Shown: positions 1-64,000 of the stretch, one piece after another
Numbering within the stretch: position 1 is the first letter of the stretch
Layout of the letters: each line of letters opens with the position of its first letter
Position numbers and translations under genes: made by a program
The notes under the pieces: model-generated
What the model saw: only the letters and a program-made list of their open reading frames with translations
The model's database searches: none
What the model was told of the DNA's origin: nothing
DNA from: Thermomicrobium sp. CFH 73360
Lineage (GTDB): Bacteria > Chloroflexota > Chloroflexia > Thermomicrobiales > Thermomicrobiaceae
Length of the DNA stretch: 64,000 nucleotides
Direction: 5' to 3'
Assembly (NCBI RefSeq): GCF_023806465.1
Contig: NZ_JAMSLS010000006.1
Location: 1-64,000, forward strand

Positions 1-583
1 CCAGCCCCGCCGCCCCTACCATCGCGTAGCGGAAGTTCGTCAGCTCGCTCACGGCTATCTGGCTGCTCGCGCTCACCTGCTGATCGACACCGTTCTCCAG
101 CCTCGCGATAGTCTGGACGAGTTGTGTGAACTTCGGTGTCGAGTTGGCGGTAACATTCTGCTGGGCTCCTAGAGCATCCCCTCGCTGAAGTGCCTGAAGA
201 GTGAGTTCCGCTGCAGAGCGATACGTCTGCCAGTCCGATCGAAGAGCAGCAACGTCACTGACCTGGCCACTGGGCGCTAGCCGTTCGAGGGCCTGCAACC
301 CATCAGTGATTGCGGTGTCAAGTTCTGCGATCCGATCCTCGATGCGCTGTCGAACTGTTGTATCACTTGAAACACTGAGGGCAGCGAGCGTCTGCGCTCG
401 CAGCTCCGTCATGTCACGTGTTGTCTTCGCGAGTTGGACTAAGAACTGGCTGGACTGCCGCGACTCATCGACAGTATCGAGGATTCCATCGATCCAGAAC
501 CACCCAACAAGGGTAATGCCCAGCAAGACCGTCGCGAGAGACGCAAGAATGCCCAAGACCTTTGCCCGAAAACTGAGTGTCAT
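1..583 (-). CDS. Methyl-accepting chemotaxis-type receptor, N-terminal part (runs off the window)
   Basis: The minus strand is open from an ATG at 581-583 to the window edge, with a GAGGAGG ribosome site just upstream. The visible 194 residues begin with a short basic segment and a membrane helix (about residues 8-28, rich in L, A, V, G). A long helical extracytoplasmic region with Gln, Thr and Ser heptads follows, and a second hydrophobic stretch begins at the edge (AMVGAAGL). This matches the N-terminal four-helix-bundle sensor region of chemoreceptors, where the helices bind a ligand outside the membrane and signal through HAMP and methyl-accepting domains. Those downstream domains are not visible, so a sensor kinase with the same sensor fold is possible. 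Confidence 0.6.
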   Translation of the reverse strand, partial: MTLSFRAKVLGILASLATVLLGITLVGWFWIDGILDTVDESRQSSQFLVQLAKTTRDMTELRAQTLAALSVSSDTTVRQRIEDRIAELDTAITDGLQALERLAPSGQVSDVAALRSDWQTYRSAAELTLQALQRGDALGAQQNVTANSTPKFTQLVQTIARLENGVDQQVSASSQIAVSELTNFRYAMVGAAGL

Positions 584-816
584 GGATGGCCTCCTCACGT
601 GTTGCCACCATACCGACTCAGTCACACCATCGGTGTCCGCGCCAGCGGACGTGACCCCTTTCGAGTCATGGTCGAGCAGGTGAGGAGGGGCAGGGGGAGA
701 TCAGGCTTGTTGGGCAAGAGGAACGCAGTGAGCACGTCTTACACCAGAGAGATTCTGTGGCGTTTCCCGCGTCGAGAGGCAGGAAGCGCTGCGGACTATG
801 AGTGCTTCGCCATCCC

Positions 817-845
817 TTGACCGAGAGAGGATTGGTCCGTATACT
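817..845 (+). promoter_or_regulatory. Sigma-70-type promoter
   Basis: TTGACC at 817-822 and TATACT at 840-845 are separated by exactly 17 nt. Transcription would start near 852, at the foot of the first hairpin of the leader that precedes the 66-residue ORF. No other open frame with a good ribosome site lies between this promoter and 1083. Confidence 0.6.
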
Positions 846-851
846 ATGGAA

Positions 852-1082
852 GGTTGGGCGTGTTGGCCCTTCGGGGTCGTGCGTCCGAGTCGGTCCGATG
901 TGGAGGGTACAGCGAGTGGAACGTAGTCAACCTCCAGAACGCAGTACCGGCTCCCACGGGCCGGCCGGGTCGGAGCAGCTCGTCGTGTAAGTCCCCGCGC
1001 GCACGGCACCTCCGCACCCCCGGTCGGTCCGGGGGTGACCGGTCAGGAGATGCACCAAACCTGACGGAAAGGGGGTGAGCCG
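852..1082 (+). ncRNA. Structured 5' leader RNA of unknown class
   Basis: The predicted transcript opens with a long hairpin: arms 856-869 and 874-886 pair over 13 bp, with wobble pairs and one bulge, around a UUCG tetraloop (870-873). Further along are TGGAGG/CCTCCA arms in 901-936, a GC-rich block near 948-972, a perfect 9-bp hairpin (1015-1023 with 1029-1037) and a 6-bp hairpin (1042-1047 with 1060-1065) that ends just before the GGGGGTGAG ribosome site of the next ORF. This fits a cis-regulatory leader controlling translation, or a small RNA. I could not match it to TPP, c-di-GMP, cobalamin, T-box, SRP, tmRNA or RNase P consensus elements. Confidence 0.45.
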
Positions 1083-1283
1083 ATGCGCACTGTAATTCGC
1101 TACACCATCCTCAACCAGGATGGCCAGCCGGTTATCCGCGCCGTTCGCGTCGTCTACCCGGCGACGGCACGTGTTGCACCGCTGCACCAGACGGTGCCGA
1201 CGGAGCAGCGCGCGGTAACCGAGGAACTCCGCCAGACCGAGCGCATCCGCGCTCGTGAGCGCCGCGAGCCGAGCGGCGAGTAA
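1083..1283 (+). CDS. Small protein of unknown function (66 aa)
   Basis: The ORF starts with ATG behind a near-ideal AAGGGGGTGAG ribosome site and ends 27 nt before an intrinsic terminator, so promoter, leader, ORF and terminator form a complete single-gene unit. The first 30 residues alternate hydrophobic and polar residues like beta strands (TVIRYTILNQDGQPVIRAVR). The last 30 are a highly charged helix rich in Glu and Arg. There is no signal peptide, membrane segment or Cys pair. I do not recognise the family. Its isolation and the long structured leader suggest it is tightly regulated. Confidence 0.6.
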   Translation: MRTVIRYTILNQDGQPVIRAVRVVYPATARVAPLHQTVPTEQRAVTEELRQTERIRARERREPSGE

Positions 1284-1310
1284 GCACACGCTGAACGATC
1301 AACGCAGCGT

Positions 1311-1350
1311 CGACCCCCGCGGGAGAACGACCCGGCGGGGGTCGTTCCTT
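1311..1350 (+). terminator. Intrinsic terminator of the 66-aa gene
   Basis: CGACCCCCGC at 1311-1320 pairs perfectly with GCGGGGGTCG at 1335-1344 and is followed by the T-containing tract TTCCTT. Confidence 0.65.
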
Positions 1351-2318
1351 GCTGATGCCGGCAGGATTCGGGGAGATAAAGGACATTCCCGTCTCCACGG
1401 ACTGGCGAGCTGGACACACTCGGGTTTGGAACCAGCGTCATTGCCCTGCAAGTGGAGGGACGGTCACACTGATGGCCCTGTGGGACCACTGCATCGTCTG
1501 CCTCAGTGTGTCCAAAGGCGCCTCTGCTGCCAACCGACGAAACCAGACCACCGACCAATGCGTTGGGGACCGCAGGGCATCACGCTGCCGGAATCTGCCA
1601 TCCACCCGCCACGTGCCCCCGGTGAACCGGGGAAGGATGGGAATCGTCTGGAGGGCGTGCCATGCGCGGAACATCTTCACCCGCAGCCCGGTGAAGGAGC
1701 CGCCAACGCTGAAACCATGGGGTCAATCGACCGGACTTCCGGGATGAGAACCAAGCGCAGCTCATCCGGACCCGGCCACTGACGTGGACGCTGTGAACCA
1801 AACCGGCCTTCGAGTAGCGTCACGGTGCAAGGTGCCCGGAAAGCGAAGGAACGCGATGCAGCCCCTACGGGTGCGAGGGATTTTTCCCCTTCGGTGCGGG
1901 TCCCCGTGAGCGCGATTCGTGACTGCCTCACGGGTGGAGGCTCGATCCAGCGTGGAAGGGACGGCAGGCACGCAGGCGGGGAAGGCCTCGGAGCTGAAGG
2001 CTCTGGCAGAATCCAGCGAGCCATCCGCTAGGAACGAGAGGGGAAGGCAACGACGGTGTGGCGAGTACGTGAAAAGGCTGAGCCTCCATGATACCGGCAG
2101 CACCGTCTGGACGCCCGCAGGACGAGTACGCTGACTGGACCCCGGCATGCCAGGGAGGATCCCTCAGGGGGGTAGACGATTCTGCCGGCGCAGGCGAGGG
2201 CGAGACACCGGATCGGGATCCCACGAACACCCCGATCCTCTGGTTCCTGGGAAGATCACCACAGATGGTCTAGCCTGTTCCACGCCGGTGGGCTGTCAGG
2301 TCTCGCCGCTCCCAACCA
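1351..2318. other. Gene-free, hairpin-rich interval
   Basis: No open frame here has a protein-like composition together with a ribosome site. The stretch contains several strong inverted repeats: CACACTGA/TCAGTGTG (1465-1472, 1503-1510) enclosing a GTGG-GA-CCAC palindrome; a bulged 9-bp stem (1739-1748, 1761-1769); an 8-bp stem CCCGTGAG/CTCACGGG (1903-1910, 1927-1934); and an 8-bp stem GGATCGGG/CCCGATCC (2210-2217, 2231-2238). The last could serve as the 3' end hairpin of the oxidoreductase transcript from the right. A structured RNA is possible but I cannot name one. Confidence 0.4.
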
Positions 2319-3374
2319 TCATTCTCCCGCATCGCTTGCTAGTCGGCCAACCGCCACTCGTGGCGCATGAGCCAATGGTGCATCGGCCGGCCAGCGGAGG
2401 TGTGGAATAACATGTCGCCCGTAAGCGCGGATGAACTCCTCCTGATTCCGACCGACGTTGTGGACGTAGATCTCGGTAAAACCAAGGTCAATGAGATGCT
2501 GCAAGTACTCGCCGTGGCGGTCGAGGTCGGCTGAGATCAGCACCCGGCCTTGGAAGTGTTCGGGACGCACCAAGCGAGCCATTGCCTGGAAGTCCTCAGG
2601 ATTGCGGATATCGCCCTTGGGGAAGGCCATGCCGCCGTTCGGCCACTCACGCAGTGCATTCTCAAGCGCCTGCTCGTCGGTCTGGGCCCAGGAGACATGG
2701 ACTTGGAGAAGGCGTGGCATCCGCTCCGGATCCTTGCCAGCCTCGCGGGCCCCACGAGCAAAGCGGTCGAGTAGCATGCGCAGCTTCTCATCGCTTGCGC
2801 CGGGCGTCAGGATGCCATCGCAGAGCTCGCCGGTCTTTTTGGCCATGTACGGGCCGGCCGTACCGACAATAATAGGGGGCGGAACCTCCGGCAGGGTATA
2901 GAGCTTCGCACTCTCCACCTTAAAGTACGTTCCCTCGTGTCGGATAACCTTGCCGGTGAAGAGCTTCTGGATAACCTCGATTGCCTCGATCAGCATGCGG
3001 ATCCGTTCGGCCGGCTCCGGCCAGTAGCGACCGACGATATGCTCATTGAGTGCCTCGCCCGCGCCGAGGCCAAGCCAGAACCGGCCAGGAAACATCGCTT
3101 CGAGTGTTGCGGCTGCCTGCGCCACGATGGCTGGGTGGTAGCGGTAACCGATCGGCGGCGTGACACCAGTGCCGAAGCGCAGTCGTGTCGTCACGCCGAG
3201 CGCGCCGAGCCAGGCCCAGACGAATGCGCTCTGCCCTTGCTCAGGAGTCCAGGGATGGAAGTGATCCGCTGCAAGGACGCTGTCAAAGCCCTCTTGCTCC
3301 GCAAGTTGGCACCAGCGGAGGAGATCGTTCGGGTGGAATTGCTCGAAGCTCGCGGAATAGCCGAGCCGGCTCAT
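2319..3374 (-). CDS. F420-dependent LLM-class oxidoreductase (TIGR03557 type)
   Basis: The 351-residue product has the luciferase-like TIM-barrel pattern of F420-dependent enzymes related to glucose-6-phosphate dehydrogenase (FGD). Visible marks are the N-terminal GYSASFEQF, the SDHFHPW-like AADHFHPWTPEQGQ, RYHPAIVAQAAATLE, LGLGAGEALNEHIVG and GTAGPYMAKKTGELCDG. It should bind deazaflavin F420 and oxidise or reduce a cytosolic substrate that the sequence does not reveal. The start was placed at the ATG at 3372-3374 because AGGAGGTGAC precedes it; an upstream in-frame extension lacks family similarity. It is divergent from the PLP enzyme at 3475, with about 100 bp shared between them. Confidence 0.85.
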   Translation of the reverse strand: MSRLGYSASFEQFHPNDLLRWCQLAEQEGFDSVLAADHFHPWTPEQGQSAFVWAWLGALGVTTRLRFGTGVTPPIGYRYHPAIVAQAAATLEAMFPGRFWLGLGAGEALNEHIVGRYWPEPAERIRMLIEAIEVIQKLFTGKVIRHEGTYFKVESAKLYTLPEVPPPIIVGTAGPYMAKKTGELCDGILTPGASDEKLRMLLDRFARGAREAGKDPERMPRLLQVHVSWAQTDEQALENALREWPNGGMAFPKGDIRNPEDFQAMARLVRPEHFQGRVLISADLDRHGEYLQHLIDLGFTEIYVHNVGRNQEEFIRAYGRHVIPHLRWPADAPLAHAPRVAVGRLASDAGE

Positions 3375-3474
3375 GACGTCACCTCCTGTTTCGTCCACCG
3401 CGCGCCAGCCCTTCCGACCTTCGTCTGAGTATGCTCCGATGCGACGAGCTGAGCGAGTGCGACGAAGGAGCTCC

Positions 3475-4677
3475 ATGATGCCTGACCAGCGAGCCAAACC
3501 GACGACTACAACCACATGTGTCCAGGCCGGTCTCCTCCCCACGCCGAGTGCGACGTTCCCACTCGCGCCACCAATCTGGCAAACAGCGGCCTTCACTTAT
3601 CCCGACCTCGAGACGATGGAGGGGATACTGGTAGGAGAACTGCCCGGCTTCATCTATGCCCGCTACGGACTCCCGAACCATCACCAGCTCGAGCGAGCGC
3701 TGGCGGAACTCGAAGGGGCCGAGACAGCGGTCGTCACGGCAAGTGGCATGAGCGCGATCGCGGCAACGCTCTTTGGACTTACGCGTCCCGGACAACGCGT
3801 CCTCGCCGATACGCACGTCTACCGAGGAACACGTCTCTTGCTGGAGCAGGACCTTGCCCGCTTCGGTGTCCGGGTCGACTTCATCGACTGCGGCGACCTC
3901 GCGGCGGTCCAACAGGGGCTCAGGGAGCCTGCGCGACTGCTCTGGGTGGACACACTGACCAACCCGACGCTGCGGATCCGCAACCTGCCGCGGCTGGCAG
4001 CACTCGCGCGGGCGGCCGGAGCTCTCCTTGTGGTGGACAACACCTTCGCCACGCCGATCCACTGCCGGCCACTCGCCTGGGGTGCAACACTCGTCGTCCA
4101 CTCCACGACCAAGATGCTCGGCGGACACCACGATGCGAGTGGGGGTGTAGTTGCTGGTCCGGCCGAGCTGATCGAGGTGATCCGGCAGCAGGTGGTGCGC
4201 TTTGGAGGTCGTGGTGGGGCTTTTGATGCCTGGCTGATCCAACGCGGGCTGGTGACACTCCCATTGCGCGTGGCCCAGAGCAGCGCCTCGGCGCTCACAC
4301 TCGCACAACGGCTGGCAGCACACCCGACAGTACGATGGGTCTCCTATCCGGGGCTCCCGGGCCATCCAGAGCACCAACTTGCCGAGCGGCTCTTCACTGG
4401 CGGCTACGGGGCCGTTGTCACCTTCGAGCTTGCTGGAGGGGAACCGGCTGTACGCCGGTTCCTGCGTGCCTTGCGGCTCGTCCGGTTCGCGGAGACGCTT
4501 GGCGGGGCGATCACGACGATCGTCCATCCGGCCACGACGTCGCACCGTGCGCTGGCGCCAACAGAACGAACTGCGCTCGGGATTAGCGATGGACTGCTCC
4601 GGCTCTCAGTAGGGCTCGAAGAGGTCGAAGACCTCTGGGCCGACCTGGAACAGGCACTCGCGGCAAGCATCCATTAG
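3475..4677 (+). CDS. Cys/Met-metabolism PLP-dependent enzyme (cystathionine gamma-synthase/lyase family)
   Basis: This 400-residue fold-type I PLP enzyme is the usual length for the MetB/MetC/MGL family. Recognisable sites are YARYGLPNHHQLERALAELE near the N-terminus, TASGMSA at the phosphate-binding loop, VVDNTFATP with the PLP-pyridine Asp, and HSTTKMLGGHHD with the Schiff-base lysine. The C-terminal LGGAITTIVHPATTSH is also characteristic. It may make or cleave cystathionine, or act as a gamma-lyase on methionine or homocysteine; sequence alone does not decide. The start at 3475 has AAGGAG four bases upstream; a longer frame from 3373 would overlap the divergent gene. Its stop lies 4 bp from the convergent DUF4129 gene. 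Confidence 0.85.
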   Translation: MMPDQRAKPTTTTTCVQAGLLPTPSATFPLAPPIWQTAAFTYPDLETMEGILVGELPGFIYARYGLPNHHQLERALAELEGAETAVVTASGMSAIAATLFGLTRPGQRVLADTHVYRGTRLLLEQDLARFGVRVDFIDCGDLAAVQQGLREPARLLWVDTLTNPTLRIRNLPRLAALARAAGALLVVDNTFATPIHCRPLAWGATLVVHSTTKMLGGHHDASGGVVAGPAELIEVIRQQVVRFGGRGGAFDAWLIQRGLVTLPLRVAQSSASALTLAQRLAAHPTVRWVSYPGLPGHPEHQLAERLFTGGYGAVVTFELAGGEPAVRRFLRALRLVRFAETLGGAITTIVHPATTSHRALAPTERTALGISDGLLRLSVGLEEVEDLWADLEQALAASIH

Positions 4678-4681
4678 CTTC

Positions 4682-6091
4682 TCAGTGCTGATCAGAGAGC
4701 GTCCGCTCCAGTTCCTGCCAATCAGCCAGCGCCGCTTGGCGGTCGTCCTGGCTCTCCCGTTCGCCGTACCGGCTCCAAAGATAGCGTGCTGTGAGGTCGA
4801 TCCACGGTGAGGCGATCGCCGGGTACGCGGACACCACCCGTTGGGCGAGTTCACTTGGGGTCTCACTCGGACCTCGGACAACCCCTTGGCGGGCAAGGAG
4901 CATGAGTGCGGCACGGTAGGCGCTACGGACGTCGGTCGGACGGAGGAACGTGCGCACACGCATGGCCGGGCGGGTGGGCCAGCGCAGGCGTGGTAGAAGA
5001 TCGCGGACGGCGCCAAGCGAGACGCGCTCCCGACGCTCCGTAGCAGCAGTTTCCTCAGCCAGAGCACGGTAGCGTCGGAAGGCGCGGGCAAGAGAGAGAA
5101 TCAAGATGGCGAGGAGCGCGATCCCAACCAGGCCAGCGAGCGCATCGATGACCCAGGGGGGAATCGGGAGGAGGCGCGCCGCCTCTTCGGGTCGCGTCAG
5201 CTCGGGCAAGGTTGGTGGACTCGGGGGTGGGCCAGGCTCACCGCCGCCAGCGATCGCCCGCAAGGCCCAGACGACGAAGCGGAGTACCGTCCAGACGATG
5301 ACAGCGAAGGCGACGGTCACTGTCACCAACACCGACACGACCAATGTCAGAAGCCATTCTACGGGACGCGCGATATGCGGCCAGACCGCTTGGCCGGCGA
5401 GGAGACTCAACAGCGCGCCGACCGCGAGTGCGCCAGCAGCGACGGCAAGGGAGCGGAGCACCCAGGGACCAGCAGCGACGGCACCGGCATAGGCACGGCG
5501 TACTGCTTGGGCTTGGACAAGCGCGGCCGTGAGCAGTCGGAGGAGGACGAGCAGCGGAGCACCCCAGGAGAGCACAGCCCAGACCGCCTGCGCGGCTGGA
5601 CCACCACTGGCCAACGCAGCAAGCGTCACCCCAATGAGGAGGACAACGTCCCGTGCCACCGCCCAGCGGAGATAGTCTCCCTGGAAGGGCCAGGGTTCAC
5701 TGGCAAGAGCCAAGGCACGCCACCAGACGAGCGCACTGAGGAGCAGCAGGCCGAGTGCGCCCGCCTCGAGTTGGACAAGTGCGGGGAGGAAGGCACCAGC
5801 CGCGGCAAGCTCGCCGGCACGACCTGTCCACCAGCCGAGCGTCCAGGCAAGCCAGCTCAGCACCGCGAGGGCACGCATCCACACCGGATCGCGGGTTGCA
5901 GCCAGGACGGAGCGCGCCAGTGCGAAGGCCACAAGCCAGGTCGCCGCGAGCGCTTGCCATCCCGGTGCGCGCGAGGGCTCACCGCCGAACAGCGTCACCG
6001 CCCAAGAGATCCAGGCGGTGAGCGGTAGCATTTCGGCCGCGCCGGCACTCACCGCAAGAGCGAGAGCAAGCCAGTCAGGCCGCCGCGGCAC
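4682..6091 (-). CDS. DUF4129 domain membrane protein
   Basis: The 469-residue protein has a Trp/Leu/Ala-rich membrane region of several helices over roughly the first 250 residues. A Pro-rich loop (GGGEPGPPPSPPTLPELTRPE), one more membrane helix (about 320-340) and a cytosolic C-terminus follow. The tail has the DUF4129 signature (SAYRAALMLLARQG, PSETPSELAQRV). In other bacteria this domain accompanies transglutaminase-like, DUF58 and MoxR proteins in envelope or exopolysaccharide-related operons. Here it is the last gene of the operon, its GTG start overlapping the DUF58 gene by 17 nt. GAGGTGAGCC supports the GTG. Confidence 0.75.
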   Translation of the reverse strand: MPRRPDWLALALAVSAGAAEMLPLTAWISWAVTLFGGEPSRAPGWQALAATWLVAFALARSVLAATRDPVWMRALAVLSWLAWTLGWWTGRAGELAAAGAFLPALVQLEAGALGLLLLSALVWWRALALASEPWPFQGDYLRWAVARDVVLLIGVTLAALASGGPAAQAVWAVLSWGAPLLVLLRLLTAALVQAQAVRRAYAGAVAAGPWVLRSLAVAAGALAVGALLSLLAGQAVWPHIARPVEWLLTLVVSVLVTVTVAFAVIVWTVLRFVVWALRAIAGGGEPGPPPSPPTLPELTRPEEAARLLPIPPWVIDALAGLVGIALLAILILSLARAFRRYRALAEETAATERRERVSLGAVRDLLPRLRWPTRPAMRVRTFLRPTDVRSAYRAALMLLARQGVVRGPSETPSELAQRVVSAYPAIASPWIDLTARYLWSRYGERESQDDRQAALADWQELERTLSDQH

Positions 6092-7313
6092 GGCTCACCT
6101 CCAGCTCGTACACCTCAAGGCCACGCCGCGAGTGGAGGCCCGCTGCACAGTCAACGGCGATGAGCACCACACCGTAGCCCTGTCGCCAGAGGGCGAGCAG
6201 CGTCCGCCGCAGAGCATCGGTCACCAACGCCGTGACCACGACCACCGTCAACCCACCGGTGAGTGACCGGGTCTCAGCCCCTAGCAGCGTCTCGATGCGG
6301 TGACCAGTATGCGGGACGAGCATCGCCAGTGCTTCGAGGATCCGCTGCAGCTGCCTGGGATGGCGGCCTGGCAAAAGACGGATGAATCGCTCACCCCCAA
6401 TGAGCGGTGCGTTGACCCAGAGGCCGACCTGATAGCCCTGATCGATGCCCCAAGCGGCAAGGGAGGCGGTGAGCGAGATGGCCCACTCCAGCTCGCCAGG
6501 ACGGATCCCTTCCCAAAAGTGCTCGAAGGTATTGACGTCGAGGAAGAGAGCAAGCGCTGGCGTGGCCGTCCGTTCCAGCAGGCGGGTCTGCAGCTCACCG
6601 AGCCGAGCACTGGCCCGCCAGTGAATCTGGCGTGGTGAGTCCCCGGGTTGGTAGGGGCGGACGCCTTGGATCCGAAGCGGGTCTTCGAGAAGCGGGTGAA
6701 GCGGCGTAGCATCGCCCAGCGGGCGCTCTGCCGGGAGGCCGAATGACTCCACCGGACGGACCTCCGGATAGACGATGAGCGTCCCAGCGGGAGCCACCTC
6801 CAGTCGGGCGCGGGCTAGTCCAAAGGGGTCGCCAGTGGTTAAGCGCGCCGGACCAAAGCGGTAGTATCCGCGGCGGATCGGTCGTGCCTGGTAACGCCGG
6901 TACACGCGCTCAGCTGCGCCAACGGTGAGTAGCGTCCGGAGCACTTTCCGCTCCGGCTTCGGCGAGGGCTCGAGTGCAACGCCGGCGACCTCCAGCGCAG
7001 CCGGGAGTTCCTCCACCACCTCCACCCAGGGAAGCGGGAGCGGCTTGGCGTTCTCTAGTGCGAGCATGAGAGTCACCGTCTCTCCAGGAAACGCGTGCGT
7101 CGGCTCGATCGTCCGCCAGTACCGCACTCGCGCAAAGCCGAAGCGTAGGTAGAGGAGCGACAGTGCCAGCACGACCGCCACGGCGAAGGAGACAAGTGCA
7201 AGCACCGGCCGACCGAGCGCGACCGCCGCGAGCCCGAGCACCAGCGCGGCGACGAGCCCGCTCGGCAGGACTTCCTCCCGTTCGAGAGGGACAACGACCG
7301 GTGCGTCGTCCAT
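6075..7313 (-). CDS. DUF58 domain protein (MoxR partner)
   Basis: This 412-residue protein has two N-terminal membrane helices (about 18-55), then an extended beta region, then the DUF58 core. The core signature is visible as GVRPYQPGDSPRQIHWRASA followed by a degenerate von Willebrand A-like region (LALFLDVNTFEHF). DUF58 proteins act with MoxR AAA+ ATPases, probably as substrate or metal-ion-linked adaptor at the membrane. It starts two bases after the MoxR stop, behind GAAGGGG, so it is almost certainly co-translated with it. Confidence 0.8.
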   Translation of the reverse strand: MDDAPVVVPLEREEVLPSGLVAALVLGLAAVALGRPVLALVSFAVAVVLALSLLYLRFGFARVRYWRTIEPTHAFPGETVTLMLALENAKPLPLPWVEVVEELPAALEVAGVALEPSPKPERKVLRTLLTVGAAERVYRRYQARPIRRGYYRFGPARLTTGDPFGLARARLEVAPAGTLIVYPEVRPVESFGLPAERPLGDATPLHPLLEDPLRIQGVRPYQPGDSPRQIHWRASARLGELQTRLLERTATPALALFLDVNTFEHFWEGIRPGELEWAISLTASLAAWGIDQGYQVGLWVNAPLIGGERFIRLLPGRHPRQLQRILEALAMLVPHTGHRIETLLGAETRSLTGGLTVVVVTALVTDALRRTLLALWRQGYGVVLIAVDCAAGLHSRRGLEVYELEVSRAAAA

Positions 7314-7315
7314 GC

Positions 7316-8320
7316 TTAGACCCCTTCGGCGACTTCCTCGACCGGCACTGGGACCTCGTCGAGGATGGCACGAATCAGTGCCTCGGCTGTGAGGCCATGA
7401 AGCTCGGCACGAGGCACGAGGCGCAAGCGATGCGCCAACACTGGGATGGCCACCCGTCGGACGTCATCCGGAATGACGAAGGGTCGGCCGGACAGCAGCG
7501 CCGCAGCCTGGGCAGCCCGTGCCAGGGCGAGGGTCGCGCGAGGGCTAGCGCCGAGCTGCACCTCTTCGTGCTCGCGCGTCCGCCGGACGAGCGACACGAG
7601 ATAGTCGAGCGTTGCCTGACCAAGGAAGACCCGTTTTGTCTCGGCGATCGCCGCGGCGAGTTCCTCCGGGCGTGTGACCGGCTCAAGCTCCACGAGCGGA
7701 TCGCCTCCGAGAAAGCGGCGGACCATGGCAACCTCATCCTCGGCTGCTGGATAGCCGACACTCAGACGCATCGCAAAGCGGTCAAGCTGCGCCTCGGGCA
7801 AGGGGAAGGTCCCCTCGAGCTCGATCGGGTTTTGGGTGGCGAGGACGAGGAACGGCTCAGGGAGCCGATAGGTCTCCCGTTCAACGGTAACCTGGCGTTC
7901 CTCCATTGCCTCCAGCAGCGCAGATTGGGTGCGCGGTGTCCCGCGGTTTACCTCATCGGCAAGGACGACATTGGCGAAGATCGGACCGGGATGGAAGACG
8001 AAGCTTCCACGCCCCGGCTCATAAACGAGCGAGCCGGTCACATCGGCTGGCAGAAGGTCAGGAGTGAACTGGATACGACGGAAGGTGCCCCCAATGGCTT
8101 GACAGAAGGATTTCCCCAATTTGGTCTTGCCAATCCCGGGAACGTCCTCGACGAGGACATGGCCTCCGGAGAGGACGGCCACCAGGAGGAGCTCGATGAC
8201 ATCGCGCTTGCCGACGATCACCCGCTCGACGGCATTGCGGACGCGGAGGAGCAGCTCCTGCAGGGCATCGACGCGGTCAGAGGAGAGGCGCTCACGCGGC
8301 GCATCGTTCAAACTGATCAT
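7316..8320 (-). CDS. MoxR-family AAA+ ATPase
   Basis: A 334-residue AAA+ protein of the MoxR/RavA group. Visible motifs are the Walker A region VLVEDVPGIGKTKLGKSF, Walker B with VVLADEVNRGTPRTQSALL, sensor 1 in LVLATQNPIELEG and the C-terminal lid with SPRATLALARAAQA. It works as a hexameric chaperone-like ATPase in the cytoplasm that remodels partner proteins, normally those with vWA or DUF58 domains, such as the next gene. The ATG overlaps the stop of the HEAT gene in an ATGA, which indicates translational coupling. Confidence 0.9.
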   Translation of the reverse strand: MISLNDAPRERLSSDRVDALQELLLRVRNAVERVIVGKRDVIELLLVAVLSGGHVLVEDVPGIGKTKLGKSFCQAIGGTFRRIQFTPDLLPADVTGSLVYEPGRGSFVFHPGPIFANVVLADEVNRGTPRTQSALLEAMEERQVTVERETYRLPEPFLVLATQNPIELEGTFPLPEAQLDRFAMRLSVGYPAAEDEVAMVRRFLGGDPLVELEPVTRPEELAAAIAETKRVFLGQATLDYLVSLVRRTREHEEVQLGASPRATLALARAAQAAALLSGRPFVIPDDVRRVAIPVLAHRLRLVPRAELHGLTAEALIRAILDEVPVPVEEVAEGV

Positions 8321-8721
8321 TGGGTGTCCTCCCCTCCCAGAAGCCGTCGCGCCTCCTCGCGGACCCCCGAGGATGGATCGAACTCGGCGATCGTGTGGAG
8401 AATGGGACGGGCGCGCGCTGGGTCCAGGTCAGTGAGCGCCCGGAGCGCCGCGCGACGCACGCGAACCGGTCCGGACTGGGCAGCCTCGACGAGGGCCGGA
8501 AAGGCACCTGGGTCACCGATGCGGCCAAGGGCGATGACAGCTGCTGCTTGGACATCGACCTCGTTCGGCCGCTCGTGCAAGACGGCGATCAAGGCGGGGA
8601 CGGCACAGCGCGTGCGCCGCTGACCGAGCACCCAGGCACAAGTCTCGGCGATGTCCGGTCGCGGGTGACGCAGCCCTTCGATGAGAGCCGTGTCGTAGTC
8701 GTGGTCAATGGTCAGACTCAT
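8317..8721 (-). CDS. HEAT-repeat protein (134 aa)
   Basis: The protein consists of about three helical HEAT/PBS-lyase-type repeats. These can be seen as ALIEGLRHPRPDIAETCAWV, QAAAVIALGRIGDPGAFPAL and VRRAALRALTDLDPARARPI. Such solenoids bind other proteins and have no catalytic site. Its ATGA overlaps with both the upstream Cys-rich gene and the downstream MoxR gene suggest it is a dedicated partner in the same complex or pathway. Confidence 0.7.
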   Translation of the reverse strand: MSLTIDHDYDTALIEGLRHPRPDIAETCAWVLGQRRTRCAVPALIAVLHERPNEVDVQAAAVIALGRIGDPGAFPALVEAAQSGPVRVRRAALRALTDLDPARARPILHTIAEFDPSSGVREEARRLLGGEDTQ

Positions 8722-9740
8722 GGCTGGCCCTCCGGTGCGTGAGCTGATCCTACCACTGATGACGGTCGGTTCCGCTCGTGCGCCCCTGCGGCAGGCACGG
8801 TTCCAGCTAATCGGGCGATCGCGCGGAGCCAGCTTGAGCGCTGACCGGGGGTCAGTTCTCCACGAAACCGATAATCTGCGGCGGCGATGAACGCTGCGAG
8901 ATCGTCCAGGAGCTCCGCGAGCGCAGCGCGGCTGCGAAGGAAGTCGGACTCCAGGCCATGGCCCAAGCAGGGCTCGAGTGCAGCGCCCTCCGCGTGGGCT
9001 TCCCGCTGATGCATGAACCAGTCCCAGCAGCGGTCACGTCGCGGCGGGGCATCCAGGCAATGGGGACAGCACTCTGGAAGGGTCGCTGGCTGGGGAAGAT
9101 GCCAGGGACGACGGCCAGCTTCGTGGGTCAGCCGCTCAAGGTGCGACCAGCGCGGGCGCTCGCGCGCAACCCGCATTTCCCACTCGGCCCAGGGGAGAGC
9201 GGGAGCGAGGCGAGCGAGGGCAGCGGCATGCGGCTGGCAGAGGATGCCTGGCTGTTGGAGCAGCAGCCCGGGGTCATGCCGCGCGAGCTCGGCCGTGGCC
9301 CAAAGGAGCGTCTCCTCAGCGGCCGCAAGCCATTCGCAGACCGGGCAGGGCTCCTCAGGTGCGAGCCAACGCTCGAGCGCCTGGGAGCTGGTGCCGCTCC
9401 GATACGCATCACGGAGAATCCGCTCGAGCAGAATCGCAACACCGAAGTGGCTATGCACCGCCGCACCAGCCGGAACGAGCGCCCAGGTATGCTCCCAGCA
9501 AAAGCCGCGGGCAGCCGCCAGCCGGTCAGCGGTCATTGGATCGTTGACCTGCTCCCAGAGGAGGGACTCCAAACTGCGGCGCTCCTTTTGGGAGAGCAGG
9601 CGGCAGAGCGGACAGCCGGGCTCCGCGAACGTCTCGCGGACAGTCGCCGCAAGGTAGCGATCGAGCGAGACCCGCTGACTACGGGGAAGGAACTCGCGGA
9701 ACCGCTCGACGAACGGGCGGTGTTCGGGTGTCCGCACCAT
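8718..9740 (-). CDS. Cys-rich protein resembling DUF6062
   Basis: The 340-residue product contains several zinc-type motifs: CPLC near residue 38, FCWEH near 90, CPVC near 150, CQPH near 195 and CCPHC near 250. They look like two or three tandem copies of a CxxC plus Cx2H unit, which resembles the DUF6062 family. There is no signal peptide or membrane segment. I start it at 9740, where GAGGTG precedes ATG; the frame stays open upstream to 10001 but that part runs through the promoter and leader. It is the first gene of the five-gene MoxR operon. Its biochemical role is unknown. Confidence 0.6.
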   Translation of the reverse strand: MVRTPEHRPFVERFREFLPRSQRVSLDRYLAATVRETFAEPGCPLCRLLSQKERRSLESLLWEQVNDPMTADRLAAARGFCWEHTWALVPAGAAVHSHFGVAILLERILRDAYRSGTSSQALERWLAPEEPCPVCEWLAAAEETLLWATAELARHDPGLLLQQPGILCQPHAAALARLAPALPWAEWEMRVARERPRWSHLERLTHEAGRRPWHLPQPATLPECCPHCLDAPPRRDRCWDWFMHQREAHAEGAALEPCLGHGLESDFLRSRAALAELLDDLAAFIAAADYRFRGELTPGQRSSWLRAIARLAGTVPAAGAHERNRPSSVVGSAHAPEGQP

Positions 9741-9761
9741 GGTGCACCTCCAGACGGCAAA

Positions 9762-9798
9762 AGCCTCTGCCGGCCAGATAACTGGTCCGACAGAGGCT
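9762..9798 (-). terminator. Leader hairpin with T-run, possible attenuator
   Basis: In the 5' leader of the MoxR operon, AGCCTCTG (9762-9769) pairs perfectly with CAGAGGCT (9791-9798), with an inner CCAG/CTGG stem. On the minus strand the hairpin is followed by TTTT. It lies between the promoter at 9865-9892 and the first ATG at 9740, so it could terminate transcription early or protect the 5' end. Confidence 0.4.
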
Positions 9799-9864
9799 AT
9801 CAGCCACAATCCGGCAGTTCGGCGGCTCGTTGCCACCCGGCGAGCCTCATCGCCGTACAATTGC

Positions 9865-9892
9865 AGTATAGCATGAGAAACCTCCTTGTAAA
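9865..9892 (-). promoter_or_regulatory. Promoter of the MoxR operon
   Basis: On the minus strand, TTTACA (9887-9892) and TATACT (9865-9870) are 16 nt apart. Transcription would start near 9858, giving a leader of about 118 nt before the ATG at 9740. Confidence 0.5.
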
Positions 9893-10117
9893 GAGAGAGG
9901 AGAAGGAGGGGGAGCGCAGGGGGATCGTTCTCACCGCAACGGGAGCGCGTGCCGCCTGAAGAGCGACGTCCCGGCAGGGCGGAGAGCGCATCACCCCTCA
10001 CACCATCGCCCGCCGCGCCACAGGACGCACCCGCTCATCTCCGCCACCTGCAGAACCACCGGGTCCTCCGGCCATCCGCTCACGCGAGTCGGTGCCGGCC
10101 AGGTGTATCCCGCCCCG

Positions 10118-10146
10118 AAAAAACGGCGGGGACACTGCCCCCTGCC
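10118..10146 (-). terminator. Intrinsic terminator downstream of the amidohydrolase gene
   Basis: Read on the minus strand, GGC-A-GGGG and CCCCGCC form a stem with one bulge, followed by GTTTTTT (10118-10123). It lies about 270 nt past the amidohydrolase stop. The gap between stop and terminator (10147-10417) holds no convincing gene. Confidence 0.55.
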
Positions 10147-10389
10147 GGAAACAAGGCAAGCCTTCTCCCGCCGCATTCCCGATGGGGCCAGATTTCAGGG
10201 GCACGCGCTCTCCATGCCTCCCTCACGACCAGCTGCAGGAACCAGATCACTTGTTTGTCCCCACGCTATCCGGACGATCGGGGATGAGAGCCGTTCGCCA
10301 CGGCGAGCTGTGGATGCGCTCGGCAGCGCAGCAGAGCGTTGTCCCCTCCCTCTGCTTGAACGGAAGGACAACATACCATCGCTCTCCAA

Positions 10390-10411
10390 GATTCCCGAAG
10401 GATTCCCGAAG
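10390..10411. repeat. Perfect 11-bp tandem duplication
   Basis: GATTCCCGAAG occurs twice in a row (10390-10400, 10401-10411), just beyond the stop of the amidohydrolase gene. It is probably a replication-slippage product with no evident function. Confidence 0.5.
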
Positions 10412-10417
10412 CAGCCA

Positions 10418-11296
10418 TCACGAGCCGCTTTCCGGCTGTTCCTCCAGGAGATCGGTGAGCCCCAGGAATCGCGCCGCGTTGTCGCGGAGGATCTTCGGAC
10501 GCACCGTGTCCTTGATTGGGAGCTCGGCGAACTCGCGGAGCCAGCGGTGTGGCGAAAGCATCGGGAAGTCAGAGCCGAAGAAGACCTTGTCCTGGACCAG
10601 GGAGTTCGCGTAGCGGATCACACTCTCTGGGATGTACTTGGGAGCCCAGCCCGAGAGATCCATGTAGACGTTCGGTTTGTGGCGCAGGATGGCCAGTTGC
10701 TCCTCGTGCCACGGCCAGGCGGGATGCGCCATGATGATGCGAAGCTCCGGGAAACGCGCCGCGATGTCGTCGATGTAGGGAATTGGACGTCCGTATTCCA
10801 AGCGGATACCAGCGCCACCTGGCTGTCCAGCGCCAGCCATTGTCGTGCCGCTATGGAAGAGGACAGCGAGACCGAGCCGAGCACACACTTCCCAAAGAGG
10901 AAAGAACCGGGGGTCATTTGGTGCAAAGTCCTGAACAGCGGGATGGAACTTGAGACCTTTGAGGCCAAGAGCCGCGCACTTTTCTGCTTCCAGGATCGCT
11001 TTCTTACCTTTCCAAGGATCCACTGAACCGAAACCGATATAGACATCCGGGTGCTTCTCGACCCACTGCGCGATTTCTTCGTTCGAGGCCGCGAGGCCGG
11101 TCCGTGTTTCGTCGTCAATGTCGAAAATGACAGCCATCGCATTCAGCTCACGGTACATGTCCGCCATGGCGTCCGGATGATCACTGAAGCCCTCCGGATT
11201 GGCGGGGACGTAGCGATCACGCTCCCATACCTTGGCATGTTCACCGGTACGTACGTGGACGTGGATGTCGATAACTTCCACACGTCGCGTCGTCAC
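10418..11296 (-). CDS. Amidohydrolase family 2 (ACMSD-like) metal-dependent hydrolase
   Basis: A 292-residue TIM-barrel amidohydrolase. It shows the N-terminal metal site IDIHVHV, the barrel His in GLKGLKFHPAVQ, LFHSGTT, IIMAHPAWPWH and the C-terminal FFGSDFP Asp. This is the arrangement of the ACMSD/gamma-resorcylate decarboxylase branch, which performs hydrolysis or non-oxidative decarboxylation with one divalent metal in the cytoplasm. The substrate cannot be told. The start is GTG at 11294-11296, with AGGAGGGTCAG upstream. It stands alone, with no close same-strand partner. Confidence 0.8.
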   Translation of the reverse strand: MTTRRVEVIDIHVHVRTGEHAKVWERDRYVPANPEGFSDHPDAMADMYRELNAMAVIFDIDDETRTGLAASNEEIAQWVEKHPDVYIGFGSVDPWKGKKAILEAEKCAALGLKGLKFHPAVQDFAPNDPRFFPLWEVCARLGLAVLFHSGTTMAGAGQPGGAGIRLEYGRPIPYIDDIAARFPELRIIMAHPAWPWHEEQLAILRHKPNVYMDLSGWAPKYIPESVIRYANSLVQDKVFFGSDFPMLSPHRWLREFAELPIKDTVRPKILRDNAARFLGLTDLLEEQPESGS

Positions 11297-12129
11297 CTTT
11301 CTGACCCTCCTCGTTCTCCGCGGACTTACCTGACTCTCTCATCGGTCGGCATCTCACTGTCACCGCATTGGAGCGATCGTCACAACATCAAGCACGTCGG
11401 GGCCCGCCAATGCGAGGCGCTTGATCATAGCCCCGAAGCGCCAGTCCAACGGCACAGGGCCAGTAAAAGACAACAACCTTGCCGCATGCGCCGCAGCCAG
11501 GACGAGGATGACGCGCGGCAGGGATCCAGCAAGAGCGCTGCGACAATCGAGACAGCGGGGACCGGTTCTCGTCTGGCCAGCCTCGGACGGCCTGGTGTCT
11601 GGCAGAACACCCACGAGGCAGACGAGTACCGCATCGCTCCAACGGGAAGAGGACTCGACGACGGAACCTCACCCGGCTCAGCCGTCGGTCACAAGAGCGA
11701 CAGAACACGTTGCATGCGGTACGGTCCACAATATCCAGCCTCAGTCGTTCGACCAGAACCACGCTCACCGCGAGAGCATACCCGTAGTGCTCCTCGTCAC
11801 TTTAGCACGAAGCTAAGAACCGCACAAGCAAAGCGTGGAGAGTGGAGATGGGAGGTGACCCATGGCAGGTATGCTGCTCGCTTGCAGGAGGCATGTTGTA
11901 GATGCCCTGGCCCCTTTGGACCGGACAACTCCGGTCATGGGTGGGCGCATTGCAGTCTCTCACCGAGACCTCATGGCATGCGCCAAAGCTCGACCTTGTG
12001 CTGCTGAGGCACGGTGGCAAGGGGGCCAAGAGAAGAGCGCTGGCCGGACAGCAGGCTGTGCTTCTCCCAGAGGACAAGGAAAGGCAGCCCATGCCAGAGC
12101 ATCTCTTCGTCGTTCGTGAACGCAAAGGG
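11297..12129. other. Intergenic region without a convincing gene
   Basis: This gap separates the amidohydrolase and beta-oxidation units. One 85-codon frame at 11862-12119 has a good GGGAGGTGACCC ribosome site, but its product is Ala, Arg and Cys rich without any recognisable pattern. A short TTAGC/GCTAA inverted repeat lies near 11800. I see no RNA gene. Confidence 0.3.
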
Positions 12130-12158
12130 TTGACGTCGGTGTGGCACCCCGCTATTTT
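12130..12158 (+). promoter_or_regulatory. Promoter of the beta-oxidation operon
   Basis: TTGACG (12130-12135) and TATTTT (12153-12158) are separated by 17 nt. The predicted start near 12165 gives a leader of about 120 nt before the acyl-CoA synthetase ATG at 12287. Confidence 0.6.
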
Positions 12159-12290
12159 ATGCGTGAACAAAGTGCGATCGTCTGGTCATCGGCAGGAATG
12201 CTTTCCCGCCACGAGGAGAGATCAGGCACATCGTGGGAAGAAATCCGAGCGCTGCGTGAGTACGCCAAGCGGGAGGGACAGGTCTTATGA
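12159..12290 (+). CDS. Possible small ORF coupled to the acyl-CoA synthetase gene
   Basis: A 43-codon frame ends in TGA at 12288-12290, overlapping the ATG of the acyl-CoA synthetase as ATGA. Its second half (SWEEIRALREYAKREGQVL) looks like an ordinary soluble helix rather than random translation. The ATG at 12159 directly follows the -10 box, so if that promoter is used, translation would have to begin at the internal ATG at 12198 (30 codons). It could be a leader peptide that delivers ribosomes to the next gene, or the decayed end of an older gene. Confidence 0.3.
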   Translation: MREQSAIVWSSAGMLSRHEERSGTSWEEIRALREYAKREGQVL

Positions 12291-13882
12291 ACTTGGACAC
12301 GCTCACCATCCGACACGTCCTCCTCCGAACCCAACGCTATTTCCCGCGCTCCGAAATCGTGGAACGAGTCGGTGAGGGACGCGTCTGCCGCTACCGGTAT
12401 GCTCAGCTCGCCGAGGAATCGCTGCGTCTGGCAAATGCGCTGAAAAGCCTTGGCGTTCGGGAAGGCGACCGGGTCGCGACGCTCCTTTGGAACACCTGGC
12501 CGCACCTTGTGGCCTACCTCGCGATACCGAACATCGGTGCGGTGATCCACACGCTCAACCTGCGCCTGCATCCGAACGATCTGGCATACATCGCCGAGCA
12601 TGCCGAAGATCGTGTACTGATTGTTGAAGAGTCGTTACTCCCGCTGTATGAGGGCTTTCGCGATCGGGCCCCCTTTGAGCATGTGATCGTTGTTGGTGAT
12701 GCATCCAAGGTGCCGGGCGCACTGTCCTATCAGGAACTGATCCAACAGTACGAGCCGGATGAGCGGTGCTTGGCCGAGGTGCACTGGAACACGCCCGCTT
12801 TCCTCTTGTACACGTCAGGGACGACGGGACGGCCGAAAGGCGTGCTCTACGTGCACGCGCAACTGGCACTTGCGGCGCTTGCCTTAACCTCGACCATCAC
12901 CTACTACGTCAGCAAGGACGACTCGATCCTGCTTTCGGTCCCGATGTTCCATGTGGCGAGCTGGGCACTCCCCTACGCGGGGCTGATCGTCGGAGCCAAG
13001 ATGGTGCTGCCGGGTCCGCACCCACAACCAGCTGACCTCTTGAATCTCCTCTCGGATGAGCAGGGAACATTCGTTGCAGGTGTGCCGACAGTTTGGCATG
13101 ATGCGGCAAATCTTGTGGAGCGGTATCCTGGGCGCTGGACGTTCTCGCCGCGGCTTCGCCTGATTTTGGGTGGAAGCGCGGCGCCGGAGGCGTTGATCCG
13201 ACGCTGGGAGTCGTTTGGCGTGACAGTGATTCATGGCTGGGGAATGAGCGAGGTGCTGCTCGGCCTACAGGCCCATGTGAAGCTGAGCGACTTCCCACCA
13301 GAGCGACACTATGAACTCCTCCTCAAGCAGGGGATGCCAGCACCCTTCGTTGAGGCGAAAATCCTTACCTTTGACGGGAAGGAGGCGCCCTGGGACGGAC
13401 AGACGATGGGCGAACTCCTTGTACGCGGCGCCTGGATTGCGGATTCCTACTATCGTGGTGAAAGCCCCGACTCGTTTGTTGACGATTGGCTGCGCACGGG
13501 CGACGTTGGGATCATCGACTCCGAAGGATACGTGAAGCTCGTCGATCGCTTGAAGGACGTGATCAAGTCCGGCGGTGAGTGGATCAGCACGATCGAGCTG
13601 GAGAACGCGCTGATGAGTCACCCGGCGATCGAAGAGGCCGCAGTGATCGGTGTCCCGCATGAGCGCTGGCAGGAGCGCCCGTTGGCAGTCGTTGTGCTCC
13701 GTGAGGGGAAGACAGTCACACCAGAGGAGCTTCGCGAGTACCTGCGCGAGCGCTTTGTGCGCTGGTGGGTACCAGATGCATTCGTCTTCGTCGACGAATT
13801 GCCCAAGACTTCGACCGGGAAGCTGGCGAAAGCGGTGCTCCGCGAGCGATTCTGTGATTGGAAGTGGGAGGGGAGCGAGTGA
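12287..13882 (+). CDS. Fatty acid (acyl)-CoA synthetase, AMP-forming
   Basis: The 531-residue adenylate-forming enzyme activates a carboxylic acid with ATP and CoA. Motifs in order are the ATP-binding loop LLYTSGTTGRPKG (about residue 175), GWGMSEV (about 315), DDWLRTGDVG (about 400), VDRLKDVIKSGGEWIS (about 425) and the catalytic lysine region PKTSTGKLAK near the C-terminus. Length and motifs fit medium- or long-chain fatty acyl-CoA ligases of the FadD3/AlkK type. The next two genes encode later steps of beta-oxidation and follow with a GTGA overlap and a short gap, so this is one operon. Confidence 0.85.
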   Translation: MNLDTLTIRHVLLRTQRYFPRSEIVERVGEGRVCRYRYAQLAEESLRLANALKSLGVREGDRVATLLWNTWPHLVAYLAIPNIGAVIHTLNLRLHPNDLAYIAEHAEDRVLIVEESLLPLYEGFRDRAPFEHVIVVGDASKVPGALSYQELIQQYEPDERCLAEVHWNTPAFLLYTSGTTGRPKGVLYVHAQLALAALALTSTITYYVSKDDSILLSVPMFHVASWALPYAGLIVGAKMVLPGPHPQPADLLNLLSDEQGTFVAGVPTVWHDAANLVERYPGRWTFSPRLRLILGGSAAPEALIRRWESFGVTVIHGWGMSEVLLGLQAHVKLSDFPPERHYELLLKQGMPAPFVEAKILTFDGKEAPWDGQTMGELLVRGAWIADSYYRGESPDSFVDDWLRTGDVGIIDSEGYVKLVDRLKDVIKSGGEWISTIELENALMSHPAIEEAAVIGVPHERWQERPLAVVVLREGKTVTPEELREYLRERFVRWWVPDAFVFVDELPKTSTGKLAKAVLRERFCDWKWEGSE

Positions 13883-16092
13883 TTAGGCGGATCGGTGTCG
13901 TCGGTGCTGGGTCGATGGGAGCAGCGGTCGCGGCGCTCGCCGCTTCGGCCGGACTCGACGTGGTCCTGCTTGATGTCAAGGGACAAGACGACGCCGCTGG
14001 CCCAGCACGCCGCGGTCTGCAGCGCGTCGTACAGCAGCGTGCCTTTCTCAATCCCAGCGCGATCGATCGGGTACGAGTCGGCAACGTCGAGGACGATCTC
14101 GCATGGCTCACCGAGTGCGACTGGGTGCTGGAGGCGATTATTGAGAACCGCGATGCGAAGCGTGATCTGTTCCGCCGGTTGGACGCTGTCCTTTCTCCTC
14201 AGACGATCGTGACGACGAACACCTCGACCTTCACACTAGCACAGCTCTTGCCGGCAGAACTGGGCGCATGGCGTGAGCGGTTCTTTGTCACGCACTTCTT
14301 TAATCCACCGCGTGCGCTCCTGCTCTGTGAAGTCACCGCGTTCCCGGAGGGAGAGACCACGCGCTTTGCAACCTTCGTCCGCTTCTTGGAACAACGACTG
14401 GGGCGACGCGTCCTCCTGGTGCGCGACACTCCTGGGTTCGTCGCGAACCGCTTTGGCATTTATGCCCTCGTCCATGCCGTCCGACTCACCAGCGAAATCG
14501 GGCTTGCTCCTGAAGACGTCGATGTGCTCACCGGTCCACTCTTGGGTCGACCCCGGTCGGCAACCTTCCGGACCATCGATCTGACTGGCCTGGACATCCT
14601 GGTGCTGGGGACACGCAGCCTGCAGGAGTCGACCGGGGACGATTACGCAGTACCGGATTGGATTCTTGACTTGTACCAGGCAGGACGACTCGGCGATAAG
14701 ACCGGCGGGGGAATCTTCCGCCGCGAAGGGGAGCAGCAGCTGACCTACGACCCGGTGCAACGAGCTGATCGCCTCTCTCGCCCAGCGACCATTCCGGGAC
14801 TCGAGGACCTTCTGCGTCAGCCGTTCCCACAGCGTCTGCTTGGCGCGCTTGAGTTGCCTTCTCCATACGGTGACTACGTGCGGCAGTTGCTCGGCCGCAC
14901 CTTTGGGTATGTGCTCCAGCGGACCACCGACGCAGCGCGCGACATCGCTAGTGTCGACCGAGCACTGGAGTGGGGCTTTGGCTGGGCAGCCGGCCCATAT
15001 GCCCAGATGGACTTCCTCGGTCCACAGCGCGTGCGCGCACTGCTGGCGGAGGCGGGAGTGCCAGCTGGAGAGCTCCTCACGCTGGCCGAGCGACGCGGCG
15101 GCTTCTTCCTGGACGGTCAGGTACTGGAGCCGGCGAGCGGTGAACTCGTCCCCGAGGAACGCCTCCCTTCGACACGCCGCACGCGGCAGATTCGCACGCG
15201 GGAGGCACTCGAGCGCGAGGGAGTGCGCGACCTTGGAGACGGTGTGCTCGCACTCCGCATACGGTCGCTTGAGGCATTACCGCGATCGCTCGAGGAAGCT
15301 CTGGCACGATGGCCAAGTGCGCTTGTGCTCGTTCCTGCACTCGATAGCTTTGGTTATCCATACAGTGAACTCCTCCAGCTGGCTGAATCGGGTGATCAGA
15401 CCGGACTTGAGGAGCGGCTCCGCGTGCTGCAAGCAGCGTTACACGCACTGACCCGCGTCCCAATCCCGGTCGTCGCGGCACTCGACGGTGAGGCGCGGGG
15501 TGCAGGGACAACGCTGGCTCTTTGGAGCGATGCGACGGTATCTTACCTCACTACGCCGCTTGGTTATCCGGGCGCTTTGGCCGGACTGGTACCGCTCGGC
15601 GCACTGGTGGCTCTGCGCGTGCGCAGTGAGGCCCGGGCCTCCACGCTTGCTGCCCTCCTGCGTGCAGAATTGGGAGCAGCAAGCGCGCTGACGACTCTCC
15701 TGGCTGCGGAACGGGTCGATTCGGCCCACCTGGCTGGAACACTTGGCCTCCTCGGAGACCGCTGGCTGGTAACGGTTGACCGGGACGGACTCTTGGAGAC
15801 GGCAGCCGACCTGGCACGGGCGCTGGCGCACGGCGTGCCAGTCCGGCCGCTCGCCTGGCATGAGACGTTCGCCGAGGCTGGGCAGATGACCACTGCCGGT
15901 CCTTCGCTCGCTGAGTTGGATCCGACTGCACGGAGTGTGGTTGAGACATTGGCGCGTGCGTTGCGAAGTGCCGGCACGTTGGAGGAACTCCTGCGGGCTG
16001 AGCGGGCAGCGGTCGTTGAGCTGCTCAGCCAGACGGCACTTCGGGAGAAGGCAGCCGCGACATTGCAAGCCTTGAGTGCACCACGACGGTGA
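13879..16092 (+). CDS. 3-hydroxyacyl-CoA dehydrogenase with degenerate enoyl-CoA hydratase domain (FadN-like layout)
   Basis: The start is GTG at 13879, overlapping the previous stop (GTGA) behind GGGAGGGGAGCGA; product about 737 residues. Residues 1-180 are a Rossmann domain with VVGAGSMGAAVAALAASAG and the catalytic-His region THFFNPPRALL. The C-terminal dehydrogenase domains follow (about 185-400, with RDTPGFVANRFG and GFGWAAGPYAQMD). The last 300 residues resemble a crotonase fold (VVAALDGEARGAGTTLAL), but the two catalytic Glu segments are not conserved. It should oxidise 3-hydroxyacyl-CoA with NAD; the hydratase half is probably inactive and the next gene can replace it. Confidence 0.8.
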   Translation: MIRRIGVVGAGSMGAAVAALAASAGLDVVLLDVKGQDDAAGPARRGLQRVVQQRAFLNPSAIDRVRVGNVEDDLAWLTECDWVLEAIIENRDAKRDLFRRLDAVLSPQTIVTTNTSTFTLAQLLPAELGAWRERFFVTHFFNPPRALLLCEVTAFPEGETTRFATFVRFLEQRLGRRVLLVRDTPGFVANRFGIYALVHAVRLTSEIGLAPEDVDVLTGPLLGRPRSATFRTIDLTGLDILVLGTRSLQESTGDDYAVPDWILDLYQAGRLGDKTGGGIFRREGEQQLTYDPVQRADRLSRPATIPGLEDLLRQPFPQRLLGALELPSPYGDYVRQLLGRTFGYVLQRTTDAARDIASVDRALEWGFGWAAGPYAQMDFLGPQRVRALLAEAGVPAGELLTLAERRGGFFLDGQVLEPASGELVPEERLPSTRRTRQIRTREALEREGVRDLGDGVLALRIRSLEALPRSLEEALARWPSALVLVPALDSFGYPYSELLQLAESGDQTGLEERLRVLQAALHALTRVPIPVVAALDGEARGAGTTLALWSDATVSYLTTPLGYPGALAGLVPLGALVALRVRSEARASTLAALLRAELGAASALTTLLAAERVDSAHLAGTLGLLGDRWLVTVDRDGLLETAADLARALAHGVPVRPLAWHETFAEAGQMTTAGPSLAELDPTARSVVETLARALRSAGTLEELLRAERAAVVELLSQTALREKAAATLQALSAPRR

Positions 16093-16119
16093 GGCATGTT
16101 GGGGAATGGGAGAAGTGGG

Positions 16120-16890
16120 ATGGAGCGGATACTCCGCGAAGTACAAGATGGTGTGCTGTTGCTCCGGCTGAACCGGCCGGACAAGCTCAACGCGATCGAC
16201 GAACAGATGCTGCGCGAACTGTGCACAGCCCTGGACGAGGCACGCGTGGATGACGGAGTCCGCGTCGTTGTCCTGACGGGGAACGAGCGAGCGTTTTCAG
16301 CCGGTGCGGACATTGATGGGTTTGCTCAGGTGACGGTCGAGGAATTGGCGACCAGCCGTTCCGATTTCCCGTTGTGGGACACGATCCGGCGCTTTCCGAA
16401 GCCATTGATCGCAGCCGTTTCTGGCTACGTCTTCGGTGGTGGACTCGAGTTGACGTTGGCCTGCGATCTTGTCGTTGCATCGCAGACCGCGCGCTTTGCT
16501 GCACCGGAGATTCGCATCGGTCTCATTCCAGGCGCGGGCGGAACACAGCTCCTTGCACGACGCTTCGGGAAGTACCGTGCGATGGAGCTCGTCCTCACGG
16601 GTCGGGAGTTTTCGGCCGAGGAGGCCGAACGGTGGGGACTCGTCAATGTGGTAACGACTCCCGAAGAGTACTTGACACGTGCACTCGAGCTGGCACGGCA
16701 GATTGCACAGCATTCGCCAGCAGCGGTACGAGCTGCCAAGGCTGCAATTGTGCAGGGACTTGAAATGCCGCTCGATCCGGCACTCCGCTTTGAACGGGAG
16801 CTGTTCCTGCGCGTCTTCACCACACCGGAAGCCCAAGAGGCAATCCGCAGTTTCCTCGAGCGGCGACGCGCGAAGCAACAAAGTGGCTGA
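16120..16890 (+). CDS. Enoyl-CoA hydratase (crotonase family)
   Basis: A 256-residue crotonase. It has the oxyanion-hole segment ERAFSAGADIDGF, then GYVFGGGLELTLACDLV with the first catalytic Glu and APEIRIGLIPGAGGTQLL with the second, so both catalytic residues are present. It should add water to trans-2-enoyl-CoA in beta-oxidation. I place the start at 16120 because GGGAGAAGTGGG sits before that ATG; the upstream ATG at 16096 has no ribosome site and adds eight residues without similarity. It ends close to a strong terminator. Confidence 0.85.
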   Translation: MERILREVQDGVLLLRLNRPDKLNAIDEQMLRELCTALDEARVDDGVRVVVLTGNERAFSAGADIDGFAQVTVEELATSRSDFPLWDTIRRFPKPLIAAVSGYVFGGGLELTLACDLVVASQTARFAAPEIRIGLIPGAGGTQLLARRFGKYRAMELVLTGREFSAEEAERWGLVNVVTTPEEYLTRALELARQIAQHSPAAVRAAKAAIVQGLEMPLDPALRFERELFLRVFTTPEAQEAIRSFLERRRAKQQSG

Positions 16891-16951
16891 GAACTGCTCT
16901 CAGTGAGCACGGGAGAGACGGCCTGGCATACCGATTTCGGGCCGTCTCTCC
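16887..16951. terminator. Bidirectional intrinsic terminator
   Basis: Two nested signals lie between convergent genes: a CTGAGA/TCTCAG hairpin at 16887-16903 and a perfect 12-bp stem, GGAGAGACGGCC (16912-16923) with GGCCGTCTCTCC (16940-16951). The second can end transcription from either side. Confidence 0.6.
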
Positions 16952-17020
16952 ATCCCAGGCGAACATCTCTTCGACTCGGCCCCCTGCCTGCAGTTAGAGG
17001 ACGAGAAGTGGTGGCACTGC

Positions 17021-18376
17021 TCAGAAGCGCTCAACGTACCAGGCAAAGCGGTCGAGCGAGATCGTGCCGCCGATCTCGATGCGCGGCTCAGCCCAGCGTC
17101 TCTCGCGTGTCCAACGCGCCCCGCCCCAGGCAGCCAACCCTCCCTGATAGCCAGTCGTGCTGACAATTACCGCGACTCGGCCGTTCCAGTCGCCGCCGGG
17201 GTAGGCGAAGAAGCGGATCGGTTCGCCGAGCCACTCCTGCAGGACGCGGCGGCTCGCCTCAGCCTCCCAGTGTACGTCCCGGTCGGCAAGGCGGGTCATC
17301 ATCCGGTGCGTCATGGAATGCGAGCCGATCTCGTGTCCCATGGAGCGGAGTTCGCGCAGCTCTGCTGGGCCGAGAGCGCTACGGCCTGGGACGACAAAGA
17401 ACGTCGCGGTCATATTGCGCGTTGCAAGCGCCCGTGCGGCGGCCAGCTGACTTCGTGATCCATCATCGAAGGTGATCACCACGGCCCGTTCGGGCAACGG
17501 ACCATCGGCCAGCAGTGCTTCATAGGCCTGCTCGAGTGACACCGTCACGTAGCCCTTGGCGAAGAGCCAATCTAGCTGCTGTTCGAGCCTCCACAGAGGA
17601 ATACGGTAGCGCCCGGCTGGCTCACCGACGTCGTGGTACATCAGAACAGGGAGGCGGAAGGCACGCGGAAAGAGCGAGGGATCATAGTCCGGTACGCCGT
17701 GCTGGCGCGGCACCGGTGCGGTGTCCACGCCATCGCGCGTGGCGAGCGCAGCCCCGAGCCGGCCGAGCTGCACCTCCCAGAGCGTGCCAAGCGCTTCCGG
17801 ATGCCACTCGAAGCGCGCCCGCTCGAAGTACTGCACGGTGAAGGTGTAGCCGGTCTCGGGATCGATCTCGCGAAACTCCTCAGAGATTGGATACCCGAAG
17901 ACTGTGAGTGCACCGTTTCGGAGCCAATAGCGGAGGAAGCCGTAGGCCAGTGTGTGGCCAGTCTCAGGGAAATACCGGCGAAGCGGGGTGTCCGGCGGAG
18001 AAGGATCGAGCACGAGTGGTGCAAAGGCGGGTTCACGGCGTTCGGCAGAAAGGAGTGCACCAACCCGGGTGAGCTGCACTGGGCAATCGGTGACAGCAGC
18101 GCAGGTGCGGGGTGCCTCCATGCGCGCCCGTTCGAAGTACTGCACGAGCATCCCCTCGCGCTCGTGCGCCTCGCTGATCGGATAACCAAAGATACGGAGT
18201 CCACCGTGGCCGCGCCAGAAGGAAAGGAACGGTTCGGCGAGGTGGTGACCGGTCGCGGAGAAATAGACGACCGGCGGGCCGCTGCTGGCCCGCGCAGGCT
18301 GCGTGGCCGGGACCGTACCGAGAACAGCAAAAGCCAACGCGAGCAGGAGACCGAGTCGCCCCATCCCCTTCCTCAT
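17021..18376 (-). CDS. Secreted polysaccharide deacetylase with two N-terminal 'GYPISE' modules
   Basis: The 451-residue precursor begins with a signal peptide (MGRLGLLLALAFAVLGTVPA, cut near ARAS). Two repeats of about 75 residues follow, each with a G-H-x-L motif, FGYPISE and VQYFERAR. The C-terminal half is a NodB-type carbohydrate esterase 4 domain: VLMYHDV, ITFDDGSRS (metal Asp pair), HEIGSHSMTH (metal His) and FFAYPGGDW. It probably removes acetyl or similar groups from an extracellular polysaccharide; the repeats may bind the surface. Its module recurs in three other proteins of this window. Two ATGs 12 nt apart are both possible starts. Confidence 0.8.
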   Translation of the reverse strand: MRKGMGRLGLLLALAFAVLGTVPATQPARASSGPPVVYFSATGHHLAEPFLSFWRGHGGLRIFGYPISEAHEREGMLVQYFERARMEAPRTCAAVTDCPVQLTRVGALLSAERREPAFAPLVLDPSPPDTPLRRYFPETGHTLAYGFLRYWLRNGALTVFGYPISEEFREIDPETGYTFTVQYFERARFEWHPEALGTLWEVQLGRLGAALATRDGVDTAPVPRQHGVPDYDPSLFPRAFRLPVLMYHDVGEPAGRYRIPLWRLEQQLDWLFAKGYVTVSLEQAYEALLADGPLPERAVVITFDDGSRSQLAAARALATRNMTATFFVVPGRSALGPAELRELRSMGHEIGSHSMTHRMMTRLADRDVHWEAEASRRVLQEWLGEPIRFFAYPGGDWNGRVAVIVSTTGYQGGLAAWGGARWTRERRWAEPRIEIGGTISLDRFAWYVERF

Positions 18377-18993
18377 CCCTTCCCACGAGTTCGGAGAGGC
18401 TGTATGACGGCCCCACCATAAAGATGAACGACCAACTCAATCAACCGTTACAGGATCGTGAAGGCGCGGACTACCAAACGGTACCCTGCTGTGTCGTGTA
18501 CGCACTGGTGGGTGCGCGCTTGCCAGAGCCACACGGGGACATGAGCGCCTTGTTCGAGGAGAAGAGGGTGCTGGCTTGCGGTGGACAGGTACCTTGTTAG
18601 ACACTGAGATTGTGCCACCACAACGACGAATGAAGCACCACGGACGGCAGGCACACGGAATCCCACGTCCTTCTCCGCGGCGAGCAGCATCATATCTGCT
18701 CACCACCGCGAGATGGGCTACGACCCCTGTACAGGTACAGCGCAGTCGTTTCTGGCAGCGTCACGACTCGCGCCACCTATCCCTCTTGGTCTGTTTCTCA
18801 ACAGGAGATGAGAACCACTCGTGACGGACAGTTTTCCAGTTCATTTGGGGCGATGAGAACGAGCGGACATCGCGTGAGGAACGCAGTCAGCAACCAGCGG
18901 TGCAGCGCAGTGCAGCCGCGAACGGGAGGAAGGACCTCATCGGGAACGTGCAGGAGGCTGTTCGACCGATCGGAATGCGTTCGTTGCCTCTTC
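18377..18993. other. Intergenic region between deacetylase and Cmr operon end
   Basis: No gene, no tRNA and no CRISPR repeats are visible. A GCGCACCCAC-type hairpin (CGCAC/GTGCG around 18505) is the only clear structure. The deacetylase promoter must lie in the left part, but I do not see a convincing -35/-10 pair. Confidence 0.35.
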
Positions 18994-20328
18994 TTAGCTC
19001 ACTTGGGACAGGAGATCTGCCTGTGGAAACTGGCAGTGCTTGAGCGGCCGGCGCATCTTCTTCTCCGCGAGCACTGCAAGTCCTGCACGGCAGAGTTCGA
19101 TCCCGCGACAGCCATACTCCCGCCAGACAGTATGCGTGACTGGCGTGAATCCGTGTGCAAGGAGCGAGTGGTTGCGGTGCCGCGTCCAGTCCAGGAGTCG
19201 GCCGCGCTCGGCACGTAGCCAGTCGGCAAGTGGTTCACCAGGGAAGGCAGCCAACACATCCCAGGCCTGGAGGAGCGCGAGCGTCAGTGGACGCCCTCGT
19301 TCGAGACGAGTGGCATACTGCGAACGAAGGTCTTCTGGGAGACGTGTCAGATCGACGTCACCTGTATCGATCCGGTGGCCGAGCCAGAGGCGGAGCTGGA
19401 CGAAGAGTTCGAGTGCCCGATAGACGCGCGCCATCGCGTCGTCGTAGCGCCCCTGCGCTGCCCGTCGCTCGGCGTTGAGCAGAAGATCCTCGACCGCAAC
19501 ATAGGGATCGCGCAGGCGCTCCAACTCCGCGAGCCGCTGCTGGTCGCTGGATTGACCGGGCGTGCTCGTGAAGGCACTCACGACTCCCCGGAGCTCGCCG
19601 AGGACACTGAGTCTCGGATGCCAGTCGCGCCGGTACGGCTCGAGCAACCGCTGCGCCAGCTCCAACTCGTAGCGATCCCAGGCGTCGAAGGCCCGGCAGA
19701 GGGCTCGTGCCCGTTGGAGCTGCTCGCGAAGGACTCGGGAGACCTCGCGCTGGAGTGCCGCGCCGAGGAGCTGCTCCGCCTCGGCGTAGTCGAAGCGCTC
19801 CAGTGCTGCCCGGGCGAGCGCCACTGCCCGTCGAGCGCGGACGTCGTGGACGCCAGAGACCGCGACATAGTCTTCGGTGCCCGGGATCACGGTCGCCTGA
19901 CGCCCACGTACCCCACGGACGAGCCGCAACTTGACCTCCGGCTCACCCTCGCTGTCCAGCGCCGCGAGTACCAGAGCAGCGCTCATGGACTTGGTACCAG
20001 CGGTGTAGTCAGCGTGGACCTCCGCTGTGGGGAAGCGCTGATGGAGCTCCGCGAAGCGCGCGACGAGGGCCTGATAGCAGAGGACGAGGTCGTCGGGGTC
20101 GGAAAGCGGCAGCACCTCGTAGCGGTCGGCGGGAAGGCCGACCAGCGCCGCGTAGTCGGCGACGAAGTCGAGGCTCCCGTCGTGGTCGTCGGCCGATGCG
20201 GAGCAGACAAAAACCACGTACTCGGGTCGTGCCTCGCGGAGCGCGACCGCCTCTGGGCGCTGGGCGACGTCGCCATTCACTGGCTTGCCGACGTTCAGGA
20301 CGAGGATACGGCGGATCGGAGCGGTCAC
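18994..20328 (-). CDS. CRISPR-associated CARF-HEPN protein (TIGR02710/Csm6-like)
   Basis: A 444-residue protein whose N-terminus has the Rossmann-like CARF pattern: ILVLNVGKP, YVVFVCSASADDH and the HADYTAGTKSMSAAL loop of TIGR02710 proteins. The C-terminal half is helical and carries an Rx6H HEPN motif (RNHSLLAHG). Proteins of this kind bind cyclic oligoadenylate made by Cas10 and then cut RNA. The GTG start sits behind GGAGGCTGAACA and 3 nt after the cmr6 stop, so it is the last gene of the Cmr operon and its likely ancillary effector. Confidence 0.8.
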   Translation of the reverse strand: MTAPIRRILVLNVGKPVNGDVAQRPEAVALREARPEYVVFVCSASADDHDGSLDFVADYAALVGLPADRYEVLPLSDPDDLVLCYQALVARFAELHQRFPTAEVHADYTAGTKSMSAALVLAALDSEGEPEVKLRLVRGVRGRQATVIPGTEDYVAVSGVHDVRARRAVALARAALERFDYAEAEQLLGAALQREVSRVLREQLQRARALCRAFDAWDRYELELAQRLLEPYRRDWHPRLSVLGELRGVVSAFTSTPGQSSDQQRLAELERLRDPYVAVEDLLLNAERRAAQGRYDDAMARVYRALELFVQLRLWLGHRIDTGDVDLTRLPEDLRSQYATRLERGRPLTLALLQAWDVLAAFPGEPLADWLRAERGRLLDWTRHRNHSLLAHGFTPVTHTVWREYGCRGIELCRAGLAVLAEKKMRRPLKHCQFPQADLLSQVS

Positions 20329-20331
20329 TGT

Positions 20332-21276
20332 TCAGCCTCCTTCACGGAACACCCCATACCCACTGGTTGTCTTAGCACCGAAGCCGAGCTGGGCCAGCCC
20401 ACGCAGAAGCCACTCCCGTGCTCGCCCACGCAAGCGTCCGTCTGGATCACTGATACCCTGGCGGAGGCCAATCGCGACGCGGTAGCGCGTCCCGCTGGCG
20501 ACCGTCAGGAAGGTGATCGGGTTGGGGTTCTGCCAGGGCGTCGGCGGCGCCTTGCCGGCATAATAGTCCGGGTAGTGTGGCGTCATGACATCAAGCTCGA
20601 GACGCCAGCCGGGTTCCGGATAGGCATCGAAGAAGACCAGGGCGCCGGCTTGACCGACCTTATGCTCCTCGCCAGGTTTTGGTGCTCGGCCGAAGATGGC
20701 GAGGAAGTCTGGGTCCATCTCGTCGCGCCGCTCGACGAGGTGCGCGTAGGCCCGTGCGACACCTTTGAGCCCACTCCCAGGAAGAACGGGGAAACCAAAG
20801 CGGTCGAAGCGAAAGCCGATCTCGAGCGGCCCATGAGCGCCAAGCCCGGTGACGAGGCGACTCTGCAGTTCTACTGTGAACGGCTCGGCGCCAGCAGCGC
20901 GGACACTGGCCTCCCAGCGAGCGAGGAGCTGCCGGGACAGCTCACTCCGGGCGAGCCGCTCGCCAGCCTCAATGACTGCACGGAGGAAGTCGCGGCGCGG
21001 CGTCTCGTCGGTCGCATCGCCGAAGACTGCTGCCTCCGGCGCGAAGCGGTCGAACAGGAGGCCAGGGTTCGCGGTGTTGCGCCGTGCGGCTTCCCAAAGC
21101 GTGCGAGTCGGGCGAGGCAGGAGCGGGTGCAAGCGCCCACGCGCATCGCTGCTGCGTCCACCGGCGGACTCATGGCGTGGCCGAGTTCCACCGTCGCGGC
21201 GCGGTGGTGAGCCGCTATCACGCTGGGGCGGTCGGTCATCGCGACGGGGTTGGCCGAATCGTGGTCGTTCACGCAT
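20332..21276 (-). CDS. cmr6: Type III-B CRISPR RAMP protein Cmr6
   Basis: A 314-residue RAMP protein with the Gly-rich C-terminal loop region GFGAKTTSGYGVF. It also has the Cmr6 signature VLPGSGLKGVARAYA and the stretch PYPDYY-like HYPDYYAGKAPPTPWQNPNP. Cmr6 caps the 3' side of the crRNA backbone in the Cmr complex. The first 55 residues are a basic, disordered Arg/Pro/Gly-rich tail not typical of the family core, possibly an RNA-binding extension. It starts 4 nt after cmr5 with GAAGGAG. Confidence 0.85.
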   Translation of the reverse strand: MRERPRFGQPRRDDRPPQRDSGSPPRRDGGTRPRHESAGGRSSDARGRLHPLLPRPTRTLWEAARRNTANPGLLFDRFAPEAAVFGDATDETPRRDFLRAVIEAGERLARSELSRQLLARWEASVRAAGAEPFTVELQSRLVTGLGAHGPLEIGFRFDRFGFPVLPGSGLKGVARAYAHLVERRDEMDPDFLAIFGRAPKPGEEHKVGQAGALVFFDAYPEPGWRLELDVMTPHYPDYYAGKAPPTPWQNPNPITFLTVASGTRYRVAIGLRQGISDPDGRLRGRAREWLLRGLAQLGFGAKTTSGYGVFREGG

Positions 21277-21280
21277 CGGC

Positions 21281-21685
21281 TCACTCCTTCACCAACTCAG
21301 CCTCGGCGAAGCGCTTCAGCCAGGTCAGGAAGGCAAGTGCTTCCAACGTCGCCCGACGGTATTCAGCGACAGTGGCCTGGTTCACGATCCACTCGCGGAG
21401 GTCGTCGCGAGCCTCGCCGAGCAGTTGTCGGCTCACCCAGCGCGAGAGGTCGCGGGCGAGGTGCTGGTGCTCATTCTCCTTCTCCTTGGCTTTGGCCTTG
21501 AGGAAGGCGAGCGTCTGCCCCAGCCCGTGCATCTGGACGAGCGACGCTGCCTCACGAGCCAGCTGACCGTACTCGTCGGCGTACGGGGTCTTGCGAACCG
21601 CGTCCACGCACTGCCACGCCTCTGCGGCCCGTCGTTGCTCAAGCGTGCGCTGATGGCTCTGCGCTCGGGTCTGCGACTGATTCAT
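21281..21685 (-). CDS. cmr5: Type III-B CRISPR small subunit Cmr5
   Basis: A 134-residue all-helical protein with the Cmr5 pattern: the N-terminal QRRAAEAWQCVDAV helix, a central AREAASLVQMHGLGQTLAFL helix pair and a basic middle. Cmr5 forms the inner filament of the Cmr complex beside the target strand. I start it at 21685 behind GGAGGTGGG; the frame extends upstream into cmr4 without a ribosome site. Confidence 0.85.
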   Translation of the reverse strand: MNQSQTRAQSHQRTLEQRRAAEAWQCVDAVRKTPYADEYGQLAREAASLVQMHGLGQTLAFLKAKAKEKENEHQHLARDLSRWVSRQLLGEARDDLREWIVNQATVAEYRRATLEALAFLTWLKRFAEAELVKE

Positions 21686-21698
21686 CGTCCCACCTCCC

Positions 21699-22622
21699 TC
21701 AGACGCGAGCAACCCGCAGAACGACTGCACCCCGGCCAGTCGTCTCATCGCCGCCCAAGCGAATCCGTTTGCCGTCGACCTTCTGTGTTAGCCAGGTGAG
21801 GAGCGTTCGGCCATCCTCGGCAACCTTGTGGTAGCGGGAGCGGGTGGTGGCCAGGAGACCAACCAAGAGCGTTTCCGCCGGCAACGTCTCCGTCGTCCAG
21901 AGCGCGCCGGTCTCAACCGTCTTCTTCTCATCCTCCAGACGGACGTGGGCCTCGACCTCGGTGCCGTACAGGACGAAATCACGAAAGTCGTCATCGGCGA
22001 GGACACAGAGGTGTTTGGCAAGGTTCTCGCGCCACCAGGCGTACTCCGGCCCCTGGGGCAGGGCGTGGGCACTCAGCCACTCGGCGAGTGCAGACACGAG
22101 GCCGGCGAGTTCTCCGGCAAGGGTGAAGCTGTACTCCTCAAGGATGACGCCGAGCTGCTGGCCAGCCTGCGCGAGTAACGCACTCTCATTCGCTACCGCG
22201 CACTGCCCTTGGCCCAGTGTGGTGAAGCGGGTCGGATCGACCGGCCCTTCGATCCCAACCAGCGTGGCGAAGCGCCCGAGGCGAGCAAGCACAGCAGGGC
22301 AGGTCGTCCAGGCGAAAACGCCGGCGAGTGAGCGAACCGGGAAGAGGACAACTTGAAGGTCGGTGACTTGGAGCGCCCCCGCGTGACTGGAAGCCTCTTC
22401 AGGCCGCTCAGGACCAAAGACGGCGCGATGGCGCTCTGCCTCACTACCGTTGGCACGGGTGACGTCGCGGAGCACACCCTTCACGCTCGATGCTTGAACA
22501 ATGGGGAACCCGGTGATGCGCTCCCGCTGGATGGGGAGATCAACTGTTCCGACTGCACGACCCGTCCCCGCGTGGAGTGGTGTTTCGCAGTACGCGAAGA
22601 GCAAGGCACTCGCCTCAGCCAT
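21699..22622 (-). CDS. cmr4: Type III-B CRISPR backbone RAMP nuclease Cmr4
   Basis: A 307-residue RAMP protein. It has the N-terminal LHAGTGRAVGTVDLPIQRE, in which the Asp matches the target-cleaving Asp of Cmr4, then TGFPIVQASSVKGVLRDV, and the C-terminal LGGDETTGRGAVVLR Gly-rich loop. Several copies form the crRNA-bound backbone and cut target RNA at 6-nt intervals. The ATG at 22622 is preceded by GGAGG and directly follows the cmr3 stop. Confidence 0.85.
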   Translation of the reverse strand: MAEASALLFAYCETPLHAGTGRAVGTVDLPIQRERITGFPIVQASSVKGVLRDVTRANGSEAERHRAVFGPERPEEASSHAGALQVTDLQVVLFPVRSLAGVFAWTTCPAVLARLGRFATLVGIEGPVDPTRFTTLGQGQCAVANESALLAQAGQQLGVILEEYSFTLAGELAGLVSALAEWLSAHALPQGPEYAWWRENLAKHLCVLADDDFRDFVLYGTEVEAHVRLEDEKKTVETGALWTTETLPAETLLVGLLATTRSRYHKVAEDGRTLLTWLTQKVDGKRIRLGGDETTGRGAVVLRVARV

Positions 22623-22623
22623 C

Positions 22624-23694
22624 TCACCAACCTCCAATCAGTACCGTTCCGAAGCCAACCTCGCGCCCCCAGTCGCTGACGGTGACCCAAGGAAGCCCGG
22701 TTTCTCTTCGCAGCCGCGCCGTTCCATGGGCACGGAAGTAGTAGACGCTCCCAGCGGGAATGGCGCGGTATGCCGGGCGCTCCTTCCCCCGCGCCACATC
22801 GAAGCCGCCGACGACCTCGGCACGCTCGAGGGCAGCAGCAACGAGCTCCACTGATCCCTCGAAGAAGGCACTCCAGTCAGTTGGCAACCAGCCGTCTTCA
22901 AAGACTGCTGGGGTCAAGAAGAAAAGGAAGAAGCGCTCGGGGAGAGGATCCGGTGGTGTAGGCAGCGCGAACTCCGGCACAACGACAAAGCGAGCGGAGC
23001 GGCGCTCACCACCCAGCGCCAGTATTCCCTCAGTCTCGTGCCAGTCAAGTCCGGCGAAGGAGATGAGGAGCCCCACCCCGGGGGCCAGCCGGACATAGCG
23101 AGCCTCGTAGTAGAGCCCCTCACGCGTCGTGCGGCGTACTGAGTCCTGAGCGATTCCGACCCGAACCTCTTCGTCCCAGAGCTCGTCCTGCGGCACCCCA
23201 GCAACGGCCTCGCCGCGGGCATAGGCCGGGAAGTCAGTGAGCGGCAACCAGAGCCGCTGACCGGCCTTCTCGGTGACCGTATCTCCAAGTTCCCACAGGG
23301 GAAAGAGCGCTGACGTCGGTGCGGCAACGCGGAGCCATGACGGAGGCTCCTGTGGGGCAGGCAGTCGCTGCAAGCGGTTGCCACGTGCGAGCGCATCGGC
23401 GGGAGGCGGGAGAAGCAGCTCGAGCGAGCCGGTCTCGAACCGACGGGCAAGGAGCGGACCAATCATCCGCAGCGGCCCCCAGTCATCGGGGCCGCCCACT
23501 ACTTCGGCGACCGCCCGAGCGTCCCACGGAGAGACGCGGCTGTGCACCATGAGGTGGTAGGCCCGGAGCGCACCCTGCAAGACCAGCGGACTGGGCGGAA
23601 AGCGGCTGGCAGCACGGAACTGCTGCCCGGCAGTGAAGGGACGCCCGTCACGGAACAGCCAGACATCAAGCGGTTCAAGGAACAGGGTGGTCAC
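22624..23694 (-). CDS. cmr3: Type III-B CRISPR protein Cmr3
   Basis: A 356-residue Cas5-like RAMP protein. The start fits the family (LFLEPLDVWLFRDGRPF), followed by FPPSPLVLQGALRAY and a C-terminal VGFGTVLIGG Gly-rich loop. Cmr3 holds the crRNA 5' tag next to Cas10. I choose the GTG at 23694, which overlaps the cmr2 stop as GTGA and follows GAGAGGAGG; a further upstream ATG would add residues inside cmr2. Confidence 0.85.
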   Translation of the reverse strand: MTTLFLEPLDVWLFRDGRPFTAGQQFRAASRFPPSPLVLQGALRAYHLMVHSRVSPWDARAVAEVVGGPDDWGPLRMIGPLLARRFETGSLELLLPPPADALARGNRLQRLPAPQEPPSWLRVAAPTSALFPLWELGDTVTEKAGQRLWLPLTDFPAYARGEAVAGVPQDELWDEEVRVGIAQDSVRRTTREGLYYEARYVRLAPGVGLLISFAGLDWHETEGILALGGERRSARFVVVPEFALPTPPDPLPERFFLFFLTPAVFEDGWLPTDWSAFFEGSVELVAAALERAEVVGGFDVARGKERPAYRAIPAGSVYYFRAHGTARLRRETGLPWVTVSDWGREVGFGTVLIGGW

Positions 23695-25502
23695 TCGCCA
23701 CCTCCTCTCGCCAGGAAGCGGGCCACGGCCAGCCATTCGGCCAGCTGGGCCGGACCCTCGGGCACGGTGCGAGGAATAGCCGTGGAGCTCGACTCTTCCG
23801 ACTCACGGCAGAGGTCGTCATAGCTTCGTGCGAACGCATGTAGCCGCGTGACAAGTTGATCACGCTCCGCTATGGCGCCGTCCGGCCATTCCCCTTGCCG
23901 TTTGACTGACCGGACCAGCACTGCGCGGAAGCTTTCGTCCGCCGTTGACAAGGCACGGGCGGCAACCCGCAGGTCGGTCGGCAGACGACCAGAGAGACTG
24001 CCAGGGCCCTCGCGTCGAAAACGGTCAACGAGATCGCCGAGCTGGAGCTCCGTGAGCGCGGTGCGTTTGGCAACGACGCGCACGATCTCCCCGCCGCGTG
24101 GCTGGAGCTCTACCGCAATGGCGTCTTTACCCGGCAGCCGCTTGGCGCGTTTTTCTGCGTCGCGGGCCGCGTGCAGGAGATCACCGAGCGGCTCGAGCCA
24201 GTGGGCGAGAGCAATGCCGGCTGAAACCGTGCGGCCACCAGTGACCGTGTGGAACCGCTCAGCAAGCGCAAGGGCTAGCGGAACAGCCTCTTCAGCCGGG
24301 GCTAGCGCCAGCACGTCATCGCCCCCAAGGTAGATCGGTACGGCGTTCGAGAAGGAGCCAGTGAACACTTGCTGGGCCGCCTGTGCGAAGCTGGCTAACT
24401 TGTGACTGATCTCGTGGTGCGCTGCCTCACCTCCCTCAGCAAGGGCGCGAGACAGCCATTCACCCATCGAGTCACCATCAAGCACGAGGACCGCAACATA
24501 CCGTGACGGTCGCTGGCCGACCACTCGATAGAGTTCCGTAAGAGCAGAGCGGGCTGCGCGATGGATCTTTTCGACCTGGGTACGGGGCGGATCGTTGGTC
24601 TCCGGATCGAGCCCAAGTTCCTCCAGCAACGCTGGCCACTCGAGCGTCGCCTCGTAAAGGAAGGCTCCGTCATAGGGAAACGTGTCAACACCAAGTCCGC
24701 TGCGCCGGTACCGGTCTGGACGCTCGCCGAGCGACGTCACAAGTAGTTCGAACGCGTCCCGGTAGGCCTCAAGCGAAGGCCGCGCCCGCGTGGCAGCTGC
24801 TCGAGCGAACGGACGGGCTGCAATAGTGGGGAGAGAGGGGAAGATCGCATCGAGTTGGAAGAAGCGCTTCACGGCACCAACCGCGTCCAGGACCTCATGC
24901 TCGCCGACAAGCCGTGCGCCGTCCGGTCGTCGGCGGACGGCACGCCAGAAAGCCTGCGGCGCTTCAGCAGCACGGGCGAGTGCGGCACGGTGACCGCTCA
25001 GGACATCCTTCGCACCGGCCTCCAGCCGCTGGCTGAAGGTGCGCGTCTTCTTGAGAGCGGCAACGCCGGCAGCAGCCCGCCGGAAGGCGGTGGCATAGTC
25101 GCCGTTCTCGATGGGGACAGCGGCCCAGTAGAGTTCCCAGCGATCAGAAGTCTGCTGCTGCCACTGCTGATGCAGCGCTTCATCGAGGACCACGAGACGC
25201 GCGAGTTCGCCGAGTGCTTGGTCAGCGATGTCTCGCCAGCGTGCATGCAGCGCGACAGCGGCCTGCTGGGCGAGCTCCTCGGCCCGCTCCCAGGGAACGC
25301 GGGCGACGATCACATTGGGCGGATCACAAGTTAGGTCGGCAGGGTAGACCAGCTGAGCGCCACCCTGCTGGAGCGACTGGGCAACGGCACGAGCAAGTTC
25401 CGCGAGGATGCGACTCCCAGCGTAGAGGTCAGCTGTCCGACGGGCCTCAGCGATAAAGCCCTGGATGGGGCCGAAGGTGAAGCGGAGGAGGGCTTCACTC
25501 AT
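23691..25502 (-). CDS. cmr2: Type III-B Cas10 protein Cmr2
   Basis: At 603 residues it lacks the N-terminal HD nuclease domain of longer Cas10 proteins. It has FTFGPIQGFIAEARRTADLYAG-type residues at the N-terminus, split here over about 1-30. The cyclase palm motif YLGGDDVLALAP is at about 390-400 (GGDD about 393-396), with VAVLVLDGDSMGEWL in the first palm domain. With an intact GGDD it can be expected to make cyclic oligoadenylates when target RNA is bound. That fits the CARF-HEPN gene at the end of the operon. The start at 25502 has GGAGGTGCACT upstream. Confidence 0.9.
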   Translation of the reverse strand: MSEALLRFTFGPIQGFIAEARRTADLYAGSRILAELARAVAQSLQQGGAQLVYPADLTCDPPNVIVARVPWERAEELAQQAAVALHARWRDIADQALGELARLVVLDEALHQQWQQQTSDRWELYWAAVPIENGDYATAFRRAAAGVAALKKTRTFSQRLEAGAKDVLSGHRAALARAAEAPQAFWRAVRRRPDGARLVGEHEVLDAVGAVKRFFQLDAIFPSLPTIAARPFARAAATRARPSLEAYRDAFELLVTSLGERPDRYRRSGLGVDTFPYDGAFLYEATLEWPALLEELGLDPETNDPPRTQVEKIHRAARSALTELYRVVGQRPSRYVAVLVLDGDSMGEWLSRALAEGGEAAHHEISHKLASFAQAAQQVFTGSFSNAVPIYLGGDDVLALAPAEEAVPLALALAERFHTVTGGRTVSAGIALAHWLEPLGDLLHAARDAEKRAKRLPGKDAIAVELQPRGGEIVRVVAKRTALTELQLGDLVDRFRREGPGSLSGRLPTDLRVAARALSTADESFRAVLVRSVKRQGEWPDGAIAERDQLVTRLHAFARSYDDLCRESEESSSTAIPRTVPEGPAQLAEWLAVARFLARGGGE

Positions 25503-26676
25503 AGTGCACCTCCGCAACGTTGGGGAGCGTGTTTACTGCCTGGGCAATCGAGGTATAAAGCTGTTCCAGTTGTTCCGGGCTCGTGGAGTGGCGGGGCAAA
25601 AATTGACACTGGAAAAGGGTGGCAATGCCAAGCAGGTTACCGTTCCTGGCACGCGTCACAGTCAGCCACAGTGGGGATGGACGCCGATCAGCCTGCTCGT
25701 ACCCTGGAGGTGGAGGCACGGATTCGCGCCTTTGTGGAATGACCAACGGAGCGCCAAAAACCAGGCGCTGAGCGGTCGGCAGCTGCCGGCGGGTATCACG
25801 CAGCCACGTACCGATCGCATCGGCCACTGCTGGCCAGCCACGTTCTCCGCTCGTCCAGTCTCGCTCGCCGAAGACCCAGATTCGGCACCAGCGAGGGTCG
25901 AGCACCTCCCATGCTGGGCGCGCAGAGTTGGCGTGAGGACTGCCATCAAAGCCTTTGCGTAGAGCCGTTAAGGCTTCCCCCAGCTCCTGAGCCGCCTGCT
26001 TTGGTGATGGATCGAGCGCAAAAGGAAGCTTCAGATGGCGGGGCACCGCCATCTCCACCTGGCCCTCGGCATCGCGGCGTGGAACAGGGCGATGGGCAAG
26101 TGCACCACCCAGACGGCGCGCGCGAGCACCGAGGCCGCCAAGGTGCAGGAGGAGCCACGCAGCACGGACGGCGGTATAGAGTGCCTTACGTGCCTCTTGC
26201 TCCGGGACGCCTGGTCGTGAAGCAAGTTCCAGATCGAATTCAAAGTGGGGATCGATAAAGGAACGAGCAGGGATCTCTTGTCCACGAACTTTTGAGGAGG
26301 CCATCGAGAAGAAAAGGTAGCTCCGCGGATAATGACGGGGTGTATCCCACGGGTGGATAAAGGATGCAGCTTGTCCGGAGCCGGATCGTGCTCTTGAGGC
26401 AGGCAGAACGCGCACGAGAACTCTCGATGCACCCGCACTGTCACGACCGCTGGCTTCCCCGAAGGTCTCCGCTTCGAGCCGACGGACCTCAGTCAGCGCG
26501 GCACCATCCGTCCCATAGCATCCTCCGAGCAAAGCGCGCAGCCAGAAGCGGAGCGCACCGCGCACTGAACTGGCCCGGAGTTCCGGCTGGCCACGCGGGT
26601 CAGCCCCGCCGAGGAAAAGGGGAGTCAGGGTGACAAGAGCGAGGCGCACCGTTTGTATCGTCTGCGGAGCACTCAT
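25495..26676 (-). CDS. cmr1: Type III-B CRISPR RAMP protein Cmr1
   Basis: A 393-residue protein with the Cmr1 hallmarks: VTLTPLFLGGADPRGQPELR, then ASSVRGALRFWLRALLGG, and the FFSMASSK/SFIDPHFEF region with a second RAMP fold behind it. Cmr1 caps the distal end of the complex. The ATG at 26676 overlaps the stop of the preceding 69-codon ORF as ATGA; its 3' end overlaps cmr2 by 8 nt. Confidence 0.85.
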   Translation of the reverse strand: MSAPQTIQTVRLALVTLTPLFLGGADPRGQPELRASSVRGALRFWLRALLGGCYGTDGAALTEVRRLEAETFGEASGRDSAGASRVLVRVLPASRARSGSGQAASFIHPWDTPRHYPRSYLFFSMASSKVRGQEIPARSFIDPHFEFDLELASRPGVPEQEARKALYTAVRAAWLLLHLGGLGARARRLGGALAHRPVPRRDAEGQVEMAVPRHLKLPFALDPSPKQAAQELGEALTALRKGFDGSPHANSARPAWEVLDPRWCRIWVFGERDWTSGERGWPAVADAIGTWLRDTRRQLPTAQRLVFGAPLVIPQRRESVPPPPGYEQADRRPSPLWLTVTRARNGNLLGIATLFQCQFLPRHSTSPEQLEQLYTSIAQAVNTLPNVAEVHYE

Positions 26677-26882
26677 ACACCGTGTCCTTTCGTTCTGGGG
26701 CCTCTGGCCACCTGCGCACCCTGGACGACGACGGTGACGTTCAGCTCTTGAGCCGGGACATGTCCTGCCCACGGGATGACTCCAACGATGCTCCCGACGA
26801 CCGCTTTCTGCCCGTCCAGCAGCGGCCCACTGATGACTCCAGGTTTGCGGATGATCATGGTCTGGAGATACCTGGAAGTCAT
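26673..26882 (-). CDS. Unknown 69-aa ORF between dsbA-like gene and cmr1
   Basis: The ORF starts with an ATG that overlaps the stop of the DsbA-like gene (ATGA at 26879-26882) and ends in a TGA that overlaps the cmr1 start (ATGA at 26673-26676). Codon third positions are GC-rich like the neighbours. The product has no Cys, no signal peptide and no clear membrane helix; it reads as a series of beta strands with Val/Ile pairs (KAVVGSIVGVIPW, LNVTVVVQG). The piece SGPLLDGQKAVVGSIVGV recalls the Ser-region strand of trypsin-like proteases, but the protein is too short to be one. I do not recognise a family. The double coupling argues that it is translated. Confidence 0.5.
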   Translation of the reverse strand: MTSRYLQTMIIRKPGVISGPLLDGQKAVVGSIVGVIPWAGHVPAQELNVTVVVQGAQVARGPRTKGHGV

Positions 26883-27754
26883 CCGCTGGCCTCCTCGATC
26901 CGTGCCACCAAGTCGTCGAGTCGGCTGATCGTGAACGGTGGGCTTCCATTGACACTAAAGGACGGCGTTGCTTGCACACCTGCATCAAGGGCTTGCTGCA
27001 CCGCTTCTTGGACACGTACCGTATGGCGCCCGCCGGCCAGACAGGTCTCAAACGCTGCCGCATCGAGCCCAAGGAGCGACGCTAGTTCCTTCAGACGAGC
27101 GTCGCTATACCCACCGCGGTTGGCCCCAACGAAGTTGGCGTAAAGCCCCACATGGTACTCCCAGAACTTCCCCTGCTCCTCCGCGCAGGAGGCCGCCTCA
27201 GCAGCACGCAACGATTCACGCCCGATGAAGGCGAGGTCACGGAACTCCCAGCGGACGCGACCGGTCGCCACATAGCGCTCGAGGACTTGCGGAAAGAGCT
27301 GCTGCTCAAAAGCTGCACAGGCCGGACACTGGTAGTCTCCCCAGACCACGACATGCACCGGTGCCGTCGGATCACCAAGCACGCGTCCCTCACGCGGAAC
27401 TCCTGCCAATTTCGTCAGATCCGGTGCACGGACGGGAGGCGGCGGCTGTGGTGTCGCTGTAGTACTCGTTCGACCCGCTACCTGAGCGGCGAGCTGTGCG
27501 TTCTGCTCTTCAAGGTCGGAGAGCCGTCGCTCCGCTGCATCAGCACGTTGCTGGAGGAGCGTGACCTCGTGCGCAAGGGCCTCTGCTCGGTTACTGAGGC
27601 GACGGAGCTCGGCGACGAAAAGGGCCGTACCCACCACCAGCGCAAGCAGCAAGATGGCTTGCAGCGTCGCAAGCGGCAGGAACCAACGACTGCCTTCCTC
27701 CGACGGCGTCATTGGTGCCTGGTTCGTGCCGGAAAGCCGTGGCCTCTCTTCCAT
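26879..27754 (-). CDS. Membrane-anchored DsbA-like thioredoxin-fold protein
   Basis: A 291-residue protein with one N-terminal membrane helix (about 25-47, PLATLQAILLLALVVGTALF), a coiled-coil linker (about 50-95) and a thioredoxin-fold domain of the DsbA/BdbD group. The active site is WGDYQCPACAAFE, followed by FRDLAFIG and the cis-Pro segment ATPSFSVNGSP. It should form or exchange disulfides outside the membrane. The ATG at 27754 has GGAGGGGAC upstream. It is a paralogue of the DsbA at 34857-35618. Its stop overlaps the start of the 69-codon ORF that leads into cmr1. Confidence 0.85.
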   Translation of the reverse strand: MEERPRLSGTNQAPMTPSEEGSRWFLPLATLQAILLLALVVGTALFVAELRRLSNRAEALAHEVTLLQQRADAAERRLSDLEEQNAQLAAQVAGRTSTTATPQPPPPVRAPDLTKLAGVPREGRVLGDPTAPVHVVVWGDYQCPACAAFEQQLFPQVLERYVATGRVRWEFRDLAFIGRESLRAAEAASCAEEQGKFWEYHVGLYANFVGANRGGYSDARLKELASLLGLDAAAFETCLAGGRHTVRVQEAVQQALDAGVQATPSFSVNGSPPFTISRLDDLVARIEEASG

Positions 27755-27770
27755 TGTCCCCTCCGTCCTG

Positions 27771-29186
27771 TCAGGCCTGGACTGGGTCGGCATACCATGC
27801 CCCTGCTCGGAGGGGCAGTGTCCGAGTCACGCCTGACTCCCCTGACACTGCGGCTCCATGGGGATCGCTGGATGTTCCGGCAGCGAGCAGTGTGGGAAAG
27901 ACACGGAGCGCGTCGAGGATCGCAGCGCGTCCCTCGTCCATTTGTTGATAGCCTTCCAGAATAAGGCTGACATTGCGCTGGTCGAGGCCGCGACGCACCT
28001 TACTCGCCCCAACTTCCAGGAGTTCGAGGCCGACCATCAGTTGCGCGTGCCATCCCGATAGCATCGGTGACGGCGTTGCCTCGCGCATGGCTCGTGCGCA
28101 ATCCTGCAAAAAGATCAGCCGACGCTCCACTTCAGAGCGCCACGAGGGGTTCTCTGGGGCAGGGCGGACCAAGAGCGCATCCAACGGCCCAAGGCCTGCT
28201 GCCAATTGGACAATCGTTGGTGCCACGGCATCAAGATAGGGGAGATCCTCCGGCCGACCCGTGTCCCAGGTCACCGGCTGCTGCGCGAGCTGTCCATACC
28301 GCCACTGGTAATAGTGCAGCCCCACATTGCCCGCCTCAACCCGCCAGCCAGGCGGATTGTCCGGGGTATACGTCAGCACCCGCCGCTCGAAGACCTGGAC
28401 GAGTACTCGCTTTGGGGCACCGCCGACCAGCACCGTCGTCCAGTAGGCCTCGGTCAAGGGTAGGCCCGTCGCGTAGAAGGGATTCTCGAAGAGACGGTCC
28501 TCACGGAAGGTGCCGTCGACATAGACCGTACCACGGGCATTCATGAAGTCCCAGAAGACACTAGCCACCGTGTGGTTTGTCTCTCGCACGTTCACAGCAG
28601 CGGTCACGCCAAAGCGCGCCAGCGCCTGGTCAGCTCCGACTGTGCCGTTACGGTCGACCGTCTGGATAATGGTCATGCCGACCGGCAGTGGTTGGTAGCC
28701 CATTAGCGGAGCAAAGGTGGCATAGGTCGGCGCATTCGGGTCGTTCAGGTCGCCAGCAACCGGTACTTGGGCCGGTGGACCTTGAAAGAACCGGTTGTGT
28801 CCGAGTTGGAGCTGCCCGGTGATGAGTTCTTTGGCGAGGAGACCGTTCGTCACGTACCAGGAGTTGACCGGATCGGCCCCATCGTCGGTGACCTCCATGC
28901 GGGTCTTGTCAAAGTATTGCACCCAGCGGACTCCGACCACGTCTCCAGAGAGGTCTGTGGCCTCGTCGTATTCCTCAAAGAGGACATTGCTAATCGGTGC
29001 TGGTCCCCACATCCAGGTGCGAGCCGCCCGTCCTTCCGCCACTGGCCGATCCGTTCGGGCCCATGTCCGCCAGAAAGCGACACTGAGCCCCGGCTGTTGA
29101 CTTGCTCCTACCGGAAGCACCGGCAAGAGAAGCGCCGCGATAATGACCATGATCGATGTGACTGCGAGTCGCCGTGACCTGAGCAT
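27771..29186 (-). CDS. Secreted protein of the 'VQYFDK/RMEVT' module family
   Basis: The 471-residue precursor has an N-terminal signal peptide (RLAVTSIMVIIAALLLPVLP, cut near VGAS). The core (about 35-310) carries PVAEGRAARTWMWGP, RWVQYFDKTRMEVT, WYVTNGLLAKELITGQ, PTYATF, VRETNHTVASVFWDFM and VLVQVFERRVLTYTPDNP, then NVGLHYYQWRYG. The last 150 residues are helical and different. The same core occurs at 55003-56919 and, more diverged, at 62380-64000. The function is unknown; it is extracellular. Its stop is 16 nt before the DsbA-like gene, so it may be the first gene of the Cmr-containing operon. Confidence 0.65.
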   Translation of the reverse strand: MLRSRRLAVTSIMVIIAALLLPVLPVGASQQPGLSVAFWRTWARTDRPVAEGRAARTWMWGPAPISNVLFEEYDEATDLSGDVVGVRWVQYFDKTRMEVTDDGADPVNSWYVTNGLLAKELITGQLQLGHNRFFQGPPAQVPVAGDLNDPNAPTYATFAPLMGYQPLPVGMTIIQTVDRNGTVGADQALARFGVTAAVNVRETNHTVASVFWDFMNARGTVYVDGTFREDRLFENPFYATGLPLTEAYWTTVLVGGAPKRVLVQVFERRVLTYTPDNPPGWRVEAGNVGLHYYQWRYGQLAQQPVTWDTGRPEDLPYLDAVAPTIVQLAAGLGPLDALLVRPAPENPSWRSEVERRLIFLQDCARAMREATPSPMLSGWHAQLMVGLELLEVGASKVRRGLDQRNVSLILEGYQQMDEGRAAILDALRVFPTLLAAGTSSDPHGAAVSGESGVTRTLPLRAGAWYADPVQA

Positions 29187-29228
29187 AGATTCCCCCTTAG
29201 GTACGCCCATTGATCAAGTTTTCCAGTC

Positions 29229-29254
29229 GTACGGGAATACAGGTCTTCCCGTAC
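29229..29254. promoter_or_regulatory. Perfect 9-bp palindrome in a divergent promoter region
   Basis: GTACGGGAA (29229-29237) and TTCCCGTAC (29246-29254) are separated by 8 bp, between the secreted-protein gene and the M20 peptidase gene. On the minus strand it overlaps a candidate promoter, TTGTGC (29256-29261) and TATTCC (29234-29239) with 16-nt spacing. This is the layout of a repressor site; the regulator is unknown. Confidence 0.4.
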
Positions 29255-29302
29255 TGCACAATCCGACACGGTCTGCGATACTCCGCCCCGGAAAGGAGGC
29301 CG

Positions 29303-30700
29303 ATGATGGAAGAGCTCGTCCGACGGTGCGAGTCCTCTCTGGTCCAGTACGAGACAGAACACTTGGAGGCACTCCGCGATTTCCTCCGCATTCCCAGTGT
29401 CAGTGCGCTCCCACAGCACCAAACCGATGTCCAGCGCGCCGCCGAGTGGGTGGCCCAGCGCCTTCGGACACTCGGGATCCCGGACGTGCGGCTCTTGCCG
29501 ACGGAGCGCAACCCGATTGTCTACGGCCAGTGGATAGTCGATCCCACCCTTCCCACAGTGCTTGTCTACGGACACTATGACGTTCAACCACCGGACCCGC
29601 TCGATCTCTGGGAGACACCGCCCTTCGAGCCGACACTGCGCGACGGTCGCCTCTACGCCCGTGGCGCATCAGACGACAAAGGCAACATGTTCGCCGCACT
29701 CTGCGGGATCGAGGCACTCATCCGGATTATCGGGTACCCGCCAGTCAACCTCAAGTTCTTCTTCGAGGGCGAGGAAGAGATCGGCTCGCCCAGCATGCCT
29801 GGAGCAGTGCGGCAGTATCGGGAACTCTTGGCCTGCGACGTGGTCGTCTCGGCCGATGGCGGGATGTACGGGCACGACCAGCCCTCTCTGACGCTCTCCT
29901 CAAAGGGAATCTGCGCCTGCCAAGTTGACTTGCGCACTGCCGCGACGGACATGCATTCTGGGCAATACGGGGCAGTCATCGCCAACGCCGTCCAGACCCT
30001 CGTGCAATTGGCAGCAACGTTCCATACCCCGGAGGGGCGTGTGGCAGTGGCCGGCTTTTACGACACAGTGCGCGAACTCTCGCCAGAAGAGCGGGCGGAG
30101 ATCGCGGCCGTTCCGTTTGATCCGGAGGCCTACTTGGCCACTATCGGCGCCAAGACCTTCTGGGGGGAGCCGGGATACACGCCGCTCGAGCGCGCCTGGG
30201 CTCGGCCAACACTTGACATCAACGGCTTCTGGGGTGGGTTCCAGGGCGAGGGAATCAAGACGGTGACCCCCTGCGAGGCACACCTCAAGATCACCTGTCG
30301 CCTCGTTCCCGACCAAGATCCCGACGAGATCCTCAGCTTGATCGAGCAGCACGTCCAGGCACACTGCCCCCCGTGGGCCGACGTGCAGGTCACTCGCCTC
30401 CCGGGCTCCGCCCGCCCCTTCGCCATTCGGCGCGATCATCCGGCGCTGACAGCCGCTCGTGCAGTGCTGCGAGAGCTCTACGGTAAGGAACCACTGATGA
30501 CTCGTGTTGGTGGAACCATTCCAGTCGCTGAGCTCTTCCAGCGTGAACTGGGCGCCGACATGCTCTTCTTCGCCTGGGGGATGCCCGACAACCGCGTCCA
30601 CGCACCGAACGAGTCTTATCGGATCGAGGACTTCCGGACGATGGCGCGCGCGTATGTCCGGCTCTTGTTGCGACTGACCGAAAGCACCACAGGGCAGTAA
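29303..30700 (+). CDS. M20 family metallopeptidase (dipeptidase)
   Basis: A 465-residue zinc peptidase of the M20 family, CNDP/Dug type. Metal ligands are seen in VYGHYDVQPPDP (His, Asp), ASDDKGN (bridging Asp), FFEGEEEIGSP (catalytic Glu and metal Glu) and the final His in NRVHAPNE. The dimerisation insert with MHSGQYGAVIANA is present. It should release amino acids from dipeptides or N-acyl amino acids in the cytoplasm. Start at 29303 behind GAAAGGAGG. A strong hairpin follows the stop. Confidence 0.85.
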   Translation: MMEELVRRCESSLVQYETEHLEALRDFLRIPSVSALPQHQTDVQRAAEWVAQRLRTLGIPDVRLLPTERNPIVYGQWIVDPTLPTVLVYGHYDVQPPDPLDLWETPPFEPTLRDGRLYARGASDDKGNMFAALCGIEALIRIIGYPPVNLKFFFEGEEEIGSPSMPGAVRQYRELLACDVVVSADGGMYGHDQPSLTLSSKGICACQVDLRTAATDMHSGQYGAVIANAVQTLVQLAATFHTPEGRVAVAGFYDTVRELSPEERAEIAAVPFDPEAYLATIGAKTFWGEPGYTPLERAWARPTLDINGFWGGFQGEGIKTVTPCEAHLKITCRLVPDQDPDEILSLIEQHVQAHCPPWADVQVTRLPGSARPFAIRRDHPALTAARAVLRELYGKEPLMTRVGGTIPVAELFQRELGADMLFFAWGMPDNRVHAPNESYRIEDFRTMARAYVRLLLRLTESTTGQ

Positions 30701-30708
30701 CCGACCCA

Positions 30709-30748
30709 CACTGGGGCCGCGACCTTGCTCCCGGTCACGGCCCCAGTG
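30709..30748 (+). terminator. Terminator hairpin of the M20 peptidase gene
   Basis: CACTGGGGCCG (30709-30719) pairs perfectly with CGGCCCCAGTG (30738-30748), starting 9 nt after the stop codon. No T-run follows, so termination may need other factors. Confidence 0.5.
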
Positions 30749-31644
30749 CAGTAACGTTGACACTCGCCTCTACCCACCCTGCAGTAGGCGACGGGCGTCA
30801 GGTCGGAGCGATGCGACGCTTTGTGCGGTTGGAACACTCACGGTGCTCAGTGGAGCCGATCCTAGCCGTTTCCTGTGAGCCACCGACCCAGCACAGCCGC
30901 GCTTCGTGTCCGTACTGCTGACGCCTCGATAACTCTGAGCGGCTCTTCGAGCAGTCCATGCTGGAGCACTGTGGATGCCACTCCAAGGGAGCCGTTGTTC
31001 GTTCATCGCACCGTTCAGACGTCCTCCGCTGTGGGATAGCGCCAGCGTTTCCCACACAAGAGGATGCCATGAACTGTCGAGCTGGTCGCCAACGGAGGAG
31101 ACCATTTTGGCTGCTGCGCGGCGAGAGGCCTTGGCAGACTCACGCTGCGGCACTCGGATGGTCATGTGGGACAGCACCATTACTCCAGGCGAAGCTCGCG
31201 CCACGGCGTAAGCTTCGCTGTATTGGTGGCCAAAGATGGCGTGGGAGGAGGTTTGTTGCCATGGATCATCTGGGGCACGCAGATATCCTACTGAGTCACG
31301 CCCTGGTATGGCGGAGCGATGGCGGCCTGTCTCTCGCCTCGGTGCGAGGCCATAGCGTCTTCGCTGCCCTGTTGGCAAACGAACGATATCTACATCCAAT
31401 GCAGAGACATCGACCTCCCTCTTCGACCCTTTTCCGGAGGTGAAGACACTCGAGCATCAACTCGTGGTTGCACATCGTGGTATTGGCTGTCCCGCGCCTC
31501 TTGTCACCGGAAGGAGCGCGACCGTTCCATACAGCCACCAAGGGGTACTTACGCTTGCCTGGTGTGCTCTCCGCGCTTTCTCCCCAGTGATTACTGAATC
31601 GTGAGGGACAGCGTAACATTAGGCGTGAGAGGGGGAGGGTTGCG
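30749..31644. other. Intergenic region without a convincing gene
   Basis: Open frames exist on both strands, the longest on the minus strand at 30770-31399, but their products are Ser, Arg and His rich without family patterns or good ribosome sites. I see no RNA gene or repeat. The promoter of the DUF2334-glycosyltransferase operon must lie at the right end. Confidence 0.3.
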
Positions 31645-32382
31645 GTGCGCCAGTTACTCGTCTCCGTGCACGACGTGGCACCGGCGTACCTCGATGAACT
31701 ACGCTGGCTACTCGCTGAGCTAGACGCGATCGGCGCACGGCCACGGAGTCTGCTCGTCATCCCCTGCCATCGGGGGCAAGACGACGTGCGGCGGCACCCG
31801 AAACTCGTTGCGCTGCTTGAAGAGGAAGTCGCCAAAGGCTCCGAACTCGTCCTCCATGGATACACGCACGCGCGAGCCGGGCGTTGGCGGGGTGATCCAC
31901 TTACGGTCACCCGGGCCGCAGTGTTCGCGCAGGAAGTAGCCGAGTTCGTGAGCTTGGAATGGCAGGAACAACGGGCACGCCTGCTCGCTGGCCGAGAGCT
32001 CCTTGCCAACCTCGGCTTTGAGACCGTGGGGTTTTGCCCGCCAGGCTGGCTGCACACGCCGGAACTTCCTGCACTCCTTGCAGAACTCAGCTTCGCCTAT
32101 CTTGTTGAGATGCTGTTTCTCGTTGATGTCCGCGACGAGCGTCGACTCGCCACTCCCTGGATGGGCTTCATGGGTACCGGCTGGCTGCATGAGGAACTCG
32201 CCCAGCTGGGGGCGCGGCTGCTCGGCCCTTGGCGTGTGGTCGCGCCGCGCATTTCGGTCTTTTTCCACCCCCAGGGAGCCCCACGCTCATCCGTCTGCCG
32301 ACGCGTCTTGCGCCAGTTGGCCCGAGAACTGGAGCGGGGAGGAGAACTCTTGACGTATGCCGCAGCGATTGAGACAACCTGA
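31645..32382 (+). CDS. DUF2334 polysaccharide-deacetylase-like protein
   Basis: A 245-residue cytosolic protein of the DUF2334 group, related to carbohydrate esterase 4. It has SVHDVAPAYLDEL at the N-terminus (metal Asp), LVIPCHRG, ELVLHGYTHARAG with the metal His motif, FCPPGWL and ISVFFHPQGAP. It probably acts on a sugar or lipid-linked sugar. GTG start at 31645 behind GGGGGAGGG. It overlaps the first glycosyltransferase gene by 26 nt, forming an operon of four genes. Confidence 0.75.
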   Translation: MRQLLVSVHDVAPAYLDELRWLLAELDAIGARPRSLLVIPCHRGQDDVRRHPKLVALLEEEVAKGSELVLHGYTHARAGRWRGDPLTVTRAAVFAQEVAEFVSLEWQEQRARLLAGRELLANLGFETVGFCPPGWLHTPELPALLAELSFAYLVEMLFLVDVRDERRLATPWMGFMGTGWLHEELAQLGARLLGPWRVVAPRISVFFHPQGAPRSSVCRRVLRQLARELERGGELLTYAAAIETT

Positions 32383-33070
32383 CGTGAGTATCGTCATCCC
32401 AGCGCGTAACGAAGCGGCGACCATCGAACGGGCACTCCACTCGGTGCTTGCTCAAGCATGGCCACTAGAGCGGCTGGAGGTGATCGTCGTCGATAACGGT
32501 TCCTCTGATCCGACAGCGACCGCCGTGCAACGGTTCGCCCGCCTCCATCCAGAACGTCTTATCCACCTCGTCCACGAACCACGCCTGGGGGTGAGCCGGG
32601 CACGCAACCGTGGAGCTCGATCTGCACGTGGGCGTGTACTGCTCTTTTTGGACGCCGACTCACGGCTGGCACCGACGATGGTCGCGAGCGTCCTTGCGCA
32701 TATCCACCGTGGCGAGTCAGCTGTGAGTTTACGCGTCGTGGCTGACTCGACCGACCCCCTCGACCGCGCCTTTTTCTTCGCCGCGACGTGGCTTAAGGAG
32801 CGTGTGCGCGTTCCGACACAACTGTGCGCGGTGCGCCGTGACGTCTTCTGGGCAGTCGGGGGGTTCAACGAGGGGTTACGCGTGGCCGAGGACTACGACC
32901 TCTTGCGTCGGATCCAAACTGCGGGATATCCCGTCGGATTCGTCACGGAAAGCGCCGTCTGGACATCGACGCGACGACTGCACCGTTGGCCGCTGCGGCT
33001 CGGACTCCTCGTCACAACGCTGCACTGGCTGCTCGCCCTCGTCGGAATCGGCCGCGACTGGCCATATTGA
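32357..33070 (+). CDS. Family 2 glycosyltransferase (copy 1)
   Basis: A 237-residue GT-A enzyme. It has VSIVIPARNEAATIERAL at the nucleotide-sugar site, EVIVVDNGSSDPT, LFLDADS as the DxD metal site, and VGGFNEGLRVAEDYDLL as the acceptor/ED motif. A hydrophobic C-terminal helix (LGLLVTTLHWLLALVGIG) may attach it to the membrane. It transfers a sugar from an NDP donor to an unknown acceptor. The next gene is a close duplicate. Confidence 0.8.
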   Translation: MPQRLRQPDVSIVIPARNEAATIERALHSVLAQAWPLERLEVIVVDNGSSDPTATAVQRFARLHPERLIHLVHEPRLGVSRARNRGARSARGRVLLFLDADSRLAPTMVASVLAHIHRGESAVSLRVVADSTDPLDRAFFFAATWLKERVRVPTQLCAVRRDVFWAVGGFNEGLRVAEDYDLLRRIQTAGYPVGFVTESAVWTSTRRLHRWPLRLGLLVTTLHWLLALVGIGRDWPY

Positions 33071-33083
33071 GGCGGAAGTGCAG

Positions 33084-33788
33084 GTGAGCAGGGCCGTCGA
33101 TGTCTCGGTGGTGATTCCAGCCCGAAATGAGGAGGCATACATTGGACGTGCTCTCCGATCGGTCGCGTTGCAAGCCTGGCCACTCGAGCGGCTGGAGGCG
33201 ATCGTCGTTGACAACGGCTCGGACGACGGGACAGCACGCATAGTGGAAACACTCGCTCCGTCACTGGAGCCACTGCGAGTTCTCCTGGTGCAGGAGCCAC
33301 GACCGGGCCGGAGTCGCGCCAAAAACCGTGGTGCAGCGGAAGCACGCGGCGAGTTCCTCCTTTTTCTCGATGCCGATTCCGCCATGGCTCCGACATTGGT
33401 CGCCGAACTGGTAGCCCACCAGCATGGAGGCTATCCGGCGGGGAGTATCCGCGTTATTGCAGACACAGTCGACTTCTTCGACCGTTGGTTCTTCGATCTG
33501 ATGGAGGTCGGCAAGACCTACTTTGGCATCCGCGCCCAGATGTTGTACTGTAGCCGCGCTTGGTTCGAGCGTGTTGGGGGATTCGACGAATCGCTCGAGA
33601 TCGCGGAAGATCGCGAATTCTTGCAGCGGTTGCAGGGAAGGGGTATCCCAGTTTGTCACTTGACGACGAGCTGGATCGCGACGTCGCCACGCCGGCTGCG
33701 CCGGTGGCCACTCCGCCTGGGGCTGGTGGCCACCTTCCTCCGCTGGCTCCTCGCCGAACTCGGCATCGGTCGGCGCTGGCGCTACTGA
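33084..33788 (+). CDS. Family 2 glycosyltransferase (copy 2)
   Basis: A 234-residue GT-A enzyme closely similar to the previous gene in order and wording of motifs: VSVVIPARNEEAYIGRAL, EAIVVDNGSDDGT, LFLDADSAM, VGGFDESLEIAEDREFL. Its C-terminus (RRWPLRLGLVATFLRWL-like tail) nearly repeats that of copy 1. The most likely origin is a tandem duplication. The start is not certain: GTG at 33084 or 33078, both behind GAGGCGGAA; I chose 33084. Confidence 0.8.
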   Translation: MSRAVDVSVVIPARNEEAYIGRALRSVALQAWPLERLEAIVVDNGSDDGTARIVETLAPSLEPLRVLLVQEPRPGRSRAKNRGAAEARGEFLLFLDADSAMAPTLVAELVAHQHGGYPAGSIRVIADTVDFFDRWFFDLMEVGKTYFGIRAQMLYCSRAWFERVGGFDESLEIAEDREFLQRLQGRGIPVCHLTTSWIATSPRRLRRWPLRLGLVATFLRWLLAELGIGRRWRY

Positions 33789-34390
33789 AGGAGTTCCCCT
33801 GGTGGCTGATCCAGCTGGGGCGCGCCGGTGGAGGGCGGGCAATCGGCGTGTTGGCAGTCTGGCTGGGTTGGGAACGGTTGACTGAGTTCGTCTGGCGGCC
33901 ACAGCACGTCCGGTCAGGAGGGTTCTTCCGCTATCGAATCGTCCACTATCGCGGGCCAGCGAAGACGCTCGCAGACGGAACGCGCATCGAGCCAGGCGAC
34001 CGGGTGGTGGAGCTCCACTTCGACAATCGGCGCCTGCTCGCCCTTTCCCTCACGGGCGCACAACTGCCGTGGGAACTCTTAAAGCTGGCTCGGGAGGACT
34101 TGGCCGAACTGGCCTGTCGCATCGCCCGAGGAGAACTCGACGAGGTGAAGGCACTCGTCGGAATCACCCTGTTTGCGCGAGCGGGGCGACGACTCGGATT
34201 TGAGGTACACCCGCTACCACCGACCTGGTACACGCGCTTACAACGCTTCTTTTTTGTGGGGCTGGTTGCCGTCTATCACCCGCTCGGCTGGCGGATGGCC
34301 GAGCGCTACCGTGAGCGAGCCTGGCCGGGTGAGGCCTGGATGAGCAGAAAGACGCTCGTCCTTCGCTACAGGACTGACTGCCGACGATGA
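33785..34390 (+). CDS. YkoP-like domain protein
   Basis: The protein of about 200 residues has the pattern of the YkoP family found beside polysaccharide deacetylases and glycosyltransferases: RYRIVHYRGPAKTLADGT, EPGDRVVELHFDNRRL, VKALVGITLFARAGRRLGFE and GEAWMSRKTLVLRY. A hydrophobic segment lies near residue 150. Its molecular function is unknown. The start is unclear: the frame has no ATG near the stop of the previous gene; a CTG at 33785 (CTGA overlap) or a GTG at 33848 behind GGAGGG are possible. The 3' end overlaps the convergent VKOR gene by 25 nt. Confidence 0.65.
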   Translation: MKEFPWWLIQLGRAGGGRAIGVLAVWLGWERLTEFVWRPQHVRSGGFFRYRIVHYRGPAKTLADGTRIEPGDRVVELHFDNRRLLALSLTGAQLPWELLKLAREDLAELACRIARGELDEVKALVGITLFARAGRRLGFEVHPLPPTWYTRLQRFFFVGLVAVYHPLGWRMAERYRERAWPGEAWMSRKTLVLRYRTDCRR

Positions 34391-34860
34391 GCACGCGGGG
34401 GCGATCCAACTCCGCGGTCGGACACCGGCTCCTCACGCAATACCTGGCGTAATCCCCAGGACTCGACAAGGAAAAGTGCGGTCACGAGAACAGCGCTCGC
34501 CACGCACCACTGACAAATTGCGTTGATGACAAAGAGTTCCAGGTACGTGAGGTAGCCCGAGTAGAGCGTTCCGGCAAGCGCAATCCCGGCATTGGCACTC
34601 GTAAGCACGTCTGCCTGTCGCCACCAGCGCCAGCGAGCCAACGACACAGCAAAGAGGGCGAGATACATGAGAAGACCAAGGAGAGCAATCGGGACCCCGG
34701 CGATCTTGGCGTACGGACTGTTCTGCACCGTGGAACAATCCCCGAGGCCACAGACCAGCAGAGATTGGTCGTAGGCAACGACAGTCAGATAACCAGCGAC
34801 CCCAATCCCGGCTAGGGCAAGCACGGCGGAGGTAAGCGACCAACGTGGCAAACGGTTCAT
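34366..34860 (-). CDS. Vitamin K epoxide reductase family (VKOR) membrane protein
   Basis: A 164-residue protein with four membrane helices. It carries the paired loop cysteines CGLGDCSTVQNSPYA (about 37-42) and the CQWC active site in the fourth helix region (about 125). VKOR re-oxidises DsbA-type proteins and passes electrons to quinone, replacing DsbB. The ATG overlaps the stop of the DsbA gene (ATGA), so the pair is translated together as a disulfide-forming system in the envelope. Confidence 0.85.
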   Translation of the reverse strand: MNRLPRWSLTSAVLALAGIGVAGYLTVVAYDQSLLVCGLGDCSTVQNSPYAKIAGVPIALLGLLMYLALFAVSLARWRWWRQADVLTSANAGIALAGTLYSGYLTYLELFVINAICQWCVASAVLVTALFLVESWGLRQVLREEPVSDRGVGSPPRAHRRQSVL

Positions 34861-35618
34861 GGTAATGCTTCCTCAATCCGCTGTGTCAGATCACCCAAGC
34901 TCCGGATGGTGAAGGGAGCGCTGCCATTGACACTGAACGACGGGGTAGCGCGGACGCCGAGCGACTGCGCCTCCCGGATCATTTGCTGGACTTCTTCCTT
35001 ATGCGTCCCGTCGCGTAGGCAGCTACGAAATTGCCCAACATCAAGCCCAACGACGCGAGCGATCTCCTCAAGACGACGGTCACTGAAGGCACCCACGTTC
35101 TCACCCGTCTGGTTGGCATAGAGTGCCGCGTGAAACTCCCAGAACTTCCCTTGGTCAAGTGCACAGTAGGCCGCCTCAGCAGCGCGCGTGGATTCCGCCC
35201 CGATAAAGGCGAAGTCACGGAACTCCCACCGCACCTTTCCGGTTGCGATGTACTGTTCAACGATCGTGGGGAAGAAACGTTGCTCGAAGCTCTTGCAGGC
35301 TGGACACTGGTAGTCACCCCACTCAATGACGTGGACAGGCGCGTTCGGATCACCCAGGAAGCGGCCATCATGAGGGACACTGGTGTACTTGGAGACGTCT
35401 GGCATCTGGACAGCCGCGACCTCCTGAGCGCTGCGCTGGCTCCACCAGATGCCGATTCCAACCGCCACCAGCGCAATGACGATCGGGACGATTACCAGGA
35501 GGAGGCGGCGTTGGCGAGCACGACGCTCGGCCTCACGCTTGCGCTGAGCACGCCGCGACAACCGCTCCTGCTCTGCACGTGACCCGGCTCTCGGCGGAAG
35601 TTCACGAGACGTCGACAT
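34857..35618 (-). CDS. Membrane-anchored DsbA-family disulfide oxidoreductase
   Basis: A 253-residue protein with a basic, helical N-terminus (about 10-40), one membrane helix (about 42-62, LLLVIVPIVIALVAVGIGIW) and a DsbA/BdbD thioredoxin domain. The active site is WGDYQCPACKSFE, with FRDFAFIG and the cis-Pro segment ATPSFSVNGSA. It introduces disulfides in exported proteins and is served by the adjacent VKOR. Start at 35618; the ribosome site (GGAAGG) is modest. Confidence 0.85.
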   Translation of the reverse strand: MSTSRELPPRAGSRAEQERLSRRAQRKREAERRARQRRLLLVIVPIVIALVAVGIGIWWSQRSAQEVAAVQMPDVSKYTSVPHDGRFLGDPNAPVHVIEWGDYQCPACKSFEQRFFPTIVEQYIATGKVRWEFRDFAFIGAESTRAAEAAYCALDQGKFWEFHAALYANQTGENVGAFSDRRLEEIARVVGLDVGQFRSCLRDGTHKEEVQQMIREAQSLGVRATPSFSVNGSAPFTIRSLGDLTQRIEEALP

Positions 35619-35959
35619 AGTCCAAGCCTTCCGTCGTTCTATTCCGTTTCCATCGGCCGGAATGGTACCAGAGGACAACACCGAAACGCGGCACGCCGGA
35701 ACAGGAGACGTTCCGGTCTGGTGAGATCACGAGTGTCGTCTCTGGAAGCACGTTCACCTTGATCCCGTGTTGCGGCAATCCCTGGCTGAGTCGCCTGTTC
35801 GGTATGGCACCATGGAACTTCGAAGATCCCACCCGGGTGAACAAAGCCAGTGGGTTCGGTTCCTGCAAGCAGGCACGAGTGTCTGTGGACAGAGACTGAG
35901 GAGCGCTACCCGCACGGAGTGTTGTCGAGAGCGTAGACTGGTGCAGCGAGGGGTACTGT
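35619..35959. other. Divergent intergenic region
   Basis: This separates the DsbA-VKOR operon from the HEAT-like gene. I see no gene and no clear -35/-10 pair on either strand. Confidence 0.3.
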
Positions 35960-36919
35960 ATGGAGCAGGGACCATTTCGCGACGAGCCACCGTGGACAAC
36001 CTGTGAGCTGCCATACCCGGCGGGTGGCATTTCGGCAGCAGTTGCAACATCCAGCGGCCGGCGCTGGCTGCGGCTCACGGTGCTTCCCCAGCTTTCTCCG
36101 AAGGCTGCCGCTCCACTCGCAGAACAGCTGCTGGCTTTCCGCGAAGATTTTTCCCCCCTCCGACGAGACCGCTCCACTGGGCTGGTCGTCCAACGTCTTG
36201 CGCGTCCAACGCTTCTGGAACACGCCGAATGGCTGGCAGGGAGCAACGCGGCACTCGCCCTGTGGGAGCGGTTGGCCACGGAGGGACTGAGCGTACTCGT
36301 CACCGTGGCACTGCGTGTCCTCCGCCGCGGAACACCACAGGCGCGGGAAACCGTGCTCACACTACTGGTCGCCGACCCTACACGGGAGGTCGCACTCCCG
36401 CACTGGGCCGAACGAGCGCTCCTCATGGTCGCGCTGGCAGATCCAGATGACGTGGTACGGGGACTGGCAGCTGAGACGGCAGCCACCCAGCTACCAGAAC
36501 TTCTGCTTTCTGCCTGGCGCACATGGGTGCGAGATCCATGCCAACGCGTGCGGCGTGCGACGTGGGCTGTTGTCCTCAGACGACGGAGCCACGCCGTGCC
36601 GGCTGCGCAAGAGCTTCTGACTGAGGAGGGAGCACGAGCGCCAGTGCGAGCCGATGCCCTTTGGGCACTGGGGCAAATCCTCTCGACATCGGAATTCGCA
36701 CCAATTCTCGCTGCCTGCATCCAACATCCGGCCCGAGAGCTAGCGGAAGTCGCTGCCGAACTTCTCTGGACACAGCACCGGCACCCCCTCCCCGCTCAAG
36801 CGGCGCTGAAGAGTCCTCATGCATCGGTACAGACAATTGGAGCATGGCTGCTCCACCCACAGCGTGGCTCGCCAGCTGCCGGTGGTGCTCGCCCAGGGAT
36901 GCCACTGCCCCTGGTATAA
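35960..36919 (+). CDS. HEAT-like helical repeat protein
   Basis: A 319-residue soluble protein made mostly of amphipathic helix pairs, seen as AERALLMVALADPDDVVRGL, QRVRRATWAVVLRRRSHAV and VRADALWALGQILSTSEFAP. This is the spacing of HEAT/PBS-type repeats used for protein binding. The first 60 residues are different and may fold separately. GCGAGGGG precedes the ATG. No operon partner is visible, and no enzymatic site can be seen. Confidence 0.55.
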   Translation: MEQGPFRDEPPWTTCELPYPAGGISAAVATSSGRRWLRLTVLPQLSPKAAAPLAEQLLAFREDFSPLRRDRSTGLVVQRLARPTLLEHAEWLAGSNAALALWERLATEGLSVLVTVALRVLRRGTPQARETVLTLLVADPTREVALPHWAERALLMVALADPDDVVRGLAAETAATQLPELLLSAWRTWVRDPCQRVRRATWAVVLRRRSHAVPAAQELLTEEGARAPVRADALWALGQILSTSEFAPILAACIQHPARELAEVAAELLWTQHRHPLPAQAALKSPHASVQTIGAWLLHPQRGSPAAGGARPGMPLPLV

Positions 36920-37688
36920 GGTCACTGGGCAGGAACATTGGCACAGGCTGCCTGCAGGGAAGAGATGCTCATTCTCTGCTGTGACGCCGAGTCGGTGGGG
37001 AGATGCTGTGCAGCCGTAGTCACGCGCAGGCTGGGGAAGCACTCGCTCGCTGGCGAGGATGTTTCGCGTCGGGGGTAAAGCCGTGATCGATAGCACAGTG
37101 AGCAGAGGATCCGTCACGTGGCAGTTGGGGAAGAGATCACCCCAAGCGAGTAGCGCAAGAGTCAGCCGGCAAACTCCCACCAGGCTCGGTTGCAGCGTTC
37201 CGGAAGCAGAGCAGTGAGTGATGCCGAGCACGTGGATCAGTGAGGGGCATTCCTGCGGTCCTGAGAGACAAGAGCAACCTGCCAGGCTGCAGAAGAGGAA
37301 GCTGATCGTGAGCGTGATGCAAAATGCCCATCAGCACACGTGGGGTTGGCATCACGGTCAGAGAGCCCTCTCCTTCTCGACGATCCTCAACAGTGAGCCC
37401 CTCGACGCGCTTTGCGTCCTGTGGCTCGCCAATCTTTCCAGGCCCCCACTCCTCCCAGGGAGATCGGACGGTGTCTCGCTGCGTTCCGAAAGAGCGTCTT
37501 CCATCGTCGAAGGGGGATGGACGCGACGGCATCGTGTGAGCGGCCTGCAATCACACGACGAGAAATGCACTGCGTCGAACCGGGAAGATTCTCGGACACA
37601 AGAGCTGCGCGCGGCTGACTGCAGTACGAGGCCGGAGCTGCGAGATGTCGATGTGCCAGTTTCAGCCGTATGGATACCTCACGTCGCT
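36920..37688. other. Intergenic region between convergent genes
   Basis: No protein-like ORF with a ribosome site, tRNA or clear T-run terminator is seen in these 770 bp. It lies between the 3' ends of the HEAT-like and replication-initiator-like genes, so it should contain only terminators. Confidence 0.3.
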
Positions 37689-39359
37689 TCATCGTGATCC
37701 GACCTTATCCCATTCGGCGAAGGGGATGACCCGTACTGTCACCGGCCGTTCCATCAGAGCGGAGAGGATCTCACGGACCTCGACGAGCCAACGACGCTCC
37801 AATTGGCGCCGTACCGCGTCACTCGGAACCCCCAGGACCAGCTCGTCTGATGAAGGAGCAGCCAGGAGTCGTGCCGGCCGAATGCACTCCGCAAAGGCAG
37901 ACGGCGGAAGGCGTTCACTCAAGTGCTCCTGAGCGAGTGACCAAATGGCTGCAAGAGCAGGAGATGACTCGGGGAGAGGCGTAGCCCGCTCCGGGGTCCG
38001 GGAATCCGGGGCAACACCAGCATGCTGGGCTAGGTGAGGTAGGGCAAGACGCTGCGCAATCGCTTCCTCCAGCCGTGCAACAAGAAGATCGAGGGTCGGT
38101 GAGGTCAGCAAGTTCTGGAGCGACAGTGCATTGAGAGTGGAAAGAGCGTCCGATGACCGTCCGCTCCCGCCGTGGTTCACTGCGTGGGAAGCTGTGTCGC
38201 TCGCCCGAAGGGAATGACGCGACCAGCGCGAGAGGATCTCTCGGATCCGCTTCGGTGCGACATAGCGCGAGCCGCTGGCCACTGCCTCGCGAATGGCTGC
38301 AACGAGGAGCTCGGCTGCGCTTTGGCCCCGACTTGTCGCAAGTGGGAGAAATTCCCGCTCGAGCTCTGCGAGGAGGGTGCGCTCGAGCGGGGAGGCAGGG
38401 CGGGCATTGGCTGCCTCAAAGCAGGTGACAACCTCCGGCGACGGTTCGAGCAGTGGACCGGCGGCATCGGCGGGTGGGAAATCCGGGGCAGGAGAAACGC
38501 TCGTCGTAGTCGTTGCCAAAGCTTGGTTATACGTTCTGTCGGCTGGAGCAACACTGCTTGCCTCCTCTCTGTTGGACGGGCCAACTGTGGTTTGGCTTTC
38601 TCGAGGCAGAGCATGGTTGGAGGGAGCAACAACGGCTGGCGAACCGTTGTTGCTGTCATCAACACTGGTTGAGGAACCATCGTTGCTCTGTGCAACCGTG
38701 GATGGTGTCTCAGTGGACACCTGCGCGGCCTTCCGTCGGGCATGACCAGCGCGAGTGCGAGCGGAGAAGCGGGCATCTTCGGCTGCGGCACGGGCAGCAA
38801 GTTGCTGCCAGAGTGGGTTGCGGCGGACGATGGGAAGGATTTGGTGCCAGACATTCTCGCGGTCGATCGGGGCGAAGCGGGGCGAAAAGATGTGGCGGAT
38901 GTAGCGATACACTGCTTCGTCGCGCGTGGCGAGTTCCACGACGCGCAGGACGGCCTCAGCGCTGAGCACAAACCCTTCGGGGCGATCTTTGACTCGATAG
39001 AAATTATGCGGTACCCGCCAGCGGCGACCGGCCTCGTCGGTGCGTGTGACCATTTCCTTCCGGATCTCAATGAGATCGAGCGCGACGAGGATTTTGTTGA
39101 TGGTGATGAGTTCGGCACGATCCTCACCGTAGAAGGCAGCCTCGGCCTGCTGGGAGGGGAAGGCGTAGCCGCGATAGGGCGAATGCTCGCGACGATCGGT
39201 CCAGACAGTGTAGGAGTTGAGCAACCCCACACCTTTGAGCCCGATCAGGGGTGCGAACTGGGTGATGATGGTGTTCCAGTGCCAGAACCAGCCGCGTCGG
39301 CGACTGTCCTCGCCGCTTCGCTCCTGTTGGTCGGCTGGGGCCACCGGGCGATCGGACAT
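37689..39359 (-). CDS. Replication-initiator-like protein with C-terminal DnaA domain I
   Basis: The 556-residue protein has an N-terminal module (about 20-190, GWFWHWNTIITQFAPLIGLK and SYTVWTDRREHSPYRGYAFP) of the winged-helix type seen in plasmid and phage replication proteins. A long Ser/Thr/Pro-rich linker (about 225-330), a helical region, and a C-terminal domain (about 465-545) follow. The C-terminus matches DnaA domain I: IWSLAQEHLSERLPPSAFAE, LVLGVPSDAVRRQLERRW, VTVRVIPF. DnaA domain I binds DnaB helicase and other DnaA molecules, so this protein could recruit helicase to an origin. Start at 39359 behind GAAGGGGCCAGAGG; the frame is open further upstream to 39581. Confidence 0.6.
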   Translation of the reverse strand: MSDRPVAPADQQERSGEDSRRRGWFWHWNTIITQFAPLIGLKGVGLLNSYTVWTDRREHSPYRGYAFPSQQAEAAFYGEDRAELITINKILVALDLIEIRKEMVTRTDEAGRRWRVPHNFYRVKDRPEGFVLSAEAVLRVVELATRDEAVYRYIRHIFSPRFAPIDRENVWHQILPIVRRNPLWQQLAARAAAEDARFSARTRAGHARRKAAQVSTETPSTVAQSNDGSSTSVDDSNNGSPAVVAPSNHALPRESQTTVGPSNREEASSVAPADRTYNQALATTTTSVSPAPDFPPADAAGPLLEPSPEVVTCFEAANARPASPLERTLLAELEREFLPLATSRGQSAAELLVAAIREAVASGSRYVAPKRIREILSRWSRHSLRASDTASHAVNHGGSGRSSDALSTLNALSLQNLLTSPTLDLLVARLEEAIAQRLALPHLAQHAGVAPDSRTPERATPLPESSPALAAIWSLAQEHLSERLPPSAFAECIRPARLLAAPSSDELVLGVPSDAVRRQLERRWLVEVREILSALMERPVTVRVIPFAEWDKVGSR

Positions 39360-40639
39360 CCTCTGGCCCCTTCCCGCACTCCGCTCGTTCTCTAGCATAG
39401 AGGCACGCGCTACTTGAATCAAGGCAGCAGTCCCTTTCATCACATTCTTCACGCAGTACCTCCTTTGCTCCACCTCGTTCAGTGGGCGCTCTCTGTGGTG
39501 GGGGTGTGCTCTCCAATACCAGTCCTCTGCCAGGAAAGCCATGACGCGGCGATCGCCATTCGGAGGTGGAGGGGATCGCATCGGCGGTGCGTGTGGCCGA
39601 GACGATGGAAAGTGCCGGAGGAGCTGCGTCCTGTGAGGATGTTTTTGCGGAAGATGGCGCGGATGCTGTGAGGAAGGCTCGTTCCCTGGGTAAGAGTGCT
39701 AGCTGCGGGATTGCGGCTGTGTTGCCTCTTTTGCAGCGATCGGTGCGAATGGTGGACGAAGCGAGCTGGGCGAGCACCCCCGACGTACGATTCCCAAGCC
39801 CGCACGCTGCTCGCCGCTGCGCAGTTCTGCTCCCCAAGAAGAAACACTGTTTTTGTGGGCGGAAAGCGGACAAAGTCGACTGTGGAGGAATCACTGGAGC
39901 AGTCGATCCTGTGCAGGTGAGAAAATCGCCCAGGCTGGCGCACTTTGGAGCCGGGCCGGATTGCCGCCTCTGATGAGGCTGCTACCGTCGTCTCCCTTGC
40001 CTCTCGCGTGATGAGTATGACATGGTCGATGCGTATCGCGGATACGAGTTTGACGTACCGTGCCGGATCGCTTCGTGCACGCTGGCGTGCCGACCAAGTT
40101 GTTACGCAGGCGATTGGGGCGTTCCAGGAACCATCACAGAATGGAGTTTGCTGTGAAATATTGGAAGGCAGAGCCAAGAATCGTCCAAGAGGTGGAGAAC
40201 ACAGGCCGACGGCGGGAGCACACTCATGCTCCCGTGGATCCAGCACGCAGAATTTCGGAATTGTGGTGTGATCGATGGGTTGTGGTTCGGAGCGCAGCAG
40301 AGCGTGCTGTGTTGCGGTGCTGAGCGAGTGGTGAAGTGCAAAAGGGGCGTTGCCCTGCGCGAGGAACGTTCGCGTGCCTATCCAGTCGCTGTCTCGCGGA
40401 CAACTCGCGTCAGCGGTCGATGGCGCGTCCTCGTCGCTTGAAGTAAGTGGATGTCTCGCTCGGGTGGCAATCCCTGGAACGGCCAGATGCAGGCAGCAGA
40501 GCAGGACCACAAACACGAACAGGCTGTGGGCTGTGGACACCTCGAGGTTCCAAAGACGATCTTGGTCCGAAGTGCGCACAGCGGAAAGGCAACCGTCGTG
40601 CGCGTGACTCGTTACTGGAAGAACGCATGGAACTATCAC
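39360..40639. other. Large gene-poor divergent region
   Basis: About 1.3 kb between two divergent genes, one of them replication-related. A 422-codon minus-strand frame crosses it, but its product is Ser, Arg, His and Cys rich and lacks any pattern, so I treat it as chance. Structures seen are a perfect palindrome CGTATC-GCG-GATACG (40032-40046) and a GGCTGTGG tandem near 40523. I find no iteron array or exact DnaA box. Confidence 0.35.
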
Positions 40640-40668
40640 TTGCGCAGCCACTGGAAAGGTGCTAGTAT
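40640..40668 (+). promoter_or_regulatory. Promoter of the winged-helix gene
   Basis: TTGCGC (40640-40645) and TAGTAT (40663-40668) are 17 nt apart, about 32 bp before the ATG at 40700. Confidence 0.5.
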
Positions 40669-40699
40669 AGTCGCGTGAGGATGTACGGGAGGAGTGGAG

Positions 40700-41476
40700 A
40701 TGGCCATTCTCTTGCCCTATCGTACCGATCCGCGCTTGTTGTTCCAAGTGCTCGAGTACGCCAAGGGACGTGGAGTTGATCGCAGTGTTTTGGAGGCCCG
40801 CTTGGGAGGTGGAGAGCCGCTGCGTGAGACGTTGAATGCGCTGGAGCAGTTGGGGTTGATCGAGCGGGATGACGCCGAGGTGCGCTTGACCGAGATTGGA
40901 CGGCGACTTGCCTACGCCACAGATGCGGCGGAGCGCCGACGGGAGCTCGCGCGGGTCGTCCTGAGCTATCCACCCTACGGGGGCGCGATCGAACGAGCAC
41001 TCCGCGAGGGACTCAGTGTCATGGATGGGCCGTGGGTCGAGCGGGTCTGGCAGGTAGAGCTGCGCCTCGGACAGCCGCGCAACCGAGTCGAGGAGGCGCG
41101 CACGTTCTTCTTCAAGCTTGCTGAGGAGGCTGGGCTGGGCGTCTTCCGCCGTGGTGTGCGGGGCCAGCCGTCGCGGCTGGTCCTTGCACCGGCTCTCGAA
41201 GAGCAGGTTCGAGTACTCCGCCCGTTACTGGCGCGAGCGGAACCGTTGCGGGATGTTTCAGAAGAGGCAGGCGAGGAACAGACCGAACACGCGGAGGTCC
41301 AGTCGGAGATGTCACGACGCCTCGCCGGGGAGGGGACAAGTGAAGCGGCCGGTCGCGTGCCGGTCACGGTGACTATGACAGTGACCGTCGATCTCACGAT
41401 GTGGGAACTCGAAAAGATTGAGGCGTTCTTGCGCCTTCTGGGGCTGGTGCCCGAGGGCGTGCGGCTGTCACGGTAA
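40700..41476 (+). CDS. Winged-helix-like protein of unknown function
   Basis: The 258-residue protein begins with two helical, wHTH-like segments. The first is RLLFQVLEYAKGRGVDRSVL and the second LRETLNALEQLGLIERDDAE, ending in a beta-wing LTEIGRRLAY. A second similar fold may occupy about 70-170 (FFFKLAEEAGLGVFRRGVRG). The acidic linker (about 180-220) leads to a short C-terminal alpha-beta piece with VPVTVTMTVTVDLTMWELEK. This looks like a DNA-binding or AAA-associated winged-helix protein. ATG at 40700 has GGGAGGAGTGG upstream. It is followed by a bidirectional terminator. Confidence 0.5.
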   Translation: MAILLPYRTDPRLLFQVLEYAKGRGVDRSVLEARLGGGEPLRETLNALEQLGLIERDDAEVRLTEIGRRLAYATDAAERRRELARVVLSYPPYGGAIERALREGLSVMDGPWVERVWQVELRLGQPRNRVEEARTFFFKLAEEAGLGVFRRGVRGQPSRLVLAPALEEQVRVLRPLLARAEPLRDVSEEAGEEQTEHAEVQSEMSRRLAGEGTSEAAGRVPVTVTMTVTVDLTMWELEKIEAFLRLLGLVPEGVRLSR

Positions 41477-41502
41477 ACGAGGGATAGCAAGAAGTTGTCT
41501 GC

Positions 41503-41533
41503 GCACGGTGCCGCTCCGAGAGCGGCATCGTGC
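41503..41533. terminator. Bidirectional terminator hairpin
   Basis: GCACGGTGCCGCT (41503-41515) pairs with AGCGGCATCGTGC (41521-41533) over 13 bp, with one G-U pair and a 5-nt loop, between the convergent winged-helix and mercuric reductase genes. Confidence 0.6.
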
Positions 41534-41638
41534 GGGATGCTGCCGGTACATCTGATCGCCTGGTTGCCGTACTGCTTCCTTGACCGGTCCCTTTCTTCTC
41601 TTCGTTGCGGCGATCGCTCATCCTCGCGTACCAGCTGA

Positions 41639-43291
41639 TCAGGCGCAACACGAGAGGTGCGCAATATCCTGACTGGCGGCAAGAGCCGCGAGGCGCAGAC
41701 CCTCGGCACAGGTCAAGTAAGGGGCGAGGTGCTCGCGTAGGTCATTGAGGGTCAAGCGGTGAGCAATGGCCAGCGCTGCAGCATCGATGAGCTCGCCAGC
41801 CGCACTGGCGACGGCTTGGACGCTGAGCAGGTGCCCACTTTCGCTGTCAGCCAGGACAAGGACACCGCCGTAGGGCTGAAAGTTGACGCGTTCCCGAGCG
41901 ATCACCGCCGCGGGAGCGAAGCCAGTGCGGAGATCGTATCCAGCAGCTATGGCCTGGGCTCGTGTGAGTCCGACCGTGGCGAGTTGCGGGTCGGTAAAGA
42001 GCACGGCCGGGACAGCAGCGAGATTGAACGGCCGGTTCTCCCCGAGGAGTGCGTTTCGTGTGGCAATTCGGCCGGCTGCCGCGGCAACGGAGACGAACTG
42101 AGGGGTGAGCACAACGTCGCCCGCGGCGTAGACGCGCGGATTCGTTGTGCGCAGCGTGGCATCGATGATCGGCGCACCGCGGTTGTCGACAGCGATCTGA
42201 GCAGGAGGAAGATTGAGCGCTTCGGTATTCGGGAGGCGTCCACTGGCCACGAGCACGGCGTCGGCATCGAGTGTCTCTTCGCGTTCTCCTCGGGTGATGA
42301 GGAGGCGTATGCCCGAGGGTGTGCGGTCGATGCGCTGGACCTGCGTGCCGAGCAGAAACTGGAGGCCTTCGCTGGCGAGGGCCTGCTGGAGCGCTTCGGC
42401 GATTTCTGGCTCGACCTCGGGGAGAAGCCGAGGGCGTCGCTGGACAAGCGTTACTGCGGCACCAAGGCGTTGGAACGCTTGGCCAAGTTCAAGCGCGACG
42501 AAGCCAGCACCAAGGATGACGAGAGAACGGGGCAGACGCTCGAGATCGAGCGCGCTGGTGCTGGTCAGAAAGGGGACGTCGAGGAGCCCTGGAAGTGGAG
42601 GAATGGCTGGACGAGCGCCGGTGGCGAGGAGGGTGGCACGGGGTCGGATGCGTCGTTGGCGAACAACCACTGTTTCGGGATCGAGGAAAGAGGCCGTGCC
42701 ACGGATGAGCTCCCAGCCGTAGTAATCGACAAGCGCCTCGTACTTCTCGGCGCGGAGTGCGGCGATCAGCGTATGCTGCTGGCGACGCAGTGCGGCCAGA
42801 TCGACTGCGTCGAGGCTGGTCTCGATGCCACGGTAGGGGTGGGTCGCGGCAAGATGAGCGAGTTCCGCAGCGCGGAGAAAGAACTTGCTTGGAACACAGC
42901 CAGCATTCACGCAGGTGCCGCCGAGCGTACTCTGTTCGACCATGATGACCCGGGCGCCCAGTTGTCGAGCCTCGATCGCTGCAGCGAAGCCGGCGCTACC
43001 GCCACCGATGATCAGGAGATCTGTATCGAAGGTGTGAGAGGCGTTGACGAGTAGCACGCGTTGCCGGTGGAAGTCGCTGCGGGTTGTCTCCGGAGGGTCG
43101 ACAGTGGTCGTTGGAACGTCCCTTGCTTGCTGGAACTCCTGAGACGGACGGAGAAGCCGGCTATGAGGTCGCGTACCATCACGTGGCTGATCAGCAGGGG
43201 AATTGTGCGTCTGGGAGTGGGGAAGTGATTTGTCGTGACAGGTGGGGCAAAGCGCATCTCGGCCGTCGTGGAGCGCTGGCTCATCAGTCAT
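41639..43291 (-). CDS. merA: Mercuric reductase
   Basis: A 550-residue flavoprotein of the pyridine nucleotide disulfide oxidoreductase family. It has the FAD site DLLIIGGGSAGFAAAIEA, the redox pair GGTCVNAGCVPSKF, the NAD(P)H site VILGAGFVALELGQAF, the second FAD site VYAAGDVV and the C-terminal cysteine pair in HLSCCA that delivers Hg(II). It reduces Hg(II) to Hg(0) with NADPH. The N-terminal 85 residues are not the usual heavy-metal-binding domain but a Pro/His/Gln-rich tail with one CPTC. The start at 43291 is behind AAAGGAAGG; a later start, for instance a GTG near the FAD site, cannot be excluded. Confidence 0.85.
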   Translation of the reverse strand: MTDEPALHDGRDALCPTCHDKSLPHSQTHNSPADQPRDGTRPHSRLLRPSQEFQQARDVPTTTVDPPETTRSDFHRQRVLLVNASHTFDTDLLIIGGGSAGFAAAIEARQLGARVIMVEQSTLGGTCVNAGCVPSKFFLRAAELAHLAATHPYRGIETSLDAVDLAALRRQQHTLIAALRAEKYEALVDYYGWELIRGTASFLDPETVVVRQRRIRPRATLLATGARPAIPPLPGLLDVPFLTSTSALDLERLPRSLVILGAGFVALELGQAFQRLGAAVTLVQRRPRLLPEVEPEIAEALQQALASEGLQFLLGTQVQRIDRTPSGIRLLITRGEREETLDADAVLVASGRLPNTEALNLPPAQIAVDNRGAPIIDATLRTTNPRVYAAGDVVLTPQFVSVAAAAGRIATRNALLGENRPFNLAAVPAVLFTDPQLATVGLTRAQAIAAGYDLRTGFAPAAVIARERVNFQPYGGVLVLADSESGHLLSVQAVASAAGELIDAAALAIAHRLTLNDLREHLAPYLTCAEGLRLAALAASQDIAHLSCCA

Positions 43292-44126
43292 CGCGGCCTT
43301 CCTTTTGCAGTGTCTGCCTCCTGCACGAGATGACGGTGTTGCTCCGTTTGGGCAGCGCAACGTGGTGCTGTACCCAACCTCCAAGCTTGAGCGGGGTCAC
43401 TGCGCCGACGAAGCAGCAGAGCCCAGGGATCAGGCCACTGTTCAAAGGGCGTTGCAGCACAGCTCGCCGGAGTTCGAAGAGAGTCGCCAGGGGTCGTACG
43501 ATCACCTGCCGTCTCCGATGAGGAGCGGGACGAGCAGGTTGCGGGTAATGCCACCGGGTGGACCGAAGAGAGCCACAAGCTTGATGGGCGTGCTTCGCGT
43601 TGAGGTAACCAGGGAACGTGGTAAGGGTATTTCCACCCGGAGTGGGGAAGAGCTGATCCGGCTGCTGCACCGTGGTCCCGCAATACGATGTGCATTCGCC
43701 GAGGCCAGGGTGCGCGACCGCGGTGTTAGTGCTGCTTTCTAGCAGCGAAATGGCTCTCGTGCGACGAGTGACTCTTTGGGGTGAAGAGTCACCAGTGGGG
43801 ATATCCCGGTCGTGTTGCATTTGCCGTCCTCTCTCGTGTGGTCATGGGTTCAGAATGACTGCGGTCATGGTCAGGTGAACGCTTCGTCCAAGCGGGATGT
43901 CTGGCCTACGCAGTGGAGTTTAATATATACGATTTTCCGTATGCAATGAGTCACGAGGGGTGTCCAGTGGACCATGCGGTGGCGCTCAGTCCTCCGGGCG
44001 AAGGCGAAGTCTTTGTGCCCAAGAAAGGGAGCCAGGATGGTCCTGAGAGCGATGCACCGCGAAAAGCGGTCGGTTATCCTTCCCGAGAAGGCGGGAGACG
44101 CGAGAGGAACGTTAGGGAGTACTCCG
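43292..44126. other. Intergenic region upstream of merA and ctaA
   Basis: A 178-codon minus-strand frame (43284-43820) has a fair GAGAGGA ribosome site and runs into the merA start. Its second half is hydrophobic in places (NSGLIPGLCCFVGAVTPLKL), so a decayed or unusual mer-linked gene is possible. No merR is visible. An AT-rich island at 43920-43945 includes the inverted repeat ATACG-attttc-CGTAT, which could be an operator or promoter region. Confidence 0.3.
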
Positions 44127-45110
44127 ATGAAGACGCCACGACGAGACCGATGGATTGGGCGACTGGCCTGGGCGAATGCCATTGCGATGGGTCTGGTGGT
44201 TCTCCTCGGTGCGACAGTGACCGCGACCGGGTCAGGGTTTGGGTGCGGGGAGTCGTGGCCGCTTTGCCACGGTCGTTTCCTCCCGCCGCTAACGATGGAG
44301 GGGATCATCGAGTATAGCCACCGGGTAACGACACTAGCGAGCGGGCTTCTCTTGGTCGTTTTGCTCGTGCTTGTGGCGATCGAGCGGCGGCAAGTATTTG
44401 CCCGGTGGGAGGCGCGGATCGTGGCCGGATTGTTGGTTGGGACGCTCCTTCTGCAGTCGGCGCTTGGTGCGGCAGCGGTTCTCGCGCCGCGGCACCCGTT
44501 AGTGATGGCGGTGCACTTCGGAGTGTCGCTGACAGTGTTCGCGAGTGCGCTAGTGCTGGCGTTGGTGCTGACGCGGGGTGAGGCCTTGCGCCGTCGGCGG
44601 GCCTCCGGGGCACCTCAGACAGTGACGCGGGGGGCCTGGGCGTTGCTCGTTGGCACGTACGCAGTGGTGTATCTCGGTGCCTACGTCCGGCACTCGAACG
44701 CGAGCCTGGCCTGTCTGGATTGGCCGCTTTGCCAAGGGCAGTTGATACCGGAGCTCAGTGGAGCCACCGGGATCGTCTTCCTGCATCGGCTGAGTGCGCT
44801 CATCCTTACGCTCGGTCTCCTCGTGCTCGTGGTGCGGCTTAGCAGTGACTCGGAACTCCGGCGTCGACGTGGGGATCTCGTGTCCAGTGGCATGCTCGCA
44901 CTTGGACTCCTCCTGGTGCAGTCGGCAACCGGGGCGTGGGTGGTGTTCAGTCGCATGAGCCTGATGAGTATTCTGGGCCATGCCGCTGTGGTGACGATGC
45001 TCTTTGGTGTCCTGGCAATTCTCGCGGTGCAGTCGTTGCCGGTGCGAGGCGATGGACGGCAGGTCGCGCCGGTGGTACTGAGCGAACAGCTCCAGACGTC
45101 GCGCTCGTGA
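44127..45110 (+). CDS. ctaA: Heme A synthase
   Basis: A 327-residue protein with eight membrane helices. It has the conserved cysteine pairs CGESWPLC (loop 1) and CLDWPLC (loop 5), the heme-ligand His in IEYSHRV and VFLHRLS, and VMAVHFGVSL and SILGHAAVV for the second pair. It oxidises heme O to heme A for cytochrome c oxidase. The start at 44127 has TTAGGGAG upstream; a longer frame from 43974 would add a non-conserved basic tail. rsgA follows after 19 nt. Confidence 0.85.
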   Translation: MKTPRRDRWIGRLAWANAIAMGLVVLLGATVTATGSGFGCGESWPLCHGRFLPPLTMEGIIEYSHRVTTLASGLLLVVLLVLVAIERRQVFARWEARIVAGLLVGTLLLQSALGAAAVLAPRHPLVMAVHFGVSLTVFASALVLALVLTRGEALRRRRASGAPQTVTRGAWALLVGTYAVVYLGAYVRHSNASLACLDWPLCQGQLIPELSGATGIVFLHRLSALILTLGLLVLVVRLSSDSELRRRRGDLVSSGMLALGLLLVQSATGAWVVFSRMSLMSILGHAAVVTMLFGVLAILAVQSLPVRGDGRQVAPVVLSEQLQTSRS

Positions 45111-45129
45111 GAATCTCGAGGGGGAACTG

Positions 45130-46119
45130 GTGGCGGAAGAGGTGGAGCACACGAAGGAGTCGTGGCCAGAGAATGTCGTCGTTCGAGTACGTGGGCCGTT
45201 TTACGACGTCTGGACAGCGCAGGGTGTCATCCGCTGTGTCGTGCGCGGAGCACTCAAGCGGGAGCGGCGGCGGGAAGACTTAGTTGTCGTCGGTGACCGC
45301 GTGGAGGTGCGGATTGTCGGGCCAGGAGAAGGGGTGATCGAGGCGGTTGCGCCGCGACGGCGAGCGCTGATGCGGCGAGCGCGCGACCGCGAGGTGGCAC
45401 AGGTGATTGTGGCCAATCTCGATCAGTTCGTGGCGGTCTTCGCGGCGGCGCAGCCAGAACTCAGCTTTGGAATGTTGGATCGCTTCCTTGTGGTTGCTGA
45501 ATCGCAAGAACTCCCGACGGTGATCTGTTTGAATAAAGTTGACCTGGATCCGGAGGGACGCGCACGGGCGGCACTCGCACCGTACCGAGCGATCGGCTAT
45601 CCGGTGGTCGAGACGAGTGTCGTGACGAGGATCGGGCTGGAAGAGCTCTGGCGGATGCTCGAGGGGAAGCTCTCCGCGCTCGCTGGGCCGTCGGGAGTGG
45701 GGAAGACGAGCCTCGTGAAAGCGTTCCGACCGGAGCTGGAGCTCCGGATCGGTGCGGTGAGTGAGGCGACTGGTCGTGGCAGGCACACGACGACGGCGAG
45801 CGAGCTGATCCAACTCGACGAGCGGACATTTCTCGTCGATACTCCGGGGATCGGGGTGTTGCATCTGTGGGCAGTGCTGCCGGAGGAACTGGGACAGTAT
45901 TACCGGGAATTTCGGCGGTATCTCGGCTCATGTGCCTACCGTGATTGTCGGCATCTTGACGAGCCTGGATGTGCCGTTCGAGCTGCGGTCGAAGCCGGCG
46001 AGATCGATGCTGGACGGTACGAGCGCTATCGGGCGATCTACCAAGATCTTGAGGAAGAGGCGGAGCGGCAGGGCCGGTGGGAAGTGGAGCGGTTGCGCCG
46101 CGAAAGGAGGACGCGGTGA
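45130..46119 (+). CDS. rsgA: Ribosome small subunit-dependent GTPase A
   Basis: A 329-residue circularly permuted GTPase. An OB-fold is at 15-100 (RVRGPFYDVWTAQGVIRC). The order G4 (NKVDL), then G1 (AGPSGVGKTSL), G2 (GRGRHTTTASELIQL) and G3 (VDTPGIG) is diagnostic. The C-terminal zinc knuckle CAYRDCRHLDEPGCAV is present. RsgA helps the last steps of 30S subunit assembly. GTG start at 45130 behind CGAGGGGGAACTG. Confidence 0.9.
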   Translation: MAEEVEHTKESWPENVVVRVRGPFYDVWTAQGVIRCVVRGALKRERRREDLVVVGDRVEVRIVGPGEGVIEAVAPRRRALMRRARDREVAQVIVANLDQFVAVFAAAQPELSFGMLDRFLVVAESQELPTVICLNKVDLDPEGRARAALAPYRAIGYPVVETSVVTRIGLEELWRMLEGKLSALAGPSGVGKTSLVKAFRPELELRIGAVSEATGRGRHTTTASELIQLDERTFLVDTPGIGVLHLWAVLPEELGQYYREFRRYLGSCAYRDCRHLDEPGCAVRAAVEAGEIDAGRYERYRAIYQDLEEEAERQGRWEVERLRRERRTR

Positions 46120-46595
46120 GCGGCGAGTTGGTGACGGCGGTGCGGGAAGCGGTGGCAGCGACCTTGCGTGAGCAGCACCAGGTGTTGCGAGAACTCGTCC
46201 GTGGACTCAGCCCGGCGGTCCTCAACTGGTCACCGGGACCGGAGATGAATTCCCTCGCCGTGTTGGTCGGGCATCTCCTGGATGCAGAGCGTTATCTTGT
46301 GGCTGCGGCAGTGCATGAAGCGGTCGAGCGTGACCGTGAGCGGTGGTTTCGCTACGAGGCGCCGAGTGACACAGCTTTGCTTGAGTTGATTGACCACACT
46401 GAAGGGGAGAGTCTCGCACGCCTCGAGCGGTTGACGGCGGACACGTTGCTGCGTGAGTGGACGCCGCCGAACGATCGGCTGGGGCGGCGGTTCACCGGCA
46501 TGCGCTGGCTTCTCCATGCCATCGGGCACAACCGCGAACATCTTGGGCATGCGTCGTTGACGCGGCAGCTTGCCGAGCAGCGTGGCATCGGCTAA
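46116..46595 (+). CDS. DinB-like (DUF664/DinB_2) protein
   Basis: A 159-residue four-helix protein. It has metal-type histidines in LVGHLLDAERY and in the C-terminal HAIGHNREHLGH, the pattern of the DinB/YfiT family, often bacillithiol- or mycothiol-linked transferases or of unknown role. GTG start overlaps the rsgA stop (GTGA), behind GAAAGGAGGACGCG, so the two genes are coupled. Confidence 0.75.
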   Translation: MSGELVTAVREAVAATLREQHQVLRELVRGLSPAVLNWSPGPEMNSLAVLVGHLLDAERYLVAAAVHEAVERDRERWFRYEAPSDTALLELIDHTEGESLARLERLTADTLLREWTPPNDRLGRRFTGMRWLLHAIGHNREHLGHASLTRQLAEQRGIG

Positions 46596-46615
46596 GAGGA
46601 TCTGTAGGGGACCCC

Positions 46616-46714
46616 ATGCCGCTGTGGTTCCTGCGCCTGTTGGGTGTGGTACTCGCGCTGGGTATCGTCGCCGGCGTGTTCCTACTCGCCTTTGCCAAGG
46701 CAGGGTTGCTCTGA
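46616..46714 (+). CDS. Small single-helix membrane peptide (32 aa)
   Basis: The ORF of 32 residues starts at the ATG at 46616 behind GTAGGGGACC, 20 nt after the DinB-like gene. It is almost one hydrophobic helix (LLGVVLALGIVAGVFLLAFA) between a basic N-terminal Arg and a Lys. Such short membrane peptides are often missed in annotation. A coincidence cannot be excluded, but placement and hydropathy favour a real gene. Confidence 0.4.
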   Translation: MPLWFLRLLGVVLALGIVAGVFLLAFAKAGLL

Positions 46715-46969
46715 AGCAAGAGACGATGCCCTCACGAAATCGCGGTGAACGGGTGGAAGGGTTGTTGACTCCAAGGGGCGTCGTCTCGTAGGAGCTTCTC
46801 GGCAGGCTGCGAAGGGCGACGATCAGGGACTTCAGTGCTCCGCGTTCTCCATGATTAGAAGACGAGCGATCGCCCCGATGTGCCAATGACGGACCTGGCC
46901 CCGAGTGGCGTCGACAGGGCAGTCATCCCAGAACGGTACGCTGAGGCCTCTTGGGAACGGTGCGGAAGG

Positions 46970-46997
46970 GCGGGGTGCCAGTGTCCCAGCACCCCGC
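46970..46997 (-). terminator. Terminator hairpin of the GntR regulator gene
   Basis: GCGGGGTGC (46970-46978) pairs perfectly with GCACCCCGC (46989-46997), 28 nt beyond the stop of the regulator gene on the minus strand. The T-run is weak (CCCTTCC). The rest of the gap (46715-46969) contains nothing I can name. Confidence 0.45.
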
Positions 46998-47024
46998 GCA
47001 GCAAGACCGATCTGTGGAGTTGTG

Positions 47025-47813
47025 TCAGTTCGCAAAGTGATGTCCATCCCCAGAGACAGTCGCAACAGCTTCGCGGGTCGGTAGTTCGAGATCACCGCGG
47101 ATACTGTTCTCGAAGTATTCGACGTGTCGCTGCATCGCCTCGCGGGCTGCGAGTGGATCGCCGGCGGCGATTGCCGTGTAGATCTCCTCGTGCCCACGGA
47201 GTGAGCGCGTGAGCCGCTCCGGTGTTCGGGTGGTCAGAAGCCAGCCACTAAAGAGAACATCGCTGAGCGGCCGACGTGCTTCGCGGAGCAGGCGATTCCC
47301 GGTGGCCTCCATGATCACCTCATGGAAGGTCACATCGAGGCTGACATAGGTCGCGGCGTCGGCATCGGCAACTGCGGCACGCATGCGTCCGAGGAGATCG
47401 TTGAGCCGAGCCAGGTGTTCCGGTGTGCGGCGCACCGCCGCGAGTTCGGCCGCGGCAAGCTCGAGAATTTTCCGGAGCTCCAAAATTTCTTCCAACCAGC
47501 TTGGATCGCGGTTGGAGCGCAGCCGCTCGAACAGCACCATCGGATCGAGATGGTTCCACTGTTCGGGCGGTTGGACCCACATGCCGCTTCCATGCCGGAC
47601 AGCGACCAGCCCCTTCTCAACCAAGATGCGGATTGCTTCGCGGATCACGATGCGACTCACTCCGAACTGACGAGCAAGTTCCGGCTCAGAGGGGAGTGCA
47701 GTACCAGATGGGATGGCACCGCTGACGATTTGCTTGAGAAGTTCCTCGACGACGCGCTGGTGGAGTCGCTCGTGGGTGATGGGCTTCCCGGTTACCCGTG
47801 CTGTTCTCGTCAT
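47025..47813 (-). CDS. GntR-family transcription regulator, FCD (FadR) subfamily
   Basis: A 262-residue regulator. The N-terminal winged helix-turn-helix is the GntR type (GTALPSEPELARQFGVSRIVIREAIRILVEKGLV), split here over about 38-72. A C-terminal FCD all-helical ligand-binding domain follows (about 105-230), with the metal-site Asp and His residues in LDVTFHEVIMEATGN and LRGHEEIYTAIAAGD. It should bind an organic acid or acyl-CoA and control a catabolic gene. There is no obvious target next to it; autoregulation through the upstream TGTAC sequences is possible. Confidence 0.85.
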   Translation of the reverse strand: MTRTARVTGKPITHERLHQRVVEELLKQIVSGAIPSGTALPSEPELARQFGVSRIVIREAIRILVEKGLVAVRHGSGMWVQPPEQWNHLDPMVLFERLRSNRDPSWLEEILELRKILELAAAELAAVRRTPEHLARLNDLLGRMRAAVADADAATYVSLDVTFHEVIMEATGNRLLREARRPLSDVLFSGWLLTTRTPERLTRSLRGHEEIYTAIAAGDPLAAREAMQRHVEYFENSIRGDLELPTREAVATVSGDGHHFAN

Positions 47814-47823
47814 AATGCTCTCT

Positions 47824-47851
47824 CCTATACCTCCGTGTACGACGAGGTCAA
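47824..47851 (-). promoter_or_regulatory. Candidate promoter of the GntR gene
   Basis: On the minus strand, TTGACC (47846-47851) and TATAGG (47824-47829) are 16 nt apart. The start codon at 47813 is only about 10 nt beyond the -10 box, so the transcript would have almost no leader, and GTGTAC motifs overlap the region. Confidence 0.35.
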
Positions 47852-48564
47852 CGTTTCTTGCCTAAAGTGTACAGCTCACGGTGTGACGAATGCGTGAGAG
47901 CGACTCGTCACTGTGAACAGTTTGCCAATATCGTGTTGTGCGTGGTGCCGGGAAACTCCTGATCAGTGCAGTGCAGCGTGACGAGCTGTCCTAACACTAT
48001 GTTGCGGGAAAATGACGCTGGAGAGAAGGGCAGGAAGGAGTTCTTCGGATCTCCTGGAACGCCTTCGGGAACAGGCGTACCCCTGTGCAGCAGTGTCTTC
48101 TGTCTGTGGTTGCTCGACGCAGTCGGCGGCGCGGGATGCCGAGGGGAGGGGTCGTTCGTCTCACCTCACATGTTGTCTCCCAGGGGGCACTTCGCAGCGG
48201 TTCCCGTTGGGGAAGAGCGGTGCACCATGCCTTGCAGGTCATGGTTTGGCTTCTTCTCGTCTGGCTGGAGAGGCATGGAAGCTGCCGTGCGAAGGCAAGA
48301 CGTGCTGCATCGTTTCCCCAGGGAGACACCATCCTTAACCCTGTGTTTGGAGACAGCCGCAATCGGCACGGGAAGCGTCTGCCTGTAGGGTAAGGGCAAG
48401 CAGGAACAAGGGTCGAGAGATGGGAGGCGAAAGGCCCTGATGTGCTGCGAGGTACGTCGAGTGAGCCCTGCAAGGGGTCGACGATCGTTTGGATCCGCCA
48501 CTGACGTGGACGCCCTGCGTCTTTGGGTTGGATATACTCGTGCCAGGACACTCCGGGGGAAGGG
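47852..48564. other. Intergenic region upstream of alr
   Basis: No convincing gene is visible; the many short frames lack patterns. A TATACT at 48533-48538, about 27 bp before the alr ATG, is a plausible -10 box without a good -35. At 48497-48513 the region repeats a 17-bp sequence found at 1775-1791, containing CCAC-TGAC-GTGG. Confidence 0.35.
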
Positions 48565-49827
48565 ATGGGGACGACACACGACCCCAGCTCTGGGGTTTCG
48601 TACCACTGCGCAACCTGCTGGAATATTCGCCTCCACGCCGCGCAGGCTGCGCTCCATGCGGTCATCGACCTCGACCAGCTTATGGCCAACGCTCGTGCGC
48701 TCCTGCGGACGCTTCCGCCTGATGCGGAACTCCTTGCTGTTCTCAAGGCGAATGCCTACGGTCATGGACTCGTTCCCGTGGCGCAGGCAGCGCTGGCCGG
48801 TGGTGCGCGCTGGCTCGGCGTTGCCCGCATCGAGGAGGGACTCATCCTCCGCCGCGGTGGTATCACCGCACCGATTGTCGTCCTCGGCCCACCAAACCAC
48901 GCGCGTCTCCGCGAGGCGCTCGCTGCCGATATTGCTCTCGCCGTGGGCTCGGCTGCTGATGTGGCTGCGGTACGAGCTGCCGCGGCACAGCTGAATCGGC
49001 GGGCCCGGCTTCACCTCGAGGTTGATACCGGCATGCACCGCTTTGGCTGCGAGCCGCAGGAAGCCGTTGCACTTGCGCGTGCTCTTGCCACGGATCCGCT
49101 TCTTGAGTTTGAGGCTGTCTATACTCACTTTGCCACTGCCGATGCACCGGATTGTCGCGCGCTCCATCTCCAGCAGACACGCTTCCGTGCGGTCCGCGAG
49201 CGACTGCGTGACGAAGGACTTCACCCACCGGTTGTTCACCAGGCCAACAGTGCTGCGGCACTTCGCGGCGCGATCGGCGATCCCGATCTTCCCGGCCGGC
49301 GGGTTGTCCGCGCTGGTATCGCTTACTACGGCCTTCCGCCGGCGCCGGGACTCGCTTTGCCAGCCGGTATCCGCCCGGCGCTGGAGCTTCGCGCTCGACT
49401 GGTGCGCTGCTTCACCGTTGCGCCTGGCGAGGGGATCTCCTACGGTCACACCTTCATCGCTGACCGCCCGTTCCGCTGTGGACTTGTCCCGATCGGCTAC
49501 GCTGATGGGCTTCCGCGCGCACTGTCCAACCGCGGTTGGTTTGCCGTGAGTGGCGTTCCGTGCCGTATCCTTGGGCGTGTCTGCATGGACCAGACGATCA
49601 TCTCCCTGGAGGAGCTCCCTGCGGCAAAGCCCGGCGACCCGGTCGTTCTCCTCGGTCGTGGGGATGATGGCGCGATGACTGCGTGGGATGCTGCGGAACT
49701 CAGTGGCACAATCGCCTACGAGATCCTCACCAGTCTGGCCGCGCGCATCCCACGTCTCTACCAGCGTGGTGGCCAGATCGTTGCTCTCGCTGATGTCTCC
49801 GGACTCGCCTGGCGTCCCGACACGTAG
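48565..49827 (+). CDS. alr: Alanine racemase
   Basis: A 420-residue fold-type III PLP enzyme. It has VLKANAYGHG with the Schiff-base lysine, VDTGMHRFG, GIAYYGL, the opposite catalytic Tyr in GEGISYGHTF, and the C-terminal GRVCMDQ loop. It makes D-alanine for the cell wall in the cytoplasm. The start at 48565 is behind GGGGGAAGGG; this gives about 35 residues before the first core strand (HAVIDLDQL), longer than usual, so a later start remains possible. Confidence 0.85.
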   Translation: MGTTHDPSSGVSYHCATCWNIRLHAAQAALHAVIDLDQLMANARALLRTLPPDAELLAVLKANAYGHGLVPVAQAALAGGARWLGVARIEEGLILRRGGITAPIVVLGPPNHARLREALAADIALAVGSAADVAAVRAAAAQLNRRARLHLEVDTGMHRFGCEPQEAVALARALATDPLLEFEAVYTHFATADAPDCRALHLQQTRFRAVRERLRDEGLHPPVVHQANSAAALRGAIGDPDLPGRRVVRAGIAYYGLPPAPGLALPAGIRPALELRARLVRCFTVAPGEGISYGHTFIADRPFRCGLVPIGYADGLPRALSNRGWFAVSGVPCRILGRVCMDQTIISLEELPAAKPGDPVVLLGRGDDGAMTAWDAAELSGTIAYEILTSLAARIPRLYQRGGQIVALADVSGLAWRPDT

Positions 49828-49920
49828 TAGCATTGGCTTGGCCGAACATGGGAAGATTGTCCTGCAACACGATGCTGCCGATGAGATAGATCCACTCGGC
49901 AGCTGGCAGGACGGCAGACA

Positions 49921-52215
49921 ATGTCCGATCGACCAATTCGCATTCTCCTCGTTGACGACCACGAGCTCTTCCGACAAGGCCTGCGTCAGCTCCTGGCGAC
50001 GACCGACGATCTTCTTGTCGTCGGTGAGGCGGCCTCAGGTCGCGAGGCCGTGGAGCTTGTCACCCGACTTGCACCGGATGTTGTGCTCATGGACATCGCG
50101 ATGCCGGATCTCGATGGCATCGCCACGACCGAAATCCTGCGCCAGCGTTACCCGGGGATCCGCATTGTCATGCTTACCATGTATGACGCTGCAACGCATG
50201 GAGCGGCAGCGCGCGCTGCTGGTGCGAGTGCCTATGTGGTCAAGAGTAGCCGCCCCGAGGAACTGTTCCACGCTATCCGGGCTGCTGCGAACGGTGCCAG
50301 TCCTCCGCCAAACGGAAACCCCCATCCGCGTCCGACCGTCGGTAGGAAGTTCTCTGACGACGACCGGCTCGCCCACCTGGAACGTCGGTTGCGCTGGCTC
50401 GAGTCGCAACTGGCCGAACTCGCTGCGCGTCAGGCTGCGACCCCACCAGCGGAGCCGAACGGAGCAGCTCGAGCTGCTCGAAGTGTTCCGGCCGCACCAG
50501 TCACGGAAGAAGAGGCGCCGCCTGTTCCTCCGTCCCCACCACCCACATCCGCTGCTCCTGTTGCGGCTCCAGTCGGAGGAGCCCGTCCGACGAGGATTCC
50601 ACGCTCCACTCCAGCTCCTGCACCCATGCGGCGCCTACTGATCTTCGGTGCAGGGACACTCGCAGCTCAGGCGGTAGCGTTGGTCGCACTTCTTGCACCG
50701 TTGTCTCTCCCTCTTCCCACAACCTGGGTTGCACTGAGTAGTGGACTCGCAGCCAGCGTTCTCCTCCTCACGCTGGCAGCAACTGAGCGCGAACGACCAG
50801 GCCTTGCCCATCTCGTCTTACTGCTTCTGCTGGCGAGTGCTGTTTTCTGGAGCATCCTCACGACCTGGCAGGCGAACGTCTTCCTCCGCACCACCGCTTT
50901 TGCTGGCCTTGTCCTCCTCGGAATATCGGCCCTCGGGTTGTCCTGGTGGCGAGGCTTCCTCCTCGCCGCTGCGCTTGCTCTTGCCATGGTCGCTCTGACA
51001 CCGTTCCTGTTGAAGATGCTTCCAGCCTCCCTGGTGCTTCCCTGGATCAGTGGATCGGTTGGGATCGCAACGGTGCTTGCCTGGGTGCAGCTGCGCACCC
51101 GCGATGTCCCGGTCGCGTGGGAGTGGCTGCCGCTCGCCCCGCTGTTTGCCGGACTTCCCTTGCTCCTGGGCTGGGCAGAGCGTGCGCACGGTATGGAAAC
51201 ATCGCTGCTCGCCGTACCTTGGCTGGTACTTGTCCCACTCCTCTGGCAAGCAACTCGTGCCGGTCGCCGATCCGTCACTGTTGTGCTGCTCGTTGCCGTC
51301 GGACTTCTCCTCGGCACCGGGGGCTGGCTCCTACGTAGCGCGGTCCCTGCAACGCAAGCGGCCGCGCTCACGGGCGTCGCGGGTGGTCTTGCGCTCCTTG
51401 CGCTCCTGCTGTGGAAGGCGGCACAGCGGGAACCGCTTGTCCCCGCACCCTGGGAGACAACCGCAGGCCTGGCCGTGCTCACCCTGGCTGTCGGTACAGC
51501 TCGCCATCCGGAGCCAGTTGTCGCACCGGTTGCCTGGTGCGCGCTTGCCGTGCTTGTGGCCGTCTCAGAGCGGAGGCGGATGTTCCGACAATGGGCAGCC
51601 TTCGCACTCTTCCTCGCTGGAGGGCTTGCTGCTCTCTCGGTTGTGCTCCGTTCAGACGACACGATACGGGTTGCCTCGGTTGTTGCGGCTGTGGGGTTCA
51701 CGACGGCGAGTGTCCCTTTTGTGGTGACCAGACCACGGCTCCAACTCACCTGGCTTGCTGCCGGCGCACTCATGCTCGGCCTCGCTGCGACCTGGCAATT
51801 CGAAGGAGTGGGCGAGATCGGTGCACTGAGCGGACTCGCCCTTGCGGCGCTTTTGCTTGCTCGCGTTTCCCCAATGGTCGCGAGTTGGCGCTGGCTTCCG
51901 GCCGCGGGACTCGGCGTCGCTGCTCTTCTGGCGGCACTCACTGGCCCACTCTCGCCAGCCCGTCTTGGACTTTCGCTCCAGCCAGCGGTTCCTGCGACAA
52001 GCGAGCCGATCGTTGCGGCGACCATCCTCGTTGCGGCAGCACTCGCTGCTGGCCGGGTGCTCGGCCGGCGCTGGCGCTGGGCTGCGATTGCTACCGCTTT
52101 ACTCGTCGTCGCCTATGCCCTCCCAGCGGTGCTTCCGGATGCCGCGCTTGTTGTGAGTTGGCTTGCACTCGCCGTTGCGCTTGCTCATGCGCTCGGTGGT
52201 AGTCCGTGGCGGTGA
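49921..52215 (+). CDS. Receiver domain fused to a polytopic (DUF2339-like) membrane protein
   Basis: A single 764-residue frame. Residues 5-125 are a NarL/FixJ-type receiver domain with every key residue: Asp12 and Asp13, phospho-acceptor Asp58 (VVLMDIAMPDLDG), Thr86, Tyr105 and Lys108. No DNA-binding domain follows. Instead there is a coiled coil (about 145-175, LAHLERRLRWLESQLAELAA), a Pro/Ala-rich linker (to about 235) and some 16-18 membrane helices to the C-terminus, an architecture like DUF2339 membrane proteins. A phosphorylated receiver could control the assembly or activity of a membrane channel, transporter or enzyme. The gene follows alr by 93 bp; the ribosome site is weak. Confidence 0.7.
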   Translation: MSDRPIRILLVDDHELFRQGLRQLLATTDDLLVVGEAASGREAVELVTRLAPDVVLMDIAMPDLDGIATTEILRQRYPGIRIVMLTMYDAATHGAAARAAGASAYVVKSSRPEELFHAIRAAANGASPPPNGNPHPRPTVGRKFSDDDRLAHLERRLRWLESQLAELAARQAATPPAEPNGAARAARSVPAAPVTEEEAPPVPPSPPPTSAAPVAAPVGGARPTRIPRSTPAPAPMRRLLIFGAGTLAAQAVALVALLAPLSLPLPTTWVALSSGLAASVLLLTLAATERERPGLAHLVLLLLLASAVFWSILTTWQANVFLRTTAFAGLVLLGISALGLSWWRGFLLAAALALAMVALTPFLLKMLPASLVLPWISGSVGIATVLAWVQLRTRDVPVAWEWLPLAPLFAGLPLLLGWAERAHGMETSLLAVPWLVLVPLLWQATRAGRRSVTVVLLVAVGLLLGTGGWLLRSAVPATQAAALTGVAGGLALLALLLWKAAQREPLVPAPWETTAGLAVLTLAVGTARHPEPVVAPVAWCALAVLVAVSERRRMFRQWAAFALFLAGGLAALSVVLRSDDTIRVASVVAAVGFTTASVPFVVTRPRLQLTWLAAGALMLGLAATWQFEGVGEIGALSGLALAALLLARVSPMVASWRWLPAAGLGVAALLAALTGPLSPARLGLSLQPAVPATSEPIVAATILVAAALAAGRVLGRRWRWAAIATALLVVAYALPAVLPDAALVVSWLALAVALAHALGGSPWR

Positions 52216-52378
52216 CTCGCCCACGGAATTCTTGCCGGTTGGGGCGACGATTGCTCCAGTCTACGACGGCGTCTCCGCAGCGGCCTGCAATTTCCTGAGC
52301 AATACCTTTCCGGCTCTGTCCGTTGCGTAGTGCCGACGGGAGCGTCTCCCGAGCCTATTAAGGAGAAGGGACAGTATC

Positions 52379-53422
52379 CTAGAGCGCGAAGCCGGTAGGG
52401 AAGGGGTCATCATCCCGCAGGATGAGTGTGGCGATCCCCATGCAGTACGACATGGTACTGATCTCGCTGTGGATTGCATCCCCTTCGCGGCGCAGCGGAC
52501 GCGCTGTGAAGCGGAGGCCGACTGGGCTTTCGTGGTAATAGCTCGCACCGAGCGGGAGACGGTTGCTGGCGACGAGCGCCGCGACGCGGGCTGCGGTGCC
52601 GGTGCCAGACGGAGTGCGACCCATGGTACGCGGCGCGTAGAAGTTGGCGACGCGTGCGCCAGCCGGTTGCCTGCTTGATCCGGCTGGGAGTGGCGAGCCG
52701 TTGGCATCGAGTTCCTGGACGAGGGTGACAAGATCGACAGGGCGACCGGAGGTGACACCGGGGACATCGGTGCGAAGCTGAGCACGAGCTGCCTGCCACA
52801 GGAGGGTGCCAACCTCAAGGACGCGCTCGCGCGCATTCGGTGAGAGCTCAGGCCCTAACTCGAGACCGAGCGCAGGAGCGTCGACAAAGGCGTAGAGGAG
52901 CCCACCCCAGGCAAGCGTGACGGGAACAGGGCCGAGTTCGTGTGTTTCCAGCATGGCGTCACCAAGGGCATAGGAGGGGCCACTGGCCATGGTGGCGGCG
53001 ACGACGCGCCCCTGCCGAAGGCGAATGCGTACTGGGACAGTCCCGAGCACAGTGTCGAGCAAGAGTTCCTGCTCGCCGTCATCGACCGTACGCGGTACCA
53101 AGCCGCTCTCGACGAGAGCGATAGCGACGCTGAAAGTGGAGTCACCGCAGGCATCGAAGTAGCCGTCGGGATGGACGAAGATGACGCCGGCATGGCTGGT
53201 GGGATGTTCCGGCTCGGTGAGGAAGGCTCCGAGAAGATTGCGATGCCCGCGAGGTTCTCGGCAAATCAGCGCACGCAGATGGTCGTAGCGGGCGGAGAGG
53301 TCGTTTTGCTTCTCGCGCATGGTGCGACCGTGAAGTGGTGGACATCCGGCAACGACAATGCGGGTGGCCTGGCCGTGATGGTAATCCCAGACATGGAGTA
53401 CGTGACGTGCATTGCCGAACAT
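52379..53422 (-). CDS. Proline racemase family protein
   Basis: A 347-residue protein with the two-lobed fold of proline racemase, 4-hydroxyproline epimerase and trans-3-hydroxyproline dehydratase. The first catalytic position is Cys92 in GYFDACGDST, but the usual CGHG is CGDS here. The second position is Ser272 in RTPSGTGTAARVA, where racemases have Cys and dehydratases usually Thr. The substrate is therefore open; a hydroxyproline or related imino acid is likely. The ATG at 53422 is preceded by GGAAGGAAGAG. Confidence 0.75.
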   Translation of the reverse strand: MFGNARHVLHVWDYHHGQATRIVVAGCPPLHGRTMREKQNDLSARYDHLRALICREPRGHRNLLGAFLTEPEHPTSHAGVIFVHPDGYFDACGDSTFSVAIALVESGLVPRTVDDGEQELLLDTVLGTVPVRIRLRQGRVVAATMASGPSYALGDAMLETHELGPVPVTLAWGGLLYAFVDAPALGLELGPELSPNARERVLEVGTLLWQAARAQLRTDVPGVTSGRPVDLVTLVQELDANGSPLPAGSSRQPAGARVANFYAPRTMGRTPSGTGTAARVAALVASNRLPLGASYYHESPVGLRFTARPLRREGDAIHSEISTMSYCMGIATLILRDDDPFPTGFAL

Positions 53423-54214
53423 GGTGGGTCTCTTCCTTCCCACGTGGATGACCGGCGCATCTCCCCCAGTGTCCCGCGGTCGCAGCGCCTCCCTACCGCT
53501 GCAGGAGATGATTGTGGCTGATCTCCACCGACCGGTTGCGGCGCTGTGCCGTGGACTTGGGGCTTTTCGCGTGTCCTCTCGGGCACTGCGGCAAGGCGGA
53601 GAGAAGGGGCATGGTCGGTGTTGTCGCGTGCCAGAGAGCAGCGCACACCCCACCCATGATACGACGGGAGAACGTCTCAGGAGGCAGCAGGGAGACCGAA
53701 AAGGGGTGTGATTCATTGGGCCTGCTCGTTGGTCGGCCGTGAGATCAATCGATCGCACTCACCTGAGCACTTGGCGATCTCCGGCACGGACGAGGCGGAT
53801 GTGGCCGTGAGGAGTAGGATTCGCGCGTTTGGTCCAAGCGAAAGCGGTGCTGCAGGGGGGATCACTGCTGCAGAACAAGACAAGCGGTGATACCGCTCGT
53901 GTCGAGGGTGGATGTGGCAGAACGGGTAGCGTAAGAAGCGCGCTTGACGTTGCACCCCTGACGCGGGGGGCTCGACCTGGTGAGGGGAGGGCGGGAACGA
54001 GGCACCTTGTCGGTGCCGTTGGCGGAAAGTGTTTTTCGCTGGCTCGGCGCTGGTGGGGACAGAGCAGATCGGCAGCCTCGAAGACTGCGGAAGTGGTGCT
54101 GGTATGCTGCCTGCATCGGATGTCTGCCGAGAGGCGCGGGCACCGGGCTCGAAGAGGCGCGGTAGGAGAGACACCGGCTGCAGAGTGATAGGAGAGTGTG
54201 AGGAGGGTAAAGCG
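53423..54214. other. Divergent intergenic region
   Basis: About 790 bp with open frames on both strands whose products are Arg, Pro and Ser rich and without family patterns. No RNA gene or clear promoter is visible. Confidence 0.3.
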
Positions 54215-54673
54215 ATGAGTCGAGAGCCGTACGCACGCGGACTGGTACCGGAGCGGCCATTCGTGGCGGTTGAGGAAATAGAGGGAGAATTCGTTGCGGT
54301 GCTGGGGGTGAGCTTTCCCAACCGGGATCTGGCGTTGGAGCCGTATGGCTCGCGGGCTTTTCCGGACGGATCGATTGCCGAGGTGTGCGTGACGGACGAA
54401 TCGGCAGCGGCACCAGGGAAGCGGGTGGCACGGGCTGCATACCTTGGATTCGTGCGGTTTGCGCGGGGTGGGGTGATTGCGGTTGGGATGGAGTGCCAGA
54501 TGGAGGGGGAGATGGTCGGTGAGGTGGTGGGGTTCGACGGGGCACACGCACCGAACCACTGGAACATTGTGGTGCGGGGATCGCGCTTCGCCAATGGCGC
54601 GGAGCGGGGAATCCACCTCAACGAGCGGATCCGGTTTGTTTACCGGTTGCATGCGGAATCTTCGTTAGGGTAG
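54215..54673 (+). CDS. Conserved-looking hypothetical protein (152 aa)
   Basis: A 152-residue soluble beta-rich protein. It starts after GAGGAGGG and is followed by an intrinsic terminator, so it forms a single-gene unit. Distinct segments are AVEEIEGEFVAVLGVSFPNR, YLGFVRFARGGVIAVGMECQ and HAPNHWNIVVRG. Codon use matches the neighbours. The two Cys residues and the His are not arranged as a known metal site. I do not recognise the family with confidence. Confidence 0.6.
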   Translation: MSREPYARGLVPERPFVAVEEIEGEFVAVLGVSFPNRDLALEPYGSRAFPDGSIAEVCVTDESAAAPGKRVARAAYLGFVRFARGGVIAVGMECQMEGEMVGEVVGFDGAHAPNHWNIVVRGSRFANGAERGIHLNERIRFVYRLHAESSLG

Positions 54674-54745
54674 GGGTGGAGCGGTTGTTGGAGGTGTGGC
54701 CGCTGATTCGCCAGAGCTGTCTCATCTTCGTCAAGTTTCGTACGA

Positions 54746-54790
54746 CCAGGGTGAACAAGGCTGACCTCCTTGCTGCCCTGGTGATTTTTC
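54746..54790 (+). terminator. Intrinsic terminator of the 152-aa gene
   Basis: CCAGGG (54746-54751) with CCCTGG (54776-54781) encloses CAAGG/CCTTG, and ATTTTT follows at 54784-54789. Confidence 0.65.
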
Positions 54791-54941
54791 TTCTATGCAA
54801 GCCTTCCAAGGAACGAGGCGTGCCTTGTGTAGATAGAGTGACTACGGAGCTTTTCCTCTGTCTAGCAGGGTGACTTGGGGATGCTGCGACAGATAAGGGA
54901 CGGTAAAACAGCCGAACCACGACCGGTGTGCTCGGAAGGCA

Positions 54942-54972
54942 ATGCGAGCGGCTAGGATACGATGCGAGCGGC
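54942..54972. repeat. Two 11-bp direct repeats spaced by two helical turns
   Basis: ATGCGAGCGGC occurs at 54942-54952 and again at 54962-54972, 20 bp apart, with TAGGATAC between them and the secreted-protein ATG at 55003 downstream. This is the spacing expected for a protein binding the same face of DNA twice. Confidence 0.4.
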
Positions 54973-55002
54973 GGGTGCGCTGCTCCTGGGAAGGGGAAGA
55001 GC

Positions 55003-56919
55003 ATGCGGGGTGCGCGGAGCGCGCTGCTGATGTTTCTCGTCCTCACTGTGATGGTACCGTTCGGTGTCTCCGCACAAGAGGCGACACCGGCGTGGTGGTC
55101 GCTCGCCGGGATCGACCGCGACCGGGCGCTGGTGCTGGTCAACGGGGATGGGAGAGTGCGCACCGCGCTCGTACAGGGAATGCCCGTGACCGAAGTGGTG
55201 TGGTCACCAGAAGGCGGTCGACTCGCCTTCACGGGACTCCAGAACGGAGTGCCAGTGGTGGGGATTGCGACAACCGGTGCGTCACCACGCGCGTGGGTGA
55301 TTGCTCCCGGGAGGGATCCCGCGTGGTCGACGGATGGGCGATGGCTCGCCTGGCTCGATGGGGACGAGGTGGTGATTGCGACCCGCGAGGGTGAGCGGGT
55401 GCAGCGGGTTGCAGTGGGAGCGAACAGGCTCGTTTGGTCGTTGGATGGTCGCTGGTTGGCCTTCACCAAGCTGACGGGTGAGCCGGACTATTCGTCCTGC
55501 CCGGTGGTCGAGGTAGGATGGATTGCACGTGCGACCGGAGCGGTGACGATGCTTGGCCGGGGCATCGGGGACGTGGCGTGGATCGCCCGGCGAGGAGACG
55601 CTGAGCAGCCGCAGCTGGTGTATACGGGCGCGAGCGACGCGCGGCTCCGGTGGGCCGATCCGACGAGTGGAACGAGTGGTGTGCTCTGGGACGGTTATGC
55701 TGAGACGTGCCGCGGGCCGCTGCTCACCTCAGCGGACGGGCAGTGGCTCGCCTTTCTGGACGCCGCTGGTGGCGGAGACGACGTTGTTCTGCTGAATCTG
55801 GTGACAGGAGGAACGCGGCGGTTGGACGACCTTCCGGTCGGATACCCGAGCATCCAGCTACCGCGGGTGTATCTCTGGCTGGACCCGCTGGCGCGCTTTC
55901 TCTACGCGAGCAGGAGTTTCCCGACGGTCGTGACGCGCGTGGATCTGGTCACAGGGGTGCGAACGGTCGCGGCGGCGGATCCGGGGGTTCTGGTTGCAGT
56001 GGGTCCAGAGGGGGAGCGTCTTGCCTTTGTCCGGAACTCGCCAGGAAAGTTGCCCGTGCTGGTCATCATCGAGCCAGCGACCGGGCACGTGGAAACCGTG
56101 GAGGGGCTCGGCTGGGTAGCGTGGGAGCCGGCGGCCTACCAACCGGTCGTGTTCAGTGCATGGCAACGGACGTGGGAGCGGGAAGACCGGCCGGTAGCGG
56201 GAGGGCTGGCGGCACGGAGTTGGACGTGGGGACCGCAGCCACTGCGGGTGACCATCGAGGAGTACCGCGATGCACCGGGTGGGCGCCGGGCAGTGCTGTA
56301 CTGGGACAAAGCGCGGATGGAGGTGACAGCGCTCTCTGGGAGCCGCGAGACGCGCTGGTATGTGACGAATGGGCTTTTAGCAAAGGAACTGATTACTGGG
56401 CAGGTGCAGATTGGGGACGCGGTGTTTGAGGAGCGGGAACCGGCAATGATTGCGGTGGCTGGTGACCTGGACGATCCGTCCGGCCCCACGTACGCGACAT
56501 TCCACGACTTCCTAACAGCGCCACCACTGCCGGTGGGAGTTGAGATCCGCTGGAGGATGCATCGGGATGGAAGAGTGACGGAAGACGGCCCGGGTGGGGT
56601 ATTTGCGGCAGTGCTGATCCCAGAGACGAACCACACGGTGGCTGATGTGTTCTGGGCATTCCTTCAGAGTGAGGGGCTGGTCTGGGGGGATGACCAAGTG
56701 ACGGAGGGGCGACTCTTCGAGCCGACCTTCTTTGCGACAGGCTTTCCGATCACCGAGCCATACTGGGCAACAGTGAAAGTGGGAGGTGTGTTCCAGGACG
56801 TGCTCGTACAATGCTTCGAGCGGCGTTGTCTGACCTACACGCCGAGCAATGCGCCTGGTTGGCAGGTGGAGATGGGGAATGTGGGACTGCACTACCTCGC
56901 CTGGCGTGATCACTGGTGA
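55003..56919 (+). CDS. Secreted beta-propeller protein with 'RMEVT' module
   Basis: The 638-residue precursor begins with a signal peptide (LLMFLVLTVMVPFGVSA). Residues about 30-380 are WD40/TolB-like blades with repeated 'W-S-x-D-G-R-W-L-A' pieces (VWSPEGGRLAFTG, AWSTDGRWLAWLD, VWSLDGRWLAFTK). From about 395 to the end is the module shared with 27771-29186: PVAGGLAARSWTWGP, DKARMEVTAL, WYVTNGLLAKELITGQ, IPETNHTVADVFWAF and VQCFERRCLTYTPSN. It is extracellular; no enzyme site is visible. ATG at 55003 has GGGAAGGGGAAGAG upstream. Confidence 0.7.
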   Translation: MRGARSALLMFLVLTVMVPFGVSAQEATPAWWSLAGIDRDRALVLVNGDGRVRTALVQGMPVTEVVWSPEGGRLAFTGLQNGVPVVGIATTGASPRAWVIAPGRDPAWSTDGRWLAWLDGDEVVIATREGERVQRVAVGANRLVWSLDGRWLAFTKLTGEPDYSSCPVVEVGWIARATGAVTMLGRGIGDVAWIARRGDAEQPQLVYTGASDARLRWADPTSGTSGVLWDGYAETCRGPLLTSADGQWLAFLDAAGGGDDVVLLNLVTGGTRRLDDLPVGYPSIQLPRVYLWLDPLARFLYASRSFPTVVTRVDLVTGVRTVAAADPGVLVAVGPEGERLAFVRNSPGKLPVLVIIEPATGHVETVEGLGWVAWEPAAYQPVVFSAWQRTWEREDRPVAGGLAARSWTWGPQPLRVTIEEYRDAPGGRRAVLYWDKARMEVTALSGSRETRWYVTNGLLAKELITGQVQIGDAVFEEREPAMIAVAGDLDDPSGPTYATFHDFLTAPPLPVGVEIRWRMHRDGRVTEDGPGGVFAAVLIPETNHTVADVFWAFLQSEGLVWGDDQVTEGRLFEPTFFATGFPITEPYWATVKVGGVFQDVLVQCFERRCLTYTPSNAPGWQVEMGNVGLHYLAWRDHW

Positions 56920-57859
56920 ACGGGTCTTTCAGCCAGCCAGTGTGACGGCGGACGCACCACGCGGTGTCTGGGTCGTGGTGGTCAACTACAACACCGCGGG
57001 GCTGCTGGAGCGGTGTCTTGAGGCACTGCGAGCGAGCAGCCTTGATCGCCCCTGTACGGTCATCGTGGTGGACAATGGGTCGCGTGACGGGTCAGTGGAG
57101 CTCGTGCGGGAGCGGTTTCCCGAGGTGCTGTTGCTCCAAGTAGGGCGCAACATCGGTTTTGCTCGGGCGAACAATCTGGCGTTGCGACGTGTGCTGGCAC
57201 TGGTCCCGGAGCACGATCGTGGCGGACACGCAGTGCTGTTGTTGAATTCGGATTGCTTTGTCGAGCCGCATACCGTTCAGCGGTTAGTCGCGGTATTGGA
57301 CTCGGAGCCCGGCGTCGCGGTTGCCGGACCAAAACTCGTCTTACAGGATGGTCGATTGGACTTGGCATGTCGGAGAAGTTTCCCGTCTCCAGGATCGGCC
57401 TTTTGGAAGCTGACCGGGCTTGCGAGCTTGTTTCCGCGGAGTCGCTGGCTTGGGCGGTACAACTTAACGTTTCTTGACCCAGATACACCGGCAGACGTCG
57501 ATGCAGTCAGTGGGGCCTGCATGCTGGTGCGGCTCTCGGCGATTGCCGAGGCTGGGCTTTTGGACGAGGCGTATTTTATGTATGGCGAGGATCTGGACTG
57601 GGCCTACCGCATCAAGGCGCGGGGATGGCGGGTACGGTACGAGCCAGCGGCCAAGGCGCTGCACCTGAAAGGAGGATCGTGGGGACGGAGAGATCCGCGT
57701 GTCCTCTGGGAGTTCTACCGGGCGATGGCGCTCTTCTACCGGCGGCACTACGCGCCGCGGCAGCCCTGGCCGGTACGAGCACTGGTCTATGCCGGGATCG
57801 GTGTACGGTTCCTCGTGGCGCTAGCGGCGCTCGCTGTCCGACGCATGGTGCGGCGGTAG
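56906..57859 (+). CDS. Family 2 glycosyltransferase (rhamnosyltransferase-like)
   Basis: A GT-A enzyme of about 315 residues. It has VVVVNYNTAGLLERCLEAL, VIVVDNGSRDGSVELV, GRNIGFARANNLAL, the metal site LLLNSDC, and the acceptor motif ACMLVRLSAIAEAGLLDE with MYGEDLDWAYR. These are typical of wbbL-type rhamnosyltransferases. The C-terminus has a hydrophobic helix. The start is uncertain: GTG at 56906 overlaps the previous gene by 14 nt; GTG at 56942 is also possible, and neither has a clear ribosome site. Confidence 0.8.
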   Translation: MITGERVFQPASVTADAPRGVWVVVVNYNTAGLLERCLEALRASSLDRPCTVIVVDNGSRDGSVELVRERFPEVLLLQVGRNIGFARANNLALRRVLALVPEHDRGGHAVLLLNSDCFVEPHTVQRLVAVLDSEPGVAVAGPKLVLQDGRLDLACRRSFPSPGSAFWKLTGLASLFPRSRWLGRYNLTFLDPDTPADVDAVSGACMLVRLSAIAEAGLLDEAYFMYGEDLDWAYRIKARGWRVRYEPAAKALHLKGGSWGRRDPRVLWEFYRAMALFYRRHYAPRQPWPVRALVYAGIGVRFLVALAALAVRRMVRR

Positions 57860-57863
57860 AGCG

Positions 57864-58208
57864 TTAGTCGAGCGCTTGGTCGACTTCATCACGGGTGCGC
57901 TCGATTGCCCAGGCAAGTTCCTCGCGCTCGCGGACAGCGTCGGCGTCGATTGCCAAGGAGTCCTCGACAAGGGTCACCAGGTAGGCATCGAGGGCGATGG
58001 CGGCTAACTGGGACTGCGGAGAGCGGGCGGCAAGGGCGTCGGCGCAGTCCTGGTCGCAGACGACAAAGACCGGTGCACTGCCGATGGCGCGAGGGGAGTC
58101 AATACTCCACAAGATAAGGCCGGTTTCGGCGGACACGCTGTTACCGCAGTGGTCGCAGCGGACCGCGGGCACAAATCCTCCAGGCTGGAGCTCCATGACG
58201 AAGGGCAT
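57864..58208 (-). CDS. Small protein with CxxC zinc-ribbon-like N-terminus (114 aa)
   Basis: The protein has CDHCGNSV near residue 18 and a second Cys pair in VVCDQDCADAL near 51, together a likely zinc-binding site. The rest is helical and acidic (LAIDADAVREREELAWAI). ATG at 58208 is preceded by GGAGGAGTG. It is convergent with the glycosyltransferase gene, 4 bp from its stop, and divergent from the next membrane protein. The role is unknown. Confidence 0.55.
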   Translation of the reverse strand: MPFVMELQPGGFVPAVRCDHCGNSVSAETGLILWSIDSPRAIGSAPVFVVCDQDCADALAARSPQSQLAAIALDAYLVTLVEDSLAIDADAVREREELAWAIERTRDEVDQALD

Positions 58209-58278
58209 AGCGGCACTCCTCCGCGCAGCCTTCGTGCGCGAAAGGTGAGGATAGCACGCAGGAGCAGTGGAGGTGGCG

Positions 58279-58755
58279 ATGCAGGAGTTCGCACGGATTC
58301 TCCTTGCAGGGTTGGTCGGCACCATCGTGTTGACAGTGGTGTTGCGGGGCAGCCAACTTGCCGGGCTGACGCGGATGGACTTACCACTCATCCTGGGACT
58401 ATGGCTCACTGGTGACCGCGAACGGGCCAAACTCCTTGGCGTGCTCCTGCATCTTCTTATTGGTTGGCCACTCGCGTTCATCTATGCGGGCCTGTTCTGG
58501 CTGTTGGGCGGAGCTCGGTGGTGGTTGGGCGCAGTCTTGGGGCTCTGGCATGCGCTCTTTGTTCTCCTGGTGGTCTTGCCTGGCCTACCGGGGGTGCACC
58601 CTCGCATGGCGAGTGAGCGGACGGGGCCGGATCCGACGCGACACTTGCAGCCTCCCGGCCTCGCGGGGCTGAACTACGGGCGGCGAACAGCAGCGGCGAC
58701 GCTTCTTGGGCACGTCTTCTACGGCGCGGTGCTTGGATTTCTGCTCAGTCGGTGA
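58279..58755 (+). CDS. Small membrane protein (158 aa), unknown
   Basis: Four likely membrane helices (about 5-25, 50-70, 72-105, 135-155), with Gly and Trp in the second and third. A loop with a PGVHPRMASERTGPD segment precedes the last helix. GTGGAGGTGG precedes the ATG. I do not recognise a family; the HALFVLLVVLPGLPGVHPRM piece suggests a defined conserved motif. Confidence 0.5.
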   Translation: MQEFARILLAGLVGTIVLTVVLRGSQLAGLTRMDLPLILGLWLTGDRERAKLLGVLLHLLIGWPLAFIYAGLFWLLGGARWWLGAVLGLWHALFVLLVVLPGLPGVHPRMASERTGPDPTRHLQPPGLAGLNYGRRTAAATLLGHVFYGAVLGFLLSR

Positions 58756-58756
58756 A

Positions 58757-60589
58757 TCAGCTCGCGGCGAGGCGGGGCGCTGACGAGCATTGGGCAGCTT
58801 CCTCGAGGGCGAGTGCAGCGCTGACGAGGCCAATATGGCTGAAGGCCTGGGGGAAGTTCCCAAGGTGCTCGCCGGTTTCAGGGTCAATCTCCTCAGCATA
58901 GAGGCCGACATCGTTGGCGCGGGCCAGCAACTGTTCGAAGCGTCGGTGTGCCTCGTCAAGGCGACCAATGCGGGCCAAGGCCTCAACGAGCCAGAAGGAA
59001 CAGATGACGAACGCTCCTTCTGGACTGGTAAGGCCATCCGGGCGACGGTAGCGGTAGAGGAGGTCGCCATGTGCCAGTTCGCGAACAATCGTCTCAACTG
59101 TGCCGATGACCCACGGGTGGTCAGGGGTGAGAAAGGCGTCCTGGAGTGCCACCCAGAGTAGTGCGGCATCAGGCCCGCCGCCCGGCACGGCGACAAAAGC
59201 GTTGCGGGCTGGGTCGACGCCGTACGTGATCAGCCAGTGCTCGAGTTCGGCCGCGGCGCGGCGGTAGCGGTCGAGCGGGAATCGGAGGCGGTCGAGGGCG
59301 GCGAGACGCTCGAGATGGCGGAGCCCGACGAGCGCCATGATCTTTGAGTGAACGTGATGGGTGCGGCCAGAGCGGACTTCCCAGATGCCGTCATCCGGTT
59401 CGTGCCAGCGACGAAGGATGACTCCAGCGAGGCCGCGGAGGAACCGGTAGTCGTCGCGGTCGAGTTGGCGGCCAAAGAGGCGATAGCGAGCGAAGGCATC
59501 AATTACTTCGCCATAGACGTCGAGCTGGAATTGCCGAGACGCAGCGTTCCCTCGGCGGACGGGACGACTGCTGCGATAGCCGTCGAGGTCAACAAGGTCG
59601 TATTCCGGGATGTGCGGATCGCCGTAGAGGGTATAGACGACGCGGAGCTCTGGTTGCGTGAGACGCGTGGCGTAGAGGATCCAGTCGAGAAACGCGTCGG
59701 CTTCCTCGTGGTAGCCCAAGCTGAGTAAGGAACGGATGGTGAAGGCGGCATCGCGGAGCCAGCAATAGCGGTAGTCCCAGTTCCGTGGACCGCCTGGCCA
59801 CTCGGGAAGTGAGGTGGTCGGAGCCGCAACGATCGCGCCAGAAGGAGCAAAGGTGAGGAGTTTGAGGACAAGGGCACTTCGTTCGACTGCAGCACGGTAG
59901 GGGCCGGTGTAGGCACAGCGGGTTGCCCAGCTAACCCAGTAGTCGACAGTCAGTCGTTCAAAGGTATCGAAGAGGACAGGGACCGGGAGCTCAACTGGTG
60001 CCTCATCGGCATACGCGAGGGCGAAGTCAGCGGACTGACCAGATTCGAGGACAAAAGTATTGCGGAGAACACTCCCGTATTGTTCCAGGGGGACACTCGC
60101 GTACAGCACAGCTGCACTGTGTCCCCAGCCGTACTGGTACCAGTGCTCGGCGAAGCACCGGAGCTCGGGCGTCCAACGGCCGAAGCCGGGACGGAGGCGG
60201 ATGGTCACGTTGACCGAGACGCGTCCCGCAGTGCAGCGGAGCCGGCGGAGCAGAAGGGTTTGCGAGACGGGGTAGTGACGTTTCTGTTGCTCGGTGAGCG
60301 CAGGGAAGAAGTCGATCAGGCGAAGCTGGCCAGTTGCAGTGGTGAACTCTGTCACGAGCACATTGGTGTGGGGGCGGTAGGCGCGATGGATGGCCTGGAT
60401 GTCCTGTGGCGTAATAACCCAGGAGCCACCGAGGTTCGCATCGAGGAGCCGGGAGAAAACCGGATCGGAATCAAAGCGGGGGAGGCAGAGCCAGTCGATA
60501 GAGCCCTGGCGGGAGACGAGGGCGGCGGTGCGTCCGTCGCCGATGAGCGCGTAGTCAGCGATGGGAACATAAGAGGGAGACGAGAACAT
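58757..60589 (-). CDS. Glycoside hydrolase family 15 (glucoamylase/trehalase-like)
   Basis: A 610-residue GH15 protein. The N-terminal beta-sandwich begins PIADYALIGDGRTAALVSRQ and ends near residue 215; the (alpha/alpha)6 barrel follows. The substrate-site motif RNWDYRYCWLRDA is at about 270, and the catalytic-base region GLYAEEIDPETGEHLGNF is near 570, with a first Glu in the barrel (WEVRSGRTHHVHSKIMALVG region). No signal peptide, so it acts in the cytoplasm on trehalose or malto-oligosaccharides. Start at 60589 behind GGGGGATCAGG; a longer frame upstream is not supported. Confidence 0.85.
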   Translation of the reverse strand: MFSSPSYVPIADYALIGDGRTAALVSRQGSIDWLCLPRFDSDPVFSRLLDANLGGSWVITPQDIQAIHRAYRPHTNVLVTEFTTATGQLRLIDFFPALTEQQKRHYPVSQTLLLRRLRCTAGRVSVNVTIRLRPGFGRWTPELRCFAEHWYQYGWGHSAAVLYASVPLEQYGSVLRNTFVLESGQSADFALAYADEAPVELPVPVLFDTFERLTVDYWVSWATRCAYTGPYRAAVERSALVLKLLTFAPSGAIVAAPTTSLPEWPGGPRNWDYRYCWLRDAAFTIRSLLSLGYHEEADAFLDWILYATRLTQPELRVVYTLYGDPHIPEYDLVDLDGYRSSRPVRRGNAASRQFQLDVYGEVIDAFARYRLFGRQLDRDDYRFLRGLAGVILRRWHEPDDGIWEVRSGRTHHVHSKIMALVGLRHLERLAALDRLRFPLDRYRRAAAELEHWLITYGVDPARNAFVAVPGGGPDAALLWVALQDAFLTPDHPWVIGTVETIVRELAHGDLLYRYRRPDGLTSPEGAFVICSFWLVEALARIGRLDEAHRRFEQLLARANDVGLYAEEIDPETGEHLGNFPQAFSHIGLVSAALALEEAAQCSSAPRLAAS

Positions 60590-60673
60590 AGCGCCTGATC
60601 CCCCGTGTGCTACGATGCGATGCGGTTGGTTGTGCGCCGCCCGAACGGGCGGCAGAGGAAGGATACGGGATCG

Positions 60674-61474
60674 ATGGAAGCGCAGGAACGGTATGTACTG
60701 TGGGAGATGACCTGGCCGGAGCTTGAGGCGGCGATGGCTGAGATCCGGCTGGTCGTGATTCCGGTCGGAGCGACGGAGCAACACGGGCCGCACGCAACCT
60801 TCGCCACAGACGCGGTACGAGCGTACGAGTTCAGTCTGCGGTTGGCGGAGCGGCTGTATCCGGAAGTCCTGGTGGTACCGGTGATGCCGTTTGGGGTTTC
60901 GCCTCACCACATGACTTTCCCTGGGACGATCACGCTGTCAGGTGAGACATTCATGCAGGTGCTCTACGAAGTAGTAGAGAGCCTGGCCGAGCACGGCTTC
61001 GAGCGGTTCTTGTTCGTCAATGGTCATGGTGGGAATCGTCCGGCGCTGGAGCTCCTCGTGCAGCGGCTACGGCGAGAGTTGGACGTGCTGGCGGCATGGG
61101 TCTCAATCACCGAGCTAGCGAACGACGTCGTACAACGTGGGAAAGTCTCAGAGGTGATCGGACACGCCTGCGAGAGTGAGACAAGCCAGCTCTTGTACTT
61201 GGCGCCGTGGGCAGTACGGGAGGAGGCGCTGGCGGCGGGTGAGCTGCTCGAGCAGGCCTATCCGCATGCCTCGTGGTGGGGGCCGGTGCACGTGGCGTCC
61301 TCGTTCGACGAGATTACGGCAAACGGGGCGCTCGGGGATGCGCGCGCGGCATCGGTCGAGTTCGGCGAAGCGATCGTCGAGACGGCGCTCAACCGGCTGG
61401 TGGAGTTTGTTGAGGCGTTCATCGAGGAGAGTCCCTACGAGGAACTTGAGCTCGAGGAGGAAGAAGAGGAGTGA
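60674..61474 (+). CDS. Creatininase family amidohydrolase
   Basis: A 266-residue enzyme of the creatininase/MftE fold. Metal ligands are visible in PVGATEQHGPHATFATDA (Glu, His, Asp), FVNGHGGNRPAL (His) and ACESETSQLL (Glu). It hydrolyses a cyclic amide such as creatinine or a formamide; the substrate is not clear. The C-terminus ends in a poly-Glu tail. The ATG at 60674 is preceded by AGAGGAAGG. It is coupled to proC by a GTGA overlap. Confidence 0.75.
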   Translation: MEAQERYVLWEMTWPELEAAMAEIRLVVIPVGATEQHGPHATFATDAVRAYEFSLRLAERLYPEVLVVPVMPFGVSPHHMTFPGTITLSGETFMQVLYEVVESLAEHGFERFLFVNGHGGNRPALELLVQRLRRELDVLAAWVSITELANDVVQRGKVSEVIGHACESETSQLLYLAPWAVREEALAAGELLEQAYPHASWWGPVHVASSFDEITANGALGDARAASVEFGEAIVETALNRLVEFVEAFIEESPYEELELEEEEEE

Positions 61475-62376
61475 GGGCGAGTGGAGGGCGAGCAGAGGTG
61501 CCAGGTCGGCCGGCTGGGCTGCAGCAGTCGCCTCTGCGCGGGAAGCGAATTGCCTTTATCGGCTGTGGGGTGATGGCGGAGGCAATGGCAGCGGCGCTGT
61601 TGCGTGCTGGGCTGGTGAGTGTGCACCAGCTGACGGGCGGTGAACCGAACGCACGACGACGGCAGGAGCTCTTAGCTCGGCTGGGGATGGAAACGACGAC
61701 GGACAACGTGGTGGCGGCCGCAGGGGCGGATCTGGTTGTGCTCTCGGTGAAGCCGCAGACGCTGGATGCGGCGATGCGCGATCTCGCTGGACGACTGGCG
61801 CCGGAGCAAGTGGTGCTCTCAATTGTGGCGGGGGCGACACTCCAGCGACTGCAGGAGGGGTTGCAGCACGAGCGGATCGTGCGCTCCATGCCGAACACGC
61901 CGGCACAGATCGGCTATGGGGCAACCGTGTGGTGTCCCGCACCGGTGGTGACAGCAGAGGACGAGCGGCTTGTGCGGGCGGTCTTGGAGGCGATGGGGCT
62001 GGCGATCCGAGTCGAGAACGAGGACTTTGTCGATATGGCGACGGCGTTGAGCGGGACGGGGCCAGCCTACGTCTTTTTGATCATGGAGGCACTGATCGAC
62101 GCGGGTGTTCACTTGGGATTCTCGCGGAGCGTGGCGGAGCAGCTCGTGCAGCAGACAATCTTGGGCTCGGTCCTGTTTGCGCGGGAGACCGGGAAGCACC
62201 CGGCGGAGCTCCGGAACATGGTGACGACACCGGGTGGGACATCGGCGGCCGCGCTCTATGAGATGGAGCGGGGCGGACTGCGGACGGTCATTGCGCGGGC
62301 AGTCTGGGCGGCCTACCGGCGGGCGAAAGAGCTGGGCGCAGGCAAACCGAACGGTGGGCCGAGTGACCTGGCGTGA
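61471..62376 (+). CDS. proC: Pyrroline-5-carboxylate reductase
   Basis: A 301-residue NAD(P)H enzyme. It has the Rossmann site IAFIGCGVMAEAMAAALL (about 27-44), VVLSVKPQTLD, MPNTPAQIG, and the C-terminal dimer/active-site segment LSGTGPAYVFLIMEAL with TTPGGTSAAALYEME. It makes proline from pyrroline-5-carboxylate. GTG start at 61471 overlaps the creatininase stop. The first 25 residues are extra compared with the family core. The stop is 3 bp from the next convergent gene. Confidence 0.9.
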   Translation: MRASGGRAEVPGRPAGLQQSPLRGKRIAFIGCGVMAEAMAAALLRAGLVSVHQLTGGEPNARRRQELLARLGMETTTDNVVAAAGADLVVLSVKPQTLDAAMRDLAGRLAPEQVVLSIVAGATLQRLQEGLQHERIVRSMPNTPAQIGYGATVWCPAPVVTAEDERLVRAVLEAMGLAIRVENEDFVDMATALSGTGPAYVFLIMEALIDAGVHLGFSRSVAEQLVQQTILGSVLFARETGKHPAELRNMVTTPGGTSAAALYEMERGGLRTVIARAVWAAYRRAKELGAGKPNGGPSDLA

Positions 62377-62379
62377 GGG

Positions 62380-64000
62380 TCACTGTGGTGCGCGCAGACT
62401 CGGGATGAGCTTGACGACGCGGCCGGTGCCCGCATCGGCGACGTAAAGTGTTCCGTCGAGACCGGCGGTCATCGAGACAGGGTGCACGAGGCCACTCAGA
62501 AAGGGGAACAGGTCGGCACCTTCTCCATCGGCACGAGGGACGGCACGCAGGAGGGCGCCGACCGTGTCGCGAGTGCCCCAGAAAAAGAGCGTCCCGGGAA
62601 TTGGGTCAGCCCAGAGTTGGGCGGTATAGGCCAAGCCACCGAGGGGATCGAAACCGATTGGAAGTTCGAGGAACGGACGTCGGCGAGCGGTACCGGTGGT
62701 CAGGTCGAGACGTTCCACCCGAGTGTGGTTGTCGCCAGAGTCGACGACAGCGAAGAGGAGCTCGCCCCAGGTGAAGAGACGAACGAGTCCGGGGGGAGCA
62801 GGAACGAGGGGGAAAGCTTGGTCGTCCTGGAGGACCAACACGACTGCGGATGTTGGTGCCTCTCTGGTGGTCGCTGCCAGGTAGATGCGACCACGGTGAT
62901 CCGCGACAGGAGCTCCAGCGGCCCCGGGGAGTGGGTGGATGTCGAGCGGGAGGAGTTGTGTTCGGTCGGCAATTCCATCGCCATCGTCGTCGCGGAGACG
63001 GGTGAGGCCGCGGTCGTCGGCGACATAGACCCACGGGCCAGTGGTGGCGAGTCCTCGTGGGTTGATGAAGCCGGAGGCGAAGGTTGTCAGGCGTGCAGCG
63101 CGTCCCTCAGCATCCTCGGCGGTGACAAGGAGAAGGGAGCCACCGGCAGTGAGGATGAGGAGGTTGCCGTCTGGAGCGAGCGTGAGGTCAACGGGATCAC
63201 GCACGCCCTCGAGGAAGAGTCCGGCGCGGAAGTCCTGGGGAACAGTGAGAGGCAACTCGGCGCCCGGAAGCGGAGACGGCCAAGGCTTGGAGGGATCGAC
63301 ACCATAGCGCCAGCGGTAGTAATGGCGACCGGTATTGGCGATGGTGAAGCGCTGGTCGGTGGGGAGAGAGGGGGTATAGACAAGAATGCGGCGCTCGAAG
63401 ACTTGGATCAAGGACGGGAGCGCTGTTGTGCCGCGCCGGTAATAGGCCCACACCGGTTCACTGATGGGATATCCGAACGTTTCGACCCAGGCGTCTGGTC
63501 CAAGTGGGGAACGATCGAAAAGCGCAACGGTCACGTCCGGTAGGTTGTGGCCGGTCGCTGAGACGAAACGGCCAGGGCGCACTGGGGCCGGTGCAGCGTC
63601 AGTGTGGAGTGTGCCATCGGCGGTGAGCCACTCCTGAAGTGGCCGGTTGGTCGTCGTGCGGTCGCTTGCCGGCGTTGCGACAAGGCGCGCGAGCGCGGCA
63701 TAGGTGGGAACGCGGGGGTCGGGTGAGCCGCCGTCGATGGGGAGATCTGGTGGAGGTCGGCGAGCGACGAGGTCACTGCCGAGCGCGATCTGGCCGGTGG
63801 TGAGTTCCCAGGCGAGGCGACCTTGCGTGACCAGGGTGCGGGAGGATCCAGCCTGGGCAGTGAGTTCCATACGACCGCGGTCGAAGTACTGGACGAGGCG
63901 GCGGCCGGCGGGAGCCTCGGTGTAGGGCTCGATCCGCCAGGCAAGCGGTGTTTGTCCCCAAAGGTCAAGCTGCCCGTTCTGCTGCTTGAGCCACAGTTGC
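62380..64000 (-). CDS. Secreted 'GYPISE' module plus NHL-type beta-propeller protein (5' end off window)
   Basis: The frame continues past 63870 to the window edge without a stop, so the true start lies outside. The visible 540 residues begin with the shared module (LVQYFDRGRMELT, LAWELTTGQI, VPTYAAL), continue with VSATGHNLPDVTVALFDRS, ETFGYPISEPVWAYY and QVFERRILVYTPS, then HYYRWRYG. From about 220 residues before the end comes a propeller of the sorbosone-dehydrogenase/SMP-30 kind (GVRDPVDLTLAPDGNLLIL, PRGLATTGPWVYVADDRG, DGTLYVADAGTGRVV). It is probably extracellular; ligand unknown. Confidence 0.65.
   Translation of the reverse strand, partial: QLWLKQQNGQLDLWGQTPLAWRIEPYTEAPAGRRLVQYFDRGRMELTAQAGSSRTLVTQGRLAWELTTGQIALGSDLVARRPPPDLPIDGGSPDPRVPTYAALARLVATPASDRTTTNRPLQEWLTADGTLHTDAAPAPVRPGRFVSATGHNLPDVTVALFDRSPLGPDAWVETFGYPISEPVWAYYRRGTTALPSLIQVFERRILVYTPSLPTDQRFTIANTGRHYYRWRYGVDPSKPWPSPLPGAELPLTVPQDFRAGLFLEGVRDPVDLTLAPDGNLLILTAGGSLLLVTAEDAEGRAARLTTFASGFINPRGLATTGPWVYVADDRGLTRLRDDDGDGIADRTQLLPLDIHPLPGAAGAPVADHRGRIYLAATTREAPTSAVVLVLQDDQAFPLVPAPPGLVRLFTWGELLFAVVDSGDNHTRVERLDLTTGTARRRPFLELPIGFDPLGGLAYTAQLWADPIPGTLFFWGTRDTVGALLRAVPRADGEGADLFPFLSGLVHPVSMTAGLDGTLYVADAGTGRVVKLIPSLRAPQ

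Follow-up and report, generated by a model that had tools for sequence, protein, structure and literature searches.

A conserved receiver domain fused to a DUF2339-type membrane repeat body in Thermomicrobium and its relatives

The 64,000-nucleotide stretch of Thermomicrobium sp. CFH 73360 analysed here (contig NZ_JAMSLS010000006.1, positions 1 to 64,000; hereafter the window) encodes a protein in which a complete, conserved receiver is fused in frame, via a coiled coil, to a repeat body of the DUF2339 (Arc3A) family, an arrangement found in one lineage. We consider it about an even chance that this protein is a response regulator with a membrane-protein output, in which phosphorylation of Asp58 by the kinase of a LuxR-type regulator would tune the membrane repeats. 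The gene is a single unbroken ORF on the forward strand that runs from an ATG at 49921 to a stop at 52215 and encodes 764 amino acids. Its product consists of a NarL-type receiver (REC) domain (residues 8-120, 49942..50280), a short coiled-coil helix (residues 146-173, 50356..50439), a Pro/Ala-rich linker that is modelled with low confidence and is the fastest evolving part of the protein (residues 174-233, 50440..50619), and a membrane body of about 20 predicted helices (residues 234-758, 50620..52194). By joint alignment and repeat comparison, the last four-helix repeat unit lies at 51883..52200, and the gene stops at the unit boundary. Short DNA repeats within the gene are isolated two-copy matches at most, and promoter and terminator scans return signals no more numerous than in shuffled sequences.

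An earlier reading of the sequence only had described a receiver joined to a polytopic membrane protein with a coiled coil and about 17 helices, and the single ORF, with no DNA-binding domain, bears this out. An AlphaFold2 model of the fusion protein, run on an alignment of orthologues, contains the receiver and the helix at 146-173, followed by a disordered linker and, from residue 234, by 20 membrane-length helices or helix pairs. Hydropathy gives 15 or 17 membrane helices depending on the threshold; we take 20 as the structural estimate, and about 17 is a fair one by hydropathy. Positively charged residues are strongly biased, with 26 Lys/Arg on the side of the N-terminus versus 8 on the opposite side (p 0.005), and the receiver is therefore predicted to be cytosolic, where kinases act.

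The same one-ORF fusion is present in genomes G006 (94%), G002 (54%) and G001 (48%), in three genomes of genus g3 and in one of genus g4. In the finished genome of T. roseum DSM 5159 it is a single CDS on the megaplasmid (NC_011961.1, 143988-146300; WP_012642735.1) that reads as 770 amino acids with the same layout as the window protein. A sequencing or assembly artefact that fused two genes has the broken frame of one metagenome-bin orthologue in its favour (G004:C94:18686-20980, L109; assembly error or decay). It has practically no probability left, since the same single-gene fusion occurs in finished T. roseum and seven other genomes of three genera. The join that the sequence-only reading had flagged as a potential sequencing error thus recurs intact in other genomes, and the relatives carry one ORF rather than two.

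Relatives of the membrane part were found in 20 of the 158 genomes of the class. Outside genera g1, g3 and g4, no receiver was found in those with readable N-termini, most of which start with a coiled coil. DUF2339 matches are present in 26 of 400 genomes sampled from the phylum, to which the whole-genome survey was confined, and the receiver profile has no match among the membrane proteins newly fetched from this sample. Fusions of a receiver to a DUF2339 body, which had been proposed as a search target, therefore occur in three genera of the family and in none of the other DUF2339 proteins of the class or the sampled phylum. Besides T. roseum, a plasmid search returned no record with a match larger than the receiver, and when 84,980 species were scanned with a peptide pattern, a method limited to close relatives, receivers alone came up outside Thermomicrobium and its kin. 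As far as sampled, the fusion is confined to the lineage of Thermomicrobium, a genus of hot-spring bacteria. In the literature searched there is no account of receiver-DUF2339 proteins or of membrane-bound response regulators.

The receiver matches PF00072 over its entire length (profile positions 1-111 of 111) with 98.6 bits against a curated cut-off of 30.2 (E 3.2e-28). A sequence search of the PDB matches it to receivers such as that of NarL (1a04, E 7e-24), and VIA-align superposes it on VraR (7ve6_A) with a Z of 21.9 and an rmsd of 1.7 over 127. All six active-site residues, D12, D13, D58, T86, Y105 and K108, are present, as first noticed from the sequence, and they are invariant in all 8 aligned fused sequences; the codon of Asp58, the predicted phospho-acceptor, lies at 50092..50094 on the forward strand. 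In four comparisons the dN/dS of the receiver is 0.05, 0.05, 0.07 and 0.11, and in the same comparisons that of the membrane part is 0.23-0.48 and that of the linker about 0.5-0.7. The closest pair (the window protein and L110) gives 0.29, 0.21 and 0.45, values that rest on few changes. The receiver is thus the most constrained part of the protein in most comparisons. Some receivers act without phosphorylation, and there is no kinase gene adjacent to the fusion, both of which would suit a receiver that serves as a phosphorylation-independent dimerisation or docking module. Such receivers usually lose some active-site residues, however, and with all six invariant over three genera and a dN/dS mostly of about 0.05-0.11, we regard this as improbable.

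In fold and active-site residues the receiver is that of the NarL/FixJ regulators (LuxR-type; NarL, VraR, LiaR, DesR). These have a GerE helix-turn-helix as output, whereas the fusion has a coiled coil and about 20 membrane helices instead. The GerE/LuxR helix-turn-helix has no match in the window protein or in seven aligned orthologues, and it is present in the paralogue discussed below. A DNA-binding or enzymatic output was also sought more generally and rejected: Pfam identifies no domain besides the receiver, and the PHROGs, PADLOC and shown NCBIfam matches are likewise to the receiver. The T. roseum orthologue (TRD_RS13820, L220:6001-8313) is annotated as a 'response regulator transcription factor', which is at odds with its many membrane helices and with the lack of a DNA-binding domain; our finding corrects this public annotation.

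The relationship of the membrane part to DUF2339 is clear at the level of homology and incomplete at the level of family membership. The window protein does not match the Pfam profile (PF10101), nor is there a PF10101 match elsewhere in its genome. In the genome search the g3 orthologues exceed the PF10101 cut-off (E 1.9e-14 to 3.9e-18, profile positions about 2-348 of 659), and four of eight fused members scanned as proteins match it (best E 7e-18); the matching orthologues belong to the other two genera, g3 and g4, and not to Thermomicrobium. When four sequences of the genus Thermomicrobium were aligned by hhalign with receiver-less DUF2339 proteins of the class, the two proved collinear over 419 columns (probability 95.3%, E 2e-8). 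A unit of four helices and about 105 aa recurs within the body; its last copy matches the preceding one with an E of 1.6e-10 and another more weakly, and the body is at least partly built from such units. In the joint alignment the receiver-less proteins extend about 190 aa further, into the family's best-conserved stretch, whose end reads '...KVFLYDLASLDAxYRVxSFIGLGxLLL', and this C-terminal module is absent from all 8 fused proteins. For this reason we describe the membrane part as a homologue of the DUF2339 body and not as a full member of the family. The earlier label 'DUF2339-like' is right as to the homology of the repeat body and goes too far otherwise, with the window protein below the Pfam threshold and the C-terminal module missing.

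Like the fusion, proteins of the DUF2339/PF10101 Arc3A family have a coiled coil followed by a body of membrane-helix repeats, and the bodies are homologous; the fusion differs in its added N-terminal receiver and in lacking the conserved C-terminal module. Since the coiled coil is already there in receiver-less DUF2339 proteins, the receiver would have joined an assembly element that was already in place. In another genome, a DUF2339 protein within a frame of about 1579 aa (G025:C132; L129, L146, L155) shows by eye many successive similar membrane-helix units, which suggests that proteins of this family lengthen by acquiring further repeats. An AlphaFold2 model of the transmembrane part only (pLDDT 81) was matched by Foldseek and VIA-align to designed helical repeats, toroids and soluble alpha-solenoids, the best being 7rdr_A (Z 16.0, rmsd 11.3 over 403, TM-score 0.28). 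No solved membrane protein is among the matches listed, and these modelled resemblances are uninformative as to function. A PDB sequence search with the membrane profile gave a chance-level match alone (E 0.33).

The nearest receiver in the same genome, at 53% identity, is that of a LuxR-type regulator (L157:5476-6243) adjoined by a GAF/HisKA_3 kinase, and a relative of this kinase stands beside the LuxR-type regulator in all 8 fusion-carrying genomes examined. In phylogenetic trees the fused receivers group with LuxR-type regulators of the order and, once long branches are left out, form a single group, although their clade is weakly resolved (support 49/99). From this we infer that the fused receiver was copied from that of an order-wide LuxR-type regulator. 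Helix alpha1 is a kinase-contacting surface in known receiver-kinase pairs. In genus g3 it is 93-100% identical between the fused receiver and the paralogue, and alpha4 differs; in the window's genus, alpha1 is 64% identical to the paralogue, no higher than to two other regulators. A kinase shared with the LuxR-type regulator is therefore a good lead from sequence comparison rather than a result.

A partner kinase at the locus itself, which the sequence-only reading had suggested looking for, was not found: no kinase gene adjoins the fusion, and every HATPase match in the genome is on a contig other than that of the fusion. The best candidate is the GAF-HisKA_3 kinase at C1:373269-375461, beside the LuxR-type paralogue. 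A soluble HisKA_3-like protein (L172:5524-7008; G000:C1, about 634.5-636.0 kb; 635453) was considered as partner and set aside for its atypical H-box; no receiver gene was found near it. Elsewhere in the genome, a histidine-kinase ATPase domain beside a response regulator (G000:C36:49168-50686) contains two in-frame TAA codons and is possibly a broken kinase gene.

The kinship with one LuxR-type regulator and its adjoining kinase would also suit a different use of the receiver, as a membrane-tethered phosphate sink or kinase decoy. It would then take phosphate from the GAF-HisKA_3 kinase, or hold that kinase at the membrane, and thereby modulate the LuxR-type regulator, the membrane part being mainly an anchor. 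The far better conservation of the receiver and the loss of the C-terminal DUF2339 module would fit such a role. But a body of 500 residues and about 20 helices is a costly anchor that is itself under purifying selection (dN/dS 0.2-0.5) and retains its homology and its full length in all three genera, and we rate this role as rather unlikely.

The direction of signalling could in principle be reversed, with the membrane part sensing the state of the envelope and the receiver reporting it as an input, for instance through control of whether the kinase can reach the receiver. The coiled coil and linker could pass a signal in either direction, and in other bacteria transport-like membrane domains stand upstream of kinases, as in the transporter-histidine kinase fusions of the CbrA type. 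These resemble the fusion in that a two-component module is joined to a large polytopic membrane domain; there, however, the kinase reads the membrane domain, whereas the receiver of the fusion would act on it. Receivers are normally the recipients of signals, and the protein has no kinase, cyclase or helix-turn-helix with which to pass one on, which makes this direction hard to credit.

Under the favoured reading of a response regulator with a membrane output, the receiver would be phosphorylated at Asp58, most likely by the GAF-HisKA_3 kinase neighbouring the LuxR-type regulator. Phosphorylation would alter the pairing of the receivers, as in other NarL-type receivers, and the coiled coil would relay this change to the membrane repeats, whose packing or assembly state would shift. 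The protein would in this way be a relative of the lipid-protecting Arc3A family that has come under regulation. The result may be a rapid adjustment, independent of transcription, of lipid homeostasis in the membrane or envelope, taking the place of the expression-level regulation by which Arc3A is governed in Pseudomonas. The usual outputs of receivers are DNA binding, enzymes or small protein interactions, and a receiver that drives a large integral membrane protein would, if true, represent direct post-translational two-component control of the membrane. The 'uncommon signalling design' proposed earlier holds in so far as the fusion is conserved, its membrane output is uncommon and its receiver is predicted to be cytosolic; that phosphorylation controls the membrane part is a plausible reading.

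DUF2339/Arc3A proteins are widespread and protect against lipase attack. Arc3A of P. aeruginosa (PA5114, DUF2339) prevents the accumulation of lysophospholipids and protects against lipase and phospholipase toxins, and in this species it is controlled through Gac/Rsm (PMC8926400, PMC12663445). Its authors posed the question of which signalling systems govern such defences outside the gamma-Proteobacteria (PMC8926400). Arc3B relatives have been reported in Gram-negative phyla only (PMC8926400), and the Arc3B profile (DUF3999, PF13163) has no match in the window's genome nor in any control genome. The membranes of T. roseum are reported to contain long-chain 1,2-diols and to be without glycerophospholipids, with no plsB present (PMC2615216). 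The function of Arc3A is therefore not simply transferable, given the reported lack of glycerophospholipids in T. roseum and the absence of the C-terminal module, with which an Arc3A-type function may have been lost. In particular, diol membranes sit badly with a role in lysophospholipid protection, even though the window's genome encodes a divergent PlsY and PlsC-like acyltransferases. Among the genomes searched, PlsY (PF02660) is divergent or absent in the fusion-carrying genera, and three other genera of the family have a normal one; this correlation amounts to n = 1, as the fusion genera are probably one clade.

It is tempting to go further and to see here a novel response-regulator class, one whose phosphorylation directly switches the assembly state of a membrane protein made of repeats. 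In this view, a lineage with diol-based membranes would have lost the C-terminal part from a protein of the Arc3A family and gained a duplicated receiver, making membrane-lipid protection a direct output of a two-component system whose kinase also serves a transcription factor. We consider this extension doubtful as a whole. Here the regulatory input is attached to an Arc3A relative, and one of the carriers is a type strain that can be cultivated and whose genome is finished, which opens both regulation and mechanism to testing.

The gene directly upstream of the fusion is alr, encoding alanine racemase (48523..49827, forward strand), separated from it by 93 bp. In most of the Thermomicrobium genomes examined it likewise precedes the fusion directly and on its strand, with a gap of 72 bp in T. 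roseum, and no other conserved operon partner was identified among the genomes compared. Recurring neighbours of the fusion are, besides alr, genes for a FadR/GntR regulator, DinB, rsgA and ctaA. A proline racemase gene is also among the neighbours. Further along the window, an ORF with weak WD40-like propeller repeats (54928-56916, forward strand) adjoins a glycosyltransferase gene, and a second ORF at about 62380-63921 on the reverse strand shares about 36% identity with orthologues of the first.
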